64,000 nucleotides of DNA, taken from Candidatus Saccharimonadota bacterium (lineage in GTDB: Bacteria; Patescibacteriota; Saccharimonadia; Saccharimonadales; Saccharimonadaceae). The notes beneath the pieces were generated by a model that was given only the letters and a program-made list of their open reading frames with translations, did not search any database and was not told where the DNA came from. A program made the position numbers and the translations under genes. How positions within the stretch are numbered: position 1 is the stretch's first letter; the number at the start of each line of letters is the position of its first letter. Where the stretch lies: the NCBI GenBank assembly GCA_017459705.1, contig JAFUCJ010000003.1, positions 1-64,000 of the forward strand, given 5' to 3'. Positions 1 to 64,000 of the stretch are shown in pieces.

Positions 1-354
1 AAGATTGATTTTACGACATTTAGTACCACGGAAGAAATAGTATGCGGGACATGGATAGATGGGAAAAAAATATACAAAAAATCGTTTAAAAACACCTTTT
101 CTGGTGGTACAAATAGCTTACCAACGGGTGTGTCAGATATAGATTTAATTATTGATTGGAGAAATACGGTTGTACCATCTGCAAATAGGCAACACATTAT
201 CGGATTTAGAACTGGTGGCACAGGTGATGATGCATATATTATGATGGGTGTTCAATTTAATAAAGATGAAAATGCCCTTAAATTTGAGTTTGGTAGTCAA
301 TATCAGGGTGTTAAAACAGTTTATACCACTATATGGTATACAAAATCTAGCTAG
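1..354 (+). CDS. Tail-fibre/surface-like protein, 5' end missing
   Basis: The frame is open from the first base to a TAA/TAG stop at 352-354, so the gene begins left of the window. The visible 117 residues start KIDFTT and end VYTTIWYTKSS. The segments GTWIDGKKIYKKSF and the closing IWYTK resemble the C-terminal modules of phage tail and receptor-binding proteins; this is a family-style resemblance, not a firm assignment. Its first 19 bases are repeated in inverted orientation at 665-683, at the start of the convergent gene that ends on the same bases (stops overlap at 351-354). A start at an internal ATG (241) or GTG (130) is unlikely because coding similarity extends upstream. A host surface protein is an alternative. 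Confidence 0.5.
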   Translation, partial: KIDFTTFSTTEEIVCGTWIDGKKIYKKSFKNTFSGGTNSLPTGVSDIDLIIDWRNTVVPSANRQHIIGFRTGGTGDDAYIMMGVQFNKDENALKFEFGSQYQGVKTVYTTIWYTKSS

Positions 355-683
355 GATAGAATTTCGATAATAAACGCCCACCAGTAGACAGTAGTTGGTA
401 ACGTATCGTTGTATATATTCTGATTTTGTATTTGCGCTCTTCCGCCACTATCGATATAGCCACTAACATTAATGGCGTGGTCAGATGATACGCCACCTGC
501 ACCACCAAAGAATACATGGGATGCATCGAGATCTGCCGGTTTTGCGGAAGCGGTCCACTCATTCCAAGTGATACCGCTCATTGACCTACTTGTTGAACCC
601 TTTTTGAAATAAGCTACTGCATTGTCAGAAATAGGTAGCTTGGTCCATCCATTAGAGTCGGTTGATGTCGTAAAATCAATCTT
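1..683. repeat. Inverted repeat bounding two convergent cassettes
   Basis: Bases 1-19 (AAGATTGATTTTACGACAT) occur in reverse complement at 665-683. Both copies encode the same KIDFTT at the same reading-frame position. The repeat probably extends left of the window edge, so its full length is not known. The arrangement of convergent frames with matching 5' ends is that of shufflon-type invertible segments. Confidence 0.6.
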
Positions 684-692
684 AGTCGACAT
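351..692 (-). CDS. Convergent tail-fibre-like cassette, possibly silent
   Basis: A 113-residue frame from ATG at 692, open further upstream to a TTG at 722. It begins MSTKIDFTTSTDSNGW and shares the KIDFTT stretch with the convergent frame at 1-354, while the rest differs (FFGGAGGVSSDH, VYWWAFI near the end). No good ribosome binding site or promoter precedes it on its own strand, and the in-frame upstream residues RKINGEKW look like more coding sequence. This fits a silent alternative 3' cassette that could be joined to a constant 5' gene part by inversion. It may equally be a small expressed paralogue. Function unknown beyond phage-like flavour. Confidence 0.45.
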   Translation of the reverse strand: MSTKIDFTTSTDSNGWTKLPISDNAVAYFKKGSTSRSMSGITWNEWTASAKPADLDASHVFFGGAGGVSSDHAINVSGYIDSGGRAQIQNQNIYNDTLPTTVYWWAFIIEILS

Positions 693-705
693 CCATTTCT
701 CGCCG

Positions 706-734
706 TTGATTTTTCGGGTCAAATTTGGTATAAT
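706..734 (+). promoter_or_regulatory. Sigma-70-like promoter
   Basis: TTGATT at 706-711 and TATAAT at 729-734 are separated by 17 bp. It points towards the small gene at 810 and lies just outside the start of the convergent cassette, so it would be unaffected by an inversion of 1-692. Confidence 0.6.
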
Positions 735-754
735 ATAAATAAGTGAACTCGGAG

Positions 755-780
755 GTCGTCCATCGGTTTTGGTGGACGAC
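755..780 (+). promoter_or_regulatory. Leader hairpin before the gene at 810
   Basis: GTCGTCCATC at 755-764 pairs with GGTGGACGAC at 771-780 (10 bp with one wobble) over a six-base loop. It sits between the promoter at 706-734 and the start codon. It has no U-tract, so it is a leader structure and not a terminator. Confidence 0.4.
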
Positions 781-809
781 TTAAAACTATCCTCAGATGG
801 AGGTAAGTT

Positions 810-1094
810 TTGCGAGAAAAAGTATACTACTTTAAGCTGTATATGCCGGATGTCAAAAAGACAAATGGGGACTTGGCACTATTGGCATGGTATTCCGCCT
901 TAAAAGACTATGCAAAACGATTTAGGCGCGACAAGAATGGCTTTACGCGAGTTTCATCTGCGGTCTTTGAAAAAGACTTTGGGATTAACCGCGTGAAGGT
1001 TTGGAGAATGAACAAGAAGCTCGCAGATTTGGGGCTTATTTCCCTAGATGTTGCGAGGGGTGGTCGAACTTGGGTAGGATTTAAGGTGCTGTAA
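810..1094 (+). CDS. Small winged-helix-like protein
   Basis: 94 residues, starting at TTG 810 with GGAGG at 799-803. The middle (VSSAVFEKDFGINRVKVWRMNKKLADLGLI, read across about residues 47-79) has the helix-turn-helix and wing spacing of small DNA-binding proteins of phages and plasmids: a recognition-like helix, then LADLGLISLDVARGGRTWVGFKV as a beta-hairpin wing. A replication-initiator or regulator role is possible. It is preceded by a promoter and hairpin and followed by a structured spacer leading to the tyrosine recombinase. No closer family was recognised. Confidence 0.5.
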   Translation: MREKVYYFKLYMPDVKKTNGDLALLAWYSALKDYAKRFRRDKNGFTRVSSAVFEKDFGINRVKVWRMNKKLADLGLISLDVARGGRTWVGFKVL

Positions 1095-1242
1095 GTGTTG
1101 TAGTTATTACAACGACATTAAACGGAGGTATTGAGGAGGTATCTCTGTTTTTTGTTTGTCAAGAGCTACTTGTGGAAAAGTATGTGCAAAACTATGTGGA
1201 AACTATGTGTAAAAGTGCCGGAAAACTGTGGAAAAATAAGCA

Positions 1243-1301
1243 TTTGCTGTTTCAAAAGTGAAACATCAAGCTACCCCTGTTTGCTGTTTCAAAAGTGAAA
1301 C
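1243..1301. repeat. Two 22-bp direct repeats, each with an internal palindrome
   Basis: Copies lie at 1243-1264 and 1280-1301, 37 bp apart, and read TTTGCTGTTTCAAAAGTGAA plus AC. Each contains the palindrome GTTTCA-AAAG-TGAAAC. Placed just upstream of a tyrosine recombinase, they could be recombinase binding (core or arm) sites or operators for a repressor. Confidence 0.55.
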
Positions 1302-1372
1302 GGCTATAAACCATATAACCATAATAGTAATAGTAGGCTCTCGCAAAAATCTTTTTAATAATTTTTTAATAC

Positions 1373-1420
1373 GGGCGCACGCGGCTTCTTGCTTGGAGGG
1401 GAGCCGAAGCCGGTGCGCCC
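1373..1420 (+). promoter_or_regulatory. Strong stem-loop in recombinase leader
   Basis: GGGCGCAC (1373-1380) pairs with GTGCGCCC (1413-1420), and CGGCTTC (1382-1388) pairs with GAAGCCG (1406-1412), around a 17-base loop containing GGAGGGG. It ends 7 bases before the AAGGAG ribosome binding site of the recombinase. No U-tract follows, so it is not a simple terminator; it may control translation or be a DNA recognition site. Confidence 0.45.
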
Positions 1421-1437
1421 TTGTGCAAAGGAGCAAT

Positions 1438-2292
1438 ATGAGAAAGATTGAAAAGCAAATCGAAACTTACCTTGATTGGTGCAAGAATGTGCGCAAGCTC
1501 AGTCCGGTCACCATGGAGCGCAGGAAATGCTTTTTCAGGTATTTCCTTAATGAAGTGCCTGCGCAAAGTCTGCAACAGCTATCCAACCAAATGATTGAGG
1601 ACTTTGTAAGGAATGGTAATTGGACCGGAAGCACGACCAACGAGTATATTGTCGAAATTAAAACCATGCTTCGGTTTTTTAAGAAACGCGGTGAGCGGCT
1701 TCGCCATATCAACCTTGAGCAAATAGTCAGGGTAAAAGAAACCCCGCGCCGAAAGGTATTCTATACAAGGGAGCAAATCGACGAAGTGCTGGATGATTGC
1801 GACGAATTGGAGTGGTTACTGATCCGGCTGTGCTTCGACTGCGGCTTTAGGATCCACGAGCTGGCAGCACTCCGGCTCGAAAATATCGACGGTTGTAAAG
1901 TTGCTTTTATTGGGAAAGGTCGCAAAATCCGTGAAACCTATATGAGCCACGAAGCACGGAAACGGCTGGACGAGTGGATTGAGGACCAAGGCATCACAGA
2001 TTATCTGTGGGTCAAATATTACAAAGGTGCGCCAGCAAAGGCTCGCACCAAGGAGTCATTGAGCGCAATTATGCGAGGTGCTTTTTATCGGAATGGCTAC
2101 ACCGATTTTCATCCGCATGCGCTGCGCCATTCATTCGCGACCGAAATTTGCCGGAACGGTGCGCCGCTCGAAGTCGCGAAAGAAATGCTGGGTCACGCAA
2201 ATATTCAGACCACCATGCGATATGTGCATTCGTTAGAAGGTCACCTTGAGGAAATGTTTATCAAGTACCGGTATAATGTAGCAGCCCATTAA
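1438..2292 (+). CDS. Tyrosine recombinase (XerC/D or integrase family)
   Basis: 284 residues from ATG 1438, chosen because AAGGAG stands 5-10 bases ahead; a longer frame from 1258 has no such site. The N-terminal SAM-like core-binding domain covers about residues 1-85 and the catalytic domain 100-280. The catalytic set is complete: Arg in CGFRIHEL (about 135), Lys in GKGRK, HALRH (His 227, Arg 230), LGH, and the nucleophile Tyr in MRYVH (about 262). It cuts and rejoins DNA at specific sites. Its neighbours, an inverted-repeat cassette and 22-bp repeats, suggest that it is either the invertase of the cassettes at 1-692, as Rci is for the R64 shufflon, or the integrase of a small element. Confidence 0.9.
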   Translation: MRKIEKQIETYLDWCKNVRKLSPVTMERRKCFFRYFLNEVPAQSLQQLSNQMIEDFVRNGNWTGSTTNEYIVEIKTMLRFFKKRGERLRHINLEQIVRVKETPRRKVFYTREQIDEVLDDCDELEWLLIRLCFDCGFRIHELAALRLENIDGCKVAFIGKGRKIRETYMSHEARKRLDEWIEDQGITDYLWVKYYKGAPAKARTKESLSAIMRGAFYRNGYTDFHPHALRHSFATEICRNGAPLEVAKEMLGHANIQTTMRYVHSLEGHLEEMFIKYRYNVAAH

Positions 2293-2302
2293 TATCGCAC
2301 GA

Positions 2303-2342
2303 AAAATCAACACTATTATGTACAATTAGTGTTGATTTTTTA
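2303..2342 (+). terminator. Intrinsic terminator after the recombinase
   Basis: AAAATCAACACTA pairs with TAGTGTTGATTTT over an 11-base loop and runs into TTTTTTATTT. It lies 11 bases after the recombinase stop codon. Confidence 0.85.
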
Positions 2343-2377
2343 TTTCGTTTGTGGTAAAATGAAAGTAGGTTTGGATA

Positions 2378-2512
2378 ATGGAAAATCCAAAGGAACTTAT
2401 AAAATCGGGTGAAAATGACCTTGAGAATATAAGTTTTTCTTACTTTATCATAAATTATGATATAATTGGTTGGAAGTGGGAGCAGATTAACGACCTTAAG
2501 GAGGTATTTTAG
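2378..2512 (+). CDS. Possible 44-residue protein coupled to NUDIX gene
   Basis: ATG 2378 opens a 44-codon frame ending in TAG at 2510-2512; the next gene's ATG begins at 2513, so the two would be translationally coupled. A promoter-like TGTGGTAAAAT ends at 2359, 18 bases upstream. The product begins MENPKELIKSGENDLENISF and ends EQINDLKEVF: acidic, with an aromatic middle (SYFIINYDIIGWKW). The last codons also supply the AAGGAGGT ribosome binding site of the NUDIX gene. No family recognised; a chance open frame cannot be excluded. Confidence 0.4.
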   Translation: MENPKELIKSGENDLENISFSYFIINYDIIGWKWEQINDLKEVF

Positions 2513-3166
2513 ATGAATAATCGGGAGATTGCGCATAGTAGCTACGAAAAGTTGGTTTCTCGTTTGCCAGATTTTTTCGTTAATCAACATGGAGTTGAAT
2601 ATGTTTTGGACTCTAAGAAGATTCATGAGTGGGAGGATGCGACTGGTGAGACTATTGGTGTAATTTATGAAAGCGAATATGAGATTTTGGTAGTTGATTT
2701 AATAAATAAAAATGGCAAATTAAAATCTCATGGTCGTATTATCTTGCCAAATAATGGAGTAATTATTATTCCTAAAGTTGGCGACAAGTTTGTTCTTGAA
2801 GATCAATATCGTTATCCAATATGCCAAAGTTTTTTGGCTTTTCCACGTGGTCATTGTGAGTCAAATTCCGCTCCTCGAGATGATGCTATCAGGGAAGTAA
2901 AGGAAGAACTCGGTGGTGCCGATATACACAATCTGCGCTATATTGGTAAAACTTATCCTGAAACCCATTCAAACGCTTGGTTTTGTAGCGTGTGGCTTGG
3001 AGAAGTCGATGAAAAGTCTCTTAAATTGCAAAAAGGGTTTGAAGGCATTGACAATTTAGTATTGCTTAGCGAATCCCAAATTAATGAAAAAATTGCAAAA
3101 GGAGAGATTAGCTGCGGTTATACCTTAGCGGCATGGGCATTATACTGCAACGCTCGATTAGATTAA
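2513..3166 (+). CDS. NUDIX hydrolase
   Basis: 217 residues. The NUDIX box spans about residues 118-140, with G at GHCE and REVKEELGG at its end; the usual Glu between them is replaced by Ser, while the metal-binding REVKEE core is intact. The domain position and the following YPETHSNAWF region resemble ADP-sugar pyrophosphatases, which hydrolyse nucleoside diphosphates linked to another group. The N-terminal 60 residues are extra. The ribosome binding site AAGGAGGT is very strong. It is a single-gene unit ended by the terminator at 3178. AT-rich composition differs from the core region and points to transfer. Exact substrate unknown. Confidence 0.8.
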   Translation: MNNREIAHSSYEKLVSRLPDFFVNQHGVEYVLDSKKIHEWEDATGETIGVIYESEYEILVVDLINKNGKLKSHGRIILPNNGVIIIPKVGDKFVLEDQYRYPICQSFLAFPRGHCESNSAPRDDAIREVKEELGGADIHNLRYIGKTYPETHSNAWFCSVWLGEVDEKSLKLQKGFEGIDNLVLLSESQINEKIAKGEISCGYTLAAWALYCNARLD

Positions 3167-3177
3167 TCTAACATCAA

Positions 3178-3209
3178 AGTCCCACATTATATGTGGGACT
3201 AAATTTTTT
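3178..3209 (+). terminator. Intrinsic terminator after the NUDIX gene
   Basis: AGTCCCACAT and ATGTGGGACT form a perfect 10-bp stem with a three-base loop, followed by AAATTTTTTC. Confidence 0.85.
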
Positions 3210-3379
3210 CAATTTGGTTTTGGAAGGTGAATTTTGACTGAGAATAGAATAAGAGAAACTGGTTGATCTATGAATTCAAGATTCCGATTTTTGAATTTAT
3301 AGCTAACCTGTGTATCTGTTATTATAGATATGATTATAACATATTTTTGTGTTATAATGTGATTATACGAGGAGAATGT

Positions 3380-3790
3380 ATGAAAATATGTATTTGTTGT
3401 AGTCTGTCATTTACTGATAAAGTAAAAGAAATAGCTAATGAATTAGAAAAACGCGGACATGAGGTTTTGTTGCCGAACGGGGTATTGATTGATGCGATTT
3501 ATAAGCCGGATTTTGATCCGGTGGCCGCAAAGCATGACAATGGTTATGATGCGATAAGAGATCATTTTAACAAAATAAAAGATTCGGATGCGGTTTTAGT
3601 TTGTAATTTTACAAAAAATGGTGTGGAGAACTATATTGGTGCGAATACGTTTTTGGAAATGGGGTTTGCTTATTATGTTGGGAAGCCGATTTTCACGATC
3701 AATCCGTTGCCGAATTATGACTATATCAATGATGAAATACGGAGTTTTAATGTAAAAAACCTAGATAATGATTTGGCTAAGATAGTTTAA
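3380..3790 (+). CDS. Nucleoside 2-deoxyribosyltransferase-like protein
   Basis: 136 residues from ATG 3380, chosen for the GGAG site just upstream and the TATAAT at 3353-3358; a longer frame starts at 3263 but would include the promoter. The N-terminal MKICICCSLSF strand, the IKDSDAVLVCN segment and FLEMGFAYYVGKPIF match the layout of nucleoside 2-deoxyribosyltransferase-like folds, in which a Glu (here FLEMG) acts near the sugar. Members handle deoxynucleosides or nucleotides. In this AT-rich block with two NUDIX enzymes, a role in nucleotide scavenging is plausible but inferred. Confidence 0.7.
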   Translation: MKICICCSLSFTDKVKEIANELEKRGHEVLLPNGVLIDAIYKPDFDPVAAKHDNGYDAIRDHFNKIKDSDAVLVCNFTKNGVENYIGANTFLEMGFAYYVGKPIFTINPLPNYDYINDEIRSFNVKNLDNDLAKIV

Positions 3791-3856
3791 AGACATTTAT
3801 TGATGTTTCGGAAAAAGGAGGAGACTTAACTACTCTGAGTCGAGTCTTGTGTAATT

Positions 3857-4462
3857 CTAGACGATTTTCTTTTGCCATGATTTTTGGTGGCATTTCGGGC
3901 AGGTCATTTTGCGGGTGCGGCCAAAATGTGGGGCGAAATAAACGCTGGAATATTTTGGTATGTAGCGGTGGCCGCATTTTTGACATTCGTATTTGCCGGC
4001 TTCGGTTTCGATTTTGACACAAAAACTGGAACCGATGAGGATTGAGGCTAGGCCGAGGATAATGAGGATAATTCTGGCCCAAGTGGGAAGACTTTCGGTG
4101 AAGCCGGCGACGAAGATCAGGGTTATAGATGCGATAGATGACATGTAGCCGATAACGTTTTCGTAGAGGAGGAACTTTTTATTTTGAGCGGTTTCGATTT
4201 TGGCGAATTCTCTGAGATTATCTTCGGCTTTTCGTGCATATTCTGTAGTGGTTAGTTTTTCGCCGGACAACAGTTCGTTATATGATATATCAAATAGTTT
4301 GCATAATTTTGCCATGTTGTTGGCGTCCGGCAGGCAGATTCCGCGCTCCCATTTGGAAACGGAACGATTGGAGATGTCTAGTTTTTCCGCTAAACTTTCT
4401 TGGGTAAAATTGCCCTTTTGGCGGAGTTTTGCGATGAACTTGCCGATTTTTTCTAAATCCAT
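3857..4462 (-). CDS. XRE-family regulator with membrane segments and zinc ribbon
   Basis: 201 residues in three parts: an XRE helix-turn-helix at residues 5-60 (FTQESLAEKLDISNRSVSKW), two likely membrane helices at about 100-145 (IGYMSSIASITLIFVAGF, IILIILGLASILIG), and a C-terminal four-cysteine zinc ribbon (CQKCGH ... CPKCHQ). It may bind DNA while tethered to the membrane and sense an envelope or redox signal through the ribbon. A promoter-like AT-rich stretch and AAGGACG lie upstream on the minus strand. It converges with the gene at 3380. Target genes are unknown. Confidence 0.75.
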   Translation of the reverse strand: MDLEKIGKFIAKLRQKGNFTQESLAEKLDISNRSVSKWERGICLPDANNMAKLCKLFDISYNELLSGEKLTTTEYARKAEDNLREFAKIETAQNKKFLLYENVIGYMSSIASITLIFVAGFTESLPTWARIILIILGLASILIGSSFCVKIETEAGKYECQKCGHRYIPKYSSVYFAPHFGRTRKMTCPKCHQKSWQKKIV

Positions 4463-4754
4463 TGTCGTCCTTTCTTTTAGTATATATCTATTTTAGAAAA
4501 AATAAACACAAAAGGCTACAAACCTAAGGTAGAATATAGTATTTTACGAGTATATCCGCGTCGAATTGATTGGTCTTTGCAGATTTTATGATATAATAAC
4601 AGATAAGAATTTAACGAAAGGTTGGGCTTGAATTTAAAGATAGGAATCTTGTATTTTTAAACCAACCAATGACTCCATATATACCATTCTCTGTTAAAGT
4701 CCGACTGCCAAAACCAAACTGGAAAAATATCCATATTGGGACACTTCAGTAATT
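4463..4754. other. Intergenic, little recognisable
   Basis: AT-rich spacer. A TGATATAATAAC promoter-like word lies near 4588-4600 on the plus strand. A 27-codon frame (4669-4752, starting MTPYIPFSVK) follows it but has no clear ribosome binding site and overlaps only the tail of the gene at 4755. It may be a remnant of a decayed gene. Confidence 0.35.
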
Positions 4755-5501
4755 TTAGTTATTTAATCTATTCAGCAACTCTCTCCAAGCATCGCTATAA
4801 TAGCCATCAAAATATTTGCCAGCCTCATTAATCTGTACCCACTCCGCTTTTTCAACTTCATCCTCTTGCATTTTAATTTCATCACTTAATGGCTCGGCAA
4901 TAAACAATAGTATTTCTTTATAGGTGATTCCATCGTGCCTTAAGTGCCCAGTCCTAATCGGCTCATCATCAACAATCTTAACATCCAAATTAGTTTCTTC
5001 CTTAGTCTCCCGAATAGCCGTCTCTATATCAGTTTCACCATCCTCCTGATGTCCTTTCGGAAACGACCAAAAAAGTTTACCGTCATCATCATTAGCGCCA
5101 ATCAAAAGCACCTTATTATCTTTCAAAATAATACATCCACAGCTCTTCTCTTTGTTATCTTTAATTTTATCTTTCCAACTATTATCAATTTTATAAACAC
5201 TCTCTAGCTCATTACTATTTCGCTTAAAAACAAACATGGTTTTGCATTTCGGGCAAACCCAAGCATCTTGCCCTAATTCAAGACAAACATCAAACCACGT
5301 ATCCACATTCCTATAGTCATTCCCAAATTCTGGGTCTTTTCGTTTTTCTTCATAATCTTTATTTACTCTTTCAATTATTTTGTTATATTTCTTCTCTTCT
5401 AAATAATCAACATTTGTCTTAATCAAATAATTCTCAAAAAGATTATCATTACTACCATTACACATTCTTTCACCACAATTTATACAGAAAAACGTTGCCA
5501 T
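4755..5501 (-). CDS. NUDIX hydrolase with N-terminal zinc-binding region
   Basis: 248 residues. Residues 1-100 carry two CxxC pairs (CINCGERMC near the start; CPKCKTMF near 82), which suggests a split zinc ribbon. The NUDIX domain covers about 118-245 with a complete box: GHQEDGETDIETAIRETKEE, followed by TNL. Such enzymes cleave nucleoside diphosphate derivatives, including damaged nucleotides or mRNA caps. The zinc part recalls NudC-like proteins, but the sequence is otherwise different, so NudC identity is not claimed. A monocistronic AT-rich gene transcribed away from the NYN gene at 5632. Confidence 0.8.
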   Translation of the reverse strand: MATFFCINCGERMCNGSNDNLFENYLIKTNVDYLEEKKYNKIIERVNKDYEEKRKDPEFGNDYRNVDTWFDVCLELGQDAWVCPKCKTMFVFKRNSNELESVYKIDNSWKDKIKDNKEKSCGCIILKDNKVLLIGANDDDGKLFWSFPKGHQEDGETDIETAIRETKEETNLDVKIVDDEPIRTGHLRHDGITYKEILLFIAEPLSDEIKMQEDEVEKAEWVQINEAGKYFDGYYSDAWRELLNRLNN

Positions 5502-5545
5502 ATTTTTATTATACCAAATATCTAGTTTTTTTCGCTAAAGTGTGC

Positions 5546-5616
5546 TATAATAAATGAGTATTACGATGAGGGTAATGCGAACGGAGAAATACCTAAGCAA
5601 ATCCCTCTTTTTTTGT
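5546..5616 (+). promoter_or_regulatory. Promoter with terminator-like hairpin ahead of NYN gene
   Basis: TATAAT at 5546-5551 would start a short RNA that contains GAGGG (about 5569) paired with CCCTC (about 5603) followed by seven T residues. This looks like an attenuator or a very short RNA. A second promoter, TGTGGTATAAT (5619-5624), lies beyond the T-tract and places its start site at the NYN start codon. Confidence 0.4.
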
Positions 5617-5631
5617 GGTATAATATCAGAT

Positions 5632-6141
5632 ATGAACAGACTGCGAAACATAGCTTTTATTGACGGTCAGAATCTAAATTACAGCACCGTAGATAGCAAA
5701 CCGTCTTGGAAAGTCGGATTAAAACAATTCCGTACTTACCTAAAAGAAAAATACCAAGTTGATGAGGCATATTACTTCTTAGGTTGCATAGATAATAATT
5801 ATTCCGAAATGTACAACAATATCCAGAAAGCTGGTTTCATTTTAGTTTTTCGTGAACATAATCCAAAATTCTTATCAGTTAAAAAAGGCAATGTCGATAC
5901 TGATATAGTTTTCTCAATAATGAAAAAACTATACAAGCATGAAGATTTTGAAAGGATAATCTTGGTTTCTGGCGACGGAGATTATTATAAAATGGTTAAA
6001 TTCCTAGTCGAAGAGAACAAACTATGTAAAATTTTAATGCCAGTCAAAAGTCGTTCATCTTCTCTCTATCGCCAAATTCCCGCAAAATACCGAGATTATT
6101 TAGATAAACCAGAAATTAAAAAGAAAATCGAGCTGAAATAA
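5632..6141 (+). CDS. NYN-domain (PIN-like) ribonuclease
   Basis: 169 residues from ATG 5632. NYN/LabA-type nuclease fold: IAFIDGQNLNY at the N-terminus, NVDTDIVFSIMKK in the middle and ILVSGDGDYYKMVKFL near 110, which supply the conserved metal-binding aspartates. The family cleaves RNA. The start was chosen because TATAAT ends 7 bases before it (a leaderless arrangement) and because the family begins at this point; an in-frame ATG at 5554 would add 26 unrelated residues. It is followed 20 bp later by ychF, but the strong composition change suggests a separate origin. Confidence 0.8.
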   Translation: MNRLRNIAFIDGQNLNYSTVDSKPSWKVGLKQFRTYLKEKYQVDEAYYFLGCIDNNYSEMYNNIQKAGFILVFREHNPKFLSVKKGNVDTDIVFSIMKKLYKHEDFERIILVSGDGDYYKMVKFLVEENKLCKILMPVKSRSSSLYRQIPAKYRDYLDKPEIKKKIELK

Positions 6142-6160
6142 CAGAAAGGACAGGCAGATT

Positions 6161-7159
6161 ATGAATTTAAAGATCGGAATCGTCGGCCTCCCCAACGTCG
6201 GCAAATCTACACTATTTAACGCCCTCACAAACGCCGGCGCACTCGCCGCAAATTATCCTTTTGCCACCATCGAACCAAACGTCGGCATCGTTCCAGTTCC
6301 CGACGAACGCCTAGACCATCTCGCCAAAATGTACGAAGCCGACAAAGTCACACCTGCCACCGTCGAGTTCGTCGATATCGCCGGCCTAGTGCAAGGCGCC
6401 AGCAAAGGCGAAGGCCTCGGCAACAAATTTCTCGCCCACATTCGCGAGTGCCAGGCCATCTGCCACGTCGTTCGCGCCTTCAAATCGAGCGACATCATCC
6501 GCGCCGACAGCAAACCAGAAGACGACATCATCAAACAAGCCAAAGACGACATCGACATCATCAATCTCGAATTACAGCTCGCCGACGAGGAAACCAAAGC
6601 CAAAATCGCCGCCAAACGCAAAAAAGACCCTTCCGACGACAACATTCCATTCCTCACCGACAAGCCAGTTATCTACATGTTCAATGTCGACGAAAAGGGC
6701 CTCACCGATCGAGATTTGCAAAGTAAACTTTGCGAGCTCGTTAGTTCTGGCGCCACTGAGCAAGCCATTTTCGTCAACGCCAAACTCGAAGAAGAAATGT
6801 CCGGCATGTCCCGCGAGGAACGCAAAGAGTTCCTAAAAAGCTACGGCATCGAGCACGACGCCCTCGAAGAACTCATCAAGGCCGCCTACGACGTTCTCGG
6901 TCTTCAATCGTTCCTCACCGCCGGCAAAAAAGAATGTCGCGCCTGGACCATCAAAAAAGGTTCCACCGCCCCACAAGCTGCCGGTACCATCCATACCGAC
7001 TTCGAACGTGGCTTCATTGCCGCCAGCATCATGAACTACGACGACCTCCAAGCACTCGGCTCCGAGCAGGCCGTCAAAGCCGCCGGCAAACTCCGCACCG
7101 AAGGTAAGACGTACATCATGCAAGACGGCGACGTCGTCGAATTCAAATTTAACGTATAG
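6161..7159 (+). CDS. ychF: YchF/OLA1-type P-loop GTPase/ATPase
   Basis: 332 residues, slightly short for the family (about 363). GLPNVGKSTLFNAL is the Walker A motif at residues 8-21, followed by the G2/G3-like VEFVDIAGLVQGAS, a coiled-coil insertion around 125-170, and a C-terminal TGS/ubiquitin-like domain (AWTIKKGSTAPQAAG, IMQDGDVVEFKFNV). It replaces the usual NKxD specificity motif with FNVDEK, as is typical for these ATP-preferring members. YchF binds ribosomes and modulates translation and stress responses. The ribosome binding site AAAGGA precedes ATG 6161. First of the GC-richer core genes. Confidence 0.95.
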   Translation: MNLKIGIVGLPNVGKSTLFNALTNAGALAANYPFATIEPNVGIVPVPDERLDHLAKMYEADKVTPATVEFVDIAGLVQGASKGEGLGNKFLAHIRECQAICHVVRAFKSSDIIRADSKPEDDIIKQAKDDIDIINLELQLADEETKAKIAAKRKKDPSDDNIPFLTDKPVIYMFNVDEKGLTDRDLQSKLCELVSSGATEQAIFVNAKLEEEMSGMSREERKEFLKSYGIEHDALEELIKAAYDVLGLQSFLTAGKKECRAWTIKKGSTAPQAAGTIHTDFERGFIAASIMNYDDLQALGSEQAVKAAGKLRTEGKTYIMQDGDVVEFKFNV

Positions 7160-7253
7160 CCACGAAGTCCACCAACCACTAGACTCAACGTATAGCATAC
7201 GCCCACCCGACACTCAGGTTCAGCACATAACGCATGCTGCTCGACAATTTCTT

Positions 7254-8255
7254 TTAGTCATCAAATCCCAACGCAAACCAATCGTCCACTTCAAAATCTT
7301 TGCCACTCACCACTGCCACCGTTAATAGCAAATCATATTCCCTAAATCCAGAGTTCTTTTTGAGAAACACTTCTGCCGCAAATTTCATTTGGTCACGTTT
7401 TTTCTTGTCAACAGCGCCCAACCCTCCACCGCGCGCATTATCCTTGCGATATTTCACCTCAGTAAAACACAGTTTCATCGTCGCCATATTTACCGATACA
7501 ATATCAATTTCACAATACTTATTCTTGAAATTCCGCGCGATAATCATATGGTCGTGTTTTTCGAGGTATTCCGCCACCTTCTGTTCGGCAATCTTGCCAA
7601 TCTCCGTTGTATTTTCGCACGAAGCATCTTCATCGCCTGCGTTATTCATTTCATCAAACCCACATATGCTTCTGCATGGCTCAAAACTTTTCCTATGCTC
7701 CGGGCATATCCCCAACCTCTCTATCGCCTCTCTGTGAAACGCAGTTCCATATCCCATATGTTTTTCAAATCCATATTCAGGATATTTCTTAGCTAGTTCC
7801 ACCATATATTTATCTCTTGCCACCTTCGCAATAATCGACGCCGCACTCACTTCCTTCACCAGATCGTCCGCTTTTGGCATGGTCGACACATATTGCCCCA
7901 GTGTCGTCTCAGAAAGGAAATTCACCTTGCCATCAATAATTATTTGTGAAAACGGCTCGTGCCGTTCTCTTATAGCCGTCACCGCCCGCCGTGTCGCCAA
8001 CCTCAGCGCTTTACCTATGCCAATCTCATCTATTTCCTGAGACGATACCCACCCAAGCCCAGTAGCCTTTGCTCTCGTCATAATAACGTCCGACAATTCC
8101 TCACGTTTCTTCGCAGTAAGTTTCTTGGAGTCCCTGAGCTCCAACATCCAATCAAATCTAGGATACGGCAAATACTCTGGCAAAATCACCGCACCCACGA
8201 CAAGCGGACCCGCTAGGGGTCCGCGTCCAACTTCATCTATCCCGAGTATCGCCAT
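7254..8255 (-). CDS. rnhB: RNase HII fused to YraN-type nuclease domain
   Basis: 333 residues. Residues 1-200 are RNase HII: GIDEVGRGPLAGPLVVGAV with the catalytic DE, DSKKLTAKKRE, and KADDLVKEVSAASIIAKVARD. It removes ribonucleotides and RNA primers from DNA. Residues 215-333 are a YraN/UPF0102 domain with the PD-(D/E)xK residues kept (CEIDIV, FTEVKYR). In most bacteria rnhB and yraN are separate neighbours; here they form one frame. The start ATG overlaps the TAA of rplS (TAATG at 8253-8257), so translation is coupled to L19. A fusion created by loss of a stop codon fits the observed order. Confidence 0.93.
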   Translation of the reverse strand: MAILGIDEVGRGPLAGPLVVGAVILPEYLPYPRFDWMLELRDSKKLTAKKREELSDVIMTRAKATGLGWVSSQEIDEIGIGKALRLATRRAVTAIRERHEPFSQIIIDGKVNFLSETTLGQYVSTMPKADDLVKEVSAASIIAKVARDKYMVELAKKYPEYGFEKHMGYGTAFHREAIERLGICPEHRKSFEPCRSICGFDEMNNAGDEDASCENTTEIGKIAEQKVAEYLEKHDHMIIARNFKNKYCEIDIVSVNMATMKLCFTEVKYRKDNARGGGLGAVDKKKRDQMKFAAEVFLKKNSGFREYDLLLTVAVVSGKDFEVDDWFALGFDD

Positions 8256-8734
8256 TAGGCTTCGGTCTTTTCCGTTGCTTCGGCAGAAGCTTTCATTACT
8301 TCAGCAGGAGCGTCCGTCGCTTCTACAACTTCCACCTCAGGAGTGTCTTCTTTTGCCTCGACCGAGTTCACGGCTGCACGGTCGAAATCGCGTGCCACGA
8401 GACGTGCCGACTTACCACTGCGCTCACGCAAGTACGACAAATTATTGCGGCGCACCTTTGAACGCTTAGTAATCTCAATCTTCTCAACGAGCGGTGAATG
8501 AATCAAGTAAGATTTCTCCACGCCCACACCAGAAGTCACCTTGCGAACAACGATACGAGCCGTATGTGACTCTTTGCGATCAACACGAATCACCACGCCT
8601 TCAAAAGTCTGCAAACGAAACTTCTCACCTTCTTTAATCTTCTGAGTGACTTTCACGGTATCACCAGAGCGCACATCCACCACGGCTTTCTTTTTCTGCG
8701 CATCACCAATTTGTTTTAGGATAGAAAAACTCAT
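8255..8734 (-). CDS. rplS: 50S ribosomal protein L19
   Basis: 159 residues. Residues 1-115 match L19 (GDTVKVTQKIKEGEKFRLQ, VDRKESHTARIVVRKV, GVGVEKSYLIHSPLVEKIE, RRNNLSYLRERSGKSAR). It sits at the 30S-50S interface. The last 40 residues form an extra acidic Ala/Glu-rich tail (EAKEDTPEVEVVEATDAPAE), longer than in most bacteria. Promoter TATAAT (minus strand, 8750-8755) and AAAGG precede ATG 8734. Its stop overlaps the start of rnhB-yraN. Confidence 0.95.
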   Translation of the reverse strand: MSFSILKQIGDAQKKKAVVDVRSGDTVKVTQKIKEGEKFRLQTFEGVVIRVDRKESHTARIVVRKVTSGVGVEKSYLIHSPLVEKIEITKRSKVRRNNLSYLRERSGKSARLVARDFDRAAVNSVEAKEDTPEVEVVEATDAPAEVMKASAEATEKTEA

Positions 8735-8782
8735 AATTAACCTTTATATTATACAATTACTTATGATTATATCATACCTATT

Positions 8783-9364
8783 CTATTTTTTCAAGGCTAA
8801 TTTTATTCGCTCTTCTACCGGCAAGCTCGCATCCACTTTTTCAAGTGCCGCTGCCGCTTCTTTCAGCGGAAACCCTAACGCGATCAGTGCATCAAGCGCC
8901 TCATCCGGCTCACTGGTAACCGCCTTGCCATATTTCACTTCCGTCGCACCGTAGCGCGATGGCGTGCCCACCTTGTCCGACAAGTTTAGTACCACCCGCT
9001 CCGCACTCTTTTTCCCCACCCCCGCCGCCTTCGAGATAAACGCTGTGTCACCATTCGCAATCGCATTTCGCACTTCTTCCGCCTCCGCGAGCGACAATAT
9101 CTGGGTCGCCGCCTTCGGCCCCACCCCCTGCACTGATATTAACAGCTCAAAAATCCTTTTCGCCGCAAGTGAAGAAAATCCATACAATTCCTCCGCATTC
9201 TCCCGAATTGCGTGATAAGTGTAATATTTTCGTTCCTCGTTAAGTAGCGCCGCCTCGAAATCCGGCGTCGGCACCAACATCTCATATCCCACACCGCCAA
9301 CGTCCACGATTAGCCCATTGGAACCGAACTTTTCTGAAACAATACCTCTCAAATGTCCTATCAT
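8783..9364 (-). CDS. ruvA: Holliday junction DNA helicase subunit RuvA
   Basis: 193 residues. OB-fold at 1-62 (MIGHLRGIVSEKFG, VDVGGVGYEMLVP), tandem helix-hairpin-helix motifs (LISVQGVGPKAATQIL; GVGKKSAERVVLNL), and the flexible C-terminal domain (PDEALDALIALGFPLKEAA) that contacts RuvB. It binds four-way junctions and loads the RuvB motor. Last gene of a tightly packed minus-strand run: two bases separate it from ruvC. No ruvB is in this window. Confidence 0.96.
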   Translation of the reverse strand: MIGHLRGIVSEKFGSNGLIVDVGGVGYEMLVPTPDFEAALLNEERKYYTYHAIRENAEELYGFSSLAAKRIFELLISVQGVGPKAATQILSLAEAEEVRNAIANGDTAFISKAAGVGKKSAERVVLNLSDKVGTPSRYGATEVKYGKAVTSEPDEALDALIALGFPLKEAAAALEKVDASLPVEERIKLALKK

Positions 9365-9366
9365 AT

Positions 9367-9885
9367 TTATATTTTACCACTTTTTCGTCTACTGTTCGAA
9401 AACTCATACTGCTCGCCCGTCGGCCCCGCACGATATAAGAACTGACAAGTAATCGCCGCCGCAAGCGCATCCGCCGCATCATCCGGTTTCGGCTTCTCGA
9501 TAAGCCCCAAATGCTCCCGCACCATCTCCTGCATCTGCGTCTTCGTCGCCGCTCCATAGCCCGTAAGCGACATTTTGATTTCATTCGGCGTATATTCATA
9601 TACCGGCACCCCACGCTCTGCCGCCACGAGTAGCACCACTCCTCGCGCCTCTGCCACTACGATACCAGTCGTGATATTTTTCGCAAAAAACAACCTCTCC
9701 ACCGATATTACATCCGGTCGCGTTTGCTCAAACACTTCCACGAGTGAATTATATAGTTCCAATAATCGCTCCGGTATTGGCGCATCTACTTTTGTCGTCA
9801 CTACACCAAAATCAAGCGCCTTACCATCATCTATTAGCCCAAATCCGCACCTTCCCAGCCCCGGATCAATCCCTAAAATCCTCAT
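9367..9885 (-). CDS. ruvC: Crossover junction endodeoxyribonuclease RuvC
   Basis: 172 residues. RNase H-fold resolvase with catalytic acidic residues visible in GIDPGLGRCGFG (Asp7), VERLFFAKN (Glu), and the PDDAADALAAAI motif near 140. It nicks Holliday junctions symmetrically after RuvAB branch migration. The start codon overlaps the radA stop by four bases (ATGA at 9882-9885). The C-terminal tail past residue 158 is poorly conserved (GEQYEFSNSRRKSGKI). Confidence 0.95.
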   Translation of the reverse strand: MRILGIDPGLGRCGFGLIDDGKALDFGVVTTKVDAPIPERLLELYNSLVEVFEQTRPDVISVERLFFAKNITTGIVVAEARGVVLLVAAERGVPVYEYTPNEIKMSLTGYGAATKTQMQEMVREHLGLIEKPKPDDAADALAAAITCQFLYRAGPTGEQYEFSNSRRKSGKI

Positions 9886-11231
9886 TTAACGTACCTTATT
9901 AGCGTTTCCCTGAGATCCTTCGCGGGAATCACAAACTTATCATGCACCGTTGCCGGACCAATCGCGTGCGAGAACCCCAGCTTCTGCGCCTCCGCAATTC
10001 TCTGATCTGCCCGAAACGCCGAACGAATTTCCCCGCCCAGCCCCACTTCACCAAATACTACATATTCTTCGCCCAATTTTCGCCCCGCCACCGCCGATGC
10101 TATCGCCATACATATCGCAAGATCCGCCGCCGAATCATTGAGTTTCATCCCGCCCACCACGTTGATAAATATGTCCTTATCCGACAGTCTAAGTTTCGTC
10201 CGCCGCTCGATTACGGCAATCAACAAGTTTAACCGATTGATATCGAACCCACTCGCCGTTCGCTTCGGATAACCGAAATTCGTCGTCGTGGCAAGCGCCT
10301 GAATCTCCACCAATATCGGCCGATTCCCTTCAAGCGTCGCAAGAATCACCGAACCATCCGTATTTGTCCGTTCCGCAAGCAGCGCCGCCGACGGGTTCTG
10401 CACCTCTTTCAGCCCCGACCCCAACATCTCAAAAATCGCCACCTCGTTCGTCGAGCCAAAACGGTTTTTCACCGCCCGCACCGTCTTGAAGCCACCATAA
10501 CGGTCGCCTTCAAAGTTCAACACTACGTCCACCAAATGCTCCAGCACCTTCGGCCCCGCAAGCGTGCCGTCTTTCGTGACGTGCCCCACGATTACTACTG
10601 CCGTATCCGTCGCCTTCGCCGCACGGATTATCAGATTGCCACAATTCGTTACCTGCGACACAGTACCGGGCGCCGACGAGATTTCGTCCATCGCAAGCGT
10701 CTGTATCGAATCGACGATGACCAGGTCAAATTCACCGCTTTCGATCGTTTTCGCGATGTCATTACCCGATGTCGACGCCGCAAAGTTCAGCCGCTCCGAA
10801 TTCGCCCCCAGCCGCTCCGCGCGCAGTTTCACCTGACCAGCCGACTCCTCACCTGATATATATAATACGTCGTGGCCTTTCGCCACTTCCGCACAAATCT
10901 GCATCAGAAGCGTCGATTTACCAATCCCTGGCTGCCCTGCGAGCAGCGATACACTCCCCATCAATATCCCACCACCGAGCACCGTATTCAAATCGTCAAA
11001 TTCAGTTAAAAGCCTCGCTTTCGCATCACTCGGCACCACCGTCGATAGCTTCACAAATTCTAACTTTTTACCGGAAGCCTTGCCCTTCTCAATTGCCGAT
11101 TTTTTGCCAAGCTCCGGCTCCGCCACCTGCTCTACGAGCGAATTCCACGCACCGCAATTCGTACACTGCCCCACCCATTTCGCATACACCGCCCCGCACT
11201 GCTGACAGACAAACTGAGATTTAGATTTCAT
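9882..11231 (-). CDS. radA: DNA repair protein RadA
   Basis: 449 residues. Zinc finger CQQCGAVY ... CTNCGAW at 9-27, RecA-like ATPase with Walker A GQPGIGKSTLL near 95, the family-specific KNRFGSTNEVAIF motif near 255, and a C-terminal Lon-protease-like domain (ERRTKLRLSDKDIFINVVGG, FGEVGLGGEIR). RadA drives branch migration of recombination intermediates. It lies between the large envelope gene and ruvC with two-base spacing and a four-base overlap respectively, so a single transcript probably covers all five genes from 16454 to 8783. Confidence 0.96.
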   Translation of the reverse strand: MKSKSQFVCQQCGAVYAKWVGQCTNCGAWNSLVEQVAEPELGKKSAIEKGKASGKKLEFVKLSTVVPSDAKARLLTEFDDLNTVLGGGILMGSVSLLAGQPGIGKSTLLMQICAEVAKGHDVLYISGEESAGQVKLRAERLGANSERLNFAASTSGNDIAKTIESGEFDLVIVDSIQTLAMDEISSAPGTVSQVTNCGNLIIRAAKATDTAVVIVGHVTKDGTLAGPKVLEHLVDVVLNFEGDRYGGFKTVRAVKNRFGSTNEVAIFEMLGSGLKEVQNPSAALLAERTNTDGSVILATLEGNRPILVEIQALATTTNFGYPKRTASGFDINRLNLLIAVIERRTKLRLSDKDIFINVVGGMKLNDSAADLAICMAIASAVAGRKLGEEYVVFGEVGLGGEIRSAFRADQRIAEAQKLGFSHAIGPATVHDKFVIPAKDLRETLIRYVK

Positions 11232-11232
11232 G

Positions 11233-14200
11233 CTAATACCTCGGCGCCAGCTCGTGTTGATATACAGTCGTCATCGTATCGGACTGCGAAGACCCCGCCA
11301 TGTACCGCTCCCACAATATAGCCGAAGTGTCGTAGTTCAATACTTCCGCCGGCAAACCAGATTTTTCGCCTGCAGCACTGCCATAAGTACGCGCCATCTC
11401 GACTTTATCTGCAATTATCACACCATTGATGACAAGTTGGGATTGTGAGCGAGTACTCCCCTCACTGCCTTGGACTAATTGTTCTTGCTCCACCGCATAT
11501 TCGCCACAAGTATACACCGTACCATTAGCGATCAGTATAGCATCCACCTGTTCAACACCGCATCCGATATGGATATCTTTCGCCGAATAAATCACTGCTT
11601 TCGGCACGTCTGCGATTTTCGTATAACTACCAGCTGAATACTTGATGTTTCCATTTATCTGCACTGAATCCGCTTTCACAATCCGCGTCGCACCCGTCGC
11701 GATACTACTTTCCGAAATAGTCGCGCCCCCGCTTACATATACATATTTGATGCTATTATTCCCACCTGTCGGGATGTCTGTACCGGCAGCATCCAGACGG
11801 TCCGCAAAACTTTCGCTCGTTGTTCCTGCTCCCGCCGGGATGAAATAGTCTACCAGCGCCGAACGATCCACTAGCGTATTTGTCGTGATATTCACCCCCG
11901 CATAGCCAGCCGCGTCCGCACTACCGCCACACATAGCGAGAAGTCGCGAAGATGTATAATTTGCAATCGTTAGCGGTACCATGTAGTTACAGAACCTCGA
12001 TCTCGCGCTCGGCGCGCCATAGCCAGCATTCGTAGAGTTTTTATTTATCCGCCCCATCGCCGCACCGGATGCAAATCTAGTGACCAGCCCATTCGCCGTA
12101 ATTCCATCCTCCGCAAATGAACCAAAGATTGTAGCACCACTAGCCTTCGGACGATACTCCGTCAAGTTATATAAATTATGTTTCGTGCTATTTTCCGTCG
12201 TAATGCTTCCATTCGTAAACACGTTACCGCCCAGCACCTGCATAGTCGGCTTCTTCGCAATTTGCTTACACTGTGGCGCCGTAATCAACCAGCTACTCTC
12301 GGTCCCAGCCGGATTCGTAGTTTTGTCAGCCGCATCGTTTCCGACCGGTCCGCTCCGCCATGGAAACACCGCTATCACGAAACACATATAATCTCCCGCC
12401 GACGCGTCAAAAACGTTATATGTACCGTCAAAGCCCAAGTTGCTTCCCTCATGTGTAAATCCATGTAACTCACCATTAGGATTTAATTTAGTAGTACCAT
12501 TATTATACTTATTAACTTCCATACATTGTTTCGTATCCAACCATCCTGTGTCACATATATTCGTACTAGATGCCCGCGAGTCATATCGATACTGTTCGCT
12601 ACCACCAGAATTGCTTGACACGAAAGCAATCAACCTCGCTTCTGCATTATCTACTTGCGTAGTATAAGTAGCCTCCGTCACAGCATTGTTGCGCTCCCCT
12701 ATCTCAACCTTCGCGTTCCGCACACTTATCTTATCGCCAGCGTATACCAAATCCCCTTCTGTACTAGACAAACTAAAACTTGCAGTGTTCTGGAAATTAT
12801 ACGGCACTATGAGCTTAGTAGTGGTAGTCAAGGTCCCGCTACTATTGCTCCACCCAGCATAATTACCAACTTCAAAGCGATTCCTATGACGATAGCAATC
12901 GCATGTGTAGCTACAGCAACACGAGTAAGGCGGGCACGAGCAACTACAGCAGCAATGCGGATACCACGTATGATAACCATAACTAATCGTAGCCTTATAC
13001 GGAGTACCTTCTGTACTCGCTATCTCAGTATAAGTCTTTCCGGCATCGTTCGTATTTAATACTTTATAACTATTCGATGATTCTCGCAACGTCACATCGC
13101 CCACCTCCAAACCAACTTTTAGCTCAAAGGGATTACTCCCATTCCTACTCGTACTCATAAATGCTTTCGTTGGCGGCACCACTGTATTTGGTAAACCAAT
13201 CACTGAATACCCTACCCTAAACACACCATTTGACGAGTCTGTGGACGACTTCACGCTATACTGATTCGTCCACGGTATCTGATCCCGAAACTTAATCTCC
13301 GATAATCTATTCGAATAATGCGGTTCGTAGTCATTATTATTATACACGACTCTCTTATTCGCTAAATACTGTACCCCCGGATAATAGCAATTCGTCCAGT
13401 TCACGATATCAGTTGGCATCGCATAAGTCGTCCATACTGGTCCACTACCAGTCGTTCCAAAATCACCCAGCCATCCGCCATAGTGACCATTCCCCTCTGT
13501 CAATCTGGGATTATTAACTTTTGACAAGATAGAAGTAGTGCCAATATGCGAATAGCCCCGACGGTTCATAGAAGTATTATAGCTAGCCGGCGTCCAGTCC
13601 CCACACTTAGTTTCCTTTGGCAGCTGCTGGTCATCTTTCTCGAGAACTTTTACCGAGGTACACGCAATCGTAAGTGTATTTCCACCAACGTTCATCTTCT
13701 CGCAGAACTCATAGGTTCCAGCTTTTCGAAAGGTAACTTTGAATTGCTCTCTCGCAGCGTAATATCCACCATAACCATCACTTTGCCGTAAACTATCAGA
13801 AATAGTGTACATGCCCAATTCCTCCTCGTTCAAGGCATCATCATTATTGCATAATCTTCGAGCGGAGATAACAGTAGATATCGTATACGAAAGATTACTA
13901 GACAGATTATCGCGCGTCACACACCAATTCACTTTCTCTTCACCAGTAGGCAAATCCGAATACACGTTATGCGAAAAAGTCAACGTCACCGCGTCACCGA
14001 CCTTTATAGTCGCCTGATCAGTACTCGCTTTCGTGTTTGCTACGTTCGTAATACCAGTTGTCGCCCATCCCGATGATGCCGAGTTAGATGCATTCGATAC
14101 CGAATAGTACTTATACTGTGCAGACTCCGTCACTTCCACATTTGCGCACACAGTAGTCCTTGCCGCAGACTCACTATCTTCGCCTATCTCGTCATTATAT

Positions 14201-15408
14201 ACAATAAACTCTTCGCAAAACTTCCAAGTCCCCACGCCTTTATTGTCTTCCTCGTTAAACTTCACTTTTATTGCATCGCGCAAAGCGTAACTATTACTTC
14301 CATCCGAATAATTTCTCGGATTCCCCACATAATAATCACCTTCCGCTGACCAGCTAGTAATATCGCCCGTCGCTTCCGCATTGCTAGCCGCACCGCCATC
14401 AAAGGTCCCAGCTGCACCATCTGCCGGTGACACCGTAAAACACTCACCGGGGCTACTACACCAGTCTTCGCTCCACGTACGTACCACCTTCCACTTCGCC
14501 GCACCATCACCAGCAGAAGAATACGGGTTATGTGAGAAAATTATCTGCACTTCCTTATTAATCGTTGTAGAAATGCTCGCTTCTACCGGGCTGTCGGTCT
14601 TCTGAACTATCTCAGTTGTTGCGGAATCATTAGCCGGACCGTCAATTTCACTGACACCGACATTGGATTTAGCCGAATACCCATCCATGCTTTCCCAAAA
14701 GCAAAACGTCCCGACGCCATTCATCCTCTGATTAGCAGTTTCATAGTCACCATCGCTAATCGGAGAGTCTTGATGCTTATAATTCCACGCTTTAATAAAG
14801 TCTTTCAATACGGTTTCTCTATCTCCGACTTTGCTTATCCTCTGCCCGCTCAGGGTCGACACATAATCCGATGCAACATATAATCCGTTACCTATTGATT
14901 GATTCAATAACCCCCCAGGTAAAATCTTATATACACTATAATCAAAGCCAAACTCCCCCCACCTTCTAGTAGACCAATGACCATATGTACCGGCCCCTAT
15001 CGTAAAGCTGGTTGCACCATAATCGGTATTTAATCCAGAGCCGTTAAGATTTACGCCATAATGCCAGAAGCCACCATCACCATGTTCTGCGCAAGTAGCC
15101 GGGATTTCAATCGTTCCGTTTCCCGAGATGTATGGAAATTTAACAGCTCCCGCACGTTCCGGACTCTCTGCACGGTAAAAAACCCATGACACGCCCGCAC
15201 AGTCTATCCTCCACTGACTAAGGCTAGTGCTGCTGCTACAATCTGGATTTAGAGGAGCATCTGGATTCATCGGTTGGGGAGTCGAATTCGGACCATCGAC
15301 AATCTCCGCGCTGCCAGCCGCAAACACACTACTAGCATGCCCAATCGATATACATGCAAAACATAAACCCAGTATGATAAAAAATGATATTGATTTTATT
15401 TTTTTCAT
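11233..15408 (-). CDS. Giant secreted surface protein with cysteine cluster
   Basis: 1391 residues. Signal peptide at 1-31 (KSISFFIILGLCFACISIGH, then SSVFA before the cut). Two or more repeated extracellular modules near 270-420 and 460-590 each carry a beta-strand sequence of the type VTLTFSHNVYS with paired cysteines. Residues about 816-836 hold ten cysteines in twenty residues (CCCSCSC ... CCCSYTCDC). The C-terminal third has a repeating beta-rich part and ends in a conserved-looking module (SQLVINGVIIADKVEMAR, LPAEVLNYD). No LPxTG or terminal membrane helix. Its start overlaps the stop of the membrane protein at 15405-16454, so the two likely act together in the envelope; a role in host contact is inferred. 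Confidence 0.75.
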   Translation of the reverse strand: MKKIKSISFFIILGLCFACISIGHASSVFAAGSAEIVDGPNSTPQPMNPDAPLNPDCSSSTSLSQWRIDCAGVSWVFYRAESPERAGAVKFPYISGNGTIEIPATCAEHGDGGFWHYGVNLNGSGLNTDYGATSFTIGAGTYGHWSTRRWGEFGFDYSVYKILPGGLLNQSIGNGLYVASDYVSTLSGQRISKVGDRETVLKDFIKAWNYKHQDSPISDGDYETANQRMNGVGTFCFWESMDGYSAKSNVGVSEIDGPANDSATTEIVQKTDSPVEASISTTINKEVQIIFSHNPYSSAGDGAAKWKVVRTWSEDWCSSPGECFTVSPADGAAGTFDGGAASNAEATGDITSWSAEGDYYVGNPRNYSDGSNSYALRDAIKVKFNEEDNKGVGTWKFCEEFIVYNDEIGEDSESAARTTVCANVEVTESAQYKYYSVSNASNSASSGWATTGITNVANTKASTDQATIKVGDAVTLTFSHNVYSDLPTGEEKVNWCVTRDNLSSNLSYTISTVISARRLCNNDDALNEEELGMYTISDSLRQSDGYGGYYAAREQFKVTFRKAGTYEFCEKMNVGGNTLTIACTSVKVLEKDDQQLPKETKCGDWTPASYNTSMNRRGYSHIGTTSILSKVNNPRLTEGNGHYGGWLGDFGTTGSGPVWTTYAMPTDIVNWTNCYYPGVQYLANKRVVYNNNDYEPHYSNRLSEIKFRDQIPWTNQYSVKSSTDSSNGVFRVGYSVIGLPNTVVPPTKAFMSTSRNGSNPFELKVGLEVGDVTLRESSNSYKVLNTNDAGKTYTEIASTEGTPYKATISYGYHTWYPHCCCSCSCPPYSCCCSYTCDCYRHRNRFEVGNYAGWSNSSGTLTTTTKLIVPYNFQNTASFSLSSTEGDLVYAGDKISVRNAKVEIGERNNAVTEATYTTQVDNAEARLIAFVSSNSGGSEQYRYDSRASSTNICDTGWLDTKQCMEVNKYNNGTTKLNPNGELHGFTHEGSNLGFDGTYNVFDASAGDYMCFVIAVFPWRSGPVGNDAADKTTNPAGTESSWLITAPQCKQIAKKPTMQVLGGNVFTNGSITTENSTKHNLYNLTEYRPKASGATIFGSFAEDGITANGLVTRFASGAAMGRINKNSTNAGYGAPSARSRFCNYMVPLTIANYTSSRLLAMCGGSADAAGYAGVNITTNTLVDRSALVDYFIPAGAGTTSESFADRLDAAGTDIPTGGNNSIKYVYVSGGATISESSIATGATRIVKADSVQINGNIKYSAGSYTKIADVPKAVIYSAKDIHIGCGVEQVDAILIANGTVYTCGEYAVEQEQLVQGSEGSTRSQSQLVINGVIIADKVEMARTYGSAAGEKSGLPAEVLNYDTSAILWERYMAGSSQSDTMTTVYQHELAPRY

Positions 15409-16454
15409 TCCGTTCCTCCATTGCCCAATAAAGCCTCATCAATTGGGACAGCCTGCGTCTGCACAAGCTCATTTAATGTTATCCTATACTCACTCGCCTG
15501 CTCCATAAATCCCGTCTGATCACAAATGTTTATCATCATCGTATAATACCGAAGGATGTCCGCTTGGTTAGTCAAAATCGCAGCAGTCTCATCAAGTATT
15601 CTTAAAGCACCAGTAGCATCCTTGCCCACATTATAAACAAAAGTAGCATATGCTAACGCGACCTCTTTTCTTAAATCAAAATCGCTCTTCACAAAAGCAC
15701 TCTCATAATCAGATACCGCATCCTCATACGTATATCCCTCATCCGCAAGATATTTATCGTTCACCGCCTGACTAAATACTGCCGCGATTACCGAGGGCGA
15801 CGGGTTATCTCCATAACCCTCAGGATGCAAATCCAAAGTCACACTTTCGCCCCCACCCCCGTTACTATTACACCCAGTCGACGTCCCCCCGTTATTTACC
15901 CCTATCACGACCCCCACGATTACCAGCACTACAACCACACCACACGAGGCTCCAATCCAAATCTTCTGAGCCTTACTTAATCGTCCACGAGAAGCACGTT
16001 CCGCCGCCATACGCTGTTTTTCTTCCTTCGCGCGCCGCTCCGCCGCGTCACGTTGCCGGCGCCTATCGTTATCATCCACCAGATTCACCCCCGACATATT
16101 CTGTCGTCGTCGCAGATTGCGCCAAAACATTAGTCGCGACAAACCACGCTCACGCCCATCATTCGACACTAACGTCGTCCGACCATCTTTCGCCACCGCG
16201 CCCCCAATCACACCACCATTAGCGCCCCCAGTCACGCCACCATTGGCACCCTCAATCGCACCACCATTGGCACCCTCGGCCGCCATACCAGTAGCCCTCA
16301 CATCCGTAGCCACTTGGTCATCAGCCCTCACCCCCGCAGAAACCTCACCGCCCGACGCCTCGCCGCCCCTCTGTTTTTCCTCTAAAATCCTGCGCGCTCG
16401 CTCACTCGCCGCGATTTTCTCATACACAGATTCGCCAGTATCTCCGTCTGCCAT
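15405..16454 (-). CDS. Membrane protein with low-complexity N-terminus and helical exterior
   Basis: 349 residues. Residues 1-160 are cytoplasmic and low-complexity: repeats of the type GANGG-V-T/I-GG near 65-90, then a charged coiled-coil stretch rich in RR, AAE and KEE. One membrane helix lies at about 168-190 (GASCGVVVVLVIVGVVIGVN). The exterior, about 210-349, is helical with repeat-like units (ALAYATFVYNVGKDATGAL) recalling tetratricopeptide folds. The stop overlaps the start of the giant surface protein (ATGA). It may anchor or export its partner. No family name is supported. Confidence 0.65.
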   Translation of the reverse strand: MADGDTGESVYEKIAASERARRILEEKQRGGEASGGEVSAGVRADDQVATDVRATGMAAEGANGGAIEGANGGVTGGANGGVIGGAVAKDGRTTLVSNDGRERGLSRLMFWRNLRRRQNMSGVNLVDDNDRRRQRDAAERRAKEEKQRMAAERASRGRLSKAQKIWIGASCGVVVVLVIVGVVIGVNNGGTSTGCNSNGGGGESVTLDLHPEGYGDNPSPSVIAAVFSQAVNDKYLADEGYTYEDAVSDYESAFVKSDFDLRKEVALAYATFVYNVGKDATGALRILDETAAILTNQADILRYYTMMINICDQTGFMEQASEYRITLNELVQTQAVPIDEALLGNGGTE

Positions 16455-16550
16455 GTCTACTGCTCTGTATTACGCTCCATATACATCTATCTTACCACAA
16501 TCATCATCAAAAATCCACTCCAAATTCTTCACTTTTTTATCGAACCCCCA

Positions 16551-17900
16551 TCATAACAACCCAGCCATATACAACGGCAAATACACCACGTCGCCGTCAA
16601 CTTTCAAATCTTTTGTGTGCAATACATACCTTGTGCCGACCTTTTTGCCGAATTTCACCTTGAACTTATCCAGTGACGTGTGTTTATCGTACCCGCCCGA
16701 TTTAACCTCAATCGGATTCAATTTATTTTCTTGCACAATCAAAAAATCCACTTCCATATCATTCTTGGCGTTTTTATCATCGTTTACTGCATAAAAATAC
16801 AACTCATATCCATTCGCTCGCAGCGACTGCGCCACCATATTTTCCATAATCATCCCCTCGTTTACACCCAACTTATCAAGCAAAATGTCCCGATAAATCT
16901 TATTATCTAAATACGGCTTCTCATAGAAAACCTGCGTCACCAGCAGACCAGTATCACCAGAATAACATTTCACACTAGCCTCCATACCAGAAAGCGCCAG
17001 CCCAACGCTTGGGTCGGTCGTGTTGTGACACAGATTCACAATCATTGACTCATCTAACCAATCAAAAGCACCCTCGTAATTGCGCCCCCGCGCGTCGTCC
17101 GAAATCGACGCCAACACAAAACGTTTATTCTGTTTGTTTAGCTGCCCAGGCAATCCATTATAAATCGCAAGCACTTTGTCATCGTTCCCATCTGAGTACT
17201 TATGAATATCTTCCCTATAAAGCCTCAAAATCGCTTTCTTCATGATATCAGCCGCCTCAAAACTCTCTTTTTCCCGGTATGCCACCACCGCCTGCGGCAT
17301 CCCACCTACCAGCATGTATGTCCGAAAACGCTTCATAATCTCACGATGTAGTACCCCCACCTCTGCGCGCTTTTGGTATTTCTCCCTCACGAACGGCATC
17401 GTCATCTCATCGCCCATCGCCCACAGAAATTCCTCAAAATCCAAAGGATACATTCGCAATCGCTCTTCTTCTGATGGTATTACAATATCTTGTACATTCT
17501 TTCTTAAACTAATCAGTGACCCCGTTTCAATGTAATCATACCTTCCATCCTCGACCAAATACTTAATCAGTGAACGCGCATCCGGACAAAGTTGCACTTC
17601 ATCAAAAATAATCACCGAACGTCGCTCTACCAGCTTCACCCTAGCAAAAGTTTCAAGTGTGCTAAAGATCTGATTCAAATCATCGCGACTCTCGCTAAAC
17701 AATTTTTTGATCATCAGCGGCGCTTTATTAAAGTCAAGCAGTATATAACTCTCATACTCACGCTTCGCAAAATCCTCGACCACCGTACTTTTACCCACAC
17801 GCCTCGCTCCTTCCACCAGCATCGCAGTACGTCCATGGCTTGCCTGCTTCCACGCCAACAATTTATCATATATTTTACGCTTAAGCTTATTTTCTTCCAT
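16551..17900 (-). CDS. AAA ATPase with C-terminal DUF4143 domain
   Basis: 449 residues. Walker A VEGARRVGKSTVV near 31-43, Walker B SVIIFDEVQLCPDA near 95-108, sensor ETGSLISLRKN, and a C-terminal nuclease-like DUF4143 region with LNPIEVKSGGYDKHT, which has the E-x-K signature of PD-(D/E)xK folds. This family is abundant in CPR genomes, archaea and some gut bacteria; its biological role is unsettled. Monocistronic, with TATAAT upstream on the minus strand and GAGGAG before the ATG. A second, divergent relative is encoded at 33771-35051 inside the DGR locus. Confidence 0.85.
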   Translation of the reverse strand: MEENKLKRKIYDKLLAWKQASHGRTAMLVEGARRVGKSTVVEDFAKREYESYILLDFNKAPLMIKKLFSESRDDLNQIFSTLETFARVKLVERRSVIIFDEVQLCPDARSLIKYLVEDGRYDYIETGSLISLRKNVQDIVIPSEEERLRMYPLDFEEFLWAMGDEMTMPFVREKYQKRAEVGVLHREIMKRFRTYMLVGGMPQAVVAYREKESFEAADIMKKAILRLYREDIHKYSDGNDDKVLAIYNGLPGQLNKQNKRFVLASISDDARGRNYEGAFDWLDESMIVNLCHNTTDPSVGLALSGMEASVKCYSGDTGLLVTQVFYEKPYLDNKIYRDILLDKLGVNEGMIMENMVAQSLRANGYELYFYAVNDDKNAKNDMEVDFLIVQENKLNPIEVKSGGYDKHTSLDKFKVKFGKKVGTRYVLHTKDLKVDGDVVYLPLYMAGLL

Positions 17901-17937
17901 AGCTCACTCCTCACCTCTTATTATAGCACATAAAATC

Positions 17938-18022
17938 ACGAAACGGGCAATTTCAAACTGTCATTTTTACACGAAACGGGCGATTTCAAACTACCATTTT
18001 TACACGAAACGGGCGATTTCGC
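17938..18022. repeat. 33-bp tandem repeat, 2.6 copies
   Basis: Units start at 17938, 17971 and 18004; each begins ACGAAACGGGCRATTTC and carries a TTTTTAC end. It is located between the ATPase start and the murC 3' region. No coding function seen. Confidence 0.85.
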
Positions 18023-18034
18023 CTACTTGCCCAG

Positions 18035-18122
18035 CGTCAACCCCCGATCACCCCGCAACCAGCCATCTGCCGGGCCTGCGTCAAACCCCCAATTTTCCCC
18101 GCAACCAGCCATCTGCCGGGCC
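18035..18122. repeat. Tandem duplication of the murC 3' end
   Basis: 18035-18076 and 18079-18122 are near-identical 43-bp units sharing CCCCGCAACCAGCCATCTGC. The right unit is inside murC; the left lies beyond the present stop codon and would encode the in-frame ending GPADGWLRGDRGLTLGK. The duplication has therefore swapped the protein's last residues for GKLGV. Confidence 0.8.
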
Positions 18123-19406
18123 AGCCGTCATTAGCACCACCAGGTCCCCCTCATCCCTTCTTCGCATGATTTCGTCAAACAGTGCATCATCCGCTTCACC
18201 CCATGTCACCACCGAGTTCACCCCAGTCAGTCCACGCGATAATTCCTCTGGCGTGAGAACCATTAGCTCAGGATTCTCCCTCGTCAAATACGTCGGCAAC
18301 CAATACACCGCCGCCACCCCACTAAAAGCATCTGCATACGAAGAACGCACCTCGTGTTGCCGCGTATTCTGATGCGGTTGATACACTACCACCACACCAC
18401 GCTTTCCATCCAGCCGCGCCTGTTCCAAAGCCATCCCTACCGTCGCCGCAATTTCCTCCGGGTGATGTGCATAGTCTGTATATATCCCATCCGCCAATCG
18501 CTCAAACCTCCGCCCCACCCCCGGATACCGATTCATTACTTCCACAACCTTCTCGCGCGACACTCCCGGCGCCATTAGCATTATCGCCGCCACCGCAAGC
18601 GCCGCGTCATCTCGTCGCACCCCAGGCAAATTAATCCCCCGAGTATCTGCCCCACTTAGCACCTCTGACCCCGGCACCACAAAACCAGCACTACCACTAC
18701 CCCCAGCTCCACCATAATCAGCACCACCGTCATCACCACCATCACTGCCGCCAGCATCCACTCCCATTATCACACGCTCGCTCTGCTTCGCAAACTGCAC
18801 AAACGCCACCTCATAGTCCTCACGCGTCGGATATATATCCGGATGATCATAGCTCACATACGGCATTACTGCCAGCCATGGATGATATTTCAAAAAGTTC
18901 CGGTCGTACTCGTCCGCCTCATATACAAAAAACTCATCACCCTCATGATACGCCCCCGACACCGCAAAACCCAGCGTTGTGCCCACAATGTACGCCGCCG
19001 GCAAACCCAGTTCACGACACGCCCACACAATCATCGAAGTCGTCGTCGTCTTGCCATGCGTTCCTGCCACCGCCACCATTTTCAGCCCCAATTCCTCCAC
19101 TAGAAAAGCCGTCAAATCATCCCGCTTCGTGCACTTCACCCCCGCCGCCCGCGCCGTCACAAGCTCTGGATGATCGGCCGCCAGCGCCGACGTGTAAACA
19201 AACCAATCCACCCCCGACTCCAAACATTCCCGCAAAAATCCCCCATCCTGCTTACCAATCTTTACTTCAATTCCCGCCGCCACTAATTCATCATAAATCG
19301 CCCCTCGCGTCAAGTCGGATCCCATTACCTCATGTCCTGCATTAGCCGCCATCAGTGCCAGCGGCCCCATACCTGTCCCCGATATACCAGAAATATAGAT
19401 TTTCAT
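18081..19406 (-). CDS. murC: UDP-N-acetylmuramate--L-alanine ligase
   Basis: 441 residues. N-terminal Rossmann domain MKIYISGISGTGMGPLA, central ATP-binding GTHGKTTTTSMI near 112-123, the substrate-binding EADEYDRNFLKYHP, and the C-terminal DYAHHPEEIAATV and YQPHQNTR motifs. It adds the first amino acid of the peptidoglycan stem peptide in the cytoplasm. A glycine-rich insertion of about 25 residues (GSDGGDDGGADYGGAGGSG) interrupts the central domain. The extreme C-terminus has been altered by a tandem duplication. Divergent from tsaE-tsaB, with which it shares a 14-bp spacer. Mpl is the main alternative but the start and length fit MurC. Confidence 0.9.
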   Translation of the reverse strand: MKIYISGISGTGMGPLALMAANAGHEVMGSDLTRGAIYDELVAAGIEVKIGKQDGGFLRECLESGVDWFVYTSALAADHPELVTARAAGVKCTKRDDLTAFLVEELGLKMVAVAGTHGKTTTTSMIVWACRELGLPAAYIVGTTLGFAVSGAYHEGDEFFVYEADEYDRNFLKYHPWLAVMPYVSYDHPDIYPTREDYEVAFVQFAKQSERVIMGVDAGGSDGGDDGGADYGGAGGSGSAGFVVPGSEVLSGADTRGINLPGVRRDDAALAVAAIMLMAPGVSREKVVEVMNRYPGVGRRFERLADGIYTDYAHHPEEIAATVGMALEQARLDGKRGVVVVYQPHQNTRQHEVRSSYADAFSGVAAVYWLPTYLTRENPELMVLTPEELSRGLTGVNSVVTWGEADDALFDEIMRRRDEGDLVVLMTAGPADGWLRGKLGV

Positions 19407-19420
19407 GGTATAATATTATC
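19407..19420. promoter_or_regulatory. Shared divergent promoter of murC and tsaE-tsaB
   Basis: Only 14 bp separate the two start codons. TGGTATAAT (TATAAT 19409-19414) lies exactly 6 bases before the plus-strand ATG 19421. On the minus strand GATAAT (19415-19420) lies 8 bases before the murC ATG. The two -10 elements abut, so transcription of the two genes should be mutually exclusive, and both mRNAs should be leaderless. Confidence 0.6.
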
Positions 19421-20347
19421 ATGAAAATATCTTCCGAGCAAGAGATGTACGACTTCGGCAAACAATTCGCCAAGTTAGCAACGCCGGTCATCGAACTTAT
19501 CGGCGACGTTGGCGCCGGCAAGACTACCTTCACTCGCGGCCTCGCCGCCGGCCTCGGCGTCACCCACGAAGTCACCAGCCCTAGTTTTACCATTTCCAAA
19601 TCTTACGCCACTTCCGACGGCCACACTCTTACTCACTACGATTTTTATCGCCTCGCCGACCCCGGCCTTATGCTTAGTGACCTCGCCGAGCACATCAAAA
19701 ACCACGATTACGTCGTAGTCGAATGGGGTAAATCCGTCGAAAATATCCTCCCCGACGACCGCACGACTATCACCATCCGCCAAAACGACGACGGCACCCG
19801 CGAGATCGGCATCGCCGGCGGAGCCGAGGCCGAGGTAGATGGTAATCGGATTGGTATTATTCGAGTGGACACCACTTTGGCGAGCGCCACCGCCCCATCA
19901 TCAGGACGGGTGACGAGTGCGGAGGGGGACCCCCGCCGAGCCTGCGAGGTGGGGGAGGACAGCACTCGGCAGGACCCGTCCGGAACGAGGCGCACGGTAG
20001 CCCCCACCAATCGATTACCCCTCTTCCTCGACACTTCCTCCCCCATCACCATCTTGAAACTCGGCGACACCACCTACGAATGGCCCTCCGGCCACGACCT
20101 CGCCGAGAAACTCCTCAGCTTTATACACGACAAACTCACCGCTACTGGCCATACTTGGCACGACATTTCCGACATTACCTTCATGTCCGGCCCCGGCTCC
20201 TTCACTGGCCTTCGCATCGGCGCCGCCGTTGTCAATGCACTAGCCCACGAGCTAAATATCCCTCTGAGAAACCACCATGGCGAAATTGTCCCCATCATCA
20301 TTCCAGATTACGGTCGCTCCGCCAACATCACCGCCCCACGCAAATAA
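19421..20347 (+). CDS. tsaE: TsaE-TsaB fusion for tRNA t6A synthesis
   Basis: 308 residues. Residues 1-130 are TsaE: Walker A GDVGAGKTTFTRG, SPSFTISKSY, YDFYRL and EWGKSV. Residues about 196-285 match the N-terminal half of TsaB (LFLDTSSP, then GPGSFTGLRIG). Both are partners of TsaD in making threonylcarbamoyl-adenosine on tRNAs. TsaB is short here (about 110 residues instead of about 220). Codons 162-187 in the linker are formed by a complex palindromic element (19904-19981), suggesting that its insertion created or extended the fusion. Start ATG 19421 sits 6 bases after TATAAT, a leaderless arrangement. Confidence 0.85.
   Translation: MKISSEQEMYDFGKQFAKLATPVIELIGDVGAGKTTFTRGLAAGLGVTHEVTSPSFTISKSYATSDGHTLTHYDFYRLADPGLMLSDLAEHIKNHDYVVVEWGKSVENILPDDRTTITIRQNDDGTREIGIAGGAEAEVDGNRIGIIRVDTTLASATAPSSGRVTSAEGDPRRACEVGEDSTRQDPSGTRRTVAPTNRLPLFLDTSSPITILKLGDTTYEWPSGHDLAEKLLSFIHDKLTATGHTWHDISDITFMSGPGSFTGLRIGAAVVNALAHELNIPLRNHHGEIVPIIIPDYGRSANITAPRK
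19904..19981 (+). repeat. Complex stem-loop element, copy A (in tsaE-tsaB linker)
   Basis: P1: GGACGGGT (19904-19911) with ACCCGTCC (19974-19981). P2: CGAGTGC with GCACTCG. P3: CCCCCGCC with GGTGGGGG. Single-stranded parts GA and GCAGG lie between P1 and P2. Copy B at 40643-40716 keeps the loop words GGGTGACG, GGGACCCCC, TGGGGGA and CGGCAGGACCC while its stem sequences differ in a compensating way. The element is read through in frame here. Confidence 0.65.
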
Positions 20348-20451
20348 CTCAAATAGCCCCACCCCGAGGCACTAAAACCCCGAACACCACCAAAATCACA
20401 CCGTCAAGAAAACCACACCACAAAAACTACACCGCCAAGAACCAGTCCTTA
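20348..20451. other. Short spacer
   Basis: C/A-rich spacer between convergent genes; no terminator or other structure seen. Confidence 0.4.
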
Positions 20452-20808
20452 CTAGCTCAAACTTCTTTTCACGATCCGCGACGCGATAAATCCCACCGCG
20501 AAGCCTAGCACGCCTATCCCTACCACTTCCATCGCAATCACCCCAGCGAGTGTCTGGCTACGATTCGCCCACACCGTCCGACTTTCCCCGAGCGGTTTCG
20601 CACGCGAACCCTCCATCTCATCAGCTGGATCCGCCTGCCCCTCCGTCGCATCATCCACCGCAATCACCGTCGCTGACGTACTCTCCGCGAGTGCCACGCC
20701 GAGGTCCTGTGTCGTCTGGCTAAACATCGTCCCCACCCCCACGAACATCCCCACCATCAGAATCAAAGCGACCAAACTTACCACAAGCGCACTTTTCTTA
20801 CTGTTCAT
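20452..20808 (-). CDS. Small protein with two membrane segments
   Basis: 118 residues from ATG 20808, which lies 6 bases after TGCTATAAT on the minus strand (leaderless). An N-terminal hydrophobic helix at 7-30 (ALVVSLVALILMVGMFVGVG) and another near 88-110 (VIAMEVVGIGVLGFAVGFIA) flank an acidic exterior loop of about 55 residues. Ends with the basic SRIVKRSLS. No family recognised. Downstream of clpP in the same direction, with its own promoter. Confidence 0.55.
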   Translation of the reverse strand: MNSKKSALVVSLVALILMVGMFVGVGTMFSQTTQDLGVALAESTSATVIAVDDATEGQADPADEMEGSRAKPLGESRTVWANRSQTLAGVIAMEVVGIGVLGFAVGFIASRIVKRSLS

Positions 20809-20846
20809 ATTTCCATTATAGCACAAAAACTTAAAGGCAAACCCAC

Positions 20847-21428
20847 CTACTTTATAATTTCATCAATTATACCATAGGCCAGCGCTTCCTCCGCGCTCAT
20901 CCAATTATCTCGGTCCATATCCTTCTCGACTTGCGCCAAACTTTTCCCCGTATTTGCCGCAAAAATCTCCGCTAATCGTTTTTTGAGGAACACCCCCTCG
21001 CGAAGCATAATCTCCTGATCCGTAATCTTGCCTTCTGTACCAGACGATGGTTGGTGAATCATCACTCGCGCATTCGGTAGACAATACCTCTTACCCTTCG
21101 CCCCAGACGATAACAGCATCGCCCCCATACTCGCCTGCAAACCGATTCCAATCGTTTCCACATCTGGCGCAATGTAATTCATCGTATCGATAATCGCCAG
21201 TCCATCATACACCGACCCACCAGGCGAATTGATATATAATTTTATGGATTTTTTCGGATCTTCATGCGCGAGATATAGCAGTTGTGCTACTACCAAATTC
21301 GCCGTATGTGAGTTTACGTCTTCACCCAAAAACACAATTCGATCATTAAGCAAGCGCGAATAAATATCGTACGCTCGCTCGCCCCTATTCGTTTCTTCTA
21401 CTACTGTTGGTACTAGATAATTTTTCAT
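20847..21428 (-). CDS. clpP: ATP-dependent Clp protease proteolytic subunit
   Basis: 193 residues. Catalytic triad visible: Ser in [13 protein letters not shown], His in [10 protein letters not shown], Asp in [13 protein letters not shown]. Also [14 protein letters not shown] and AYGIIDEI at the end. Forms the tetradecameric chamber fed by ClpC, encoded immediately upstream with a four-base overlap, so both subunits are made from one transcript under CIRCE control. The usual GQAASM around the serine is GLQASM here. Confidence 0.95.
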
Positions 21429-24007
21429 TTCCGTTCCTTTCCTTTTTTACCACTATCGCCATGCACATCGCCGCGACCACCACGTCCGCCATTACCACGG
21501 TCATCTTCGTGGCCACCACGTCCGTCATCCATCACTAATTTTATTTTGCCTTTCACTATATCCGCAGTCGGTATGTCGCCCTTGACGAACTTCCCCGCAA
21601 TCAAATCTTCCGATAGCAGCGACTCCACCTCGTCCTCAATACAACGCCGTAGTGGTCGCGCCCCGTTTTTCGGATCATAACCTTTCTCAATCAGGTAATC
21701 CCGAGCCGCGTCAGTCACCGTCAGTCCGATACCTTTCGCCGCCAAACGTTTTCGCAAATCATCAATCAAATTATCAAAAATCCGCTCCACATCACTTCGC
21801 GTCAGCGCATGAAATACCAGTATCGAATCCAGCCTATTGATCAGCTCCGGACGCATCACTTTGCGAAGAGCCTTCATCGCATACGCCTTGTTTTCTTCAT
21901 ATTCCTCAGCCAGCGCCTTTTTATCATGCGCCGTCTTCGCCGCGAAGCCCAGTTCGCTTTCACGATACATATCCGCCGATCCGAGATTCGATGTCAATAT
22001 CACAATGGTATTGTTAAACTTTACCTTGTTGCCCTGACCATCCGTCAACACGCCGTCTTCCAATATCTGCAATAGTAAATTAAAAACGTCCGGGTGTGCT
22101 TTTTCAATTTCGTCAAATAATATCACCGAATATGGCTTGCGTCGCACCGCCTCAGTCAATTTCCCGCCATCATCATAGCCAATGTACCCCGCCGGCGCCC
22201 CCACGAGTCGCGACACGTTGTGCTTCTCGCCAAATTCGCTCATGTCTATCTTGACTAGTGCGTTTTCCCCGCCAAACACCTCGCGGGCAATCACCCTCGC
22301 GAGCTCAGTCTTACCAACTCCGGTCGGCCCCATAAACAGGAATGACCCGATTGGTCGCCGCGCATCCGTAATGCCAGATCGCCCCCGACGAATCGCCTTC
22401 GCCACCGCGCTAATCGCCTCGTCCTGCCCAATGATAGACTTTTTCAGCTCATTTTCGAGCTTCATCAGCATCTTCATCTCCGATCCGTGTACTTTATTGG
22501 CCGGGATGCCAGTTTTGAGCGAAACTGCCGTCGCCAAGTTCTCCTCCGTCAATACCGGCGTTTCTTCCTTGTTGAACCCCGCCTTTTCAAGTTCCTCAAT
22601 GTCTTTTTCAAGTTTGGCTAGCTCCGTCTTGTACATTGCCGCCTTCTCGAAATCTTCTTGATCCGCAGCCTCGGAGATTTTCCCCTCCAGTCTCGTCTGC
22701 TCGATTTTCATCTTTTTGTATTTACCGCCACCGCGCTTATCGGCCGCCACTTTCGCGATCGCCGCCGCCTCATCAATGATATCAATCACTTTGTCCGGCA
22801 TAAACCTATCGTTGATGTATCGCCCCGACATCGTTATTGCCGTCTCGATTACATCATCCGGTATCGTCACGCCGTGGTGCCGCTCATAATGTTCCTTGAT
22901 GCCTTTAACTATCCGAAACGTTACCGTAGGCGACGGCTCTTCCACCATCACCGTCTGGAATCGCCGCGACAACGCCTTGTCTTTCTCTATCGTCTTGCGA
23001 TATTCATCCAAAGTCGTCGCACCGATCAAATTAATTTTATTTCGCGCAAGCGCCGGTTTTAATATATTCGCCGCGTCCATTGAACCTTCACTCGAACCCG
23101 CCCCGCACAGCAAATGAATCTCGTCGATAAACAGCAGTACCGTATCATCCGCGACCGCCTCGTCTATGATTCCCTTAATACGTTCCTCGAACTCCCCCCG
23201 AAACTTCGTCCCCGCTACTACGCTTGACAAATCTACCTGAAAGATATGCTTACCAATCAGACCACCTGGCACTTCATTCTTGACGATTCGCATCGCCAAA
23301 CCCTCGACAATTGCCGTCTTGCCCACCCCCGCCTCACCGATTAGCACCGGATTCGACTTGGTTCGTCGCGAAAGCACCGTCACTACACGTTCAATCTCAT
23401 TTTCGCGCCCAATCACCGTATCTAGCCGCCCCGCTCGCGCCTCCTCGGTCAAATCTTTTCCATACCTTCTCAAATTTTTATGCGCCAAAGTTTTGAGGTA
23501 CTTCGCTTTTTCGGCTAGAAGTTGCTCGTCCTTGGTCTGCTCCTCCACCATGTCGTCAATTTCGTTTAAAATATCGTCAGTATCTACCCCAAATCCCGTC
23601 ACGATTAGTGACGCGCGTGAGTTCTCCTGACTGAGAAGTGCATATAATATATGCTCCGTACCGATTACCGACAAGCCTTGGTCAGTCACGAAAGTCTCCG
23701 CCAATCGGAACGTCAAAATCACCGATTCCGACAACGACATCATCGCCATACTGCTTCCTGGCACCTCAACCGCCGCTTTGTTCAGAGATTTCTCGACATC
23801 TTCCAGCGTTACCCCCGCCCTGCGCATCAGGCTGGCACCAGTGGAAGTATCCATCGCGAGTATCCCCATCAGCAAATGCTCGGTACCCATGTAGCCATTA
23901 TTGTATCTTTTACTATAATAATCCGCTTTTTGCAACGCAAATCGTCCATTTTCGGACAACCGGCTCATTATTTCACTAAATTCTTCTTGCATATCTTTTT
24001 TCTGCAT
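21425..24007 (-). CDS. clpC: ATP-dependent Clp protease ATPase ClpC
   Basis: 860 residues. N-terminal Clp repeat domain (1-145), first AAA module with [15 protein letters not shown] near 217, a UVR motif ([18 protein letters not shown]) near 440, second AAA module with [13 protein letters not shown] near 550, and D2 C-terminal domain; the last 25 residues are Gly/Asp/Arg-rich ([18 protein letters not shown]). Unfolds substrates for ClpP. ATG 24007 is chosen because TTGACA-17-TAGAAT places transcription start exactly there; ATG 23992 is a weaker alternative. CIRCE at 24025-24051 indicates HrcA heat-shock repression. Confidence 0.96.
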
Positions 24008-24013
24008 ATCCCT

Positions 24014-24051
24014 ATTCTACACGATTAGCACTCAACTGTCAAGAGTGCTAA
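24014..24051 (-). promoter_or_regulatory. CIRCE operator overlapping the clpC promoter
   Basis: TTAGCACTC (24025-24033), nine-base spacer, GAGTGCTAA (24043-24051): a perfect CIRCE inverted repeat, the known binding site of HrcA. On the minus strand the -35 TTGACA (24037-24042) lies in the CIRCE spacer and right arm and the -10 TAGAAT is at 24014-24019, 17 bp apart. The operator also covers the galU stop codon (24048-24050). Confidence 0.93.
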
Positions 24052-24878
24052 TTACCGCATACTACATTATTTGCGTGTACCCATCCCTCTACTGAGCCAC
24101 CATCCAGATATTCACCAGCCGCCGTCGCCACGCGCATTTCGCCACCCTCGCGAATATACTCATCAATCGGGTCAGTCACCACATATTCCTGGTCCGTCGG
24201 TCCGAAATCATTTTCTTCTACATACTTCACGATTCGCTGCAACAAATCTGGCGTCATCACATATTTCGACACATTTATCAAGTTCGACGGCGCCGTCTCG
24301 ACTGTTGGTTTTTCCACCACTCGTATCAGATTACCATCTTGCACCTCAAATACTCCATATTTGTCCACCTCCGACGGGTCAATTTCTACTCCCAGTATCG
24401 CCGCGCGCTCACCGTCCGACGACGTTTTCACTAGCGTCTCAGCCGCCGTTTCACCCCCCGGATTCCAGATGAAATCATCACCCATAAACACCAGTACCGG
24501 CTCGTTAATCTTGAACTCCTCTACCGCCATTGCAATCGGCACCGCCGTCCCATACTTGCCCGACGGATCCTGCGCGATATAATGAATCCGCACATCATCC
24601 GGCTTTGTCTTGGCTTTTTCGAGTTTATCCTCCTTGCCACGCTCGCGCAAATACAGATTTAGTGCCAAATTATCTCGGTAGAACGCCCGCACTTGGCATG
24701 GCTCTACATTTGACACCACCATATATATATCTTTCACCCCCGCTCGGATTAAATCCTGCACCGAGTAATCCACTAGCGGCCGATTCCCCACCGGCAACAT
24801 TGATTTTTCCACCACCTTGGTAATTGGCAGCCGTCGCGTCCCCCAACCAGCCACCGGTATAATCGCTTTCGTAATCAT
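24048..24878 (-). CDS. galU: UTP--glucose-1-phosphate uridylyltransferase
   Basis: 276 residues from ATG 24878. Nucleotidyltransferase motifs: AIIPVAGWGTRRLPITKVVEKSM-type N-terminus (GWGTRRLPITK), GDDFIW with the metal-binding DD, VEKPTVETAPSNLINVSKYV, and a C-terminal GEYLDGGSVEGWV. Makes UDP-glucose for cell-surface glycans. A purine-rich GGGGG site precedes the start. It lies upstream of clpC, its last codon overlapped by the CIRCE element. UDP-GlcNAc or dTDP-glucose synthesis by a paralogue is less likely given the VEKP/GDD pattern. Confidence 0.9.
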   Translation of the reverse strand: MITKAIIPVAGWGTRRLPITKVVEKSMLPVGNRPLVDYSVQDLIRAGVKDIYMVVSNVEPCQVRAFYRDNLALNLYLRERGKEDKLEKAKTKPDDVRIHYIAQDPSGKYGTAVPIAMAVEEFKINEPVLVFMGDDFIWNPGGETAAETLVKTSSDGERAAILGVEIDPSEVDKYGVFEVQDGNLIRVVEKPTVETAPSNLINVSKYVMTPDLLQRIVKYVEENDFGPTDQEYVVTDPIDEYIREGGEMRVATAAGEYLDGGSVEGWVHANNVVCGN

Positions 24879-24940
24879 AATACCCCCACTATACACCAAA
24901 ATCCGCTCTTTTGCAATCCAAAATATGCTATAATTATAAT

Positions 24941-26767
24941 ATGAATATCTTAGTTGTGGGCAATATCTTAAAAGATGTATATCTAAGTCTTGATTCTCGC
25001 ACCGAGCCGTTCGAGTCCGACCGCCACGGCGTTAAATGGCTCGATTTTGCCTTCAATGGCTCTAAACATCATTTTTTCGACCGCATGAGTAGCTTCGGCG
25101 GCGCCGCCATCTCTATACAGGTCCTTACCAAAATGGGACTCACCGCCACCGTCGCCGCTTCTGATTTTACCTATCAGGATGGCCACATGACGAAGCCCAC
25201 TCCTGCCGACGATTATCGCTACATTCTCACCTCTGATGACAGCATTAGCTACCTTGTCGGCACCCATCGCCACTCCGCCCGCTTCGAGCCCCCCACTGCC
25301 CCCGTCGATTATCTCTATATCGACCGTTCAGCCTTTATTGACCACGCCACTGCTTCGCGTATCAAATCCTACCTCGATACCCACATGAACACCGCCCTTA
25401 TCATCTATTTGCGAGATTCTACCTCCTCCGCCATACGCGAGCTTATCCCTCACGCCAACCTCATCTTCACCGAAAATACAGAGGTCGCGGAAGATTCACA
25501 GGCGCTTATTTCATCCCTCTCCGACATCGACGACAGCAAAATCGTCCATCTCGCCACCGATCATCTCCGCTATCAGCAGATTATCGAGCCAGTCACCGTC
25601 GCCCGCATCGACAAACTCACCCACCTTTCCGCCTATTCTATCGCCGCCGCCACGGTTCTCGGTGGCTTCATCTACGGTCGCACCGTCGAGGAGAGTCTAA
25701 AACTCGCCCGCGCCAACCTCGAAAACTCCACTCTCAACGACACTCTCACCCTCAAAGAAATGGAAATCATCGCCGCCGCTTCACCCGAATCTTTGGAACT
25801 TATCGCGGCCACTCTCCTAGCCCCCGGCAAAGGCATCCTCGCCGCCGACGAATCTGGCGGCTCCATTCGCGCGAAATTTGCAACCTTAGGCATCCCTGAC
25901 ACTTTCGAGAATCGCCACACCTACCGCAACATCTTCTTTTCCACTCCGGGCATCGAGCAATACCTGAGCGGCATCATCCTCTTCGACGAAACCGCTCGCG
26001 ATTTTGCCGACAATGGCGAAACCATCCCCGACTATCTTATCTCTCGCCGCATTATCCCCGGTATCAAAGTCGACCAGGGTCTCGTGAAGCTCCCCGATTC
26101 TCCCGACGAAACTCACACCGAGGGCCTCACCACACTCAAATCCCGCCTCCGCGAATACTACGAAATGGGTCTACGTTTCGCCAAATGGCGCGCCGCTTTC
26201 CACATCACTTTCGACGAAAACTACCATCTGAGAACCCCATCAGAAACCGCTATTGACACCAACTGTCGCGAACTCGCCGAATATGCCGCCGCCTGTCAGT
26301 CTGCCGGCCTTGTCCCTATCGTCGAACCGGAAGTCGTCTATGACGGCGACTACCCCATCACCCGCTCTGCCGAAGTTACCGGCAAGATTCTCGACAATCT
26401 CATCAAGACCCTGCGCAATTTTGGTGTCAATCTTCACGCCTGCATCATCAAGACCAACATGATTCTCGCCGGCAAACGCTACCCTATGCAATCTACCCCA
26501 TCCGAAGTCGGCAAAGCCACCGCCGAGGTACTACGTCGCTACATTCCTGCCGACATCGCCGGTATAGTTTTCCTCTCTGGCGGACAAACCCCGACGCAGG
26601 CCGCCGACAACCTCGCCGCTATTCAAGATAACGGCCCCTACCCATGGGGTGTCACCTATTCATTCGCTCGTGCCCTGCAAGACCCCACTCTCGACACCTG
26701 GCATGGCGACGACGCCAACATCCCTGCCGCCAAAGACGCTTTCCTAGAAACCTTAAAGCGCCTGTAA
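24941..26767 (+). CDS. PfkB-like domain fused to class I fructose-bisphosphate aldolase
   Basis: 608 residues. Residues 1-265 follow the PfkB sugar-kinase fold (MNILVVGNILKDVYLSLDS, FGGAAISIQVLTKMGL, ITGxx replaced by IFTEN). The signature GAGD is changed to SAYS, so the catalytic Asp is missing and the domain is probably not a kinase. Residues about 275-608 are a class I aldolase (LLAPGKGILAADESGGSI, KVDQGLVKLP, KWRAAF, EPEVVYDGDY, KTNMILAGK, FLSGGQTP) with Schiff-base lysine in KTNM. It splits fructose-1,6-bisphosphate in glycolysis. ATG 24941 is 6 bases after TGCTATAAT. A single-gene unit ended by the terminator at 26822. Confidence 0.9.
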   Translation: MNILVVGNILKDVYLSLDSRTEPFESDRHGVKWLDFAFNGSKHHFFDRMSSFGGAAISIQVLTKMGLTATVAASDFTYQDGHMTKPTPADDYRYILTSDDSISYLVGTHRHSARFEPPTAPVDYLYIDRSAFIDHATASRIKSYLDTHMNTALIIYLRDSTSSAIRELIPHANLIFTENTEVAEDSQALISSLSDIDDSKIVHLATDHLRYQQIIEPVTVARIDKLTHLSAYSIAAATVLGGFIYGRTVEESLKLARANLENSTLNDTLTLKEMEIIAAASPESLELIAATLLAPGKGILAADESGGSIRAKFATLGIPDTFENRHTYRNIFFSTPGIEQYLSGIILFDETARDFADNGETIPDYLISRRIIPGIKVDQGLVKLPDSPDETHTEGLTTLKSRLREYYEMGLRFAKWRAAFHITFDENYHLRTPSETAIDTNCRELAEYAAACQSAGLVPIVEPEVVYDGDYPITRSAEVTGKILDNLIKTLRNFGVNLHACIIKTNMILAGKRYPMQSTPSEVGKATAEVLRRYIPADIAGIVFLSGGQTPTQAADNLAAIQDNGPYPWGVTYSFARALQDPTLDTWHGDDANIPAAKDAFLETLKRL

Positions 26768-26821
26768 TCTACCATAAACACCAGTCGCGACACGTCCAGC
26801 ACACAAAGCACGCCCACCATC

Positions 26822-26852
26822 AAAAAACCTAGACTGACACGTCTAGGTTTTT
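26822..26852. terminator. Bidirectional intrinsic terminator
   Basis: AAAAACCTAGAC and GTCTAGGTTTTT pair over a six-base loop, with A-tract on one side and T-tract on the other, between the convergent aldolase and rplY genes. Confidence 0.88.
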
Positions 26853-26865
26853 CACGCGTATTGTC

Positions 26866-27531
26866 CTACGCCGTTTCACCCTCTGGCTTGCTACCATTAT
26901 CAGATGGCACATCCGCCGCATCCACTGACGGCTCTGCCGCCTCAGCTTCACGCTTCTCGGCTTCCGCCGCTGGATCGTACAACGAAGCCACTACCTGCTC
27001 CGCTTCAAGCTCCTTATCTGCAAGCTCTACACCCTTCGGCAACTTCAAATCACCGATGGTCAATTTGTCATCAATTGATTTGAGTCCTGCCGCGTCAATC
27101 GTCAATTCGCTTGGCAAATCTGCCGGCTTCGCCTTGACGTCAATTTCCTCAATCGCCTGAGTCATCGCGAAGTGATAAATCTTTGATGCCTCCGACTCGT
27201 CGAAGTTCACGATCACGATTGGCGTCGTCGCCTCGACTACTGCATCCTTCGATACTGCCTGGAACTCGATATTCACGATTTTACGCGAAACCGGATCAAT
27301 CGCCACATTCTTCACGATCGCGAGCTGTGCCTTACCAGCCAAATCGAGATCAATCGGTGAGTGATACCCAGCAAGGTTCAATACCTTTTCGGTCGCCACA
27401 TATTCCGAAGCCGCGAGCACCGGTGCCTCACCACCATACACCACCGACGGGATCATCCCGCTCTCTCTTAAACTCTTAACTTTCTTACCAGTAGCCTCAC
27501 GAGCAACCAGCGTCAACTTGTATTCAGCCAT
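26866..27531 (-). CDS. rplY: 50S ribosomal protein L25/Ctc
   Basis: 221 residues, the long CTC form. N-terminal L25 domain 1-92 (REATGKKVKSLRESGMIPSV, YGGEAPVLAAS, KNVAIDPVSRKIVNIEFQAV) binds 5S rRNA; the TL5-like C-terminal domain 95-190 (IDVKAKPADLPSELTIDAAG) is followed by an Ala/Glu-rich tail. AAGGATAAATA precedes ATG 27531. Confidence 0.94.
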   Translation of the reverse strand: MAEYKLTLVAREATGKKVKSLRESGMIPSVVYGGEAPVLAASEYVATEKVLNLAGYHSPIDLDLAGKAQLAIVKNVAIDPVSRKIVNIEFQAVSKDAVVEATTPIVIVNFDESEASKIYHFAMTQAIEEIDVKAKPADLPSELTIDAAGLKSIDDKLTIGDLKLPKGVELADKELEAEQVVASLYDPAAEAEKREAEAAEPSVDAADVPSDNGSKPEGETA

Positions 27532-27570
27532 TATTTATCCTTTTTCTACTTATTAATACTATTTTATCAC

Positions 27571-27891
27571 TTATTCCTCTGATTGTAAAGATGAACTCAT
27601 ATTATAAGCCAGTCGCACCAAATCATCCATTTCGTCATCCGTCAGCTGGTATCCCGCCAGCACAATCTCGATTCCACCCCTACCAAAATACCGCGATTCC
27701 ATCACCGACTCATACTTATTCGTCAATAAATTTCTGAGTTCCGCGTCCGTCCGCACCTCAATCGTGTTTTTGTTCTCCACTAGGAACACCCTGCCTAGTT
27801 TACCTCCTGGCTCAACTCTACGGTATAGTTTCCGCTCTTTCTCAACCGTTTCCGAATATTCCCCAATTCCCTTAACCGCCGCCACATTCAT
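27571..27891 (-). CDS. MmcQ/YjbR-like small protein
   Basis: 106 residues. The segment TNKYESVMESRYFGRGGIEIVLAG and the final ELTDDEMDDLVRLAYNM (read from residues 62-98) resemble the CyaY-like MmcQ/YjbR family of putative DNA-binding proteins. Function within the family is poorly known. Lies 12 bp after orn in the same direction and may share its transcript. Assignment rests on a short match. Confidence 0.6.
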   Translation of the reverse strand: MNVAAVKGIGEYSETVEKERKLYRRVEPGGKLGRVFLVENKNTIEVRTDAELRNLLTNKYESVMESRYFGRGGIEIVLAGYQLTDDEMDDLVRLAYNMSSSLQSEE

Positions 27892-27903
27892 CGCAATTTC
27901 CTT

Positions 27904-28431
27904 TCACTTGACAAAAGTTAGATAATATTTCAATTCTTCAATCGAACCCTCTATATCCGACAACGCCCGATGCGCTTCCGGCTTCTTGAACTTCTTGTCT
28001 AGCGCCTGCTCGAAATAAATCTTCCACGCCGACACGTCTAACATCCGATAGTGCAGTCGCTCCGCCACGAGTGGCATCTCCCGATCTATGAACTTCCTGT
28101 CCTGGTGGATTGAATTACCCGCCAGATATACTTCCTTCCCAAAATACTTATCTATAAACGCCACCAAATCTCCCTCGACTTTCTCCACCGGCGCGCCATC
28201 TATATTTTGCGAAATCAAAGCATCCCGCGATTCTGCGTTTTTCTCCCAGAACTCCCCCACCATCCGTTGACGCATCAATGCCTCTGGCACCTGCACCACC
28301 GCTTCGTATCGTGCTACTTCATTTAGTTGCATATCCGTCGCAATCGCCGCCACCTCGATTATGCGGTCGGCCTCCGGATCTAGCCCCGTCATCTCTAAGT
28401 CTACCCATAGCAACTTCGCTTTCTTCATCAT
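27904..28431 (-). CDS. orn: Oligoribonuclease
   Basis: 175 residues. DEDDh exonuclease: WVDLEMTGLDPEADRIIEVAAI (first D and E), GNSIHQDRKFIDREMP (second D), and EAHRALSDIEGSIEELKYY (His and last D). Degrades 2-5 nt RNA fragments and pGpG to mononucleotides. ATG 28431 or the next codon can serve as start. The argS stop is 6 bases upstream, so it is probably the second gene of an argS-orn-27891 operon. Confidence 0.93.
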   Translation of the reverse strand: MMKKAKLLWVDLEMTGLDPEADRIIEVAAIATDMQLNEVARYEAVVQVPEALMRQRMVGEFWEKNAESRDALISQNIDGAPVEKVEGDLVAFIDKYFGKEVYLAGNSIHQDRKFIDREMPLVAERLHYRMLDVSAWKIYFEQALDKKFKKPEAHRALSDIEGSIEELKYYLTFVK

Positions 28432-28437
28432 CTCTCC

Positions 28438-30150
28438 TTACATTTTTTCTGGTATTTCCATACCGAGCAGTCCCAGCCCGTGCGTCATCACTGCTAGATA
28501 CGCCTGCACCATCCGCACGCGCCGTCCCTCTTCTGCCGCCCCTACCACCGGACATTTCTCATAAAATCTCGAAAACTCTTGCGACACCTCATACAAATAA
28601 TTCGCTACCTTATGCGGCGCCAATTCCGCTACTGCCGCGTCAAGCAAATCTCTGTACCCTGCAATTTTCCGCATCAGAGTATGTTCCTCCGGCACCATAC
28701 TTGCCCCATCCGCCGCACTCGCTCCATCTACGCCACTTACCCTATCAGCCACGCTCGCTCCATCCGCACTACTCGCCCCCTCGACAATCCGCTTCGCCCG
28801 CACACATGAATATAGCAGGTACGGCCCCGAGTTCCCGGTCATCTTCACCGATTCTCTCGGGTCAAAAATGATATCTCCGCCCATCTTATATTTGAGGAAC
28901 GCGTACTTCGTCGCCGCAAGCGACACCGTCCGATCGTCAGAGCCAAAATCCTCCGCGAGCGCCGTCGCCACCATATCGAGCACGTCCACCGCTTTCAAGA
29001 AATTGCCTTTTCTAGATGACATTTTTACTCCGCCCGGCAATTTTACCAGCCCATGCGTCAAATGCACCGTCCGCGCCACCAACTCCGGAGCATACTGCTC
29101 CACCGATTTCAGCACAACTTTCATGTAATCCAGTTGCTCTGATCCAGTAATCACGATCGACTTGTCGAAATGATAGTCCGCCTCTTTCTGAAAAATCAGC
29201 CCTACGTCCTTCGCCTCATAAGTCGGCACACCCTCTTTGTTGATAAATACCCTCGTGTGTAGTCCGTACTTCTCACCGTCAAACACCACCGCACCGTCCG
29301 ATTCCTCGTACACTCCCGCCGCTTCTTCACGCTTCACCGTTGCCAGCCCCAGCCACGCCACAGTCGATTCCGGATAGTACTTGTCAAACTTCAATCCTAT
29401 CGACGCGTAAAAATGCTTGAAATAATCATACGACAGCTCCCGCCCGCGCCAGTACAAATCCGCCAGCGGCGTGCCATGAATATCCTCGGCGTTGATTTTG
29501 TATATTTCCTTGTTTAGCCGCGTAATCTCCGCTTTCGCCTCCGCATCATCTTCGTACGCCGCCGTACCCTCGATATAGCATTTTGCTATATCCTCAATCG
29601 TTAGCTCACTCACTTGCTTTCGCTGTAATATATACATTGTCTTCGCAACGTGTAGTCCCACATCACCACCAAAATTCGCCCTGACTACCTTCGCGCCAGC
29701 GTACTCCAACAATCGCGCAATCGCATCACCTACTACCGAAGTATATAGATGCCCCACATGTAGTACCTTAAACGGATTCGGGTCACTAAACTCACAAACT
29801 ACCGTTTTCCCACGATATTCACCTGATGATATATTTTTATCAAAATCCGTCACAATTCCATCCATTTCCGCCAGTAGATATTCGTCAGATGATATAAAAT
29901 TAATAAATCCTGGCGCCGTCGCAAAACTTTGCACCCCCCGCATTTCCGTCGCAGAGTCATCTTGCACTTCTGCCACCAATTCCTCGGCTATCACCATCGG
30001 CGACTTATGCGCTACCCCAGCCAATTTCAGTGGCGCATTACTCGAATAGTCCGCCTCGATATTCCCGGGCGCTTCCGTCACTTCCGGTTCAAAATCCACC
30101 CCGTACAATTTCAAAATCGCTTTTTTTAGTAAATCTCTGATTCTATCCAT
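28438..30150 (-). CDS. argS: Arginyl-tRNA synthetase
   Basis: 570 residues. Add-1 domain at the N-terminus (ILKLYGVDFEPEVTEAPG), HIGH-like FKVLHVGHLYTSVVGDA near 128, KMSKS-like GGVKMSSRKGN near 378, and the C-terminal anticodon-binding helices (FSRFYEKCPVVGA). Charges tRNA-Arg; a tRNA-Arg(CCU) lies just upstream. An unusual repeated stretch of about 35 residues built on ADGAS/VADRVS units (residues about 455-490) interrupts the C-terminal part. Confidence 0.95.
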   Translation of the reverse strand: MDRIRDLLKKAILKLYGVDFEPEVTEAPGNIEADYSSNAPLKLAGVAHKSPMVIAEELVAEVQDDSATEMRGVQSFATAPGFINFISSDEYLLAEMDGIVTDFDKNISSGEYRGKTVVCEFSDPNPFKVLHVGHLYTSVVGDAIARLLEYAGAKVVRANFGGDVGLHVAKTMYILQRKQVSELTIEDIAKCYIEGTAAYEDDAEAKAEITRLNKEIYKINAEDIHGTPLADLYWRGRELSYDYFKHFYASIGLKFDKYYPESTVAWLGLATVKREEAAGVYEESDGAVVFDGEKYGLHTRVFINKEGVPTYEAKDVGLIFQKEADYHFDKSIVITGSEQLDYMKVVLKSVEQYAPELVARTVHLTHGLVKLPGGVKMSSRKGNFLKAVDVLDMVATALAEDFGSDDRTVSLAATKYAFLKYKMGGDIIFDPRESVKMTGNSGPYLLYSCVRAKRIVEGASSADGASVADRVSGVDGASAADGASMVPEEHTLMRKIAGYRDLLDAAVAELAPHKVANYLYEVSQEFSRFYEKCPVVGAAEEGRRVRMVQAYLAVMTHGLGLLGMEIPEKM

Positions 30151-30163
30151 AATGACATATCCC

Positions 30164-30293
30164 TGGTGACTCCGGTGCGAGTCGCATCACCAGATTCGAC
30201 TCGCCCACCATTATAATTCCTAATATGGTGACTCCGGTGCGAGTCGCATCGCCAGATTCGACTCGCCTACCACAATAATTCTAATTCCCAACA
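30164..30293 (-). repeat. Two tandem copies of the tRNA-Arg 3' end plus hairpin
   Basis: TGGTGACTCCGGTGCGAGTC, the last 21 bases of the tRNA-Arg gene (30294), recurs at 30164 and 30226 with unit lengths of 62 and 68 bp. Each extra unit continues as a hairpin with GCGAGTCG and CGACTCGC arms that differs at one base between units (CATCACC / CATCGCC). They read as partial tRNA-derived repeats directly downstream of the tRNA. Confidence 0.8.
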
Positions 30294-30369
30294 TGGTGAC
30301 TCCGGTGCGAGTCGAACGCACAACCTTTTCCTTAGGACGGAACCGCTCTATCCATTGAGCTACGGAGCC
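30294..30369 (-). tRNA. tRNA-Arg (anticodon CCU), CCA encoded
   Basis: 76 nt. Acceptor GGCTCCG pairs with CGGAGTC (one wobble), D-arm AGCTCAATGGATAGAGC, anticodon loop GTCCTAA with CCT at positions 34-36, T-loop TTCGACT. Discriminator A and genomic CCA. It reads the AGG codon. Confidence 0.95.
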
Positions 30370-30392
30370 ATATGTGGTATAATCATTATATC

Positions 30393-31433
30393 ATGAAATT
30401 GCTTTCAAGAAAAGTGAGCAAAGATTCCACGGGTGGCGACGCGAAATCCGACAAAAAGACCGAACAGCAAAAGGTCGACGAACGCCGCGCCGAGGTCCTC
30501 GCTAGGGGTCGCAAGTTCAAATACCCCTTACAATGGACCAAGCACCGCGTCGTAGTTAACACCATCCTTATCGCTATGGTCATGGTCGGTCTTATCGTTA
30601 CTAGCGGCTATCTCGCCTTGTATCAGTTCGGCGAAACATCCGAAATGTTTTTCCGCATCACCAAGATTCTCCACAACCCAGTCGCCGCCATCGACGGCGA
30701 GCCGGTCGCTTTCTCCGACTATCTCATGTTCTATCGTAGCAGTATGACCAGCATCGAACGCCAATCCGGTCAAGTCGACAACCAAAGCAATATCGACAAC
30801 CTTCGCCTCCAATACAAGCGCGCCGCCCTCGACGAAGCCGAGGAATACTCCTACGCCCTAAAACTCGCCAAGGAGTTCAATATCACCGTCACCGACGACG
30901 AAATCGACAAGGAGTTCAACCGCCACCGTAGCATCGGCGGCGTCGAACGCAGTGTCGAGGGCTTCATGAAAATCGTCAGCGAAAACTTCGGCCTCAGCCG
31001 CGACGAATACAACCGCATGCTCTACCTCACCCTCATCAAAGCCAAAGTCGAAACCGTCATCGACGAGCAAGCCAACAAAATCGCTTCCAAAGTTGAACAG
31101 ATTCTCGCCACCAACGGCAACAACTACGCCACCGTCGCCGACGAACTCGGCAGTTATATCAAATACGAGGAAACCGACGGCCTAGTCAGCAATCAAAATA
31201 TCGACGGCGGCCGCGCTTCCGAGGCTTTCAAACTCCAACCTGGCGAAGAATCCGGCCGCTTCGTTTCCATGAATGGCGACGGCTACTACTTCGTCAAACT
31301 CATCGCCAAGACCGACACCGAGGTCAACTTCGTATCCATCAAAGTCCCCTTCGCCGAGTTCAATTCTCGCATCACTCGGCTCCGCGAAGAAAACAAAGTC
31401 AGCGAGTATATCACTATTACTACCGCTGACTAA
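30393..31433 (+). CDS. Membrane-anchored SurA/PpiC-like chaperone
   Basis: 346 residues from ATG 30393. A charged cytoplasmic N-terminus, one membrane helix near 53-75 (NTILIAMVMVGLIVTSGYLA), then an exterior region with the SurA N-terminal style (NPVAAIDGEPVAFSDYLMFY, ITVTDDEIDKEFNRHR) and a parvulin-like C-terminal part (LQPGEESGRFVSMNGDGYYFVKLIAK). It probably helps exported proteins fold at the outer face of the membrane. Parvulin catalytic residues are not clearly kept, so isomerase activity is uncertain. TGTGGTATAAT ends 9 bases before the start. It stands between two tRNA genes. Confidence 0.75.
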   Translation: MKLLSRKVSKDSTGGDAKSDKKTEQQKVDERRAEVLARGRKFKYPLQWTKHRVVVNTILIAMVMVGLIVTSGYLALYQFGETSEMFFRITKILHNPVAAIDGEPVAFSDYLMFYRSSMTSIERQSGQVDNQSNIDNLRLQYKRAALDEAEEYSYALKLAKEFNITVTDDEIDKEFNRHRSIGGVERSVEGFMKIVSENFGLSRDEYNRMLYLTLIKAKVETVIDEQANKIASKVEQILATNGNNYATVADELGSYIKYEETDGLVSNQNIDGGRASEAFKLQPGEESGRFVSMNGDGYYFVKLIAKTDTEVNFVSIKVPFAEFNSRITRLREENKVSEYITITTAD

Positions 31434-31445
31434 CAATTCCAACAT

Positions 31446-31520
31446 TGGTGCGGGTAGAGGGAGTCGGACCCTCGTCTCATCCTTGGGAAGGATACATAAT
31501 AGCCGTTATACGATACCCGC
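31446..31520 (-). tRNA. tRNA-Gly (anticodon CCC), CCA encoded
   Basis: 75 nt. Acceptor GCGGGTA with TACCCGC, anticodon stem TATCC/GGATG around loop TTCCCAA (CCC at 34-36), T-arm GAGGGTCCGACTCCCTC, discriminator A and genomic CCA. Reads GGG. Confidence 0.92.
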
Positions 31521-31721
31521 GTACCTACATTATAGCACACCTCCCAGCCCATGTCCACATTATCCCGGCTCCGCACTCACTCATTATTTTTTATAAAATC
31601 TACTTGTATTTTCATTTTGCTTGTGTTATCATCATACTTGGGCACACAAAAAATGGCGCAAAAGCAAAAGCAAAAGCGCCAATCACAAACCAAATTCACA
31701 CAATAATAAACGAGAGGAAAT
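31521..31721. other. Spacer with promoter region of the DGR genes
   Basis: AT-rich spacer. A hairpin TGGCGC (31654-31659) / GCGCCA (31676-31681) with a CAAAAG-repeat loop lies in the leader of the DGR accessory gene, followed by GAGAGGAAAT as ribosome binding site. A promoter with TTATCAT near 31626-31632 is possible but weak. Confidence 0.4.
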
Positions 31722-32561
31722 ATGTCAAAACAAGACTACCACAAAGCCAAGTCCAAACTAAAACAAGACGAAAAAGACAATTACGATAAATTAATCCTCA
31801 TTCCCTGTAACGGTAGCAGCCTAAATGGAAACGGAAATGGAAATGGAAAAAACAAAGATAACGATAATTGGTACGAGTTGGCAGAACATTCTGCCGTTTT
31901 TTATTACTACAAGGTCTGCCAGCCACTCGGCGCCGTCGTCACCTTCTACTCCGACACCGATAGTTACGTCGTGCAATACGACCTCGGCTTCATCAGGTGC
32001 CATGGCCTCGACGCCGTCCGTTCGCGATTAAAGAAAGTTGGTTTATATGATAGAGAATACACCCAGTCAGGGTGTTATTTTTTCACGCTGAACACTCACT
32101 TCACCAAAGCCGAAACCGACCGCCTGATCGAACAAGAAATCTCCCGCCGCGCCACCAACCAATCCATCGTCAGTATCACCCACTCCGACCCTCTGCTCCA
32201 CCAACCTCTCCGTGAACTATCCGAATATCTACACCACGTCTGCGAAACCCAACTTACCCGCATGAGCGCCACCGTCAACGGCGCCGAGATTCTTGGTCTC
32301 ATCGACAGCACCCTCATCTACTACTACGAACTCTGCGGCAGACGCACCGCCAAAATCACTTCCGACGACTGGATATACTTCGGCAAAAACATCAACGCCC
32401 TCATCACCAAACTCGAACTCATGAGCGAAGCCAAACTTTTGCCGCGCCGGTCCTGCCTCCACCTCGCCGGTATCGCCGTCAAGACCAAAGAGTACATTAC
32501 CAGAAAATACGCTATCGCCCGCGCCCGCGAAAGAAAGGCCGACAATGCCACCCAACATTAA
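31722..32561 (+). CDS. avd: DGR accessory protein, Avd-like C-terminal bundle
   Basis: 279 residues. The C-terminal half (about 160-275) is all-helical, with four predicted helices (LRELSEYLHHVCETQLTRM, AEILGLIDSTLIYYYELCG, WIYFGKNINALITKLELM, RSCLHLAGIAVKTKEYITRK): the size, basic charge and position beside a DGR reverse transcriptase fit an Avd-type accessory variability determinant, which binds the reverse transcriptase and template RNA. The N-terminal half (FYYYKVCQPLGAVVTFYSD, YDLGFIRCHGLDAVRSRLKK) looks like the mixed alpha/beta nucleic-acid-binding domain I of MutS proteins; MutS-like DGR accessory proteins have been described, from memory. Its end overlaps the reverse transcriptase start by 17 bp. 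Confidence 0.7.
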   Translation: MSKQDYHKAKSKLKQDEKDNYDKLILIPCNGSSLNGNGNGNGKNKDNDNWYELAEHSAVFYYYKVCQPLGAVVTFYSDTDSYVVQYDLGFIRCHGLDAVRSRLKKVGLYDREYTQSGCYFFTLNTHFTKAETDRLIEQEISRRATNQSIVSITHSDPLLHQPLRELSEYLHHVCETQLTRMSATVNGAEILGLIDSTLIYYYELCGRRTAKITSDDWIYFGKNINALITKLELMSEAKLLPRRSCLHLAGIAVKTKEYITRKYAIARARERKADNATQH

Positions 32562-33726
32562 CCCTATCGACCTCACCCAAATCTCCGCCGACATCGCCCG
32601 TAGCGGCTGGCGCCAATGGTTCTTGAAGTCCCTCACCGACGCCTTCATGGAAGCCCGCAAAGGCAAGTTGGCCACCCACGACGAACACGATTTCGAGCTT
32701 CACTGGGCGGAGAATATCACCCGCCTCGCACGCTCCGTCGAGGAGCGCTACTACGAACCCAGCCCCAGCGTTTCGTTCGTCATCTTCGCCCCAATGGTCC
32801 GCGAAATCTTCGCCGCACCTTTCCGCGACCGCGTTATTCACCATTTCCTGTTCAATATGCAATACGGCTGGTGGGATCGCCGCTTCATCTACGACTCGTA
32901 CAGCTGCCGCAAGGACAAAGGCACTCTCTTCGGCATCCAGCGCGCACAGCGCATGATGCAGCAAGTTACCGACAACTTCACCCGCGACGCTTATATCGTC
33001 AAACTCGACATCAGCGGCTATTTTATGTCGCTCCCCCGCACCGGACTCTACGAACGCGTCAAATGGGGTCTCGACCGACAATTCGCCGACTACAAATCCG
33101 ACCCGTACCTGTACCACCTCTATCTCACCTGCGACTACCTCTGGCGCCAAATCATTTTCGACGACCCCGTCAAAAAATCCTGGAAACGCGGCGACCCCCG
33201 CAACTGGGATCCTTCCATCCTCCCTCCGAAAAAATCCCTCTATCAACAACCACCCGGACGCGGTATCGTCATCGGCAACCTCACTTCTCAGCTCATGTCC
33301 AATATCTACCTCGACCAGCTCGACCGCTTCGTCACCTACGATCTCGGCTACAAATACTACGGCCGCTATGTCGACGACTTCTTCTACATGGTTCCGCCCG
33401 AGCAATACCGGAAAGCCAAACAAGACGTCGCCGTAATCGAGCGTTATTTGAAAGACCACTTGCAAATGACTCTCCACCCGAAAAAGCGCTACTGCGGCAA
33501 AGTCAGCCAAGGCATACAGTTTCTCGGCGCCCGCGTCTATCCCCATTGTCTTTACCCGAGCGACCGCCTGCAAGCGCATCTCCATCAAGCCTGCGAGGAC
33601 CTCGCCGCTGGCCGCAAGGACCTCGATACTATCGTCTCCTACCTCGGCATCATGAAGCACCTAAACGCCGACAAATTCATCAAGGAAGTTTTCGATAAAT
33701 ACGGCTGGGATTACCACCCAGACTAA
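32545..33726 (+). CDS. DGR reverse transcriptase
   Basis: 393 residues. Motifs in order: domain 2 region RDRVIHHFLFNMQYGWWDRR (about 95), motif A IVKLDISGYFMSL (about 152), motif B GIVIGNLTSQLMSNIYL (about 241), the GNLTSQ form being typical of DGR and retron enzymes, motif C YYGRYVDDFFYM (about 275), and motif D/E LHPKKRYCGKVSQGIQFLG. It copies the template repeat RNA with errors at adenines and the cDNA replaces the variable repeat. It shares a transcript with the accessory gene through a 17-bp overlap. The template and variable repeats at 35299-36182 lie on the opposite strand. Confidence 0.95.
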   Translation: MPPNINPIDLTQISADIARSGWRQWFLKSLTDAFMEARKGKLATHDEHDFELHWAENITRLARSVEERYYEPSPSVSFVIFAPMVREIFAAPFRDRVIHHFLFNMQYGWWDRRFIYDSYSCRKDKGTLFGIQRAQRMMQQVTDNFTRDAYIVKLDISGYFMSLPRTGLYERVKWGLDRQFADYKSDPYLYHLYLTCDYLWRQIIFDDPVKKSWKRGDPRNWDPSILPPKKSLYQQPPGRGIVIGNLTSQLMSNIYLDQLDRFVTYDLGYKYYGRYVDDFFYMVPPEQYRKAKQDVAVIERYLKDHLQMTLHPKKRYCGKVSQGIQFLGARVYPHCLYPSDRLQAHLHQACEDLAAGRKDLDTIVSYLGIMKHLNADKFIKEVFDKYGWDYHPD

Positions 33727-33770
33727 CCGTCGCCAGCCGCCCGCATCACCAATCGCCCCAGTAGTGCCGT

Positions 33771-35051
33771 TTATGGCTTCAAACACCCAATCGGCACTAC
33801 ATACACTCCATCCTCACGCTGATAAGCATAGCTCTGCACGCCTGTCACCACTGCCATAAATGCCGGGGCTTTCTCTCGTTTGGTATCAATAATCCCAGCT
33901 AGCGCTTGCATCTTCATCGCTGCATCATTAATCTCATCTTCGTTACCACCAAGCTTTAGTTGCACTAGACCATACCGACCACCGGGTATTCTTACCACCG
34001 CGTCACATTCTAGCCCATTACTGTCGCGATAATGCGACACTTTTCCGCCCAAAGCGTCCGCATACACACGCAAATCACGAATACATAACGTTTCGAATAT
34101 AAATCCGAACGTGTTCAAATCTTCGAATAATCCATCCGGGTCAGTATCAAGCGCAACCACCGCAATTGATGGATCGACAAAATATCTCGTATCCGTCGTT
34201 CGAATTGCCGTCTTTGACCGTAAATTCGGATTCCATGCCGCTAAATCCTCCACAACAAAAATCTTCTTTAAAGCCTCGTGATACGACGACACAGTATTAA
34301 TATTCGGCGCAGTACCCGCCACACCGCCCATGTCATTCTGAATATCGGTCAAGGCTACTTGCTCCCCCTGAAATCTTGCATACGACCGAAGCATCCTTTC
34401 GATATACTCAGGGCTCCGCTGCACACCGTCTACGCGCGATAAGTCTGAATGAATAATTCCGTCCAGATACTTTCGCGGCATTAGCAACGCATCATGCTTC
34501 ATTTTAGGCAATATTGACTCCGGAAACCCGCCCCGCGCTGTTACGAAGGCCAAGTCCTGAACACCAAGCGAACTATTACCACTAATCGGTTCGCCCTTAA
34601 ATAGACTCATAAGTGATACGGCCCCATTCGAGTCGCCCGACTCAAAAAGCGACATTGGTCGCATCCGCACCCAAGAAAATCGCCCCGTCCCCGAATGATG
34701 AATTTCCTGCGTTGACGCCGGCACCGCCGACCCAGTCAAGATGAACTGCCCTGGCTTTCGTCCCCTATCTACCGCCGAACGCACAGCATCCCATAACACT
34801 GGTATATTTTGCCATTCATCAAAAAGCCTCGGCGTTGCCCCGTCAAGCAATATTCTTACACCATTGTTATTAAGTATCATAACCTTCGCCCGCTTCAAAA
34901 TGTCCGGATCGCCCAATTTCAGCTCGCTCTCCGCAATCTGCTCCGCAGTAGTTGTCTTACCACACCATTTCGGCCCCTCTATCAATACCGCTCCTGTCAC
35001 GCGCAAATGTTGTCTAATCACTTCGTCGATAATCCGTTTCCGATATGCCAT
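33771..35051 (-). CDS. AAA ATPase with DUF4143 domain, within DGR locus
   Basis: 426 residues from ATG 35051 (TATAAT on the minus strand ends 9 bases ahead; an upstream in-frame start at 35081 would overlap the promoter). Walker A LIEGPKWCGKTTTAEQ, Walker B-like RLFDEWQNIPVLWDAV, sensor ILTGSAVPAST, and C-terminal YRDSNGLECDAVVRI with GLVQLKLGG, the nuclease-like end of this family. It stands between the reverse transcriptase and the template repeat, transcribed against the former. No known DGR has this as a required component, so it may be a passenger. Paralogue of the gene at 16551. Confidence 0.85.
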   Translation of the reverse strand: MAYRKRIIDEVIRQHLRVTGAVLIEGPKWCGKTTTAEQIAESELKLGDPDILKRAKVMILNNNGVRILLDGATPRLFDEWQNIPVLWDAVRSAVDRGRKPGQFILTGSAVPASTQEIHHSGTGRFSWVRMRPMSLFESGDSNGAVSLMSLFKGEPISGNSSLGVQDLAFVTARGGFPESILPKMKHDALLMPRKYLDGIIHSDLSRVDGVQRSPEYIERMLRSYARFQGEQVALTDIQNDMGGVAGTAPNINTVSSYHEALKKIFVVEDLAAWNPNLRSKTAIRTTDTRYFVDPSIAVVALDTDPDGLFEDLNTFGFIFETLCIRDLRVYADALGGKVSHYRDSNGLECDAVVRIPGGRYGLVQLKLGGNEDEINDAAMKMQALAGIIDTKREKAPAFMAVVTGVQSYAYQREDGVYVVPIGCLKP

Positions 35052-35108
35052 AATACTTATATTATAGCACGTTCTCGTCAAATTGGAACCCCCATTCTTA
35101 CAGGGGTA

Positions 35109-35219
35109 TTAGGTGAATTGTGGCGTTTTCATTAGGTGGATTATAGCGTTTCCATTAGGTGAATTGTGGCGTTTTCATTAGGTGGATTGTGGCACTTTTG
35201 TTGGTGGAATTGTAGAAAA
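35109..35219. repeat. 23-bp tandem repeat, nearly five copies
   Basis: Units start at 35109, 35132, 35155, 35178 and 35201 with consensus TTAGGTGRATTRTRGCGTTT plus TCA. Units alternate between GAATTGTGG and GGATTATAG forms. They lie downstream of the template repeat in its transcription direction, next to the ATPase promoter. Confidence 0.85.
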
Positions 35220-35252
35220 ATCAGCGACATTTTTCAAGGGGTATTTTTCACC

Positions 35253-35281
35253 AATAAATCCCCCTTTCAGGGGGATTTATT
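35253..35281 (-). promoter_or_regulatory. Perfect 13-bp hairpin just downstream of the template repeat
   Basis: AATAAATCCCCCT (35253-35265) pairs without mismatch with AGGGGGATTTATT (35269-35281) over a three-base loop. It begins 17 bases beyond the template repeat end (35299) in the template's transcription direction. It could end the template RNA or form part of the structured DGR RNA; no long U-tract follows. Confidence 0.6.
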
Positions 35282-35298
35282 CTGGGAGGATAAACGTT

Positions 35299-35547
35299 AG
35301 AGAACTGCGAGAGACGCCGGAAGAGGGAACGCGACCGCGAGGAGACTAGACCTAACGGGCCACGCAGCGTACGGACCTCCCGTTGTTGCGGTTGTTGTTG
35401 TTGGCCGGGTTGACGTTGCCAGTACGGAAGTTCAGGTTGCGAGCGTTCTGAGAACTATAGACCGTAGACGACCAGTAGTTGCCGTTGCGCCCTGCGTTGT
35501 ACAGCGTACCATCATTGACGTTCCCGCCACGCACAAAGTACAGAGGT
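35299..35547 (-). repeat. DGR template repeat (TR)
   Basis: 249 bp aligned without gaps to the variable repeat at 35934-36182 (offset 635). All 21 differences fall where the minus strand of this copy has A. In the target's reading frame it would encode 16 Asn (AAC) codons, of which 15 are changed in the variable copy (to L, D, H, F, L, L, L, S, Y, Y, G, D, Y, S, Y). The frame is open here too, but the segment is not a gene. The last 53 bp past the stop codon are identical in both copies, as expected for the initiation-of-homing region. Confidence 0.97.
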
Positions 35548-35774
35548 CCCCCTGAAATGCTTAGCCGCTAGTAGCCATTATCGCCCATGAGCCATAATGG
35601 TTTGGTGTGGACCGATCGTAGCGTCATACATTCTACGACGGTGGGCTTGCCCAGTTCTCTTGTGTAGCTACCAGTTTGCCGATCGCGCGCATGATACTGG
35701 TACGGGGACGAACCGCTCGTCCAAGACAGACAACTCGTCAGCCGATCAGCCCTTATGATAACCTGCTTATCCCC

Positions 35775-35830
35775 CCATACCCCCATCCGTTTAGCAATAG
35801 TAGAGAGAGGCATAACGGATGGGGATATGG
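35775..35830 (-). promoter_or_regulatory. Long hairpin upstream of the template repeat
   Basis: CCATACCCCCATCCGTT (35775-35791) pairs with AACGGATGGGGATATGG (35814-35830); the only non-Watson-Crick position becomes G-U in minus-strand RNA, which suggests the minus-strand transcript is the functional one. It lies about 230 bases upstream of the template repeat in transcription direction. Confidence 0.55.
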
Positions 35831-35855
35831 AGTGATAATATAAAGTTCTCCCCCG

Positions 35856-35889
35856 GGTTGTGGTCCCCGGCTAGCCGGTGACCACAACC
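35856..35889 (-). promoter_or_regulatory. Hairpin/cruciform downstream of the variable repeat
   Basis: GGTTGTGGTCC-CCGGCT and AGCCGG-TGACCACAACC form a 17-bp inverted repeat with one mismatch. It starts 45 bp beyond the variable repeat on the target strand. In the Bordetella phage DGR a hairpin downstream of the variable repeat enhances retrohoming (established knowledge); this one is in the matching place. No U-tract, so not a plain terminator. Confidence 0.65.
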
Positions 35890-35933
35890 TTCTGTTCCAG
35901 ACCCCTGCCGGTCGCTCCGAACATCGTTCCACA

Positions 35934-36182
35934 AGAGAACTGCGAGAGACGCCGGAAGAGGGAACGCGACCGCGAGGAGACTAGACCTAACGGGCCACGC
36001 AGCGTACGGACCTCCCGTAGCTGCGGTAGTCGTTGCCGGCCGGGTAGACGTAGCCAGTACGGAAGCTCAGGAGGCGAGCGAGCTGAGAACTATAGACCGT
36101 AGACGACCAGTAGAGGCCGAAGCGCCCTGCGTGGTACAGCGTACCATCATCGACGAGCCCGCCACGCACAAAGTACAGAGGT
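35934..36182 (-). repeat. DGR variable repeat (VR)
   Basis: The 249-bp counterpart of the template repeat, covering the last 64 codons of the target gene and 53 bp beyond its stop. Changes relative to the template on the coding strand: ten A-to-T, six A-to-G, five A-to-C; none at other bases. AAC-type codons cannot mutate to a stop by changes of A, which preserves the frame. Confidence 0.97.
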
Positions 36183-37684
36183 GAAGATACTAGACCGTTG
36201 TCGTCCGAGCCAGACCCACCATTATAGTAATTGTTAACGAGCTTGTAGTCATTGGTATTATTGTCTGCTCCTACTGCTAAACGCCAATTCTTCGGACAGA
36301 TAGAGTTACCATAACTGGTGTCCTGAGTAGTCGCGCTTGAAGTATTGTTGGAGGCTACCGCGGCAGACCAGTTGTAATAGTTACCTACATGACCGTGTTT
36401 ACCATTCGTCTGACCAGATAGTCCGTTCATTGTTTGCGTGAAGTAACCAGCCCAGTTACCATTCTTGGATAGGTAATTACAACCGAAGTCACCAGCACAG
36501 GAAGTTTCCGAATTGTATATAGCGCTACTTTCTTGCTTTGGATACCAGTACCAGTTGCCTGGGTCAGCAGAATATGGAGTATTATAATCGTTTGTATAGC
36601 CGCTAAACTTACCACTAGCGATAGTAGTAATAGTACCTCGTACAGGTGTCCATGTAGTACCATCCGCCGAATAGCCAGCCGCCGCAGTATATATACCCGA
36701 CGTACCGAAGTTGGCAGGGTCAATATCGGACGTCGTGGAGTTCAAAGCTACACTACCGGACAAATCCAAATCTAGGTTCTGCGTCATCCAGCAGTTCGAC
36801 GTTACCGTACCACCACCGTTCGCCGCGGTACTTTGTGCTACTTTCGACACCCAGTAGGTCTTTTTGTCGCGCTTGTCGATTAACTGTATCGATTTCACCT
36901 TGCTATCAGTTTTTGATTTCGGCGCATAGACCATGTTACAGATGTCTGTCGTCATATCTTGCAAAGCATAGTACCCATTCTCGTATGGATCGACACCCGC
37001 GTAGGCGAACGCCTGCTCGAAGCCCGACCGATCATCACTAGACGTCGGTTTCGTAGCCGTTACCACGAAGTTCAACGTCACCGAATATAGACCATTCGGA
37101 ATCGAGTTGTTAATTTTCGTACCGAACGTTACCGAATCTTGATAGGATCCTGCGTTCGTCTGTGGCGTCAATGTCGTCGACGTAGTCACCGGCACATAGT
37201 TGCCACTGCTATTCTTGTACGCCCACTTGTTCATCGTCGCATCCGACGAAGCGAAGTCCGCCGCCGAATAGGTAGTCGACACCGTACCAATCGTCGCATT
37301 CGCGCCCGCATTGGTCAAGTTCGTCGTTGCCGCACTCGTTGATGGATCGAGTGTGTACATCGCAAGCGAATATCCGAACGTGTTCGACGTATTCACAGTG
37401 AAGTTCACCGTACCATCTTGTACGACGCCAGCCGCGGTCGGCGTGATTGCCGGCGAATTGATGCTGTTGATCGTCACCCCTAGGCTTAGATCCGACAACA
37501 CGCTATACGTTGTCGCCGTCGCTGATGGCGCAGTATATGCTGATGCGTCCTTATTATTGTTAATAGTCAATTTCGCAACTACCAATCCTGCCAAGATTAG
37601 CACTGCGACGCATGGCAAGAAGTATAGCATCTTATCGCTCATGCGTTTTGATTTGTTGTTTTTTGTAGTGTATGGCCTGTGCAT
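35987..37684 (-). CDS. DGR target: secreted FISUMP/C-type-lectin-like protein
   Basis: 565 residues from ATG 37684 (GAGAGGG 5 bases ahead; a GTG at 37723 would extend it by 13). An N-terminal membrane helix at about 18-40 (YFLPCVAVLILAGLVVAKL) acts as signal or anchor; next a beta-rich domain (about 60-210, with LGVTINSINSP and GYSLAMYT) common in CPR surface proteins; then a FISUMP-type C-type-lectin-like fold from 240 (CNMVYAPKSK, NCWMTQNLDLDLSG, GNYYNWSAAVAS, SICPKNWRLAVG). The final 64 residues are the variable repeat, ending GRSVRCVAR, with variable residues in the ligand-facing positions expected of this fold. Likely a diversified binding protein for host, phage or neighbour contact. 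Confidence 0.93.
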   Translation of the reverse strand: MHRPYTTKNNKSKRMSDKMLYFLPCVAVLILAGLVVAKLTINNNKDASAYTAPSATATTYSVLSDLSLGVTINSINSPAITPTAAGVVQDGTVNFTVNTSNTFGYSLAMYTLDPSTSAATTNLTNAGANATIGTVSTTYSAADFASSDATMNKWAYKNSSGNYVPVTTSTTLTPQTNAGSYQDSVTFGTKINNSIPNGLYSVTLNFVVTATKPTSSDDRSGFEQAFAYAGVDPYENGYYALQDMTTDICNMVYAPKSKTDSKVKSIQLIDKRDKKTYWVSKVAQSTAANGGGTVTSNCWMTQNLDLDLSGSVALNSTTSDIDPANFGTSGIYTAAAGYSADGTTWTPVRGTITTIASGKFSGYTNDYNTPYSADPGNWYWYPKQESSAIYNSETSCAGDFGCNYLSKNGNWAGYFTQTMNGLSGQTNGKHGHVGNYYNWSAAVASNNTSSATTQDTSYGNSICPKNWRLAVGADNNTNDYKLVNNYYNGGSGSDDNGLVSSPLYFVRGGLVDDGTLYHAGRFGLYWSSTVYSSQLARLLSFRTGYVYPAGNDYRSYGRSVRCVAR

Positions 37685-37860
37685 TTTGCCCTCTCTTATT
37701 TTTATATGTGAGAGGGCTTTCACAAGTCACGAGTAGACTTACTTGATAGCCAATGCTATGCACTATCGCAAAGCATTGGCTTATCAGCAAATCTGCTCGC
37801 TTATGATGATTGTCCCTCTCTGTGTACGATTTACACCGTACGGTCACAATCACTCATAGT
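37685..37860 (-). promoter_or_regulatory. Structured leader of the DGR target gene
   Basis: GCCCTCTC (37688-37695) pairs with GAGAGGGC (37710-37717); on the mRNA the downstream arm contains the ribosome binding site, so this stem could block translation. A second stem-loop, AGCCAATGCT (37748-37757) with AGCATTGGCT (37772-37781), lies further upstream, then a third region with GTACG/CGTAC near 37826-37843. A promoter inside the first loop (TATAAA) is an alternative, in which case the stem would not form. Confidence 0.5.
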
Positions 37861-37895
37861 TTTACCGAGCTATTGCACTTTCTATTATAACGTGT

Positions 37896-39530
37896 TTACG
37901 CTTCGTTTTCAATACTTTTTTCGTATGATTTTTTGGCTTTTTTGAACGACTTTTCCACAATCAGCGGCGCATCCCAAGTTTTCGGATAATCATCTAGTCC
38001 GAGCATCGTCGCCACCGTCGCCGCGATGTTCGACAGTCCCGGCCGCGTGAGTTTCGCGAGCGTATATTTCTTTCTATTGTCCGTATTATCCACGATGATG
38101 CAGGGCACCGGGTTCGTCGTGTGTGAAGTCTTTTTCGAACCATCCGCCTCACGTAGTTCCTCCGCGTTACCATGGTCCGCCACCACGATCATCACGCCAC
38201 CGAGTTTGGCTACCTCGTTCGCGATTCGGCGTAGCGCCAAGTCGATTGCCTCCACCGCGATTACCGTCGCGTCGAAATTCGCCGTATGCCCCACCATGTC
38301 GCCCCCCGGGAAGTTCAACCGCACGAACTTGTATTTCGGGAGTCTTGCGATTACTTCGTCCGCAATCTCCGCCGATTTCATCCATGGCCGTCTTTCAAAC
38401 GGCTCCGGATACGACGCTATCTCCACGAAATCCTCCCCCACCGCCTTCTCGTAACTATTTCCGTTGAAATAGTACGTTACATGGCCGAATTTTACCGTTT
38501 CGCTACACGCCAATTGCGAGATACCTTTTTCACCGAGGTAGCGATTGAGTGTGTCTGTGAACCCCACCGGCTCGATTAGTCGGTGCTCCGGCACATGTGT
38601 ATCGCTATTGTACTCCGTCATCCCTACGAAATACACGTCCGTCGGCTTATACGCCCCCCGGTTGAAGTACGGAAAATCCCAGTAGGTGAACGCCTGCGCG
38701 ATTTCAATCGCTCTATCCGCCCGGAAGTCGATATATATCATGCTATCCCCCGCTTCCACCTTGCCAATTGGCTGTTCGTGGTCATCCACTATTACAAACG
38801 TCGGCAAGTACTGGTCCTGCACATTCGGTTCCACTCGCCTCAGCACCTCGATTGCTTCCATTGGCGTCTTGAAATAATACTCTGCCCGGCCGTTCACTAT
38901 CGCATCCCACCCCCGCGCTACGATTCCCCAGTCGCTCTCGTACCGGTCTGCTACATACACCATTCGTCCGCCACCACTCGCGATTTTGATATCCGCCAGT
39001 GGATATTGCCGCACAAATTTCGCGAAACGTTCCAGATATTCCGTCGCCGTATATGGCCCCACGTCGCGTCCGTCGAATACTGCGTGTACGCGCATCCGCC
39101 GCACCCCCTCTGCATACGCTCGGTCAATCATCTGCTCCATATAATATATATCGCTATGCACACCCCCATCCGAGAATATCCCTGCGAAATGTAGCGTGCC
39201 ACCGTCCTTGGCTCGCCGCAAGGCTTCCTTGAAGCACTCAGTGCGGTATACTTCCCCCGTCGCAAAGGCTTCATTCACCCTAGCAACGCCTTGCTTCACC
39301 GCTCGGCCTACCCCCATTGTGTTGTGTCCAACTTCCGAGTTGCCCATCTGCCCCGGCACTAGCCCGACCGCCTCACCAGACGCCGCAAGTGCGACGTGCG
39401 GATATTTCGTTGAGGCCTTGCCAAGCCACGGTGTCCGCGCACGACTCACTGCATTGTCTGGCCCGTCGTCCGTCAGCCCCACCCCATCCAGAATCGCAAG
39501 CACTACTGGTCCGTTATAATTCAATTTCAT
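37896..39530 (-). CDS. gpmI: 2,3-bisphosphoglycerate-independent phosphoglycerate mutase
   Basis: 544 residues from ATG 39530. Alkaline-phosphatase-fold metalloenzyme: VVLAILDGVGLTDDG with the first metal Asp, GQMGNSEVGHNTMGVGR with the Ser nucleophile, GGVHSDIYYM and FDGRDVGPYTA, VRLNFPGGDMVGHTA, and VADHGNAEELREADG near 450. Interconverts 3- and 2-phosphoglycerate. Its start overlaps the aguA stop by four bases (ATGA), so glycolysis and the agmatine pathway share a transcript here. The tail after residue 525 is Lys-rich and unrelated to catalysis. Confidence 0.95.
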   Translation of the reverse strand: MKLNYNGPVVLAILDGVGLTDDGPDNAVSRARTPWLGKASTKYPHVALAASGEAVGLVPGQMGNSEVGHNTMGVGRAVKQGVARVNEAFATGEVYRTECFKEALRRAKDGGTLHFAGIFSDGGVHSDIYYMEQMIDRAYAEGVRRMRVHAVFDGRDVGPYTATEYLERFAKFVRQYPLADIKIASGGGRMVYVADRYESDWGIVARGWDAIVNGRAEYYFKTPMEAIEVLRRVEPNVQDQYLPTFVIVDDHEQPIGKVEAGDSMIYIDFRADRAIEIAQAFTYWDFPYFNRGAYKPTDVYFVGMTEYNSDTHVPEHRLIEPVGFTDTLNRYLGEKGISQLACSETVKFGHVTYYFNGNSYEKAVGEDFVEIASYPEPFERRPWMKSAEIADEVIARLPKYKFVRLNFPGGDMVGHTANFDATVIAVEAIDLALRRIANEVAKLGGVMIVVADHGNAEELREADGSKKTSHTTNPVPCIIVDNTDNRKKYTLAKLTRPGLSNIAATVATMLGLDDYPKTWDAPLIVEKSFKKAKKSYEKSIENEA

Positions 39531-40621
39531 GCGCGTGGTACCTGTTGAGTTATACAATGGATATTTCCACCACCGAGCAGAATCTCGCGCGCGTAGATTG
39601 GCTCGATTACTCTGTCCGGGAATAGCCCCGCCAACGTCTTAATGGCCTCGTTGTCGCGCGGATCGTCGAACACCGGCAAGATTATCGCACCGTTACAGTT
39701 ATAATAATTGATATACGACGCCGGCAATCTATCACCTTCGCGTCGCGGGAATGTTCCCTCTACTGAGTCCACGCCCTCCGCCTCCTCACGCGTGATGGTG
39801 ATTGGGCTTGGCACATGGATTTTCACGATTTCGAGTTTACGGTCTTTTGCGTCCGTCACCGATTCGAGATATTCGAGGTCTTTCACGCTTCGCTCATGTT
39901 GCGGGTCGGATTCATCATCTTCCCATGCCAGTACCACCTTACCAGGCGCTACGAACTGACAGATATTATCCACATGTCCGTTCGTATCCTCATCCTTGTA
40001 TACACCATACGGTAGCCACAACACTTTCTTCGCGCCAGTATATTCGCGTAGCAACGCTTCGATTTCTTCTTTGCTCTTACCTGGGTTGCGCCCCTCGTCT
40101 AGCAGTGTTTCTTCTGTCACGAGTAGCGTGCCTTCGCCGTCCGAGTGAATCGAACCGCCTTCCAACACGAAATCCCCCGGCACATATCTGTCCACCCCCT
40201 CGATATTTGCCATTTTCGCCCCCACATAATCGTCGAAATCCCACGGATAGTAGATGCCATTCGTCATTCCGCCGTAACCATTGAACCCCCAGTCCACTGC
40301 GCGAATCCCCCCGCGACCATCAACCACCATCGTCGCGCCGCTATCGCGTATCCACGAGTCGTTATTGGATATTTCCACTACCTGCACGTTCTTCATGTTC
40401 ATACCGAGCACATGCAAGTATTGCGATTGATTTACGCCGAGCACGACCGGCTCATATTTCGCAATCGTCTCGACCACCATCTTGAAAGCAGCCTGTGCCG
40501 GCTTCGCTCCCGCGCGCCAGTTGTCCGGTCTTTCCGGCCATAGTAGATAAGTGCACTTGTGCGGTGCCAGCTCCGACGGCATATAATATCCGTCTTTTTT
40601 GGGTGTTGATGTTAGTTTCAT
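39527..40621 (-). CDS. aguA: Agmatine deiminase
   Basis: 364 residues from ATG 40621 (TTGGAG 8 bases ahead). Pentein-fold guanidine hydrolase: WPERPDNWRAGAKPAQ, SNNDSWIRDSGATMVV, FVLEGGSIHSDGEGTLL, WLPYGVYKDEDTNGHVDN with the catalytic His, and the C-terminal ILLGGGNIHCITQQVP with the nucleophilic Cys. Converts agmatine to N-carbamoylputrescine and ammonia. The downstream partners are the APC antiporter (40723), putrescine carbamoyltransferase (42317) and carbamate kinase (45307). The leader contains the conserved stem-loop element B at 40643-40716. Confidence 0.96.
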   Translation of the reverse strand: MKLTSTPKKDGYYMPSELAPHKCTYLLWPERPDNWRAGAKPAQAAFKMVVETIAKYEPVVLGVNQSQYLHVLGMNMKNVQVVEISNNDSWIRDSGATMVVDGRGGIRAVDWGFNGYGGMTNGIYYPWDFDDYVGAKMANIEGVDRYVPGDFVLEGGSIHSDGEGTLLVTEETLLDEGRNPGKSKEEIEALLREYTGAKKVLWLPYGVYKDEDTNGHVDNICQFVAPGKVVLAWEDDESDPQHERSVKDLEYLESVTDAKDRKLEIVKIHVPSPITITREEAEGVDSVEGTFPRREGDRLPASYINYYNCNGAIILPVFDDPRDNEAIKTLAGLFPDRVIEPIYAREILLGGGNIHCITQQVPRA

Positions 40622-40642
40622 AAAATCTCCAATTATTAGATG

Positions 40643-40716
40643 GGGCGGGTGACGCCACTTGGGACCCCCCCCCACGCCAGCGTGTGTGGGGGAACATGTG
40701 GCGGCAGGACCCGCCC
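40643..40716 (+). repeat. Complex stem-loop element, copy B (upstream of aguA)
   Basis: P1: GGGCGGGT (40643-40650) with ACCCGCCC (40709-40716). P2: CGCCAC with GTGGCG. P3: CCCCCACGC with GTGTGTGGGGG. It shares the loop words GGGTGACG, GGGACCCCC, TGGGGGA and CGGCAGGACCC with copy A (19904-19981), whereas the paired bases differ. It lies between the antiporter stop (40723) and the aguA start (40621), so it is also transcribed, in reverse, as part of the aguA leader. Confidence 0.65.
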
Positions 40717-40722
40717 TATATA

Positions 40723-42192
40723 CTATTTGTGTTTTCTAGCCAATTTCTTCTGCCGATCTTTCCTACTCATATTGAGCACCATACATTCGCCGATTACGAC
40801 ACATACTGCCGACGACACGAGCAACGTCGCATTGTCCTGTATCGCTTCCCACGAGAACTCCGGTATCAACGTAAAGAGCAACGATATACCAAGCAGTAGT
40901 AGTGGCACCACCCCCATCAGCACCCGCATCACCGGACCGATATTTAGCCAATAACCGTCCTTGACCTGTTTGCCTTTCTTGTGTAACTTGATAAACGCCG
41001 CAAACATTGGGATATATGAGAGCAGTAAGCACACTAGCGAAAGCGAGAAGAACGCCCAGAACATGTTCGAGAATCCTTCTAGCACGCTCTCGTCTACGCC
41101 CATTTCTGGCAAGATATATCCGATAAAAATCCCGATAAACGCCAGCACCGCCGCAACAATTCCCGTCCAGATTCCGACCATATATGGCACACCATCTTTA
41201 TTGCGTTTTTTCCAAGACTTCGGGAACATTCCGTCCTCTGCCGCGTACGCAATCACCGAGTAGACGCCGAAGTTCCACGACGACACGTTCGAGATTAGTG
41301 TCAAGATAAACAGCCCGCCCACCGTGATAATCACCGCTTGTATTACTCCGGCATCAAATCCAGCGTTCGTCATCAAAATTTGCCACGCATCAAGCAACCC
41401 CGTATCTGTCGAGATTTCGCTAAACTGCGTTCCCACACCGAGCGCGAACGACGGCAAGATGTAGAAAACTGCAATCAATATCCCACCGAGGATAATTGCC
41501 TGCGGGATTTGCTTCTTTGGTTTATCCATGTCATCGTAGAATGTCCCCACCACCTCAAACCCGAGCATGTTGAAAATGATTAGCGACACGAACGACAACC
41601 CCGCCCAGTCAATTCCTCCATCCGCCGATAGTAGTGGCACGAAATCCGTCCACGATTCAACCGGATTTGCTGTCCCTTGTGAGAACAATATATAAAACCC
41701 GAGAAACCCGATCCCACCGAGAATCGCAATCTTAATAATCGCACCGATATTCGCCACCCAATCCGACTGCGAAATCCTAAGCATCCCCAGTACCGTCACC
41801 AGCAAGATATACACTGCCTGAATAATCAGTACCGTCGCAAGATTGAGCTCCACACCGAACATTGTCATAATGAGCGAGGTAATAAGGTCCGCGAGCGATG
41901 CAATCCATAGCGGATAGTTCACCCAATAAAACCACGCAACTCTAGATGCCCATTTCTTGCCGAAGGCTTTCTTTACCCAGGTATACATCCCACCCTCGCT
42001 CGGATATTGCGTACCAAGTTCCGCGCTAATCAGCGCGTACGGCACAAAGAACCCGATGAGCATAATCGCCCACCATATATATTGCGAATGTCCGATCGAC
42101 GCCGTCGGCGCTACCGCATCCGCCACCAAGATTATACAGACCGTCGCCAGTACCGCGGAAAACAGCCTGAACTTGTATTTCTTTTTTGGCAT
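40723..42192 (-). CDS. APC-family amino acid/polyamine antiporter
   Basis: 489 residues from ATG 42192, chosen for AAGGAGG five bases ahead. About 12-14 membrane helices (for example FVPYALISAELGTQYPSEGG, typical of APC transporters; IIKIAILGGIGFLGFYILF; FNMLGFEVVGTFYDDMDKP). The genomic setting between agmatine deiminase and putrescine carbamoyltransferase points to agmatine/putrescine exchange (AguD-like), which would feed the pathway without net energy cost; a glutamate:GABA-type exchanger is the alternative. Same strand as aguA, probably co-transcribed. Confidence 0.85.
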   Translation of the reverse strand: MPKKKYKFRLFSAVLATVCIILVADAVAPTASIGHSQYIWWAIMLIGFFVPYALISAELGTQYPSEGGMYTWVKKAFGKKWASRVAWFYWVNYPLWIASLADLITSLIMTMFGVELNLATVLIIQAVYILLVTVLGMLRISQSDWVANIGAIIKIAILGGIGFLGFYILFSQGTANPVESWTDFVPLLSADGGIDWAGLSFVSLIIFNMLGFEVVGTFYDDMDKPKKQIPQAIILGGILIAVFYILPSFALGVGTQFSEISTDTGLLDAWQILMTNAGFDAGVIQAVIITVGGLFILTLISNVSSWNFGVYSVIAYAAEDGMFPKSWKKRNKDGVPYMVGIWTGIVAAVLAFIGIFIGYILPEMGVDESVLEGFSNMFWAFFSLSLVCLLLSYIPMFAAFIKLHKKGKQVKDGYWLNIGPVMRVLMGVVPLLLLGISLLFTLIPEFSWEAIQDNATLLVSSAVCVVIGECMVLNMSRKDRQKKLARKHK

Positions 42193-42232
42193 TTTTGCCT
42201 CCTTTTTATTATTTTGCACTTCCCCCTGTTTT

Positions 42233-42318
42233 TTATGCTACATTTGTCCGATTTCGTCTTTTTTAATCCAATTTTACTCAGTTTCACCCGAAATCAGTTA
42301 TGCTACATTTGTCCGATT
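42233..42318. repeat. 21-bp direct repeat at the 3' end of ptcA
   Basis: TTATGCTACATTTGTCCGAT plus T occurs at 42233-42253 and 42298-42318; the second copy overlaps the ptcA stop codon. A small duplication of a gene end, similar to those at murC and tRNA-Arg. Confidence 0.75.
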
Positions 42319-43339
42319 AGCGATTTTGTCCCTCCTTTTGCTGTTTTATATAATCTAGCGTCACTTCTGCCATACCACCGAAATACAGTACTAGTCCGCG
42401 TTGCGCCGTCAAACGATTCTCCGCCTCATCCCATGCCACCGAGTTCGCCCCGTCCAGCACCGAGTCCGTCACTTCTTCATTTCGACTCGCCGGCAAACAA
42501 TGCATGAACTTGCACTGCGGGTTGCCGGTCGCCGCCATCATCTGGTCATTCACTTGATATTTCGGGTAGAAATCTGCCATGTAGACTTCCTTCGGCGTTT
42601 CCTTATCATACAGCCCATACCAGACGTCCGTATAGATGAAATCCGCACCTTTCAGACACTCCGGATCGTCGCTCCAATTCGCGCTCCCACCGTACCTTTG
42701 GGCATTCTGTTGTCCCGCGAGAAGCACCGCGTCGTCAATTTTGTGATTCTGGGGACCATAGTGCACAAAGTTCATTCCCATTTTCGTCGTCATATCGCAG
42801 AGCGTGTTGCACACTTGCGTCGCATCTCCCACGAATATCACCTTGACCTGGTTCATCTGCTTTCCCGCCGGAAAATGGTCAAATATCGTAATCATATCCC
42901 CCACGCCTTGCGTCGGATGGCACTTGTCGCTCATGCCGTTGATTACTGGCACCGTCGCGTACTTCGCAAGCGCTTCGATCGATTCGTGCCGATCCACTCG
43001 CGACATGATCATATCACACATCCGCGCTAGTACTCGCGCCGTATCCTCGATTGTTTCATGCTTGCCCAGCTGAATCGCCCCCGGCGCCAAATTCAGCGCG
43101 TGTCCGCCCAACTGCTCCATCGCTACCTCGAAGCTCACCCGCGTCCGCGTCGATTTCTGCTCAAAAATCATCGCGAGATTCTTATGATACATCGAGTTGA
43201 GATACCCTCCACTCTTGATGAAATCTCGCACCGTCCGTGCCGTCGTGATAATATCCAGCATTTCGCTCTGGTCAAAATCCGCCGTATCTATAAAATCTTT
43301 TCGTGTTGGTTGTTTGTGTGTTAGTGTAAACCCATCCAT
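42317..43339 (-). CDS. ptcA: Putrescine carbamoyltransferase
   Basis: 340 residues from ATG 43339 (TATAAT ends 7 bases ahead on the minus strand). Carbamoyl-phosphate site STRTRVSFEVAM near 55, HPTQGVGDM near 135, and HCLPASRNEEV near 276. Where ornithine transcarbamoylases have an SMG loop this protein has TDVWYGLYDKE, the form seen in putrescine-specific enzymes, and the C-terminal extra helix is present. Splits carbamoylputrescine into putrescine and carbamoyl phosphate for carbamate kinase. A duplicated small-ORF/antisense unit lies upstream, between its promoter and tRNA-Leu. Confidence 0.92.
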   Translation of the reverse strand: MDGFTLTHKQPTRKDFIDTADFDQSEMLDIITTARTVRDFIKSGGYLNSMYHKNLAMIFEQKSTRTRVSFEVAMEQLGGHALNLAPGAIQLGKHETIEDTARVLARMCDMIMSRVDRHESIEALAKYATVPVINGMSDKCHPTQGVGDMITIFDHFPAGKQMNQVKVIFVGDATQVCNTLCDMTTKMGMNFVHYGPQNHKIDDAVLLAGQQNAQRYGGSANWSDDPECLKGADFIYTDVWYGLYDKETPKEVYMADFYPKYQVNDQMMAATGNPQCKFMHCLPASRNEEVTDSVLDGANSVAWDEAENRLTAQRGLVLYFGGMAEVTLDYIKQQKEGQNR

Positions 43340-43471
43340 AAATCTGATTATACCCCAAACTCTCACAAAACACAAGCGTATTAAAATCACACACCAAAAA
43401 ATACCACATTGTGGTATTATAATATATAGAACATTTCACTGTGTGGGGGCACTGCAGAGTCATAATAACTC

Positions 43472-43551
43472 TTGACTTTTAGAACAGTGTGCGGTAGAAT
43501 GTTATTAAGGTTTAGGAATCCTCTTCTTTGTTAGAAGGGGCTTTCTTTTTT
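43472..43551 (+). ncRNA. Convergent short RNA over small ORF, copy 1
   Basis: TTGACT (43472-43477), 17 bp, TAGAAT (43495-43500) form a near-consensus promoter pointing into the small ORF. About 20 bases past the expected start site CCTCTTCT (43520-43527) pairs with AGAAGGGG (43533-43540), followed by CTTTCTTTTTT. The predicted RNA of about 45 nt is antisense to the 3' half of the ORF at 43512-43589. The same order exists in copy 2 with a different hairpin sequence. Confidence 0.65.
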
Positions 43552-43589
43552 AGTTTGACTATGATATAGTCGACTTCAAAGTTCTCCAT
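43512..43589 (-). CDS. Possible 25-residue peptide, copy 1
   Basis: ATG 43589 follows AAAGGAGGG at optimal distance. Product begins MENFEVDYIIVKLKKKAPSN and is rich in Lys and Glu at its end. Copy 2 encodes an equally long peptide (25 residues) with FE and KLK in corresponding places. A promoter-like TTGCAT-17-TACGCT lies in the conserved flank (about 43640-43672). Opposed by a convergent promoter and terminator, it resembles the toxin gene of a type I toxin-antitoxin locus or a regulatory leader peptide. No sequence match to known toxins was recognised. Confidence 0.5.
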   Translation of the reverse strand: MENFEVDYIIVKLKKKAPSNKEEDS

Positions 43590-43701
43590 AAACCCTCCTT
43601 TCTCCCCGCTCTTATTAAAAATGCGCCCCCACTGTAACAGCGTAGCATATCTGTTAAGAAAATGCAACCCCCCACCATGAAAAAATACCACATTGTGGTA
43701 T

Positions 43702-43788
43702 TGGTGCCCGAGACAGGGGTTGAACCTGCACGATATTGCTATCACTAGCACCTGAAGCTAGCGCGTCTGCCAATTCCGCCACTCGGGC
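43702..43788 (-). tRNA. tRNA-Leu (anticodon CAG), CCA encoded
   Basis: 87 nt with the long variable arm of class II tRNAs (GATAGCAATATC). Acceptor GCCCGAG with CTCGGGC, anticodon loop TTCAGGT (CAG at 34-36), T-loop GTTCAACC, discriminator A and genomic CCA. Its CCA end abuts the right 22-bp repeat. Confidence 0.94.
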
Positions 43789-43862
43789 CTAACACTCGCA
43801 TATTACGAGCCTACTTTAATTATACCATATTTTCTGATATAATGGTAGAAAATGGAGGTATT

Positions 43863-45017
43863 ATGATCACGATAAATTGTAGTCCCGAAGTAGACATCAG
43901 CCGCGTGCATGAGGCACTAAGTGACATTCGGAAAGATGCGATGAGCGGCTGGGTAGATTTGCCATGCAGGGTCAATATGGAAGAACTCTCTCGCATCAAG
44001 TCTGCCGCAGACAAGATTATTGACGAATCAGAAGTTCTAGTCTGTATCGGTATCGGCGGATCATATTTAGGACACCGCGCTATTATTGAGGCACTTCGTC
44101 CGGCTTCCAATATCGAGATAGTCTACGCAGGGAATTCACTTAGTCGTCGTGAATTAGACCGCGCCATAGCCCAGGTCGGCGACCGTGATTTTTCCATCAA
44201 TATCATTTCTAAATCTGGCACCACCTTAGAACCTGCAATCGCTTTTGAAACTTTCAAGAAGCTCCTCTTCGAGAAATACGGTGCCTCTGAGGCCGCGAAA
44301 CGCATCTATGCTACGACCGACGCCGCGCACGGGGCTTTACACGACGAAGCCGTCAAAAATGGATATACGAGGTTTATCGTGCCAGATAATATCGGCGGAC
44401 GATATTCAGTATTAACGCCAGTAGGACTCCTGCCACTTGCTGTGGCGGGGGTAGATATTGACGCCCTACTTGCCGGAGCAGCAGAGGAAGCAACCTCGTT
44501 CTCGGACGCCATGAAGCATGACCCGCGTACAAGTGCGGCAGTGAACTACGCTTATATGCGCTACACACTAGGCAATAAAGGCTATGATACGGAAGTTTTT
44601 GCCAGTTTTGAGCCGGCTACCGCATATTTCAATGAGTGGCTAAAACAACTTTTCGGCGAGTCCGAAGGCAAGGGTCAACAAGGTGTCCTTCCCACGTCCG
44701 TCATCTATTCTACGGACTTACACTCACTAGGCCAATTCATGCAGGATGGACGGCGTAATTTGTGGGAAACCATCATTGATTATCCGACCGACGACCTGAA
44801 CGCCAAAGTTGTCGCCGCCGTCAAGAAAGCCCACCCGCTCGGCGGCATCCCGGTATTAGTATTAGGCGTGCCGTCATACGACGAACGTGGCTTCGGGCAA
44901 CTAGTTTACTTTTTTGAGATTGCCTGCGCACTCTCCGCTAGATTGTACGGAGTCAATCCATTTGACCAACCGGGTGTCGAAGCCTACAAAACCGAGCTTA
45001 AAAAACTCCTTGCCTAG
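43863..45017 (+). CDS. pgi: Glucose-6-phosphate isomerase
   Basis: 384 residues, shorter than the usual 430-550. Start ATG 43863 has GGAGG ahead; the in-frame ATG at 43842 overlaps the TATAAT (43836-43841). SIS-fold enzyme with CIGIGGSYLGHRAIIEAL, NIISKSGTTLEPAIAF, the PROSITE-like FIVPDNIGGRYSVLTPVG, and VIYSTDLHSLGQFMQDGRRN with the catalytic residues. Converts glucose-6-phosphate to fructose-6-phosphate. It lies between the two inverted small-ORF units; homologous recombination between them would invert pgi together with tRNA-Leu. Confidence 0.95.
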   Translation: MITINCSPEVDISRVHEALSDIRKDAMSGWVDLPCRVNMEELSRIKSAADKIIDESEVLVCIGIGGSYLGHRAIIEALRPASNIEIVYAGNSLSRRELDRAIAQVGDRDFSINIISKSGTTLEPAIAFETFKKLLFEKYGASEAAKRIYATTDAAHGALHDEAVKNGYTRFIVPDNIGGRYSVLTPVGLLPLAVAGVDIDALLAGAAEEATSFSDAMKHDPRTSAAVNYAYMRYTLGNKGYDTEVFASFEPATAYFNEWLKQLFGESEGKGQQGVLPTSVIYSTDLHSLGQFMQDGRRNLWETIIDYPTDDLNAKVVAAVKKAHPLGGIPVLVLGVPSYDERGFGQLVYFFEIACALSARLYGVNPFDQPGVEAYKTELKKLLA

Positions 45018-45103
45018 GTGGGGGGTTGCATTTTCTTAACAGATATGCTACGCTGTTACAGTGGGGGCGCATTTTTAATAAGAGCGGGGAGAAAGGAGGG
45101 TTT

Positions 45104-45181
45104 ATGACGTTTGAGCTTTATATAAACTTCGGTTTATTCAAACTAAAAATTGTCTTTGCCAAAAGGCAAAGACAACAATAA
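45104..45181 (+). CDS. Possible 25-residue peptide, copy 2
   Basis: ATG 45104 follows AAAGGAGGG. Product begins MTFELYINFGLFKLKIVFAK and ends RQRQQ: amphipathic, aromatic and basic, as in membrane-active or ribosome-acting small peptides. The leader is identical to copy 1, whereas the coding part has diverged but kept its length. It overlaps the antisense transcript predicted at 45145-45223. Probably translated; function unknown. Confidence 0.5.
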   Translation: MTFELYINFGLFKLKIVFAKRQRQQ

Positions 45182-45223
45182 ACTCTATATAACTATTCTA
45201 CCGCACACCATTACAAAAGTCAA
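45145..45223 (-). ncRNA. Convergent short RNA over small ORF, copy 2
   Basis: On the minus strand TTGACT (45218-45223), 17 bp, TAGAAT (45195-45200), then TTGTCTTTGCC / GGCAAAGACAA (45150-45175), a perfect 11-bp stem with a four-base loop followed by TTTTTA. The stem sequence is unrelated to that of copy 1 but takes the same place and role, so the terminator structure is conserved and not the sequence. Confidence 0.7.
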
Positions 45224-45259
45224 GAGTTTTATACTCTGTAGCGCCCCCACCGAATAAAA

Positions 45260-45300
45260 GCAGGTCCCACATTTGATATATGTAGCACCCTGCCTTTTTT
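45260..45300 (+). terminator. Intrinsic terminator after pgi and small ORF
   Basis: GCAGG (45260-45264) pairs with CCTGC (45289-45293), with ACAT/ATGT pairing inside, followed by CTTTTTT. Separates the plus-strand unit from convergent carbamate kinase. Confidence 0.7.
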
Positions 45301-45306
45301 GATTAA

Positions 45307-46245
45307 CTATTTTGTAATTATCGTTCCCGCTCGCCCCATCAGTGCCATTTTCAAACTATCTACATCTGTAATAATTCCCACACCACCTTTCTTGGCGAAT
45401 TCTACCGCCGCCTGCACCTTCGGCAACATCGACCCCGACTTGAAATCTCCCTTTCTGATATAATCTTCCGCCATTTTTACACTCGTCCGCGACAACGCAA
45501 CTTGCGCCGGCGTATTATAATATATATACGCATTTGGCACCGCCGTTACGCTCACGAAAATATCCGCACCAGTTAGCTCCGCCAGTTTTTCAGCCGCAAA
45601 ATCCTTATCAATCACCGCATCTACCCCCACCAGCCGTTTCAATACCCGCGTCCGATACACTGGTATCCCGCCACCACCTGCCGCAATCACGATAATTCCA
45701 TCTCGCACCATTTCTAGAATAGACTTCTTCTCGACAATATCTACCGGTTTCGGGCTTGGCACCACTCGTCGCCAACCTCGCCCCGCGTCCTCTTTCACCA
45801 CCCAATGTTTCTCTTTGGCGAGCTTCTTCGCCTCTTTCTCGCTATAAAACTGTCCGATTGGCTTCGTTGGATTCTTGAAAGCCGGATCGGTCCTATTTAC
45901 TACCACCTGCGTCACTACGGTTGCGACCTTAGTGTTCTTGCCGCGCACCACAAAAGCATTATTTATCGCCTGTGTCAGCCAATACCCGATTTGCCCCTGC
46001 GTCATCGCCACCGCCGTTTCAAGCGGCATCGCCGGCGCCCTATCAGTCGCCGCCGCTTCCTCGTGTATCAACACATTCCCCACTTGCGGACCGTTACCAT
46101 GTGCTATGATTATTTCATATTTCGAAGCGAGGTCAGCTATCATCTCACCCACACTTTCTGCAATTTTTTTCTGTGCCTCTGCGGTTGCTTCGCCGTTCTT
46201 TTGAAGCGCATTCCCACCCAGGGCCAATACCACGCGTTTCTTCAT
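45307..46245 (-). CDS. arcC: Carbamate kinase
   Basis: 312 residues. Amino-acid-kinase fold: VVLALGGNALQKNGEA at the N-terminus, IIAHGNGPQVGNVL, PLETAVAMTQGQIGYWL, KPIGQFYSEKEAKKLA, GIIVIAAGGGGIPV, GVDAVIDKDFAAEKLA. It transfers phosphate from carbamoyl phosphate to ADP, yielding ATP, CO2 and ammonia: the energy-giving last step of the agmatine pathway. It is separated from ptcA by pgi and tRNA-Leu and lies 8 bp after aspS, with which it may be co-transcribed. Confidence 0.96.
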   Translation of the reverse strand: MKKRVVLALGGNALQKNGEATAEAQKKIAESVGEMIADLASKYEIIIAHGNGPQVGNVLIHEEAAATDRAPAMPLETAVAMTQGQIGYWLTQAINNAFVVRGKNTKVATVVTQVVVNRTDPAFKNPTKPIGQFYSEKEAKKLAKEKHWVVKEDAGRGWRRVVPSPKPVDIVEKKSILEMVRDGIIVIAAGGGGIPVYRTRVLKRLVGVDAVIDKDFAAEKLAELTGADIFVSVTAVPNAYIYYNTPAQVALSRTSVKMAEDYIRKGDFKSGSMLPKVQAAVEFAKKGGVGIITDVDSLKMALMGRAGTIITK

Positions 46246-46253
46246 TATATATC

Positions 46254-48047
46254 CTAATCTTCTATTATACCGAGATGTGCTTCGTCTAGTTGTATTTGGT
46301 CTACTTCACTCGGCGAGTTCATCATCAGATCCACCCCGTTTCCATTCTTCGGGAACGCTACGATATCACGGATATTGTCTTCGTCTTCGAGGATCATGAA
46401 AATCCGGTCAATCCCCGGCGCACACCCTGCGTGCGGTGGCGCACCGAACTTAAATGCATTCAGCATCCCGCCAAATCTCGCCTCAACATATTCATTATTG
46501 TATCCCAGTATATTAAATACTTTGTACATAATCTGCGGATTGTAGTTACGCACCGCGCCAGACGCCACCTCATAGCCATTCATCACCATATCATACTGGT
46601 CCGCCACAATCGCCAACTTGTCTTCAACCGTCTCCGCCGCTTCAAGCGCCGCGAGTCCACCTTTCGGCATCGAAAACGGATTGTGTCCGAAATCTAGTTT
46701 CTTGTTTTTGTCATCCCATTCATAAAACGGAAAATCCACAATCCATGTGAGCGCCACCTCGTCATTTTTCTTCAACCCAAAATGGTCCGCAAACGCGATT
46801 CTTAGCTGCCCCAACACTTTATTTACTTTGTCGCGCTCATCCGCTCCGAAGAATACCGCGTCTCCCTCCTCCGCACCAGTCATCTTCCTCACCGCTGCAA
46901 TCTCGCTCTCGCTCATGAACTTCAAAATCGGCGATTTCTCCCCAACTTCCGTATATAATATATACGCTAACCCGCCAGCACCCAGCTTCCGAGCCTGTTC
47001 GGTGAACTCGTCAATCTCGCGTCGCGCTAGTCCTGCCCCACCTTTCACGCAAATTGCTTTGACGCATGGCTGTTTGAATACCTTGAACTCCGTCTTCGAG
47101 AAAACTTCCGTCAGTTCGATCAATTCCATTCCATATCTGAGATCCGGCTTATCTACACCATAATTTTCCATTGATACTTTATATGGTATCCGCGGCACTA
47201 AGTCACCACCTGAGATATATTTCTCGGCTACCGCACTCCGGCAGACCAGCTTCTTCCCGGCAAATTCCGTTGTCAGCCCCTCATATAGCGGCTGGATTTC
47301 ACGTCGCACTACCTCACCGTCCTCGACAAATGACATCTCGAAATCTAGTTGGTAGAAATCTCCATACAACCTATCCGCTCTCGGGTCTTCATCGCGAAAA
47401 CACGGAGCTATCTGGAAGTATTTCTCCACGCCACCCACCATCAATAGCTGTTTGAACTGTTGCGGCGCCTGCGGCAAAGCATAGAACTTCCCCGGGTGCA
47501 ACCTCGACGGCACCAAGAAATCCCGCGCCCCCTCCGGTGACGAATTCGCCAGTATCGGCGTCGTAATCTCCGTAAATCCATGATTATACATATACTCGCG
47601 CAGATATCGATAAAACTCGCTTCGTCGCACCAAGCGCTTCTGCATCTTCGGCCGCCTGAGATCGAGATAGCGATATTTCAGCCGCATCTCCTCCGACGAG
47701 ACAGGACCGTCATCATGTGTATTTACTGGCAGCGGCTCCGACCGGTTCAGCAAAGTCAAGTTCTCCACCACCAGTTCAATCTTCCCAGTTGGGATGTTGG
47801 GATTGACTAGTTCCGGTTCACGCTCGCGCAACTTCCCCTCCGCCTTCAATACAAACTCGTCGCGCACTTCTTCCGCCATTGCAAAAGCCTCCGTCACCTC
47901 CGGCGTTATCACGAGCTGTATTAGCCCATGACTATCTCTCAAATCAATAAAAATCAACCCACCGTGGTCGCGTCGTGAGTTTACCCAACCGGCTACCTCT
48001 ACGCTCTTACCCAAGAAATCATTTAGTTTATCCGTAAAAACTCTCAT
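46254..48047 (-). CDS. aspS: Aspartyl-tRNA synthetase
   Basis: 597 residues from ATG 48047, chosen since TATAAT (48055-48060, minus) ends 7 bases ahead and the family starts at MRVFTDKLND. OB-fold anticodon domain (VEVAGWVNSRRDHGGLIFID), class II motif 2 (FRDEDPRADRLYGDFYQLD), the GAD insertion of bacterial enzymes, and motif 3 GCAPGIDRIFMIL. Charges tRNA-Asp, perhaps also tRNA-Asn. The same frame is open for 151 codons upstream, but that part has no homology or ribosome binding site. Confidence 0.95.
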   Translation of the reverse strand: MRVFTDKLNDFLGKSVEVAGWVNSRRDHGGLIFIDLRDSHGLIQLVITPEVTEAFAMAEEVRDEFVLKAEGKLREREPELVNPNIPTGKIELVVENLTLLNRSEPLPVNTHDDGPVSSEEMRLKYRYLDLRRPKMQKRLVRRSEFYRYLREYMYNHGFTEITTPILANSSPEGARDFLVPSRLHPGKFYALPQAPQQFKQLLMVGGVEKYFQIAPCFRDEDPRADRLYGDFYQLDFEMSFVEDGEVVRREIQPLYEGLTTEFAGKKLVCRSAVAEKYISGGDLVPRIPYKVSMENYGVDKPDLRYGMELIELTEVFSKTEFKVFKQPCVKAICVKGGAGLARREIDEFTEQARKLGAGGLAYILYTEVGEKSPILKFMSESEIAAVRKMTGAEEGDAVFFGADERDKVNKVLGQLRIAFADHFGLKKNDEVALTWIVDFPFYEWDDKNKKLDFGHNPFSMPKGGLAALEAAETVEDKLAIVADQYDMVMNGYEVASGAVRNYNPQIMYKVFNILGYNNEYVEARFGGMLNAFKFGAPPHAGCAPGIDRIFMILEDEDNIRDIVAFPKNGNGVDLMMNSPSEVDQIQLDEAHLGIIED

Positions 48048-48116
48048 ACCAAACATTATATCACATTTTTGCCCTCTCCACATTACTTTCGTGTTATAAT
48101 AGTCGAAAGGAGTTAC

Positions 48117-48881
48117 ATGAAGCATTTGAAAGGTTTTAGTAAGGGCGGTCTTGTCGCCATCATCGCCGTTGTCGCGTTTATCGCGGTAGCCGCTTTTTTC
48201 GTGATTGACGGCAATAGCAAAGCCACCGATTATAGCAAATACGATTTTTTCAGCATCATCTCGCCTGATGAGCACAACGGTTTCATTGGTGATCATGTCA
48301 AGGGCAATCCCGACGCGCCGGTTATCATCTTCGAGTATGCCGACTTTCAATGCCCCGGCTGTGCATCCATGAACCCTCGTGTCAACGCCGCTATCGACGC
48401 CGCAGATGGCAATCTCGCTGTCGTCTACCGTAGCGATATTTTGAGCTACCACCAGAACGGCACCGCCGCCGCTTCCGCTGCCGAGGCCGCCGGACTTCAA
48501 GGTTTCTGGAAACCATACGCCGATTTATTATTCAAAAATCAAGCTGACTGGGAATATGCCACTTCCGACAAGCGCACTACTCTATTTGAACAGTATTTCC
48601 TCGAAGTCGCCGGCGACAAAGCTGACCTCGACAAGTTCCGTACCGACATGGCCAGTAAAGAAGTCTCCCAGAAAATCAACTTCGACCTTGGCATCGCCAA
48701 ACGCCTCGACGTACCCGCTACGCCTGGTTTCTACGTCGACGGCCAATATATCGATTGGAGCAACAAAGACGGCGGTTCCATCAATATCGACGGCAAGATT
48801 CTCAGCTGGGAATCTACCATGACCGGCGACCAATTCCAAGATCTCCTCGTCAAAATCTCCGAAGCCAAACTCGCCGATTAG
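48117..48881 (+). CDS. Membrane-anchored DsbA-like thioredoxin-fold protein
   Basis: 254 residues from ATG 48117 (AAAGGAG ahead; TATAAT at 48095-48100). Signal anchor at 11-32 (VAIIAVVAFIAVAAFFVI), then a thioredoxin fold with active site FQCPGCASM near 82 and the cis-Pro loop VPATPGFYVDG near 200. Likely an extracytoplasmic oxidoreductase that forms or repairs disulfides; the cysteine-rich surface protein at 11233 could be a substrate (inference). Confidence 0.88.
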   Translation: MKHLKGFSKGGLVAIIAVVAFIAVAAFFVIDGNSKATDYSKYDFFSIISPDEHNGFIGDHVKGNPDAPVIIFEYADFQCPGCASMNPRVNAAIDAADGNLAVVYRSDILSYHQNGTAAASAAEAAGLQGFWKPYADLLFKNQADWEYATSDKRTTLFEQYFLEVAGDKADLDKFRTDMASKEVSQKINFDLGIAKRLDVPATPGFYVDGQYIDWSNKDGGSINIDGKILSWESTMTGDQFQDLLVKISEAKLAD

Positions 48882-48925
48882 GGTCTACATCACCCACGAA
48901 ACTCGCCGATTAACATCTGCGTTCA

Positions 48926-50968
48926 TTATTCCCACACCGGCAAATCTTCTGGGAACGGGTCATACCCCGCCTCACCAAAATCATCCTCGTCAAAATCACG
49001 GTACCCACCGCGTAATCCTGTCGCCTCGTCCGTAAATCCATCCCCGTCCTCGTCATGATAGTCGCTTGATCCATACGGATTATAACCTAGTTCCGTCAGA
49101 AATCTCGACGGCATATTATAATTTCGCGATCCAAACGAATATCGACTCGCCGCATAAGTGAGATATAACCGCCGCATCGCCCGTGTCATCCCCACATACA
49201 TTAGTCGTCGTTCTTCTTCTAGTTCAGCTTCATCTTCCGCCGCTCTCGACCCCGGGAAAAGCCCCTCTTCTAGCCCCACCAAGAACACTACCGGGAATTC
49301 AAGTCCTTTCGCCGCGTGCATCGTCATTAACGTCACCGCATCTTCCCCTGCCGTCTCGTCCGCACTCGACATGAGTGCCGCATCCGCCAGGAAATCTTCC
49401 AGCGATTCGTAGGCCGCCGCATTGCTCGCCAACACTTCAAGGTTCGCCATTCGTTCATCACCACTCGGCGTTCCGTCGTCCGTCAATTTACGAAAATCAA
49501 ACACCGCAATAATCTTCTTCACGATTTCACCCGGATTCATGCCTGTATCTATCGACCGCAAAAACCCAGTAAGATGCGCGAGAGCCGCCCGCGCTTTCGC
49601 CGCCGTCAACACCTCAGGCAAATCTGGATTTTTGAGTGGTTCTACATCTGTCATCGAATCTATCGCTGATAGCACTTTCATAAGCGACACTTCGCCGATT
49701 CCCGACAGCACATTTTTCACCACTCGCTCAAATGATACTTTATCCCGCCCATTCACCACGAGATGAAGCAGTGCCAACACATCTTTCACCTCTTTTCGGT
49801 CATAGAATCTCACCCCACCCACTATTTTGTATGGCACATGCATATTGATTAGCATCTTTTCAAACGCATACGATTGCGCATTTGTCCGATATAATATCGC
49901 ATAATCACCATAGTTCGGATACTCGTGCATCAACCTAGCAATCGTCCGTACCACATATTGCGCTTCGTCAGTTTCATCTTGCAAACTCTGAATCTCCACC
50001 GGCGCACCTTTTCCCGCCTCCGTAAACAGCTCTTTGTCTGTCCGCGTCTTGTTTTTGTTGATAATCTTCTGCGATGCTTCCAAGATATTCCCCGTCGACC
50101 GATAATTCTGTTCCAGTTTGATTACCTTCGCCCCCGAAAAATCCTTCTCGAAGTTCAAGATATTCGTAAAATCCGCCCCTCGCCACGAATAAATCGATTG
50201 CCAGTCGTCCCCCACTACGCAGATATTTTGCTTCTCATTCACCAATAATTTGATGAGTCGATATTGCACCATATTTGTATCCTGATACTCATCAATTAGT
50301 ATATGCTCGAACTTTTCCTGCCATTTTTTACGGATCTCAGTATTTGTCACGAAAAGCTCCAGCGTCCTAAGCAACAAATCATCAAAATCAAGCGCACCCG
50401 CCTTTTTCTTTTCACTTTCGTACGCTCGAAAAACCTTCGCTATGTCCTGTTGATTTGGATATAACGCTTTCGCCGTATATTCTTCCGGCCCGTTGCCCTG
50501 ATTCTTCTCGCCCGAGATAATCGACTGTATCGATTTCGGTTTCAACGACTTGTTGTCCGCGAGATGCAAGTTTTTCATGATTCGTTTAATGAGCGATATT
50601 TGGTCATCTGTATCATATATTACATAATTCTTATCAAGTCCCGCCGCCTCCGCTTCCATCCGCAAAATCCTCACACAAATCCCGTGGAACGTCCCCATAT
50701 ACGGCATGAAAGACCGTGGAGCATCCGCGGAAGCCTCTATGTGCAGCAGCTTCCACAATCTCCCCCGCATCTCTTTCGCGGCCTTGTTCGTAAATGTCAC
50801 CGCTAGTATCCGACGCATATCCACCCCATGCGCAATCAAATTCGCAATTCTGTGTGTCAAAGTTTTCGTCTTGCCCGACCCCGCTCCCGCGAGTATCAGC
50901 AGTGGTCCTTCAAGTGTTTCCACCGCCTCTTTCTGCGCTGGATTCAGTCCCGTGAGAATCTCATTCAT
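48926..50968 (-). CDS. pcrA: UvrD/PcrA/Rep-type superfamily 1 helicase
   Basis: 680 residues. Q motif LNPAQKEAVE, Walker A LAGAGSGKTKTLTHR near 29-43, motif II DEYQDTN near 225, motif III VVGDDWQSIYSWRGAD, motif V TMHAAKGLEFPVVFL and motif VI VGMTRAMRRLYLT. A 3'-5' DNA helicase for repair and replication restart. ATG 50968 lies exactly 6 bases after TATAAT on the minus strand (leaderless). The acidic tail ends in PFPEDLPVWE. Confidence 0.93.
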   Translation of the reverse strand: MNEILTGLNPAQKEAVETLEGPLLILAGAGSGKTKTLTHRIANLIAHGVDMRRILAVTFTNKAAKEMRGRLWKLLHIEASADAPRSFMPYMGTFHGICVRILRMEAEAAGLDKNYVIYDTDDQISLIKRIMKNLHLADNKSLKPKSIQSIISGEKNQGNGPEEYTAKALYPNQQDIAKVFRAYESEKKKAGALDFDDLLLRTLELFVTNTEIRKKWQEKFEHILIDEYQDTNMVQYRLIKLLVNEKQNICVVGDDWQSIYSWRGADFTNILNFEKDFSGAKVIKLEQNYRSTGNILEASQKIINKNKTRTDKELFTEAGKGAPVEIQSLQDETDEAQYVVRTIARLMHEYPNYGDYAILYRTNAQSYAFEKMLINMHVPYKIVGGVRFYDRKEVKDVLALLHLVVNGRDKVSFERVVKNVLSGIGEVSLMKVLSAIDSMTDVEPLKNPDLPEVLTAAKARAALAHLTGFLRSIDTGMNPGEIVKKIIAVFDFRKLTDDGTPSGDERMANLEVLASNAAAYESLEDFLADAALMSSADETAGEDAVTLMTMHAAKGLEFPVVFLVGLEEGLFPGSRAAEDEAELEEERRLMYVGMTRAMRRLYLTYAASRYSFGSRNYNMPSRFLTELGYNPYGSSDYHDEDGDGFTDEATGLRGGYRDFDEDDFGEAGYDPFPEDLPVWE

Positions 50969-51042
50969 CTTTCCATTATACCAGATTTTCTTTTTCCCGA
51001 AACATATTTACAAAATATTCACGCTGTGATATAATGTAAAGC

Positions 51043-52593
51043 ATGAAAAAACCCAAGACTTACCAACAAGTAATTGGAGAAACCATCGAACAAATGCGCT
51101 CGGAGAAGGGCTGGACGCAGGGTGAGCTGGCCGAGGCCGTCGGCACTAGCCAGTCGGCGATTCACCGTATCGAGAAAGGCGGTCAGAATATCTCACTAGA
51201 AATGATTAAGAAACTTTCCGAGGCGCTCGGCAATCAGATTCTCTCTATAAATGATTCAGTTTCGCAGAGTTTTCGGATTCGTGGTGGCAAGGAATTGAGC
51301 GGCGAAATCACCATCAATACTTCTAAAAATGCCGCCGTAGGGCTCCTCTGTGCGGCGCTTCTTAATGAGGGGCGGACGATTTTACATAAGGTGGCACGCA
51401 TCGAGGAAGTATTCCGTATTATTGAAGTTTTGGAGTCAATTGGCGTAAAATGCCATTGGCAAAATCGTCATCGTGACCTAGAAATTATATCACCACGCGA
51501 ATTGAAGTTAAATGAAATGGATATCGATGCGGCGCGCCGTACGCGGTCGATTATCATGTTCCTCGGGCCACTTTTGCATAAATTTGACCGTTTCGAGATT
51601 CCGTATGCGGGTGGTTGTTCGCTTGGGACGCGGACGGTCGAGCCGCACATGCAAGCACTAAAATCATTCGGCCTGGAAGTTGACGCGGAGAGCAATAGCG
51701 GTTTCTACGAAGTGTCAGTCAATCAAGAAACGCTTCATAAATACAACGACCGCTATATTGTGCTAACCGAGCGTGGCGATACGGTGACGGAGAACGTTCT
51801 GATGGCGGCGGCCCTATCGTCTGGTCGGACGACCATCGTGGGTGCCTCGCCGAATTATATGGTGCAGGATTTGTGCTTCTTCCTCGAAAAATTAGGTGTC
51901 AAGATTACCGGTATTGGTACGACGAAGTTAGTCGTACGAGGTCGCGAGCAAATTGACGAGGACGTGGAGTACAATCTGTCCGAAGACCCGATTGAGGCGA
52001 TGAGTTTTATTGCAGCGGCGCTAGTGACACATTCGGAAATTAAATTGCTCCGAGCGCCAATCGAGTTTCTCGAAATCGAACTCGAAGTATTAAAGACCAT
52101 GAATGCGCGCTTTGAAAAAACTGCCGAATATACCTCAGCAAATGGCCGCACGCGGCTAGTTGACCTCACCATTAAGAAATCTGAATTGTTTGCGCCGGTG
52201 GACAAGATTCATCCGATGCCATTCCCAGGACTCAATATCGACAATCTGCCATTCTTTTCGGTGATTGCGGCGGTGGCCGAGGGGCGGACGATGATTCATG
52301 ACTGGGTATTTGAGAATCGTGCCATTTATACGACAGAGCTTGCGAACCTCAATGTAAAGGTCGAACTACTTGATGCACATCGTTTGTATGTAGTGGGGCC
52401 GACCAACTGGCACCCGGCGGAGCTTGTGGCGCCGCAGGCCCTAAGACCAGCAGTGGTAGTGCTGATAGGCATGCTCGCCGCTCCTGGGACTTCAATACTG
52501 AGAAACGTGTATCCGATCAATCGTGGTTATCAAGATTTCGCCGCTAGACTTCGCCACCTCGGCGCAGATATCCAGCCACTAACCGGGATCTAA
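51043..52593 (+). CDS. murA: XRE helix-turn-helix fused to MurA
   Basis: 516 residues. Residues 1-66 form an XRE DNA-binding domain (GWTQGELAEAVGTSQSAIHR). Residues 72-516 are MurA, the UDP-GlcNAc enolpyruvyl transferase of peptidoglycan synthesis: RGGKELSGEITINTSKNAA with the Lys-Asn pair, YAGGCSLGTRTVEPHMQAL with the Cys that reacts with phosphomycin in other MurA proteins, and FPGLNIDNLPFF with the likely catalytic Asp. The fusion suggests direct gene control by a cell-wall enzyme, or a DNA-tethered enzyme. TATAAT ends 7 bases before ATG 51043, so the mRNA would be leaderless. Confidence 0.9.
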   Translation: MKKPKTYQQVIGETIEQMRSEKGWTQGELAEAVGTSQSAIHRIEKGGQNISLEMIKKLSEALGNQILSINDSVSQSFRIRGGKELSGEITINTSKNAAVGLLCAALLNEGRTILHKVARIEEVFRIIEVLESIGVKCHWQNRHRDLEIISPRELKLNEMDIDAARRTRSIIMFLGPLLHKFDRFEIPYAGGCSLGTRTVEPHMQALKSFGLEVDAESNSGFYEVSVNQETLHKYNDRYIVLTERGDTVTENVLMAAALSSGRTTIVGASPNYMVQDLCFFLEKLGVKITGIGTTKLVVRGREQIDEDVEYNLSEDPIEAMSFIAAALVTHSEIKLLRAPIEFLEIELEVLKTMNARFEKTAEYTSANGRTRLVDLTIKKSELFAPVDKIHPMPFPGLNIDNLPFFSVIAAVAEGRTMIHDWVFENRAIYTTELANLNVKVELLDAHRLYVVGPTNWHPAELVAPQALRPAVVVLIGMLAAPGTSILRNVYPINRGYQDFAARLRHLGADIQPLTGI

Positions 52594-52645
52594 CCGCCAA
52601 AACATAAAATCAACTCCTCGTCTAAAAATCTGCTATAATACTACT

Positions 52646-53704
52646 ATGAAAACTATCCGAGATATCGATATCAAAGGCAAAACCATCCTCGTCCGCGTCG
52701 ACTACAACGTCCCCATGCAGGACGGCACAGTTACAAGCGATTTGCGCATCCGCGCCAGTCTTCCCACTCTCGAATATCTCCGCGACCGCGGCGCCGCCAA
52801 GATTATCCTCATCTCTCACCTCGGCCGTCCAGATGGCGCCGACCCATCATTTTCCTTGGAGCCTGTCGCCGAGGCCCTAGATGACCTTATCGGCCACGTT
52901 TCTTTCATCCCCGCCGTTTCCGGCACAGAAGTCACCAAGCAAATCAGCTCCGGCAAAGACGGCGATATTTTTCTCCTCGAAAACCTCCGCTTCTACCCCG
53001 GCGAAAAGCACAACGACCCAGTCTTCATTCAGCATATTATCGACAGCGTCCAGCCGGATTTTTACGTTCAGGATGCTTTCGCCGTCCTGCACCGCGCTCA
53101 CGCTTCCACCGACGCCGTCAAAGATTTCCTCCCCATTTACGCCGGTCTTCTCGTCGAGCACGAGGTCACCAATTTACAAAAAGTCATCACGAACCCCGCT
53201 CGCCCATTACTTCTTATTCTCGGCGGCTCCAAAGTCGAAGACAAACAATCTCTCATCGACCAATTCACTGACAAACTCCATGCCGACCATATTCTTATCG
53301 GTGGCAAAATCGCCGCCGACGGCTACCAACCCACTCATGACAACATCACCGTCGCCCGCGATTTTGACGAGGACGGCACCGGCGCCAAGCTCGACATTGG
53401 CCCTCTCTCTACCGCCGACTTCGCGAATCACATCATCGATGCTCAGACTATCATCTGGAATGGTGTCCTCGGCCGTACCGAAGACCCCGCCTACGCCACC
53501 GCTTCCACCATCATCGCCGAACTCCTCGGCGAATCCGAGGACAAGACCACCATCATTTGCGGCGGCGACACCACCGGCTTTGTTGAAAACCTCATCTCTG
53601 AGCACAACAATCTTCACTACACACTCATTTCTACCGGCGGCGGCGCATCACTCGAATATCTATGTGGCAAACCCCTACCCGGCCTCGCCAATATCACAAA
53701 ATAG
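52646..53704 (+). CDS. pgk: Phosphoglycerate kinase
   Basis: 352 residues, shorter than the typical 390-415. VRVDYNVPMQDGTVTSDLR at the N-terminus, HLGRPDGADPSFSLEPVA, FYPGEKHNDPVF, DAFAVLHRAHASTDAV, LLLILGGSKVEDKQSLI, the nucleotide-binding WNGVLGRTEDPAYATAS, and GGDTTGFV ... STGGGASLEYL. Makes ATP from 1,3-bisphosphoglycerate. ATG 52646 lies exactly 6 bases after TGCTATAAT. Convergent with pyk across a shared terminator. Confidence 0.96.
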   Translation: MKTIRDIDIKGKTILVRVDYNVPMQDGTVTSDLRIRASLPTLEYLRDRGAAKIILISHLGRPDGADPSFSLEPVAEALDDLIGHVSFIPAVSGTEVTKQISSGKDGDIFLLENLRFYPGEKHNDPVFIQHIIDSVQPDFYVQDAFAVLHRAHASTDAVKDFLPIYAGLLVEHEVTNLQKVITNPARPLLLILGGSKVEDKQSLIDQFTDKLHADHILIGGKIAADGYQPTHDNITVARDFDEDGTGAKLDIGPLSTADFANHIIDAQTIIWNGVLGRTEDPAYATASTIIAELLGESEDKTTIICGGDTTGFVENLISEHNNLHYTLISTGGGASLEYLCGKPLPGLANITK

Positions 53705-53728
53705 CCCCGCTGTATAAGGGGGTTATTT
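53699..53728. terminator. Bidirectional terminator between pgk and pyk
   Basis: AATAGCCCC and GGGGTTATT pair over an 8-base loop, then TTTTG; located between the pgk stop and the pyk stop on the opposite strand. Confidence 0.75.
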
Positions 53729-53731
53729 TGA

Positions 53732-55165
53732 TTATATTTTCCGAATTCGTATCGTATCTGTCCCCACCTTATCTCGATCTCCCGACACGATTACCGCTAG
53801 CAGATCTTTTCTCCCCTCTTGCGTCTGCAAATACCCGGATTTTTTCAGCTCGCACGCCAAATCATACCCAAACTCTGCCACGTACGGTCGCACAAACGCC
53901 GAATTTGCATATATCAGCGCCAGCTGATTCGCCACGCGCGGATTTGACGTCACCGTTATAATCGGCAAATTCGGCCGCTCCGCTGCAATCGCCCGCGCCG
54001 TTGCCCCCGACGCCGTCTGGCATACGATTACATCCGCATCGATTTTCTCCGCAAGTCGCGCCGCCGCGCTCGAAATCGCATCGTACACCACATTACCCTC
54101 ACCGTCCGGTCGCGTAAGTGGAGCCAAACGTGAATGGTTCTGTGTATAAAGTATCACTTTCTTCATCGCACGAATCGTTTCCAGCGGATACGAACCATTC
54201 GCCGTCTCATCCGACAGCATCACTACATCCGCCCCCTGCACTACCGCCGTCGCCACATCCGACACCTCGGCCCGCGTCGGCTCCGGCGCATCCACCATCG
54301 ACGACATCATCTGCGTCGCTACAATGCAAAGTTTACCATACCGCCGGCACATCGCGATCAGCTTCCGTTGCACAATCGGCACTACTTCCGCCCCCGCCTC
54401 GACCGCCATATCGCCACGCGCCACCATAATTCCATCCGCCGCCCGCACGATTTCTTCCAAATGCTCGTCGCTTGCAATCGCTTTTTTCGTCTCAATCTTC
54501 GCAATCACTTTTGCCGTTGAACCATTCGCGAGCAACAGCTGCTTCAATTTCTCAATATCGCCCGCGCTCTGCACAAACGACAACGCTACATAATCAATAT
54601 CTACCGCCGAACCATACTCGATATCCGCCATATCTTTCGCCGTCAAAATATCCCCACCAAAATCCGTATCCGGCAAGTTCAACCCCTTCTTCGACATGAT
54701 AAATCCGTCGTTCAACATCCGCACGCGTATCGCCGTTTCGCTCACGATTTCCACCACTTCGGACTTCACTTTGCCGTCGAACATCGACAGTGGCTCCCCC
54801 ACTTTTACTTTATCCGCCAAATTATACTGAATCGGCACCGTAGTTCCGCCGTCATGTTCGTACCCCTCCGCAGCTTCTAGTACCAGTTCGTCGCCTTTTC
54901 TTACATCCAAATGATTATCGCGAATCGTCCCTAGTCGTATCTTCGGCCCCTGCAAATCCCACAGAATCGCCACGCTCCGACCCTTCTTTTCAGCCGCCGC
55001 ACGAATCCATTTTATCTGCTCGCTACGTTCCTCGTTCGTTCCATGCGAACAATTCAACCTACACCCATTCACCCCCGCCATAATGATTTCTTCTACCATC
55101 TCCGGCGTCATCGTCGATGGCCCAATTGTCGCTAATATCTTCGTTCGCTTGAACAGTTTACTCAT
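53732..55165 (-). CDS. pyk: Pyruvate kinase
   Basis: 477 residues. TKILATIGPSTMTPEMVEE, GCRLNCSHGTNEERSEQI, DLQGPKIRLGTI, B-domain 70-165, VALSFVQSAGDIEKL, IIAKIETKKAI (KVIAKIETKKA), IMVARGDMAVEAGAE, and TQMMSSMVDAPEPTRAEVSD. Makes ATP and pyruvate from phosphoenolpyruvate, the last energy step of glycolysis. A purine-rich GGAGAG site precedes ATG 55165. Monocistronic. Confidence 0.96.
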   Translation of the reverse strand: MSKLFKRTKILATIGPSTMTPEMVEEIIMAGVNGCRLNCSHGTNEERSEQIKWIRAAAEKKGRSVAILWDLQGPKIRLGTIRDNHLDVRKGDELVLEAAEGYEHDGGTTVPIQYNLADKVKVGEPLSMFDGKVKSEVVEIVSETAIRVRMLNDGFIMSKKGLNLPDTDFGGDILTAKDMADIEYGSAVDIDYVALSFVQSAGDIEKLKQLLLANGSTAKVIAKIETKKAIASDEHLEEIVRAADGIMVARGDMAVEAGAEVVPIVQRKLIAMCRRYGKLCIVATQMMSSMVDAPEPTRAEVSDVATAVVQGADVVMLSDETANGSYPLETIRAMKKVILYTQNHSRLAPLTRPDGEGNVVYDAISSAAARLAEKIDADVIVCQTASGATARAIAAERPNLPIITVTSNPRVANQLALIYANSAFVRPYVAEFGYDLACELKKSGYLQTQEGRKDLLAVIVSGDRDKVGTDTIRIRKI

Positions 55166-55238
55166 TTCTCTCCATTCTTATTCTACTTTTTCATGACTCA
55201 TTATACCACAAATATCCTTTTTATGGTAAAATAAAACT

Positions 55239-55760
55239 ATGTCTACTACGCCCCATTCTCGCACCCGCTCCGCCGCGTCCTCTCGCGTCCACGCGAAGCG
55301 CCCTCGCGCTACCACTTCCCACCTCGCCCGTTCCAAAGATTCTAGCCGCCGCGTTTACTATTATTCCAAACGTACCATTCTTACTGTGATTATCCTCGCC
55401 ATGATGGCGGTCATCCTCGCCGTCCTCTTCTCTGTCCTCACCAAGCCCGACCGTATCATCAAGGGCAATATCGAGTCCCTCGCCCGCGATTATTACGAGC
55501 ACTACTATTACGACTCCATCGGCAAGCACAGCGATACCCCAGTCACCCCCGCCGAAGTCCTCCCGAAATACGCCGAAAACGGCCTCGCCGCCATCTCCTT
55601 GAAGCAACTTCTCTACTTCGACAACGAACGCCATCTCGACCAGAAATCCACCCTCGAAACCTACTGCGATATCGACGCCACCTCTGTCCGCATCTTTCCC
55701 GAGCCGCCCTACGATCGCACCGATTATCGTATTGACTACAATTACTCTTGCAGTTTCTAG
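55239..55760 (+). CDS. Small membrane protein, basic N-terminus
   Basis: 173 residues. A 45-residue basic, Ser/Arg-rich cytoplasmic start (SAASSRVHAKRPRATTSH), one membrane helix near 48-68 (ILTVIILAMMAVILAVLFSV), and an exterior domain of about 105 residues with two cysteines (ETYCDID, YNYSCSF). TAAAAT ends 6 bases before ATG 55239. Ends 23 bp before tRNA-Glu. No family recognised; the last gene of the core before the island. Confidence 0.6.
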   Translation: MSTTPHSRTRSAASSRVHAKRPRATTSHLARSKDSSRRVYYYSKRTILTVIILAMMAVILAVLFSVLTKPDRIIKGNIESLARDYYEHYYYDSIGKHSDTPVTPAEVLPKYAENGLAAISLKQLLYFDNERHLDQKSTLETYCDIDATSVRIFPEPPYDRTDYRIDYNYSCSF

Positions 55761-55783
55761 AAAATTTGTTATAATATAAGTAT

Positions 55784-55858
55784 GGTCTCGTCGTATAACG
55801 GTTAGTACAACGGGTTTTCATCCCGTCAACGCGAGTTCGACTCTCGCCGAGATCACCA
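55784..55858 (+). tRNA. tRNA-Glu (anticodon UUC), integration site
   Basis: 75 nt. Acceptor GGTCTCG with CGAGATC, anticodon stem ACGGG/CCCGT with loop TTTTCAT (TTC at 34-36), T-arm GCGAGTTCGACTCTCGC, genomic CCA. TATAAT-like ATAATATAAG precedes it. The stop and last 14 codons of the serine recombinase (55818-57446, opposite strand) lie inside its 3' half, the usual sign of an element inserted here. Confidence 0.94.
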
Positions 55859-57446
55859 AACGTGAATCAGATGGGTCATTCGACCCATTTTTCGTGTTCA
55901 TAACAGAGTAGAGCGGGCTTAAATCGTCCGTTCCACAATTTTTGAAACATCTGTTAGGCAAATCTACGTGAAGCCCATTCGGAAAGAGCATTTGCTGGAA
56001 TGCTCTTTTTGTTTCTAGGTCGGCATCTTTCCATAATTTTGCGGGCTGACCGATAAAATTACATACATATTCAATAGTCGTCTCATTAAGTTGCTGGACT
56101 TTTTCTAATTCTACACGTTGTTTCTGCAGTTCCACACGTTGTTTTTTGAGACTATCAATCCTAATTTGTTTCTCTTCCTCATCAATTTGATGAGTTTCCA
56201 AAAAAGCCTCAAGTGCTTGGGCAATACCGTCGTTAATCTTTTTCTCTTTTTCGCCTAAATCATTGAGCATTTTGTTTGTATCTAAAAGTTTTTTCTTTGC
56301 CGTTCTCTTGATAATTTCCTTAAACAGTTTAATAGTACTTTCTTTAGGCGTAATTTGCTCCAGCAGACTAACGAACATCTCGTGCATTTCGTTCTTACCA
56401 ATTGAACTATGCCCTTTTGCCCTACAATGGTAGCGTGGAGACGGTTTTCCGCCACCACTAATTGGAGCACTCGCAAGTAATTTTTTCCCATCCTTTCCGT
56501 CTTCCGCACAGCACTCACAAATAAGCGTGCCCTTTAGTGGGTACGAATCATCATCTGACATAGTGAAGACTCTTTTCTCGCCATCAAGAATGTACTGAAC
56601 TTTTTGCCAGGTCTCAAGGTCAACAAGTCCATCGAATTTCATCTTCGTCATCTTTTTATTAAGCAAATTTTTTGAATTATACCAACCAGCATAAATTGGA
56701 TTTCGCAACATCCTATCAAAGGTCGCAAAACTGATAATTCTATGATTTTTATCTGGCATTCGGAGACCCATTTTGACGGCGATATTATAAAGTTGCATTT
56801 CCTTTAGGTCACCAATCGCCATTCGATTGAACAGGTACGCAATTGTCTCCGCACGATTTTCTCTATTATCTGGTACTAAAATAGTCCTCTTTTTCTGGTG
56901 CCCGTCGCTAGTTACTTCTCCAACCGAAACTTTTTGTCCAACAAAACCAATTGGGTAATGTGACTGCCAATACCCGATTCCAGCCACTTCTGACATGTTA
57001 TCGTGAGTAGTTTGACTCTTGATATCATTATCAAATTGATGAACCGTGAGTGCTAAATTTAACATCATTTTTCCAGTTGCTGTCTCATCAATTTGTTCTA
57101 TTGTAGAACGAAGAGTAACTCCATCCGCCGCAAGGTAGACCCCAATTTCGCGGTAGAATGAACTGATATTTCTAGAAATACGGCTGACATTGTAGACAAT
57201 CACATAGTCGATTTTTCCCTTATTCAGTTTACAGGCTTCTAGCATTTTCTTAAGCGCTGGACGATTACCTGTCTTTGCGGAAACTCCTTCTTCTTGAAAC
57301 CAACCAACTATTTCAATATTATGTTTATCGGCATATTCCTGAATATGCTTCTTTTGATTATCTAGTGATACGAAATCACCAACTTGCTCCTGGGTAGAAA
57401 CTCTAACATACCCAAAAGCACGTTTTCTCACACTATCATCTTCCAT
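55818..57446 (-). CDS. Large serine recombinase (integrase)
   Basis: 542 residues. N-terminal resolvase domain with the nucleophile Ser in GYVRVSTQEQVG (about 17), SLDNQKKHIQEYA, VSRISRN; DUF4368-like recombinase domain (GIGYWQSHYPIGFVG, LRNPIYAGWYN), zinc ribbon (LICECCAED ... YHCRAKGH), and a long coiled coil (about 395-465). Integrates and excises DNA circles between attP and attB. Its 3' end lies within tRNA-Glu, and its neighbours form an AT-rich island, so it is almost certainly the integrase of the island that extends beyond the window's right edge. Confidence 0.93.
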   Translation of the reverse strand: MEDDSVRKRAFGYVRVSTQEQVGDFVSLDNQKKHIQEYADKHNIEIVGWFQEEGVSAKTGNRPALKKMLEACKLNKGKIDYVIVYNVSRISRNISSFYREIGVYLAADGVTLRSTIEQIDETATGKMMLNLALTVHQFDNDIKSQTTHDNMSEVAGIGYWQSHYPIGFVGQKVSVGEVTSDGHQKKRTILVPDNRENRAETIAYLFNRMAIGDLKEMQLYNIAVKMGLRMPDKNHRIISFATFDRMLRNPIYAGWYNSKNLLNKKMTKMKFDGLVDLETWQKVQYILDGEKRVFTMSDDDSYPLKGTLICECCAEDGKDGKKLLASAPISGGGKPSPRYHCRAKGHSSIGKNEMHEMFVSLLEQITPKESTIKLFKEIIKRTAKKKLLDTNKMLNDLGEKEKKINDGIAQALEAFLETHQIDEEEKQIRIDSLKKQRVELQKQRVELEKVQQLNETTIEYVCNFIGQPAKLWKDADLETKRAFQQMLFPNGLHVDLPNRCFKNCGTDDLSPLYSVMNTKNGSNDPSDSRLVISARVELALTG

Positions 57447-57454
57447 TGCTTTTA

Positions 57455-57700
57455 TTATACCATACTTTTGCTATTTTGTGGAACTAAATTGTCGTTAAGA
57501 AGTGCTTCCGCAATCTGTTTCATTTGTCCAATAATTCGCATAAGGTCTTCGTCAGTCAAGTGTTCAAGTTCTTCTTTCGTGAAAAATTTTCTCACCTCTT
57601 TTATTGTGATGATAGGTCTTTCATAGAAGGCTACATCATCTTTTACAACAAAGACTTTTTGATGTTTTTGTTTTGATTTTTCTGGCTTTTGCTCTGCCAT
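57455..57700 (-). CDS. Small protein upstream of serine recombinase
   Basis: 81 residues. Lys-rich start (EQKPEKSKQKHQKVFVVKDD), then helix-prone acidic sequence (FFTKEELEHLTDEDLMRIIG). It precedes the recombinase by 8 bp in the same direction, so it is likely co-transcribed. A recombination directionality factor is suggested only by position. Confidence 0.5.
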   Translation of the reverse strand: MAEQKPEKSKQKHQKVFVVKDDVAFYERPIITIKEVRKFFTKEELEHLTDEDLMRIIGQMKQIAEALLNDNLVPQNSKSMV

Positions 57701-57918
57701 ATCAACCTCTGCGATAGAATCGCTGGGTTAATCATTTTGCCTTTCTGGGGCACGAGGTGTCGCTCGTTGGCTAGTGTTATCACCAAAGAGACTAAAGAAC
57801 ATTTTCCTTATATCTATTAAAGCATATTTTGCGGATTATTTTTTATGCGGTGTTTTTTTTGAAACTTTTTGCGGATTTATCTCTAGAAAATGACCTCTTT
57901 TTATGATATAATGATAAT
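57701..57918. other. Spacer between divergent units
   Basis: Contains the leader of the recombinase unit, T-rich runs (57820-57880) and at 57907-57912 the TATAAT of the plus-strand R-M transcript with an extended TGA just upstream. No other gene seen. Confidence 0.5.
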
Positions 57919-58069
57919 GTTCATCTACAATTCAAAATATAAGACGTCTACAACACGCAATTTATTGCGTCTGCGACGGTGGTATAAAACTGGCACCAAA
58001 GCCGGGCTACAACCCCCGTCGACAGACGTCTTGGATTGTGGATGAACCCCGGTGGACGGTGCCAGTTTT
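57919..58069 (+). ncRNA. Pseudoknotted leader RNA of the restriction-modification genes
   Basis: Begins at the expected start site of TATAAT 57907-57912. Fold A: GTTCATCTACAAT (57919-57931) with ATTGTGGATGAAC (58035-58047); AAGACGTCT (57941-57949) with AGACGTCTT (58024-58032); ACGCAA-TTTA-TTGCGT (57955-57970); CGACGG (57974-57979) with CCGTCG (58016-58021). Fold B crosses it: AAAACTGGCACC (57986-57997) with GGTGCCAGTTTT (58058-58069), and CCGGG (58002-58006) with CCCGG (58048-58052). The 57919 word recurs at 58116-58127, just past the start codon at 58109. No known RNA family was recognised. Confidence 0.65.
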
Positions 58070-58108
58070 GTTTATAGGCGAATCCGTTCACCAGAAAGAA
58101 ATTTCTCT

Positions 58109-58825
58109 ATGGCGGGTTCATCTACAACAAACAAGTCGACCTCTGTTAAGCGTGCCAAGACCAAAACTGGCATTAAATCTCGTGCACGTGTTCGTGAACA
58201 CGGTGAAGTGTTCACGGAACAGAGAGAGGTTAAGGCGATGTGCAATCTTTGCGAGCCTGACCTTTCTGACATCACAAAGAAAGTTCTAGAGCCAGGTTGT
58301 GGGACTGGAAACTTTCTAGTAGAAATTCTTGAACGACGTATTCGAAATAAAAAACACAAAAAAGACCCCTACAAAATTCTCATCGCCGTCTCAAATCTAT
58401 ATGGGATTGATATTGCTCTCGACAATTTAGAAGAGGCAAGAACACGCCTTCGCAACATCGTTTTTGATTATTTAGGAAGTTCTCACGTCAGTGGGGACTT
58501 TTTGCTTGCTCTCGACACTATTTTAAAGACAAATATCATCTACGGAGATTTGCTGAATGGTCGCAAGGATATATTTCTTGTTAATTGGATACCCATTGGT
58601 GAGGCTGGTTTTGAATTAGAAAAATGGAGTTTTGCAGAAATCGAGCAAGGTAGAAAACGTGTCGTAAAAGCGGAAGCGGTTTCAAGGCTTCCAGAAGCCG
58701 TTCAGAGCCTTTTTGAGAAAAAGCCACCAGATAAATCGTCTTCGGCTCGAAAACCCCGTCAGAAGCCGAAAGAAGAGCCTGTAGAGCAATTACCAATCTT
58801 TAAACTATTAGGAGATAATAAATGA
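58109..58825 (+). CDS. SAM-dependent methyltransferase-like subunit of the R-M pair
   Basis: 238 residues from ATG 58109 (in-frame GTG 58052 lies inside the structured RNA). A basic N-terminal tail (TSVKRAKTKTGIKSRARVRE), motif I LEPGCGTGNFLVEIL near 61, LYGIDIALDNLEEAR, and TNIIYGDLL. In place of the NPPY catalytic motif it reads VNWIPIG, so methyl transfer may be lost or shifted to its partner. C-terminal segment Lys/Pro-rich (EKKPPDKSSSARKPRQKPKE). Its stop overlaps the start of the large helicase-methylase by four bases (ATGA). Likely a small accessory or specificity-modifying MTase fragment. Confidence 0.7.
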   Translation: MAGSSTTNKSTSVKRAKTKTGIKSRARVREHGEVFTEQREVKAMCNLCEPDLSDITKKVLEPGCGTGNFLVEILERRIRNKKHKKDPYKILIAVSNLYGIDIALDNLEEARTRLRNIVFDYLGSSHVSGDFLLALDTILKTNIIYGDLLNGRKDIFLVNWIPIGEAGFELEKWSFAEIEQGRKRVVKAEAVSRLPEAVQSLFEKKPPDKSSSARKPRQKPKEEPVEQLPIFKLLGDNK

Positions 58826-61800
58826 AAGAATTTGAGATAAAACCAGTTAGACAGAAAATTATTTACGTCTATAAACATCCTGATAGTTATCGTCCACACA
58901 TTGGCTGGTTAAAAATTGGCGACCAAACTGGTCTTGATTCTACTCGCATTGACGACCAGAATGAGGCGGACAATATCGAGACCGAAACTCTTTTCCAAGT
59001 TCCAGCCGTCGATATCTACGGCAAAACTTTTCGTGATTATGACATACATAAAGCCCTAGAATTTATGGGGATTCCTAGAGAAAAGAAGGTAAACAACTCC
59101 AACCGTAAATCTGAATGGTTTAAAGTAGATTTAGAAACGGTCAAAAAAGTTATTGATGACCGCATAAAATGTCACGATTTCTTTAATTCTTACATTCCAT
59201 CTACCCCAGATGGCATAAAACCTAAAATTGTTTTACGTAAAGAACAGCAAGACGCCGTAGATATGACTTACGAGTATTGGCTGGACCGTGCTGGTAATCC
59301 AGACCGAGATTTTCTCTGGAATGCTAAACCACGCTTCGGTAAAACTCTTACTGCATATAATTTTGCAATGAAGACAGAAGCAAAAAGGATTCTAATCGTT
59401 ACGAATCGTCCTGCCATTTCCGATTCCTGGGCAAGAGATTTTTATGAACATATTCGTCCAGAACATCCAGAATATGTTTTCTCGTCCGCAAAAGGGGGTG
59501 AGGTTAAAACTTCTGATGGGAAAGTTTTTCGAATCCCATCACGGCAAGATGTTATTGGACGAATGGATGATTTAAGACGTCCACTCATTTTCTTTATCTC
59601 GCTTCAAGATATTAAAGGCAAAAGTGCCGACTCTGACGATTTCAAGAAAAAGAATCAATGGATTTTCGATATTAAGACTCGCTGGGATTTGCTTATTATT
59701 GATGAAAGTCACGAGGGTGTTAAAACCTCAAAGACAAAAGAAGTGCTCGATAAACTTGGTGCCGATTTCACGCTCTGTTTGTCTGGCACCCCATTCAAGG
59801 CTATTGCAAGTAACGATTTCAGTAAAGAACAAATCTTCAACTGGTCTTATGCAGACGAACAAGAATCTAAAGCGAATTGGGATTATGAAAAAGGCGACAA
59901 CCCATATGAAAATCTTCCTCGAATGAACTTCCGTGCTTACCATATGAGTACGATGATGGAGGCAACAGTAGACGATGAAGAAGCGTGTTTTGACCTTTCG
60001 GAGTTCTTCAAAACTTCTGGAAAAAACTTTTTACGTCCTGGCGATGTTGTGGGATGGCTAGATAAAATCTCTGGTATTTCTCGCAATGAAGAAACTGGCG
60101 AAACTTTTTCGACTCCAGCAGACGCTTCTGCCAATATGCCTTTCGACACGGAAGAAAAGCGAGACGCTTTGCGCCATACCTTTTGGCTTTTGCCAGGCGT
60201 TGCTGAATGCGAGGCAATGAAAGATTTACTTAAATCTCATCCCGTTTTTAAAGATTATGAAGTAGTTTTAGCGGCTGGCAAAGGAGATGATGAGCAGGAA
60301 GGTAAAAAATCGCTCGATAAAGTACGCAATGCTATCGGAAATGAACCGCTTAAGACTAAAACTATCACACTTTCCTGCGGGCAGTTAAATACTGGCGTGA
60401 CCGTACCAGAATGGACAGCCGTGTTTATGCTTTACGGTAGCACTGGTACGGGGCAAATAGTCAGAAGTAGTTCGACACAATATCTTCAAGCCGCTTTTCG
60501 TGCTCAAAATCCGTGGGTTTATGGAGAGCATAAAGAGTTTTCAAAAGACGACTGTTATATTTTCGATTTTGCTCCAGACCGAGTACTGACTATTCTGGGA
60601 GATTACGCAGTTAAACTGACTGATAATCAGAATAAGAACCAAGACCACAAGCCAGCCATCCGAAAGTTATTAAACTATCTCTCCGTCATCTCAATGGATG
60701 AGAAAGGTGAGATGAGAGAACTCGACGCAAGAGACGTAGTAGAACTTCCACGGAAACTTATTGCTAAAGAGATTGTCGATGGTGGATTTATTACTTCCAA
60801 TAAACTCTTCAATATTAACAATATTTTCCACGCTACGCCAGAGGCTCGTCAAATCATTAACAAACTAACCGCAGTAAAGAAGCAGAGACTAGAGAAAACT
60901 CCTAGTGAGGTCGCAGAAACTGAAACGGAGATTGATGAAGAGGGCAACACGATTATCGATAACGAGGTCCTAATCAATACTTCCGAGGGCGTACTCCGCA
61001 AAAAAGAATATGAAGTATTGACCGAGGATGATAGACAAGCCGCTCTCCAAGCCGCATTTTTGCCAGAAGAAACTCCACTTCCCGATGATATTTCAGATGA
61101 TAAACGTGAGGTGATGGAATCGGCGGTAAAAGAGATAAAACAAGAAGCCAAAAAACAAGCAGAAAAGAAGCGAAAGAAAGAAGAGGACGAATATAGAGAC
61201 AAACTCCGTGGCTTCGCTCGTACGATTCCAATGCTTCTTCACGCTTATGGACAGCCAGGAATGACTTTTGACGACCTAGAGAAAAAGATTCCTGACGATA
61301 TTTTCTTCGAATTAACAGATATCACCAAAGACGAGTTCCGCATTTTGCGCAAAGAGCAATATTTCAATGAAGACAACTGTACCGTTGCTATTAAAGAGTT
61401 TATGAAACGAGAAGAAGAATTGGCAGATTACTTTTGCATTGGTGCTGATAGAGACATTTTCGACTACATTCCAATGCAGAGAAATAACCAAGTCTTTACG
61501 CCGAAAAAGGTAGTTGCAAAAATGCTAGACACTCTTGAAGAAGAAGTGCCGTCCGTCTTTAAATCTGACAAGCGAAAGTTTTTGGACCCATATTCAAAGA
61601 GCGGTTTATTCCTCGCAGGCGTAGTAAAAAGGTTATACAATAATTTGCGCCCGCATTTTAAATCTGACCGAGAATGTTTAATGCACATTTTATCGAACCA
61701 GATTTATGCCTGGTCTCCAAATGATATCTTGAGGAAATCTTCCATCAATACGATTATAGGTTTTACTCGATTCGACAGAGATAATTTCGACCAAAAAGAC

Positions 61801-62943
61801 AAACGAGGTCTAGAGCGAAACTTTTTAAGTTACGACCCTATGAATGAGAAAGGAGAAATTGAAAATGATAAGGTCCAACAAAAAATCGATGACTGCTGGG
61901 AGGAAAATATGAAATTTGATATCATTATCGGTAACCCACCATATCAACTCGGCTATAGACAAATCTATGCAGATTTTTACCGTATGGCTGTTGACTTGAA
62001 TCCTCAACTTCTATGTATGATTTTCCCAATTGGTTGGCAGAAAGCAAACAATACAAACGGCTTAAAGCAATTAAACAATGAGCATTACAAGAGAGACCGA
62101 CATATTGTGAGTATAGACAATTATTATGAAGACGGTCCAGATAAAATTTTTCCCGATGTTGGAACGGGCGGAGTAAATATCATCTTGCGCAATTCAAACT
62201 ACGATAATAACGGCGAAATTAAAAAATTTGAATATGGTAAAAATGTGGGGACTTTTGTGCTACCGATTGAGCAGTCCGAAATGGAGAAGCCAGCGGAATT
62301 AAAAGCGATGTTGTCAGTAGTTAAAAGTTCTTCTACAATAGATTCACTAGGCTCGTCTCAAAAGCCATATGGCTTAAGAACTGACGCAATGAAAAAACCA
62401 GAAAAATACGGCTTGAAATTTACCGAAACAAAAACGAACGATGATGACGTAAGAGCATTTGGGCTATTACCAAGCAACAAACGAGGTTATATGTATATCT
62501 CTCGAGATATCTTACCTAAAACCAGTAGTAACCTAGACCACTACAAACTGTTCGTACCAAAGGCTTGGGGAAATATGTCAAAAACTGCAGGAATAGGAGG
62601 GTCTTATTCGAATCTTTGCATTGCAAATCCAGGTGATGTCTGTCTAGAAACATATATGGAATTTGGGGCGTTTAAAACAAAAGAAGAAACTGAAAAAATG
62701 GCAAAATACTTTTTTACAAAGTTTTTTAGAGCATTGCTATTTTTAGCGAAAGATTCACAGTGTGCCTCAAAAGAAAAATATAAGTTTATTCCTATACCAG
62801 ATTTAGCAAAAGGCTACTGGAGCAAAAGTATTGCAGAGATTGACGAGATTCTATTTGAAGAATATAATATTCCAGAGGAAAGCCGAAGATTTATTCGTGA
62901 GAATATTCAGACCCGTGACGAATCAAATATAGATATCCTATAG
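58822..62943 (+). CDS. Helicase-methyltransferase restriction enzyme (type ISP/IIG-like)
   Basis: 1373 residues in one chain. N-terminal about 115 residues resemble a MUG113/T5orf172 GIY-YIG-like nuclease (KIIYVYKHPDSY, WLKIGDQTGL). SF2 helicase: Walker A NAKPRFGKTLTAYNF (about 170), DESH in LLIIDESHEGVKT (about 293), LSGTPFKAI, and QAAFRAQNP (about 556). Coiled charged linker 700-830. Gamma-type N6-adenine MTase: FLDPYSKSGLFLAG (about 920) and DIIIGNPPYQLG (about 1038). Target-recognition part from 1150. It cuts and modifies DNA, protecting the cell from phage or plasmid DNA. Type ISP enzymes such as LlaGI have the same domain logic with a different nuclease. Confidence 0.88.
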   Translation: MKEFEIKPVRQKIIYVYKHPDSYRPHIGWLKIGDQTGLDSTRIDDQNEADNIETETLFQVPAVDIYGKTFRDYDIHKALEFMGIPREKKVNNSNRKSEWFKVDLETVKKVIDDRIKCHDFFNSYIPSTPDGIKPKIVLRKEQQDAVDMTYEYWLDRAGNPDRDFLWNAKPRFGKTLTAYNFAMKTEAKRILIVTNRPAISDSWARDFYEHIRPEHPEYVFSSAKGGEVKTSDGKVFRIPSRQDVIGRMDDLRRPLIFFISLQDIKGKSADSDDFKKKNQWIFDIKTRWDLLIIDESHEGVKTSKTKEVLDKLGADFTLCLSGTPFKAIASNDFSKEQIFNWSYADEQESKANWDYEKGDNPYENLPRMNFRAYHMSTMMEATVDDEEACFDLSEFFKTSGKNFLRPGDVVGWLDKISGISRNEETGETFSTPADASANMPFDTEEKRDALRHTFWLLPGVAECEAMKDLLKSHPVFKDYEVVLAAGKGDDEQEGKKSLDKVRNAIGNEPLKTKTITLSCGQLNTGVTVPEWTAVFMLYGSTGTGQIVRSSSTQYLQAAFRAQNPWVYGEHKEFSKDDCYIFDFAPDRVLTILGDYAVKLTDNQNKNQDHKPAIRKLLNYLSVISMDEKGEMRELDARDVVELPRKLIAKEIVDGGFITSNKLFNINNIFHATPEARQIINKLTAVKKQRLEKTPSEVAETETEIDEEGNTIIDNEVLINTSEGVLRKKEYEVLTEDDRQAALQAAFLPEETPLPDDISDDKREVMESAVKEIKQEAKKQAEKKRKKEEDEYRDKLRGFARTIPMLLHAYGQPGMTFDDLEKKIPDDIFFELTDITKDEFRILRKEQYFNEDNCTVAIKEFMKREEELADYFCIGADRDIFDYIPMQRNNQVFTPKKVVAKMLDTLEEEVPSVFKSDKRKFLDPYSKSGLFLAGVVKRLYNNLRPHFKSDRECLMHILSNQIYAWSPNDILRKSSINTIIGFTRFDRDNFDQKDKRGLERNFLSYDPMNEKGEIENDKVQQKIDDCWEENMKFDIIIGNPPYQLGYRQIYADFYRMAVDLNPQLLCMIFPIGWQKANNTNGLKQLNNEHYKRDRHIVSIDNYYEDGPDKIFPDVGTGGVNIILRNSNYDNNGEIKKFEYGKNVGTFVLPIEQSEMEKPAELKAMLSVVKSSSTIDSLGSSQKPYGLRTDAMKKPEKYGLKFTETKTNDDDVRAFGLLPSNKRGYMYISRDILPKTSSNLDHYKLFVPKAWGNMSKTAGIGGSYSNLCIANPGDVCLETYMEFGAFKTKEETEKMAKYFFTKFFRALLFLAKDSQCASKEKYKFIPIPDLAKGYWSKSIAEIDEILFEEYNIPEESRRFIRENIQTRDESNIDIL

Positions 62944-62944
62944 A

Positions 62945-64000
62945 ATGAGTAAACAAAAGAAGATTTTAAATATAGTCCTGGGCGTAATCTTTTTGATACT
63001 GTTAGCGGGTAACATACTGGTTATTGTTTGTCCGCCTTTTAAAGAAAGGTTGTGGGGCTTCTTTGGCGACATAGGGAGTCTTTTGAAAAATCTTTCGTTG
63101 GCATATTTAGGTTCTTACATATTCTACTGTTTTCAAATCCTTATGCCAGACCTTTGGAAATCTCATATCGAAAAGAATTATATGAAACAATTCTTTGATG
63201 GCTCCAACATAGATGGCTTTGCGGTACTTTTAAAAACCTGCTACTCATTTCCAGATGCGCAAGGAAAAATCCCCAGGCAACTATTCTATGTTTGTGAAAA
63301 AATCCCCGATAAAAAAATGTATGTTGCCGAAATAATTATTTTACAAAACCAAGATAATAAGAAGCACTATGTCTCACTTACCGACAAAATATCATTCAGC
63401 GAGGCAATGGCGAATAACCTTGAATCGATTAGGCGACAAGTGGAGTATTTTAGAAAACAGTATGACAAGAAAATTTGTAACGAGGATTTACTCCTAGTTT
63501 TTGACAGAATCATAGATAATACTACGGAATTACAGTCGTTATACGATAATTCCCAAAGGTATTCCACCCAGAATACTCTTCTGGGCGGAATAACTGACGT
63601 CCTACAGACCCTATACGAAGACTTAAGTTATATAGTTTCTCGCTACAAAATCAAAAGTGAACGCCGTATTGAAGTTATTACAAACGAAGAAGAATACAAA
63701 AAAGCAAAGAGTATTTACGACTCGCAAATTAAAAACGGTCTAGCAGACCTCGTTAACTTTAGTAGACAAGGGAGCAAACTAGTTTTTGAAGTTAATAAGA
63801 ATGCCAAAATATTTTTCCCTATTGGGTGCTTTCTAGAAAATAGGGGGCATAAAGTTAAGGGCAGCGATGAGGCTAGAGATATTACGGTATTTAAAGATGG
63901 CAAAAGAATCCAAAAAGTAAAAGTTTTTGGCATACGCAATATTTCCATAGGAAGAATTATTATTTTGAGGCATAATTTCACGGAGAAAGATTTGTATTGG
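62945..64000 (+). CDS. Membrane protein of the R-M island, 3' end missing
   Basis: A frame of 352 codons without a stop, beginning at ATG 62945, two bases after the R-M stop codon. The start MSKQKKILNIVLGVIFLILL and a second hydrophobic segment near 45-70 (LAYLGSYIFYCFQIL) form two membrane helices; the rest is cytoplasmic with coiled-coil character (about 145-230) and a beta-rich final part (IFFPIGCFLENRG, DITVFKDGKRIQKVKV). A strongly AT-rich composition continues that of the island. Possibly a defence effector or sensor co-transcribed with the R-M genes; function unknown. Confidence 0.6.
   Translation, partial: MSKQKKILNIVLGVIFLILLAGNILVIVCPPFKERLWGFFGDIGSLLKNLSLAYLGSYIFYCFQILMPDLWKSHIEKNYMKQFFDGSNIDGFAVLLKTCYSFPDAQGKIPRQLFYVCEKIPDKKMYVAEIIILQNQDNKKHYVSLTDKISFSEAMANNLESIRRQVEYFRKQYDKKICNEDLLLVFDRIIDNTTELQSLYDNSQRYSTQNTLLGGITDVLQTLYEDLSYIVSRYKIKSERRIEVITNEEEYKKAKSIYDSQIKNGLADLVNFSRQGSKLVFEVNKNAKIFFPIGCFLENRGHKVKGSDEARDITVFKDGKRIQKVKVFGIRNISIGRIIILRHNFTEKDLYW

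Follow-up and report, generated by a model that had tools for sequence, protein, structure and literature searches.

The window analysed here is a stretch of 64,000 nucleotides whose first base is the first base of a 175,589-base contig, in a host genome of 728,099 bases that consists of ten contigs and is 99.87% complete. At its left edge lie two convergent reading frames. The plus-strand frame (1-354) is variable cassette A, the 3' part of a tail-tip gene with a tip of the WIDGK type in the expressed orientation, and has 82% amino acid identity to residues 44-160 of a full-length gene of a related phage (L078:4758-5240); because the contig ends at base 1, the constant 5' part of the window gene lies off it. 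The minus-strand frame (351-692 from an in-frame ATG just outside the repeat described below, or to 722 from an upstream TTG) is variable cassette B, parked in the convergent orientation, at whose place related phages have unrelated cassettes. Cassette B itself belongs to neither of the two tip families described below, and the sole relative found for it is a weak, partial match (E 6e-5) in a 527-aa protein from a member of the genus. The stops of the two frames overlap, at 352-354 on the plus strand and 351-353 on the minus strand, inside or next to a palindromic TAGCTA (348-353) that is found at the same place in all four phages considered here. P0001 and P0002 of the window had no match in 50,697 phage records, and P0001 had none in viral contigs.

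Both frames contain the same 19 nucleotides. AAGATTGATTTTACGACAT occurs at 1-19 on the plus strand, as the left copy and putative crossover site, and at 665-683 on the minus strand; the copies are exact inverted repeats (100% complementary) and are read in the same phase as KIDFTT in both frames. The original prediction had described these 19 bases as shared, inverted and in equal codon phase, and the two stops as overlapping, and the sequence bears out both descriptions. The two copies are the only exact ones in the 728-kb genome, where the sole further match has 3 mismatches, and about 2e-4 inverted 19-nt pairs at most 1 kb apart would be expected by chance anywhere in 64 kb. In four phages, that of the window and three relatives, convergent cassettes lie between copies of this 19-mer, with one substitution in one copy of one relative. 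This substitution, A to G at position 13 of the left repeat of G101 (L090, contig 28440-28458), makes the two copies of that phage differ and might affect or lock its switch. Single copies of the 19-mer in genome contigs of Aquimarina and Zetaproteobacteria were set aside, about two exact chance matches being expected in 257 Gb.

The three relatives were found in different ways. Scans of viral contigs with P0002 and with the recombinase described below yielded G100 (IMGVR_UViG_3300011008_000321, locus L078), the recombinase scan yielded G101 (IMGVR_UViG_2061766007_000904), and a scan with the 19-mer yielded L082 (JAFRJB010000131.1), a contig from goat jejunum whose recombinase has 99% identity to that of the window. 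The L082 contig is binned in a Clostridia MAG, possibly in error; its closest integrated relative sits in the small genome studied here. With 29,952 bases, a 19-base terminal overlap, and homology to G100 and L082 that crosses its ends, G101 very probably represents a whole circular genome of about 29.93 kb. Among its products are a RecT-like protein, an endolysin, and terminase, portal, major head, tape-measure and tail proteins.

In all three relatives the constant 5' gene part, for which the original prediction had proposed to look upstream, is present. The tail-tip gene closes the tail module, preceded by the tape-measure gene and other tail genes; it starts with MAYQNVSFSAGETLTATKMNQMAANDAAFHDGTGIA(A/D)GAITAD, and its reading frame runs on across the repeat. 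There is thus no ordinary start codon at the left repeat: at 43 codons from the ATG, the reading frame of the relatives has GCGGAC|AAGATT, which gives a constant N-terminus of 43 aa.

Comparison of the four phages places the cassette boundaries at the repeats. The 200 bases outside the repeats are 97-99.5% identical between phages. Over the 200 bases inside them, identity is 37-45% between right-hand cassettes (55% in the single pair that shares a type) and 38-44% between left-hand cassettes (79% between the window and G100). On the left, homology between phages ends at the inner edge of the repeat, within 3 bp; on the right, in comparisons with the window, it restarts at 665, the repeat itself, in two of three cases and at 661, 4 bp before the repeat, in the third. 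The domains of receptor-binding type are thereby delimited almost to the base.

The pair of cassettes differs in every phage, and two tip families recur among them. The WIDGK family (GxWIDGKxIY) is on the plus strand, that is expressed, in the window and G100, and on the minus strand, that is parked, in G101 and L082; across orientations these tips have 50-52% nucleotide identity, against a background of about 40%. The second, C-type family is on the minus strand in G100 and on the plus strand in L082 (29% identity, E 2e-6). It is predicted to adopt a C1q/TNF-like jelly-roll (pLDDT 75) that resembles lectins and phage tail-fibre tips, a model that fits receptor binding. The fold matches of the WIDGK tip model (m1f54c653a4d2) were set aside for low confidence (pLDDT 63). 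G100 and L082 form a clean pair, in which the WIDGK tip and the C1q/TNF-like tip have swapped places. No identical cassette was found in both orientations among these phages, and cassettes in opposite orientations have diverged. Since homologous cassettes lie in opposite orientations in different phages, the comparison, which is one between phages, shows that the segment has apparently been inverted, and has been in both orientations, during their history. The contig of the window breaks at the first base of the left repeat, which would fit a population of mixed orientations; other causes are possible.

To the right of the cassettes, a promoter-like site, TTGATT-17-TATAAT (706-734, plus strand; a consensus match only), may serve the genes of a winged-helix-like protein and a recombinase, and its 5' end shares TTGATTTTNCG with the repeats. 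The 64-kb window has four copies of TTGATTTTNCG against 0.34 expected: one in each repeat, one close to the right repeat on its outer side, beyond the cassette, and one shortly past the recombinase gene; G101 has four matches at corresponding places. This distribution is a post hoc hint of sites that may be common to the cassette and the recombinase region. The small winged-helix-like protein P0004 (810-1094, plus strand) has weak similarity to phage replication-initiation families (E about 1e-3), and is followed by two direct, operator-like 22-nt repeats with palindromic cores (1243-1264 and 1280-1301, plus strand). An equivalent small gene precedes the recombinase in the prophages L058, L062, and L070. 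The module of winged-helix-like gene, tandem repeats and tyrosine recombinase is common to the window (1243-1301), L058:9801-9859, L062:9106-9157, and L070:8796-8850; its two tandem repeats have palindromic cores about 34-37 bp apart and a sequence that differs per phage, and are possibly operators of an integration or immunity switch.

The recombinase itself, P0003 (1438-2292, plus strand), is a 284-aa armless tyrosine recombinase (PF00589), a probable phage integrase and candidate invertase. It matches Pfam Phage_integrase at 7e-30, and R138, H227, R230, H253, and Y262 are present and invariant in the alignment with its relatives, in agreement with the earlier claim of a tyrosine recombinase with all catalytic residues at this place. 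It consists of a SAM-like core-binding and a catalytic domain only, without an arm-binding domain, ends 22 residues after Tyr262 without an Rci-like C-terminal extension, and is XerA/XerC-like by NCBIfam at scores below the cut-offs. No invertase separate from the integrase was found: the complete relative G101 encodes a single PF00589 protein (the prophage of the window being incomplete), G100 and G101 have no match to the serine recombinase family PF00239, and ten further phage proteins scanned against Pfam included no recombinase, although some small ORFs have no assignment.

The sequence from 1 to about 2450, cassettes excluded, is 96-97% identical to three independent phage contigs, which stay phage at about 2450, where the window changes to host sequence. 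The core of attP in the three relatives is an inverted repeat, TTTTTCTTACTTT-ATCAC(or T)-AAAGTAAGAAAAA, of which the window has the left half only (2434-2450, plus strand): the related phages go on with AAAGTAAGAAAAA and the window with other sequence, which marks the junction of phage and host at about 2450. The likeness of the 19-mer to the attP arms looks weak, as judged by eye only. By this comparison, window positions 1-2450 are the right end of a temperate prophage of about 30 kb. The chromosome that holds it is small (0.73 Mb) and of Patescibacteria type, probably Saccharimonadales, as its size, its standard genetic code and many related families with similarly sized genomes suggest. 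The link to the host is direct, the prophage end sitting inside a 175-kb host contig. The remaining prophage body was absent from the stretches of the bin that were examined, and an empty attB was not found in relatives, which had no homology to the junction region. Because P0003 lies directly beside attP, it probably also integrates the phage, and closeness to the cassette does not by itself identify it as the invertase.

We consider it likely that the locus is a two-state inversion system in a phage tail-tip gene. The last late gene encodes a tail-tip protein of about 160 aa and of receptor-binding type, made up of the constant 43-aa N-terminus, the 19-nt site (KIDFTT) and a variable C-terminal tip, and a second tip, unrelated in sequence, lies tail-to-tail on the other strand, where the inverted copy precedes it. 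A site-specific recombinase acting on both copies would flip a segment of about 683 bp and change which tip is fused to the constant part, resulting in a two-state host-range switch. The likeliest enzyme would be the neighbouring P0003, probably the integrase of the phage as well; that P0003 is the invertase is somewhat favoured over other assignments. The comparisons show this anatomy, the constant part in the relatives, cassette boundaries that coincide with the repeat, and homologous cassettes in either orientation in different phages; which enzyme inverts the segment, whether inversion goes on within a population, and receptor binding by the tips are inferred. Flipping a tail tip is a known strategy of phages for changing the cells that they can bind.

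Other explanations of the layout were weighed against this one. That it is an assembly artefact of the contig end, where the left repeat begins at contig base 1, has next to no probability, as independent contigs from other samples have the same layout in their interior. A pair of ordinary convergent genes whose common N-terminal sequence arose by duplication would account for the in-frame ATG that the minus frame has of its own, nine bases ahead of the repeat, in four of four phages. Beyond the 19 nt, however, the two are unrelated, the plus gene runs from the constant part across the repeat, and inspection of the sequence revealed no evident ribosome-binding site ahead of the minus ATG, which leaves this origin very improbable. 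The repeats could also be conserved linkers between which cassettes were swapped by homologous recombination or gene replacement, with no programmed inversion. The cassettes have clearly been exchanged, each phage having a different pair, and their flanks are nearly identical, as expected for recombining relatives; against this, both frames are kept in phase with the same inverted 19-mer, a parked tip that lacks a constant part is understandable chiefly if flipping can bring it into use, and the opposite orientation of homologous cassettes needs either inversion or repeated independent replacement. We regard such swapping alone as improbable.

A stronger contender, although still rather unlikely, accepts the inversion as real and assigns it to a host recombinase acting in trans, Xer-like or serine, with P0003 only as the phage integrase. 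The host encodes one Xer-like and three serine recombinases, P0003 is placed beside attP like an ordinary integrase, its prophage homologs in L058, L062, and L070 have no such cassette at the module, and inversion in trans has been proposed for a second bifidophage locus that has no recombinase of its own (PMC6109161). This explanation, however, requires a suitable enzyme in every host of the four phages, while P0003 is the only recombinase detected in the complete phage genome, and the excess of TTGATTTTNCG noted above is a post hoc hint of shared sites. Homology cannot decide whether P0003 is the invertase, because its relatives are mixed, with 36-40% identity to chromosomal loci beside inverted repeats and to prophage integrases without a cassette, and because P0003 is sister to all its relatives from the host genus (100/100 support).

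In the phages Mu and P1, the serine invertases Gin and Cin drive a two-state inversion of tail-fibre C-termini. The system proposed here resembles them in this exchange between two states and differs in that no serine invertase (PF00239) was detected in the complete relative G101. Tail-fibre inversion of the Gin/Cin type has been contrasted with Rin (PMC6109161), the closest known system, through which inversion of receptor-binding protein (RBP) genes by a tyrosine recombinase is already known in phages (PMC6109161). In the Rin RBP shufflon of bifidobacterial (PMC6109161) and Eggerthella lenta (PMC8778435) prophages, a tyrosine recombinase acts with a constant RBP N-terminus and variable C-termini. 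As in Rin, the locus is phage-encoded and has a constant RBP N-terminus, alternative C-termini of about 100 aa, an adjacent tyrosine recombinase, and crossover repeats that are short, inverted, asymmetric and located at the cassette starts. It differs in having two cassettes instead of several, repeats of 19 nt instead of 11 or 8 bp, a host from another phylum, and no second recombinase that we could find; the E. lenta Rin enzyme is distinct from the integrase (PMC8778435), and the bifidophage paper compares a separate integrase (PMC6109161).

The original prediction had likened the locus to the R64 shufflon. A shared site, alternative 3' cassettes, a protein of receptor-binding type, and opposite orientations between phages agree with that interpretation; the locus has a single two-state segment in place of the several of a shufflon, and the Rci-like extension is lacking. 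The likeness to R64 and Rci lies in the tyrosine recombinase and in the exchange of 3'-end cassettes. The sfx sites of R64 combine a 7-bp core with a conserved arm of 12 bp, 19 nt in all, the other arm being variable (PMC11852207), and the 19 conserved nt found here, with variable sequence inside, equal them in length and possibly in asymmetric design. R64 has several segments, whereas here one invertible segment has two sites; the gene encodes a phage tail protein instead of a pilus tip, and Rci has an additional C-terminal domain that P0003 does not have. Compared with both Rin and the R64 shufflon, the locus stands out by its two-state switch, its single recombinase and its host of Patescibacteria type, and two of the relatives also carry a diversity-generating retroelement. 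For Saccharibacteria, no earlier report of phase variation by inversion was found in the open-access papers searched.

This retroelement lies in G100 (reversed, 16029-16961) and G101 (L089:8534-11740). It comprises a target of 378 aa, encoded between terminase and portal, together with an Avd-like ORF, a template repeat, and a reverse transcriptase, which in G101 is recognized by PHROG (E 2e-70) and by Pfam RVT_1; in the pairs of template and variable repeat of G100 and G101, 15/16 and 13/14 base substitutions fall on template adenines. If both readings are true, two independent systems that diversify tropism would be contained in a 30-kb genome, and the combination of inversion and retroelement leads one to expect that the choice of receptor is under strong pressure in these phages. 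Little work has been done on phages of Patescibacteria and on the ways in which they deal with the surfaces of their hosts. The full proposal, that a single armless tyrosine recombinase both integrates a Patescibacteria phage and, by flipping, switches its tail-tip gene from one of two receptor-binding domains to the other, in a lineage that also has a diversity-generating retroelement, stands in our view at about an even chance. If one recombinase does integrate and invert, it would differ from the described Rin systems and would make a compact enzyme tool.

The prophage ends upstream of ychF and rnhB (window 1438-8255). A chromosomal homolog of P0003 is found in the ychF/rnhB neighbourhood of some genus members (L068) and near ychF in others (L065, L066), and this neighbourhood is a possible integration hot spot. 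Within the host genus, P0003 homologs also lie between or near inverted repeats of up to 149 identical bp (L067:8110-9391, L071:7630-9011, L069:6355-10738, L064:11231-11800, and L065:11315-12000). The repeats of L067, L069, and L071 include the beginning of divergent genes for surface proteins, with their signal peptide, and those of L064 and L065 flank the divergent promoter region of two paralogous operons. These arrangements look like phase-variable surface loci.
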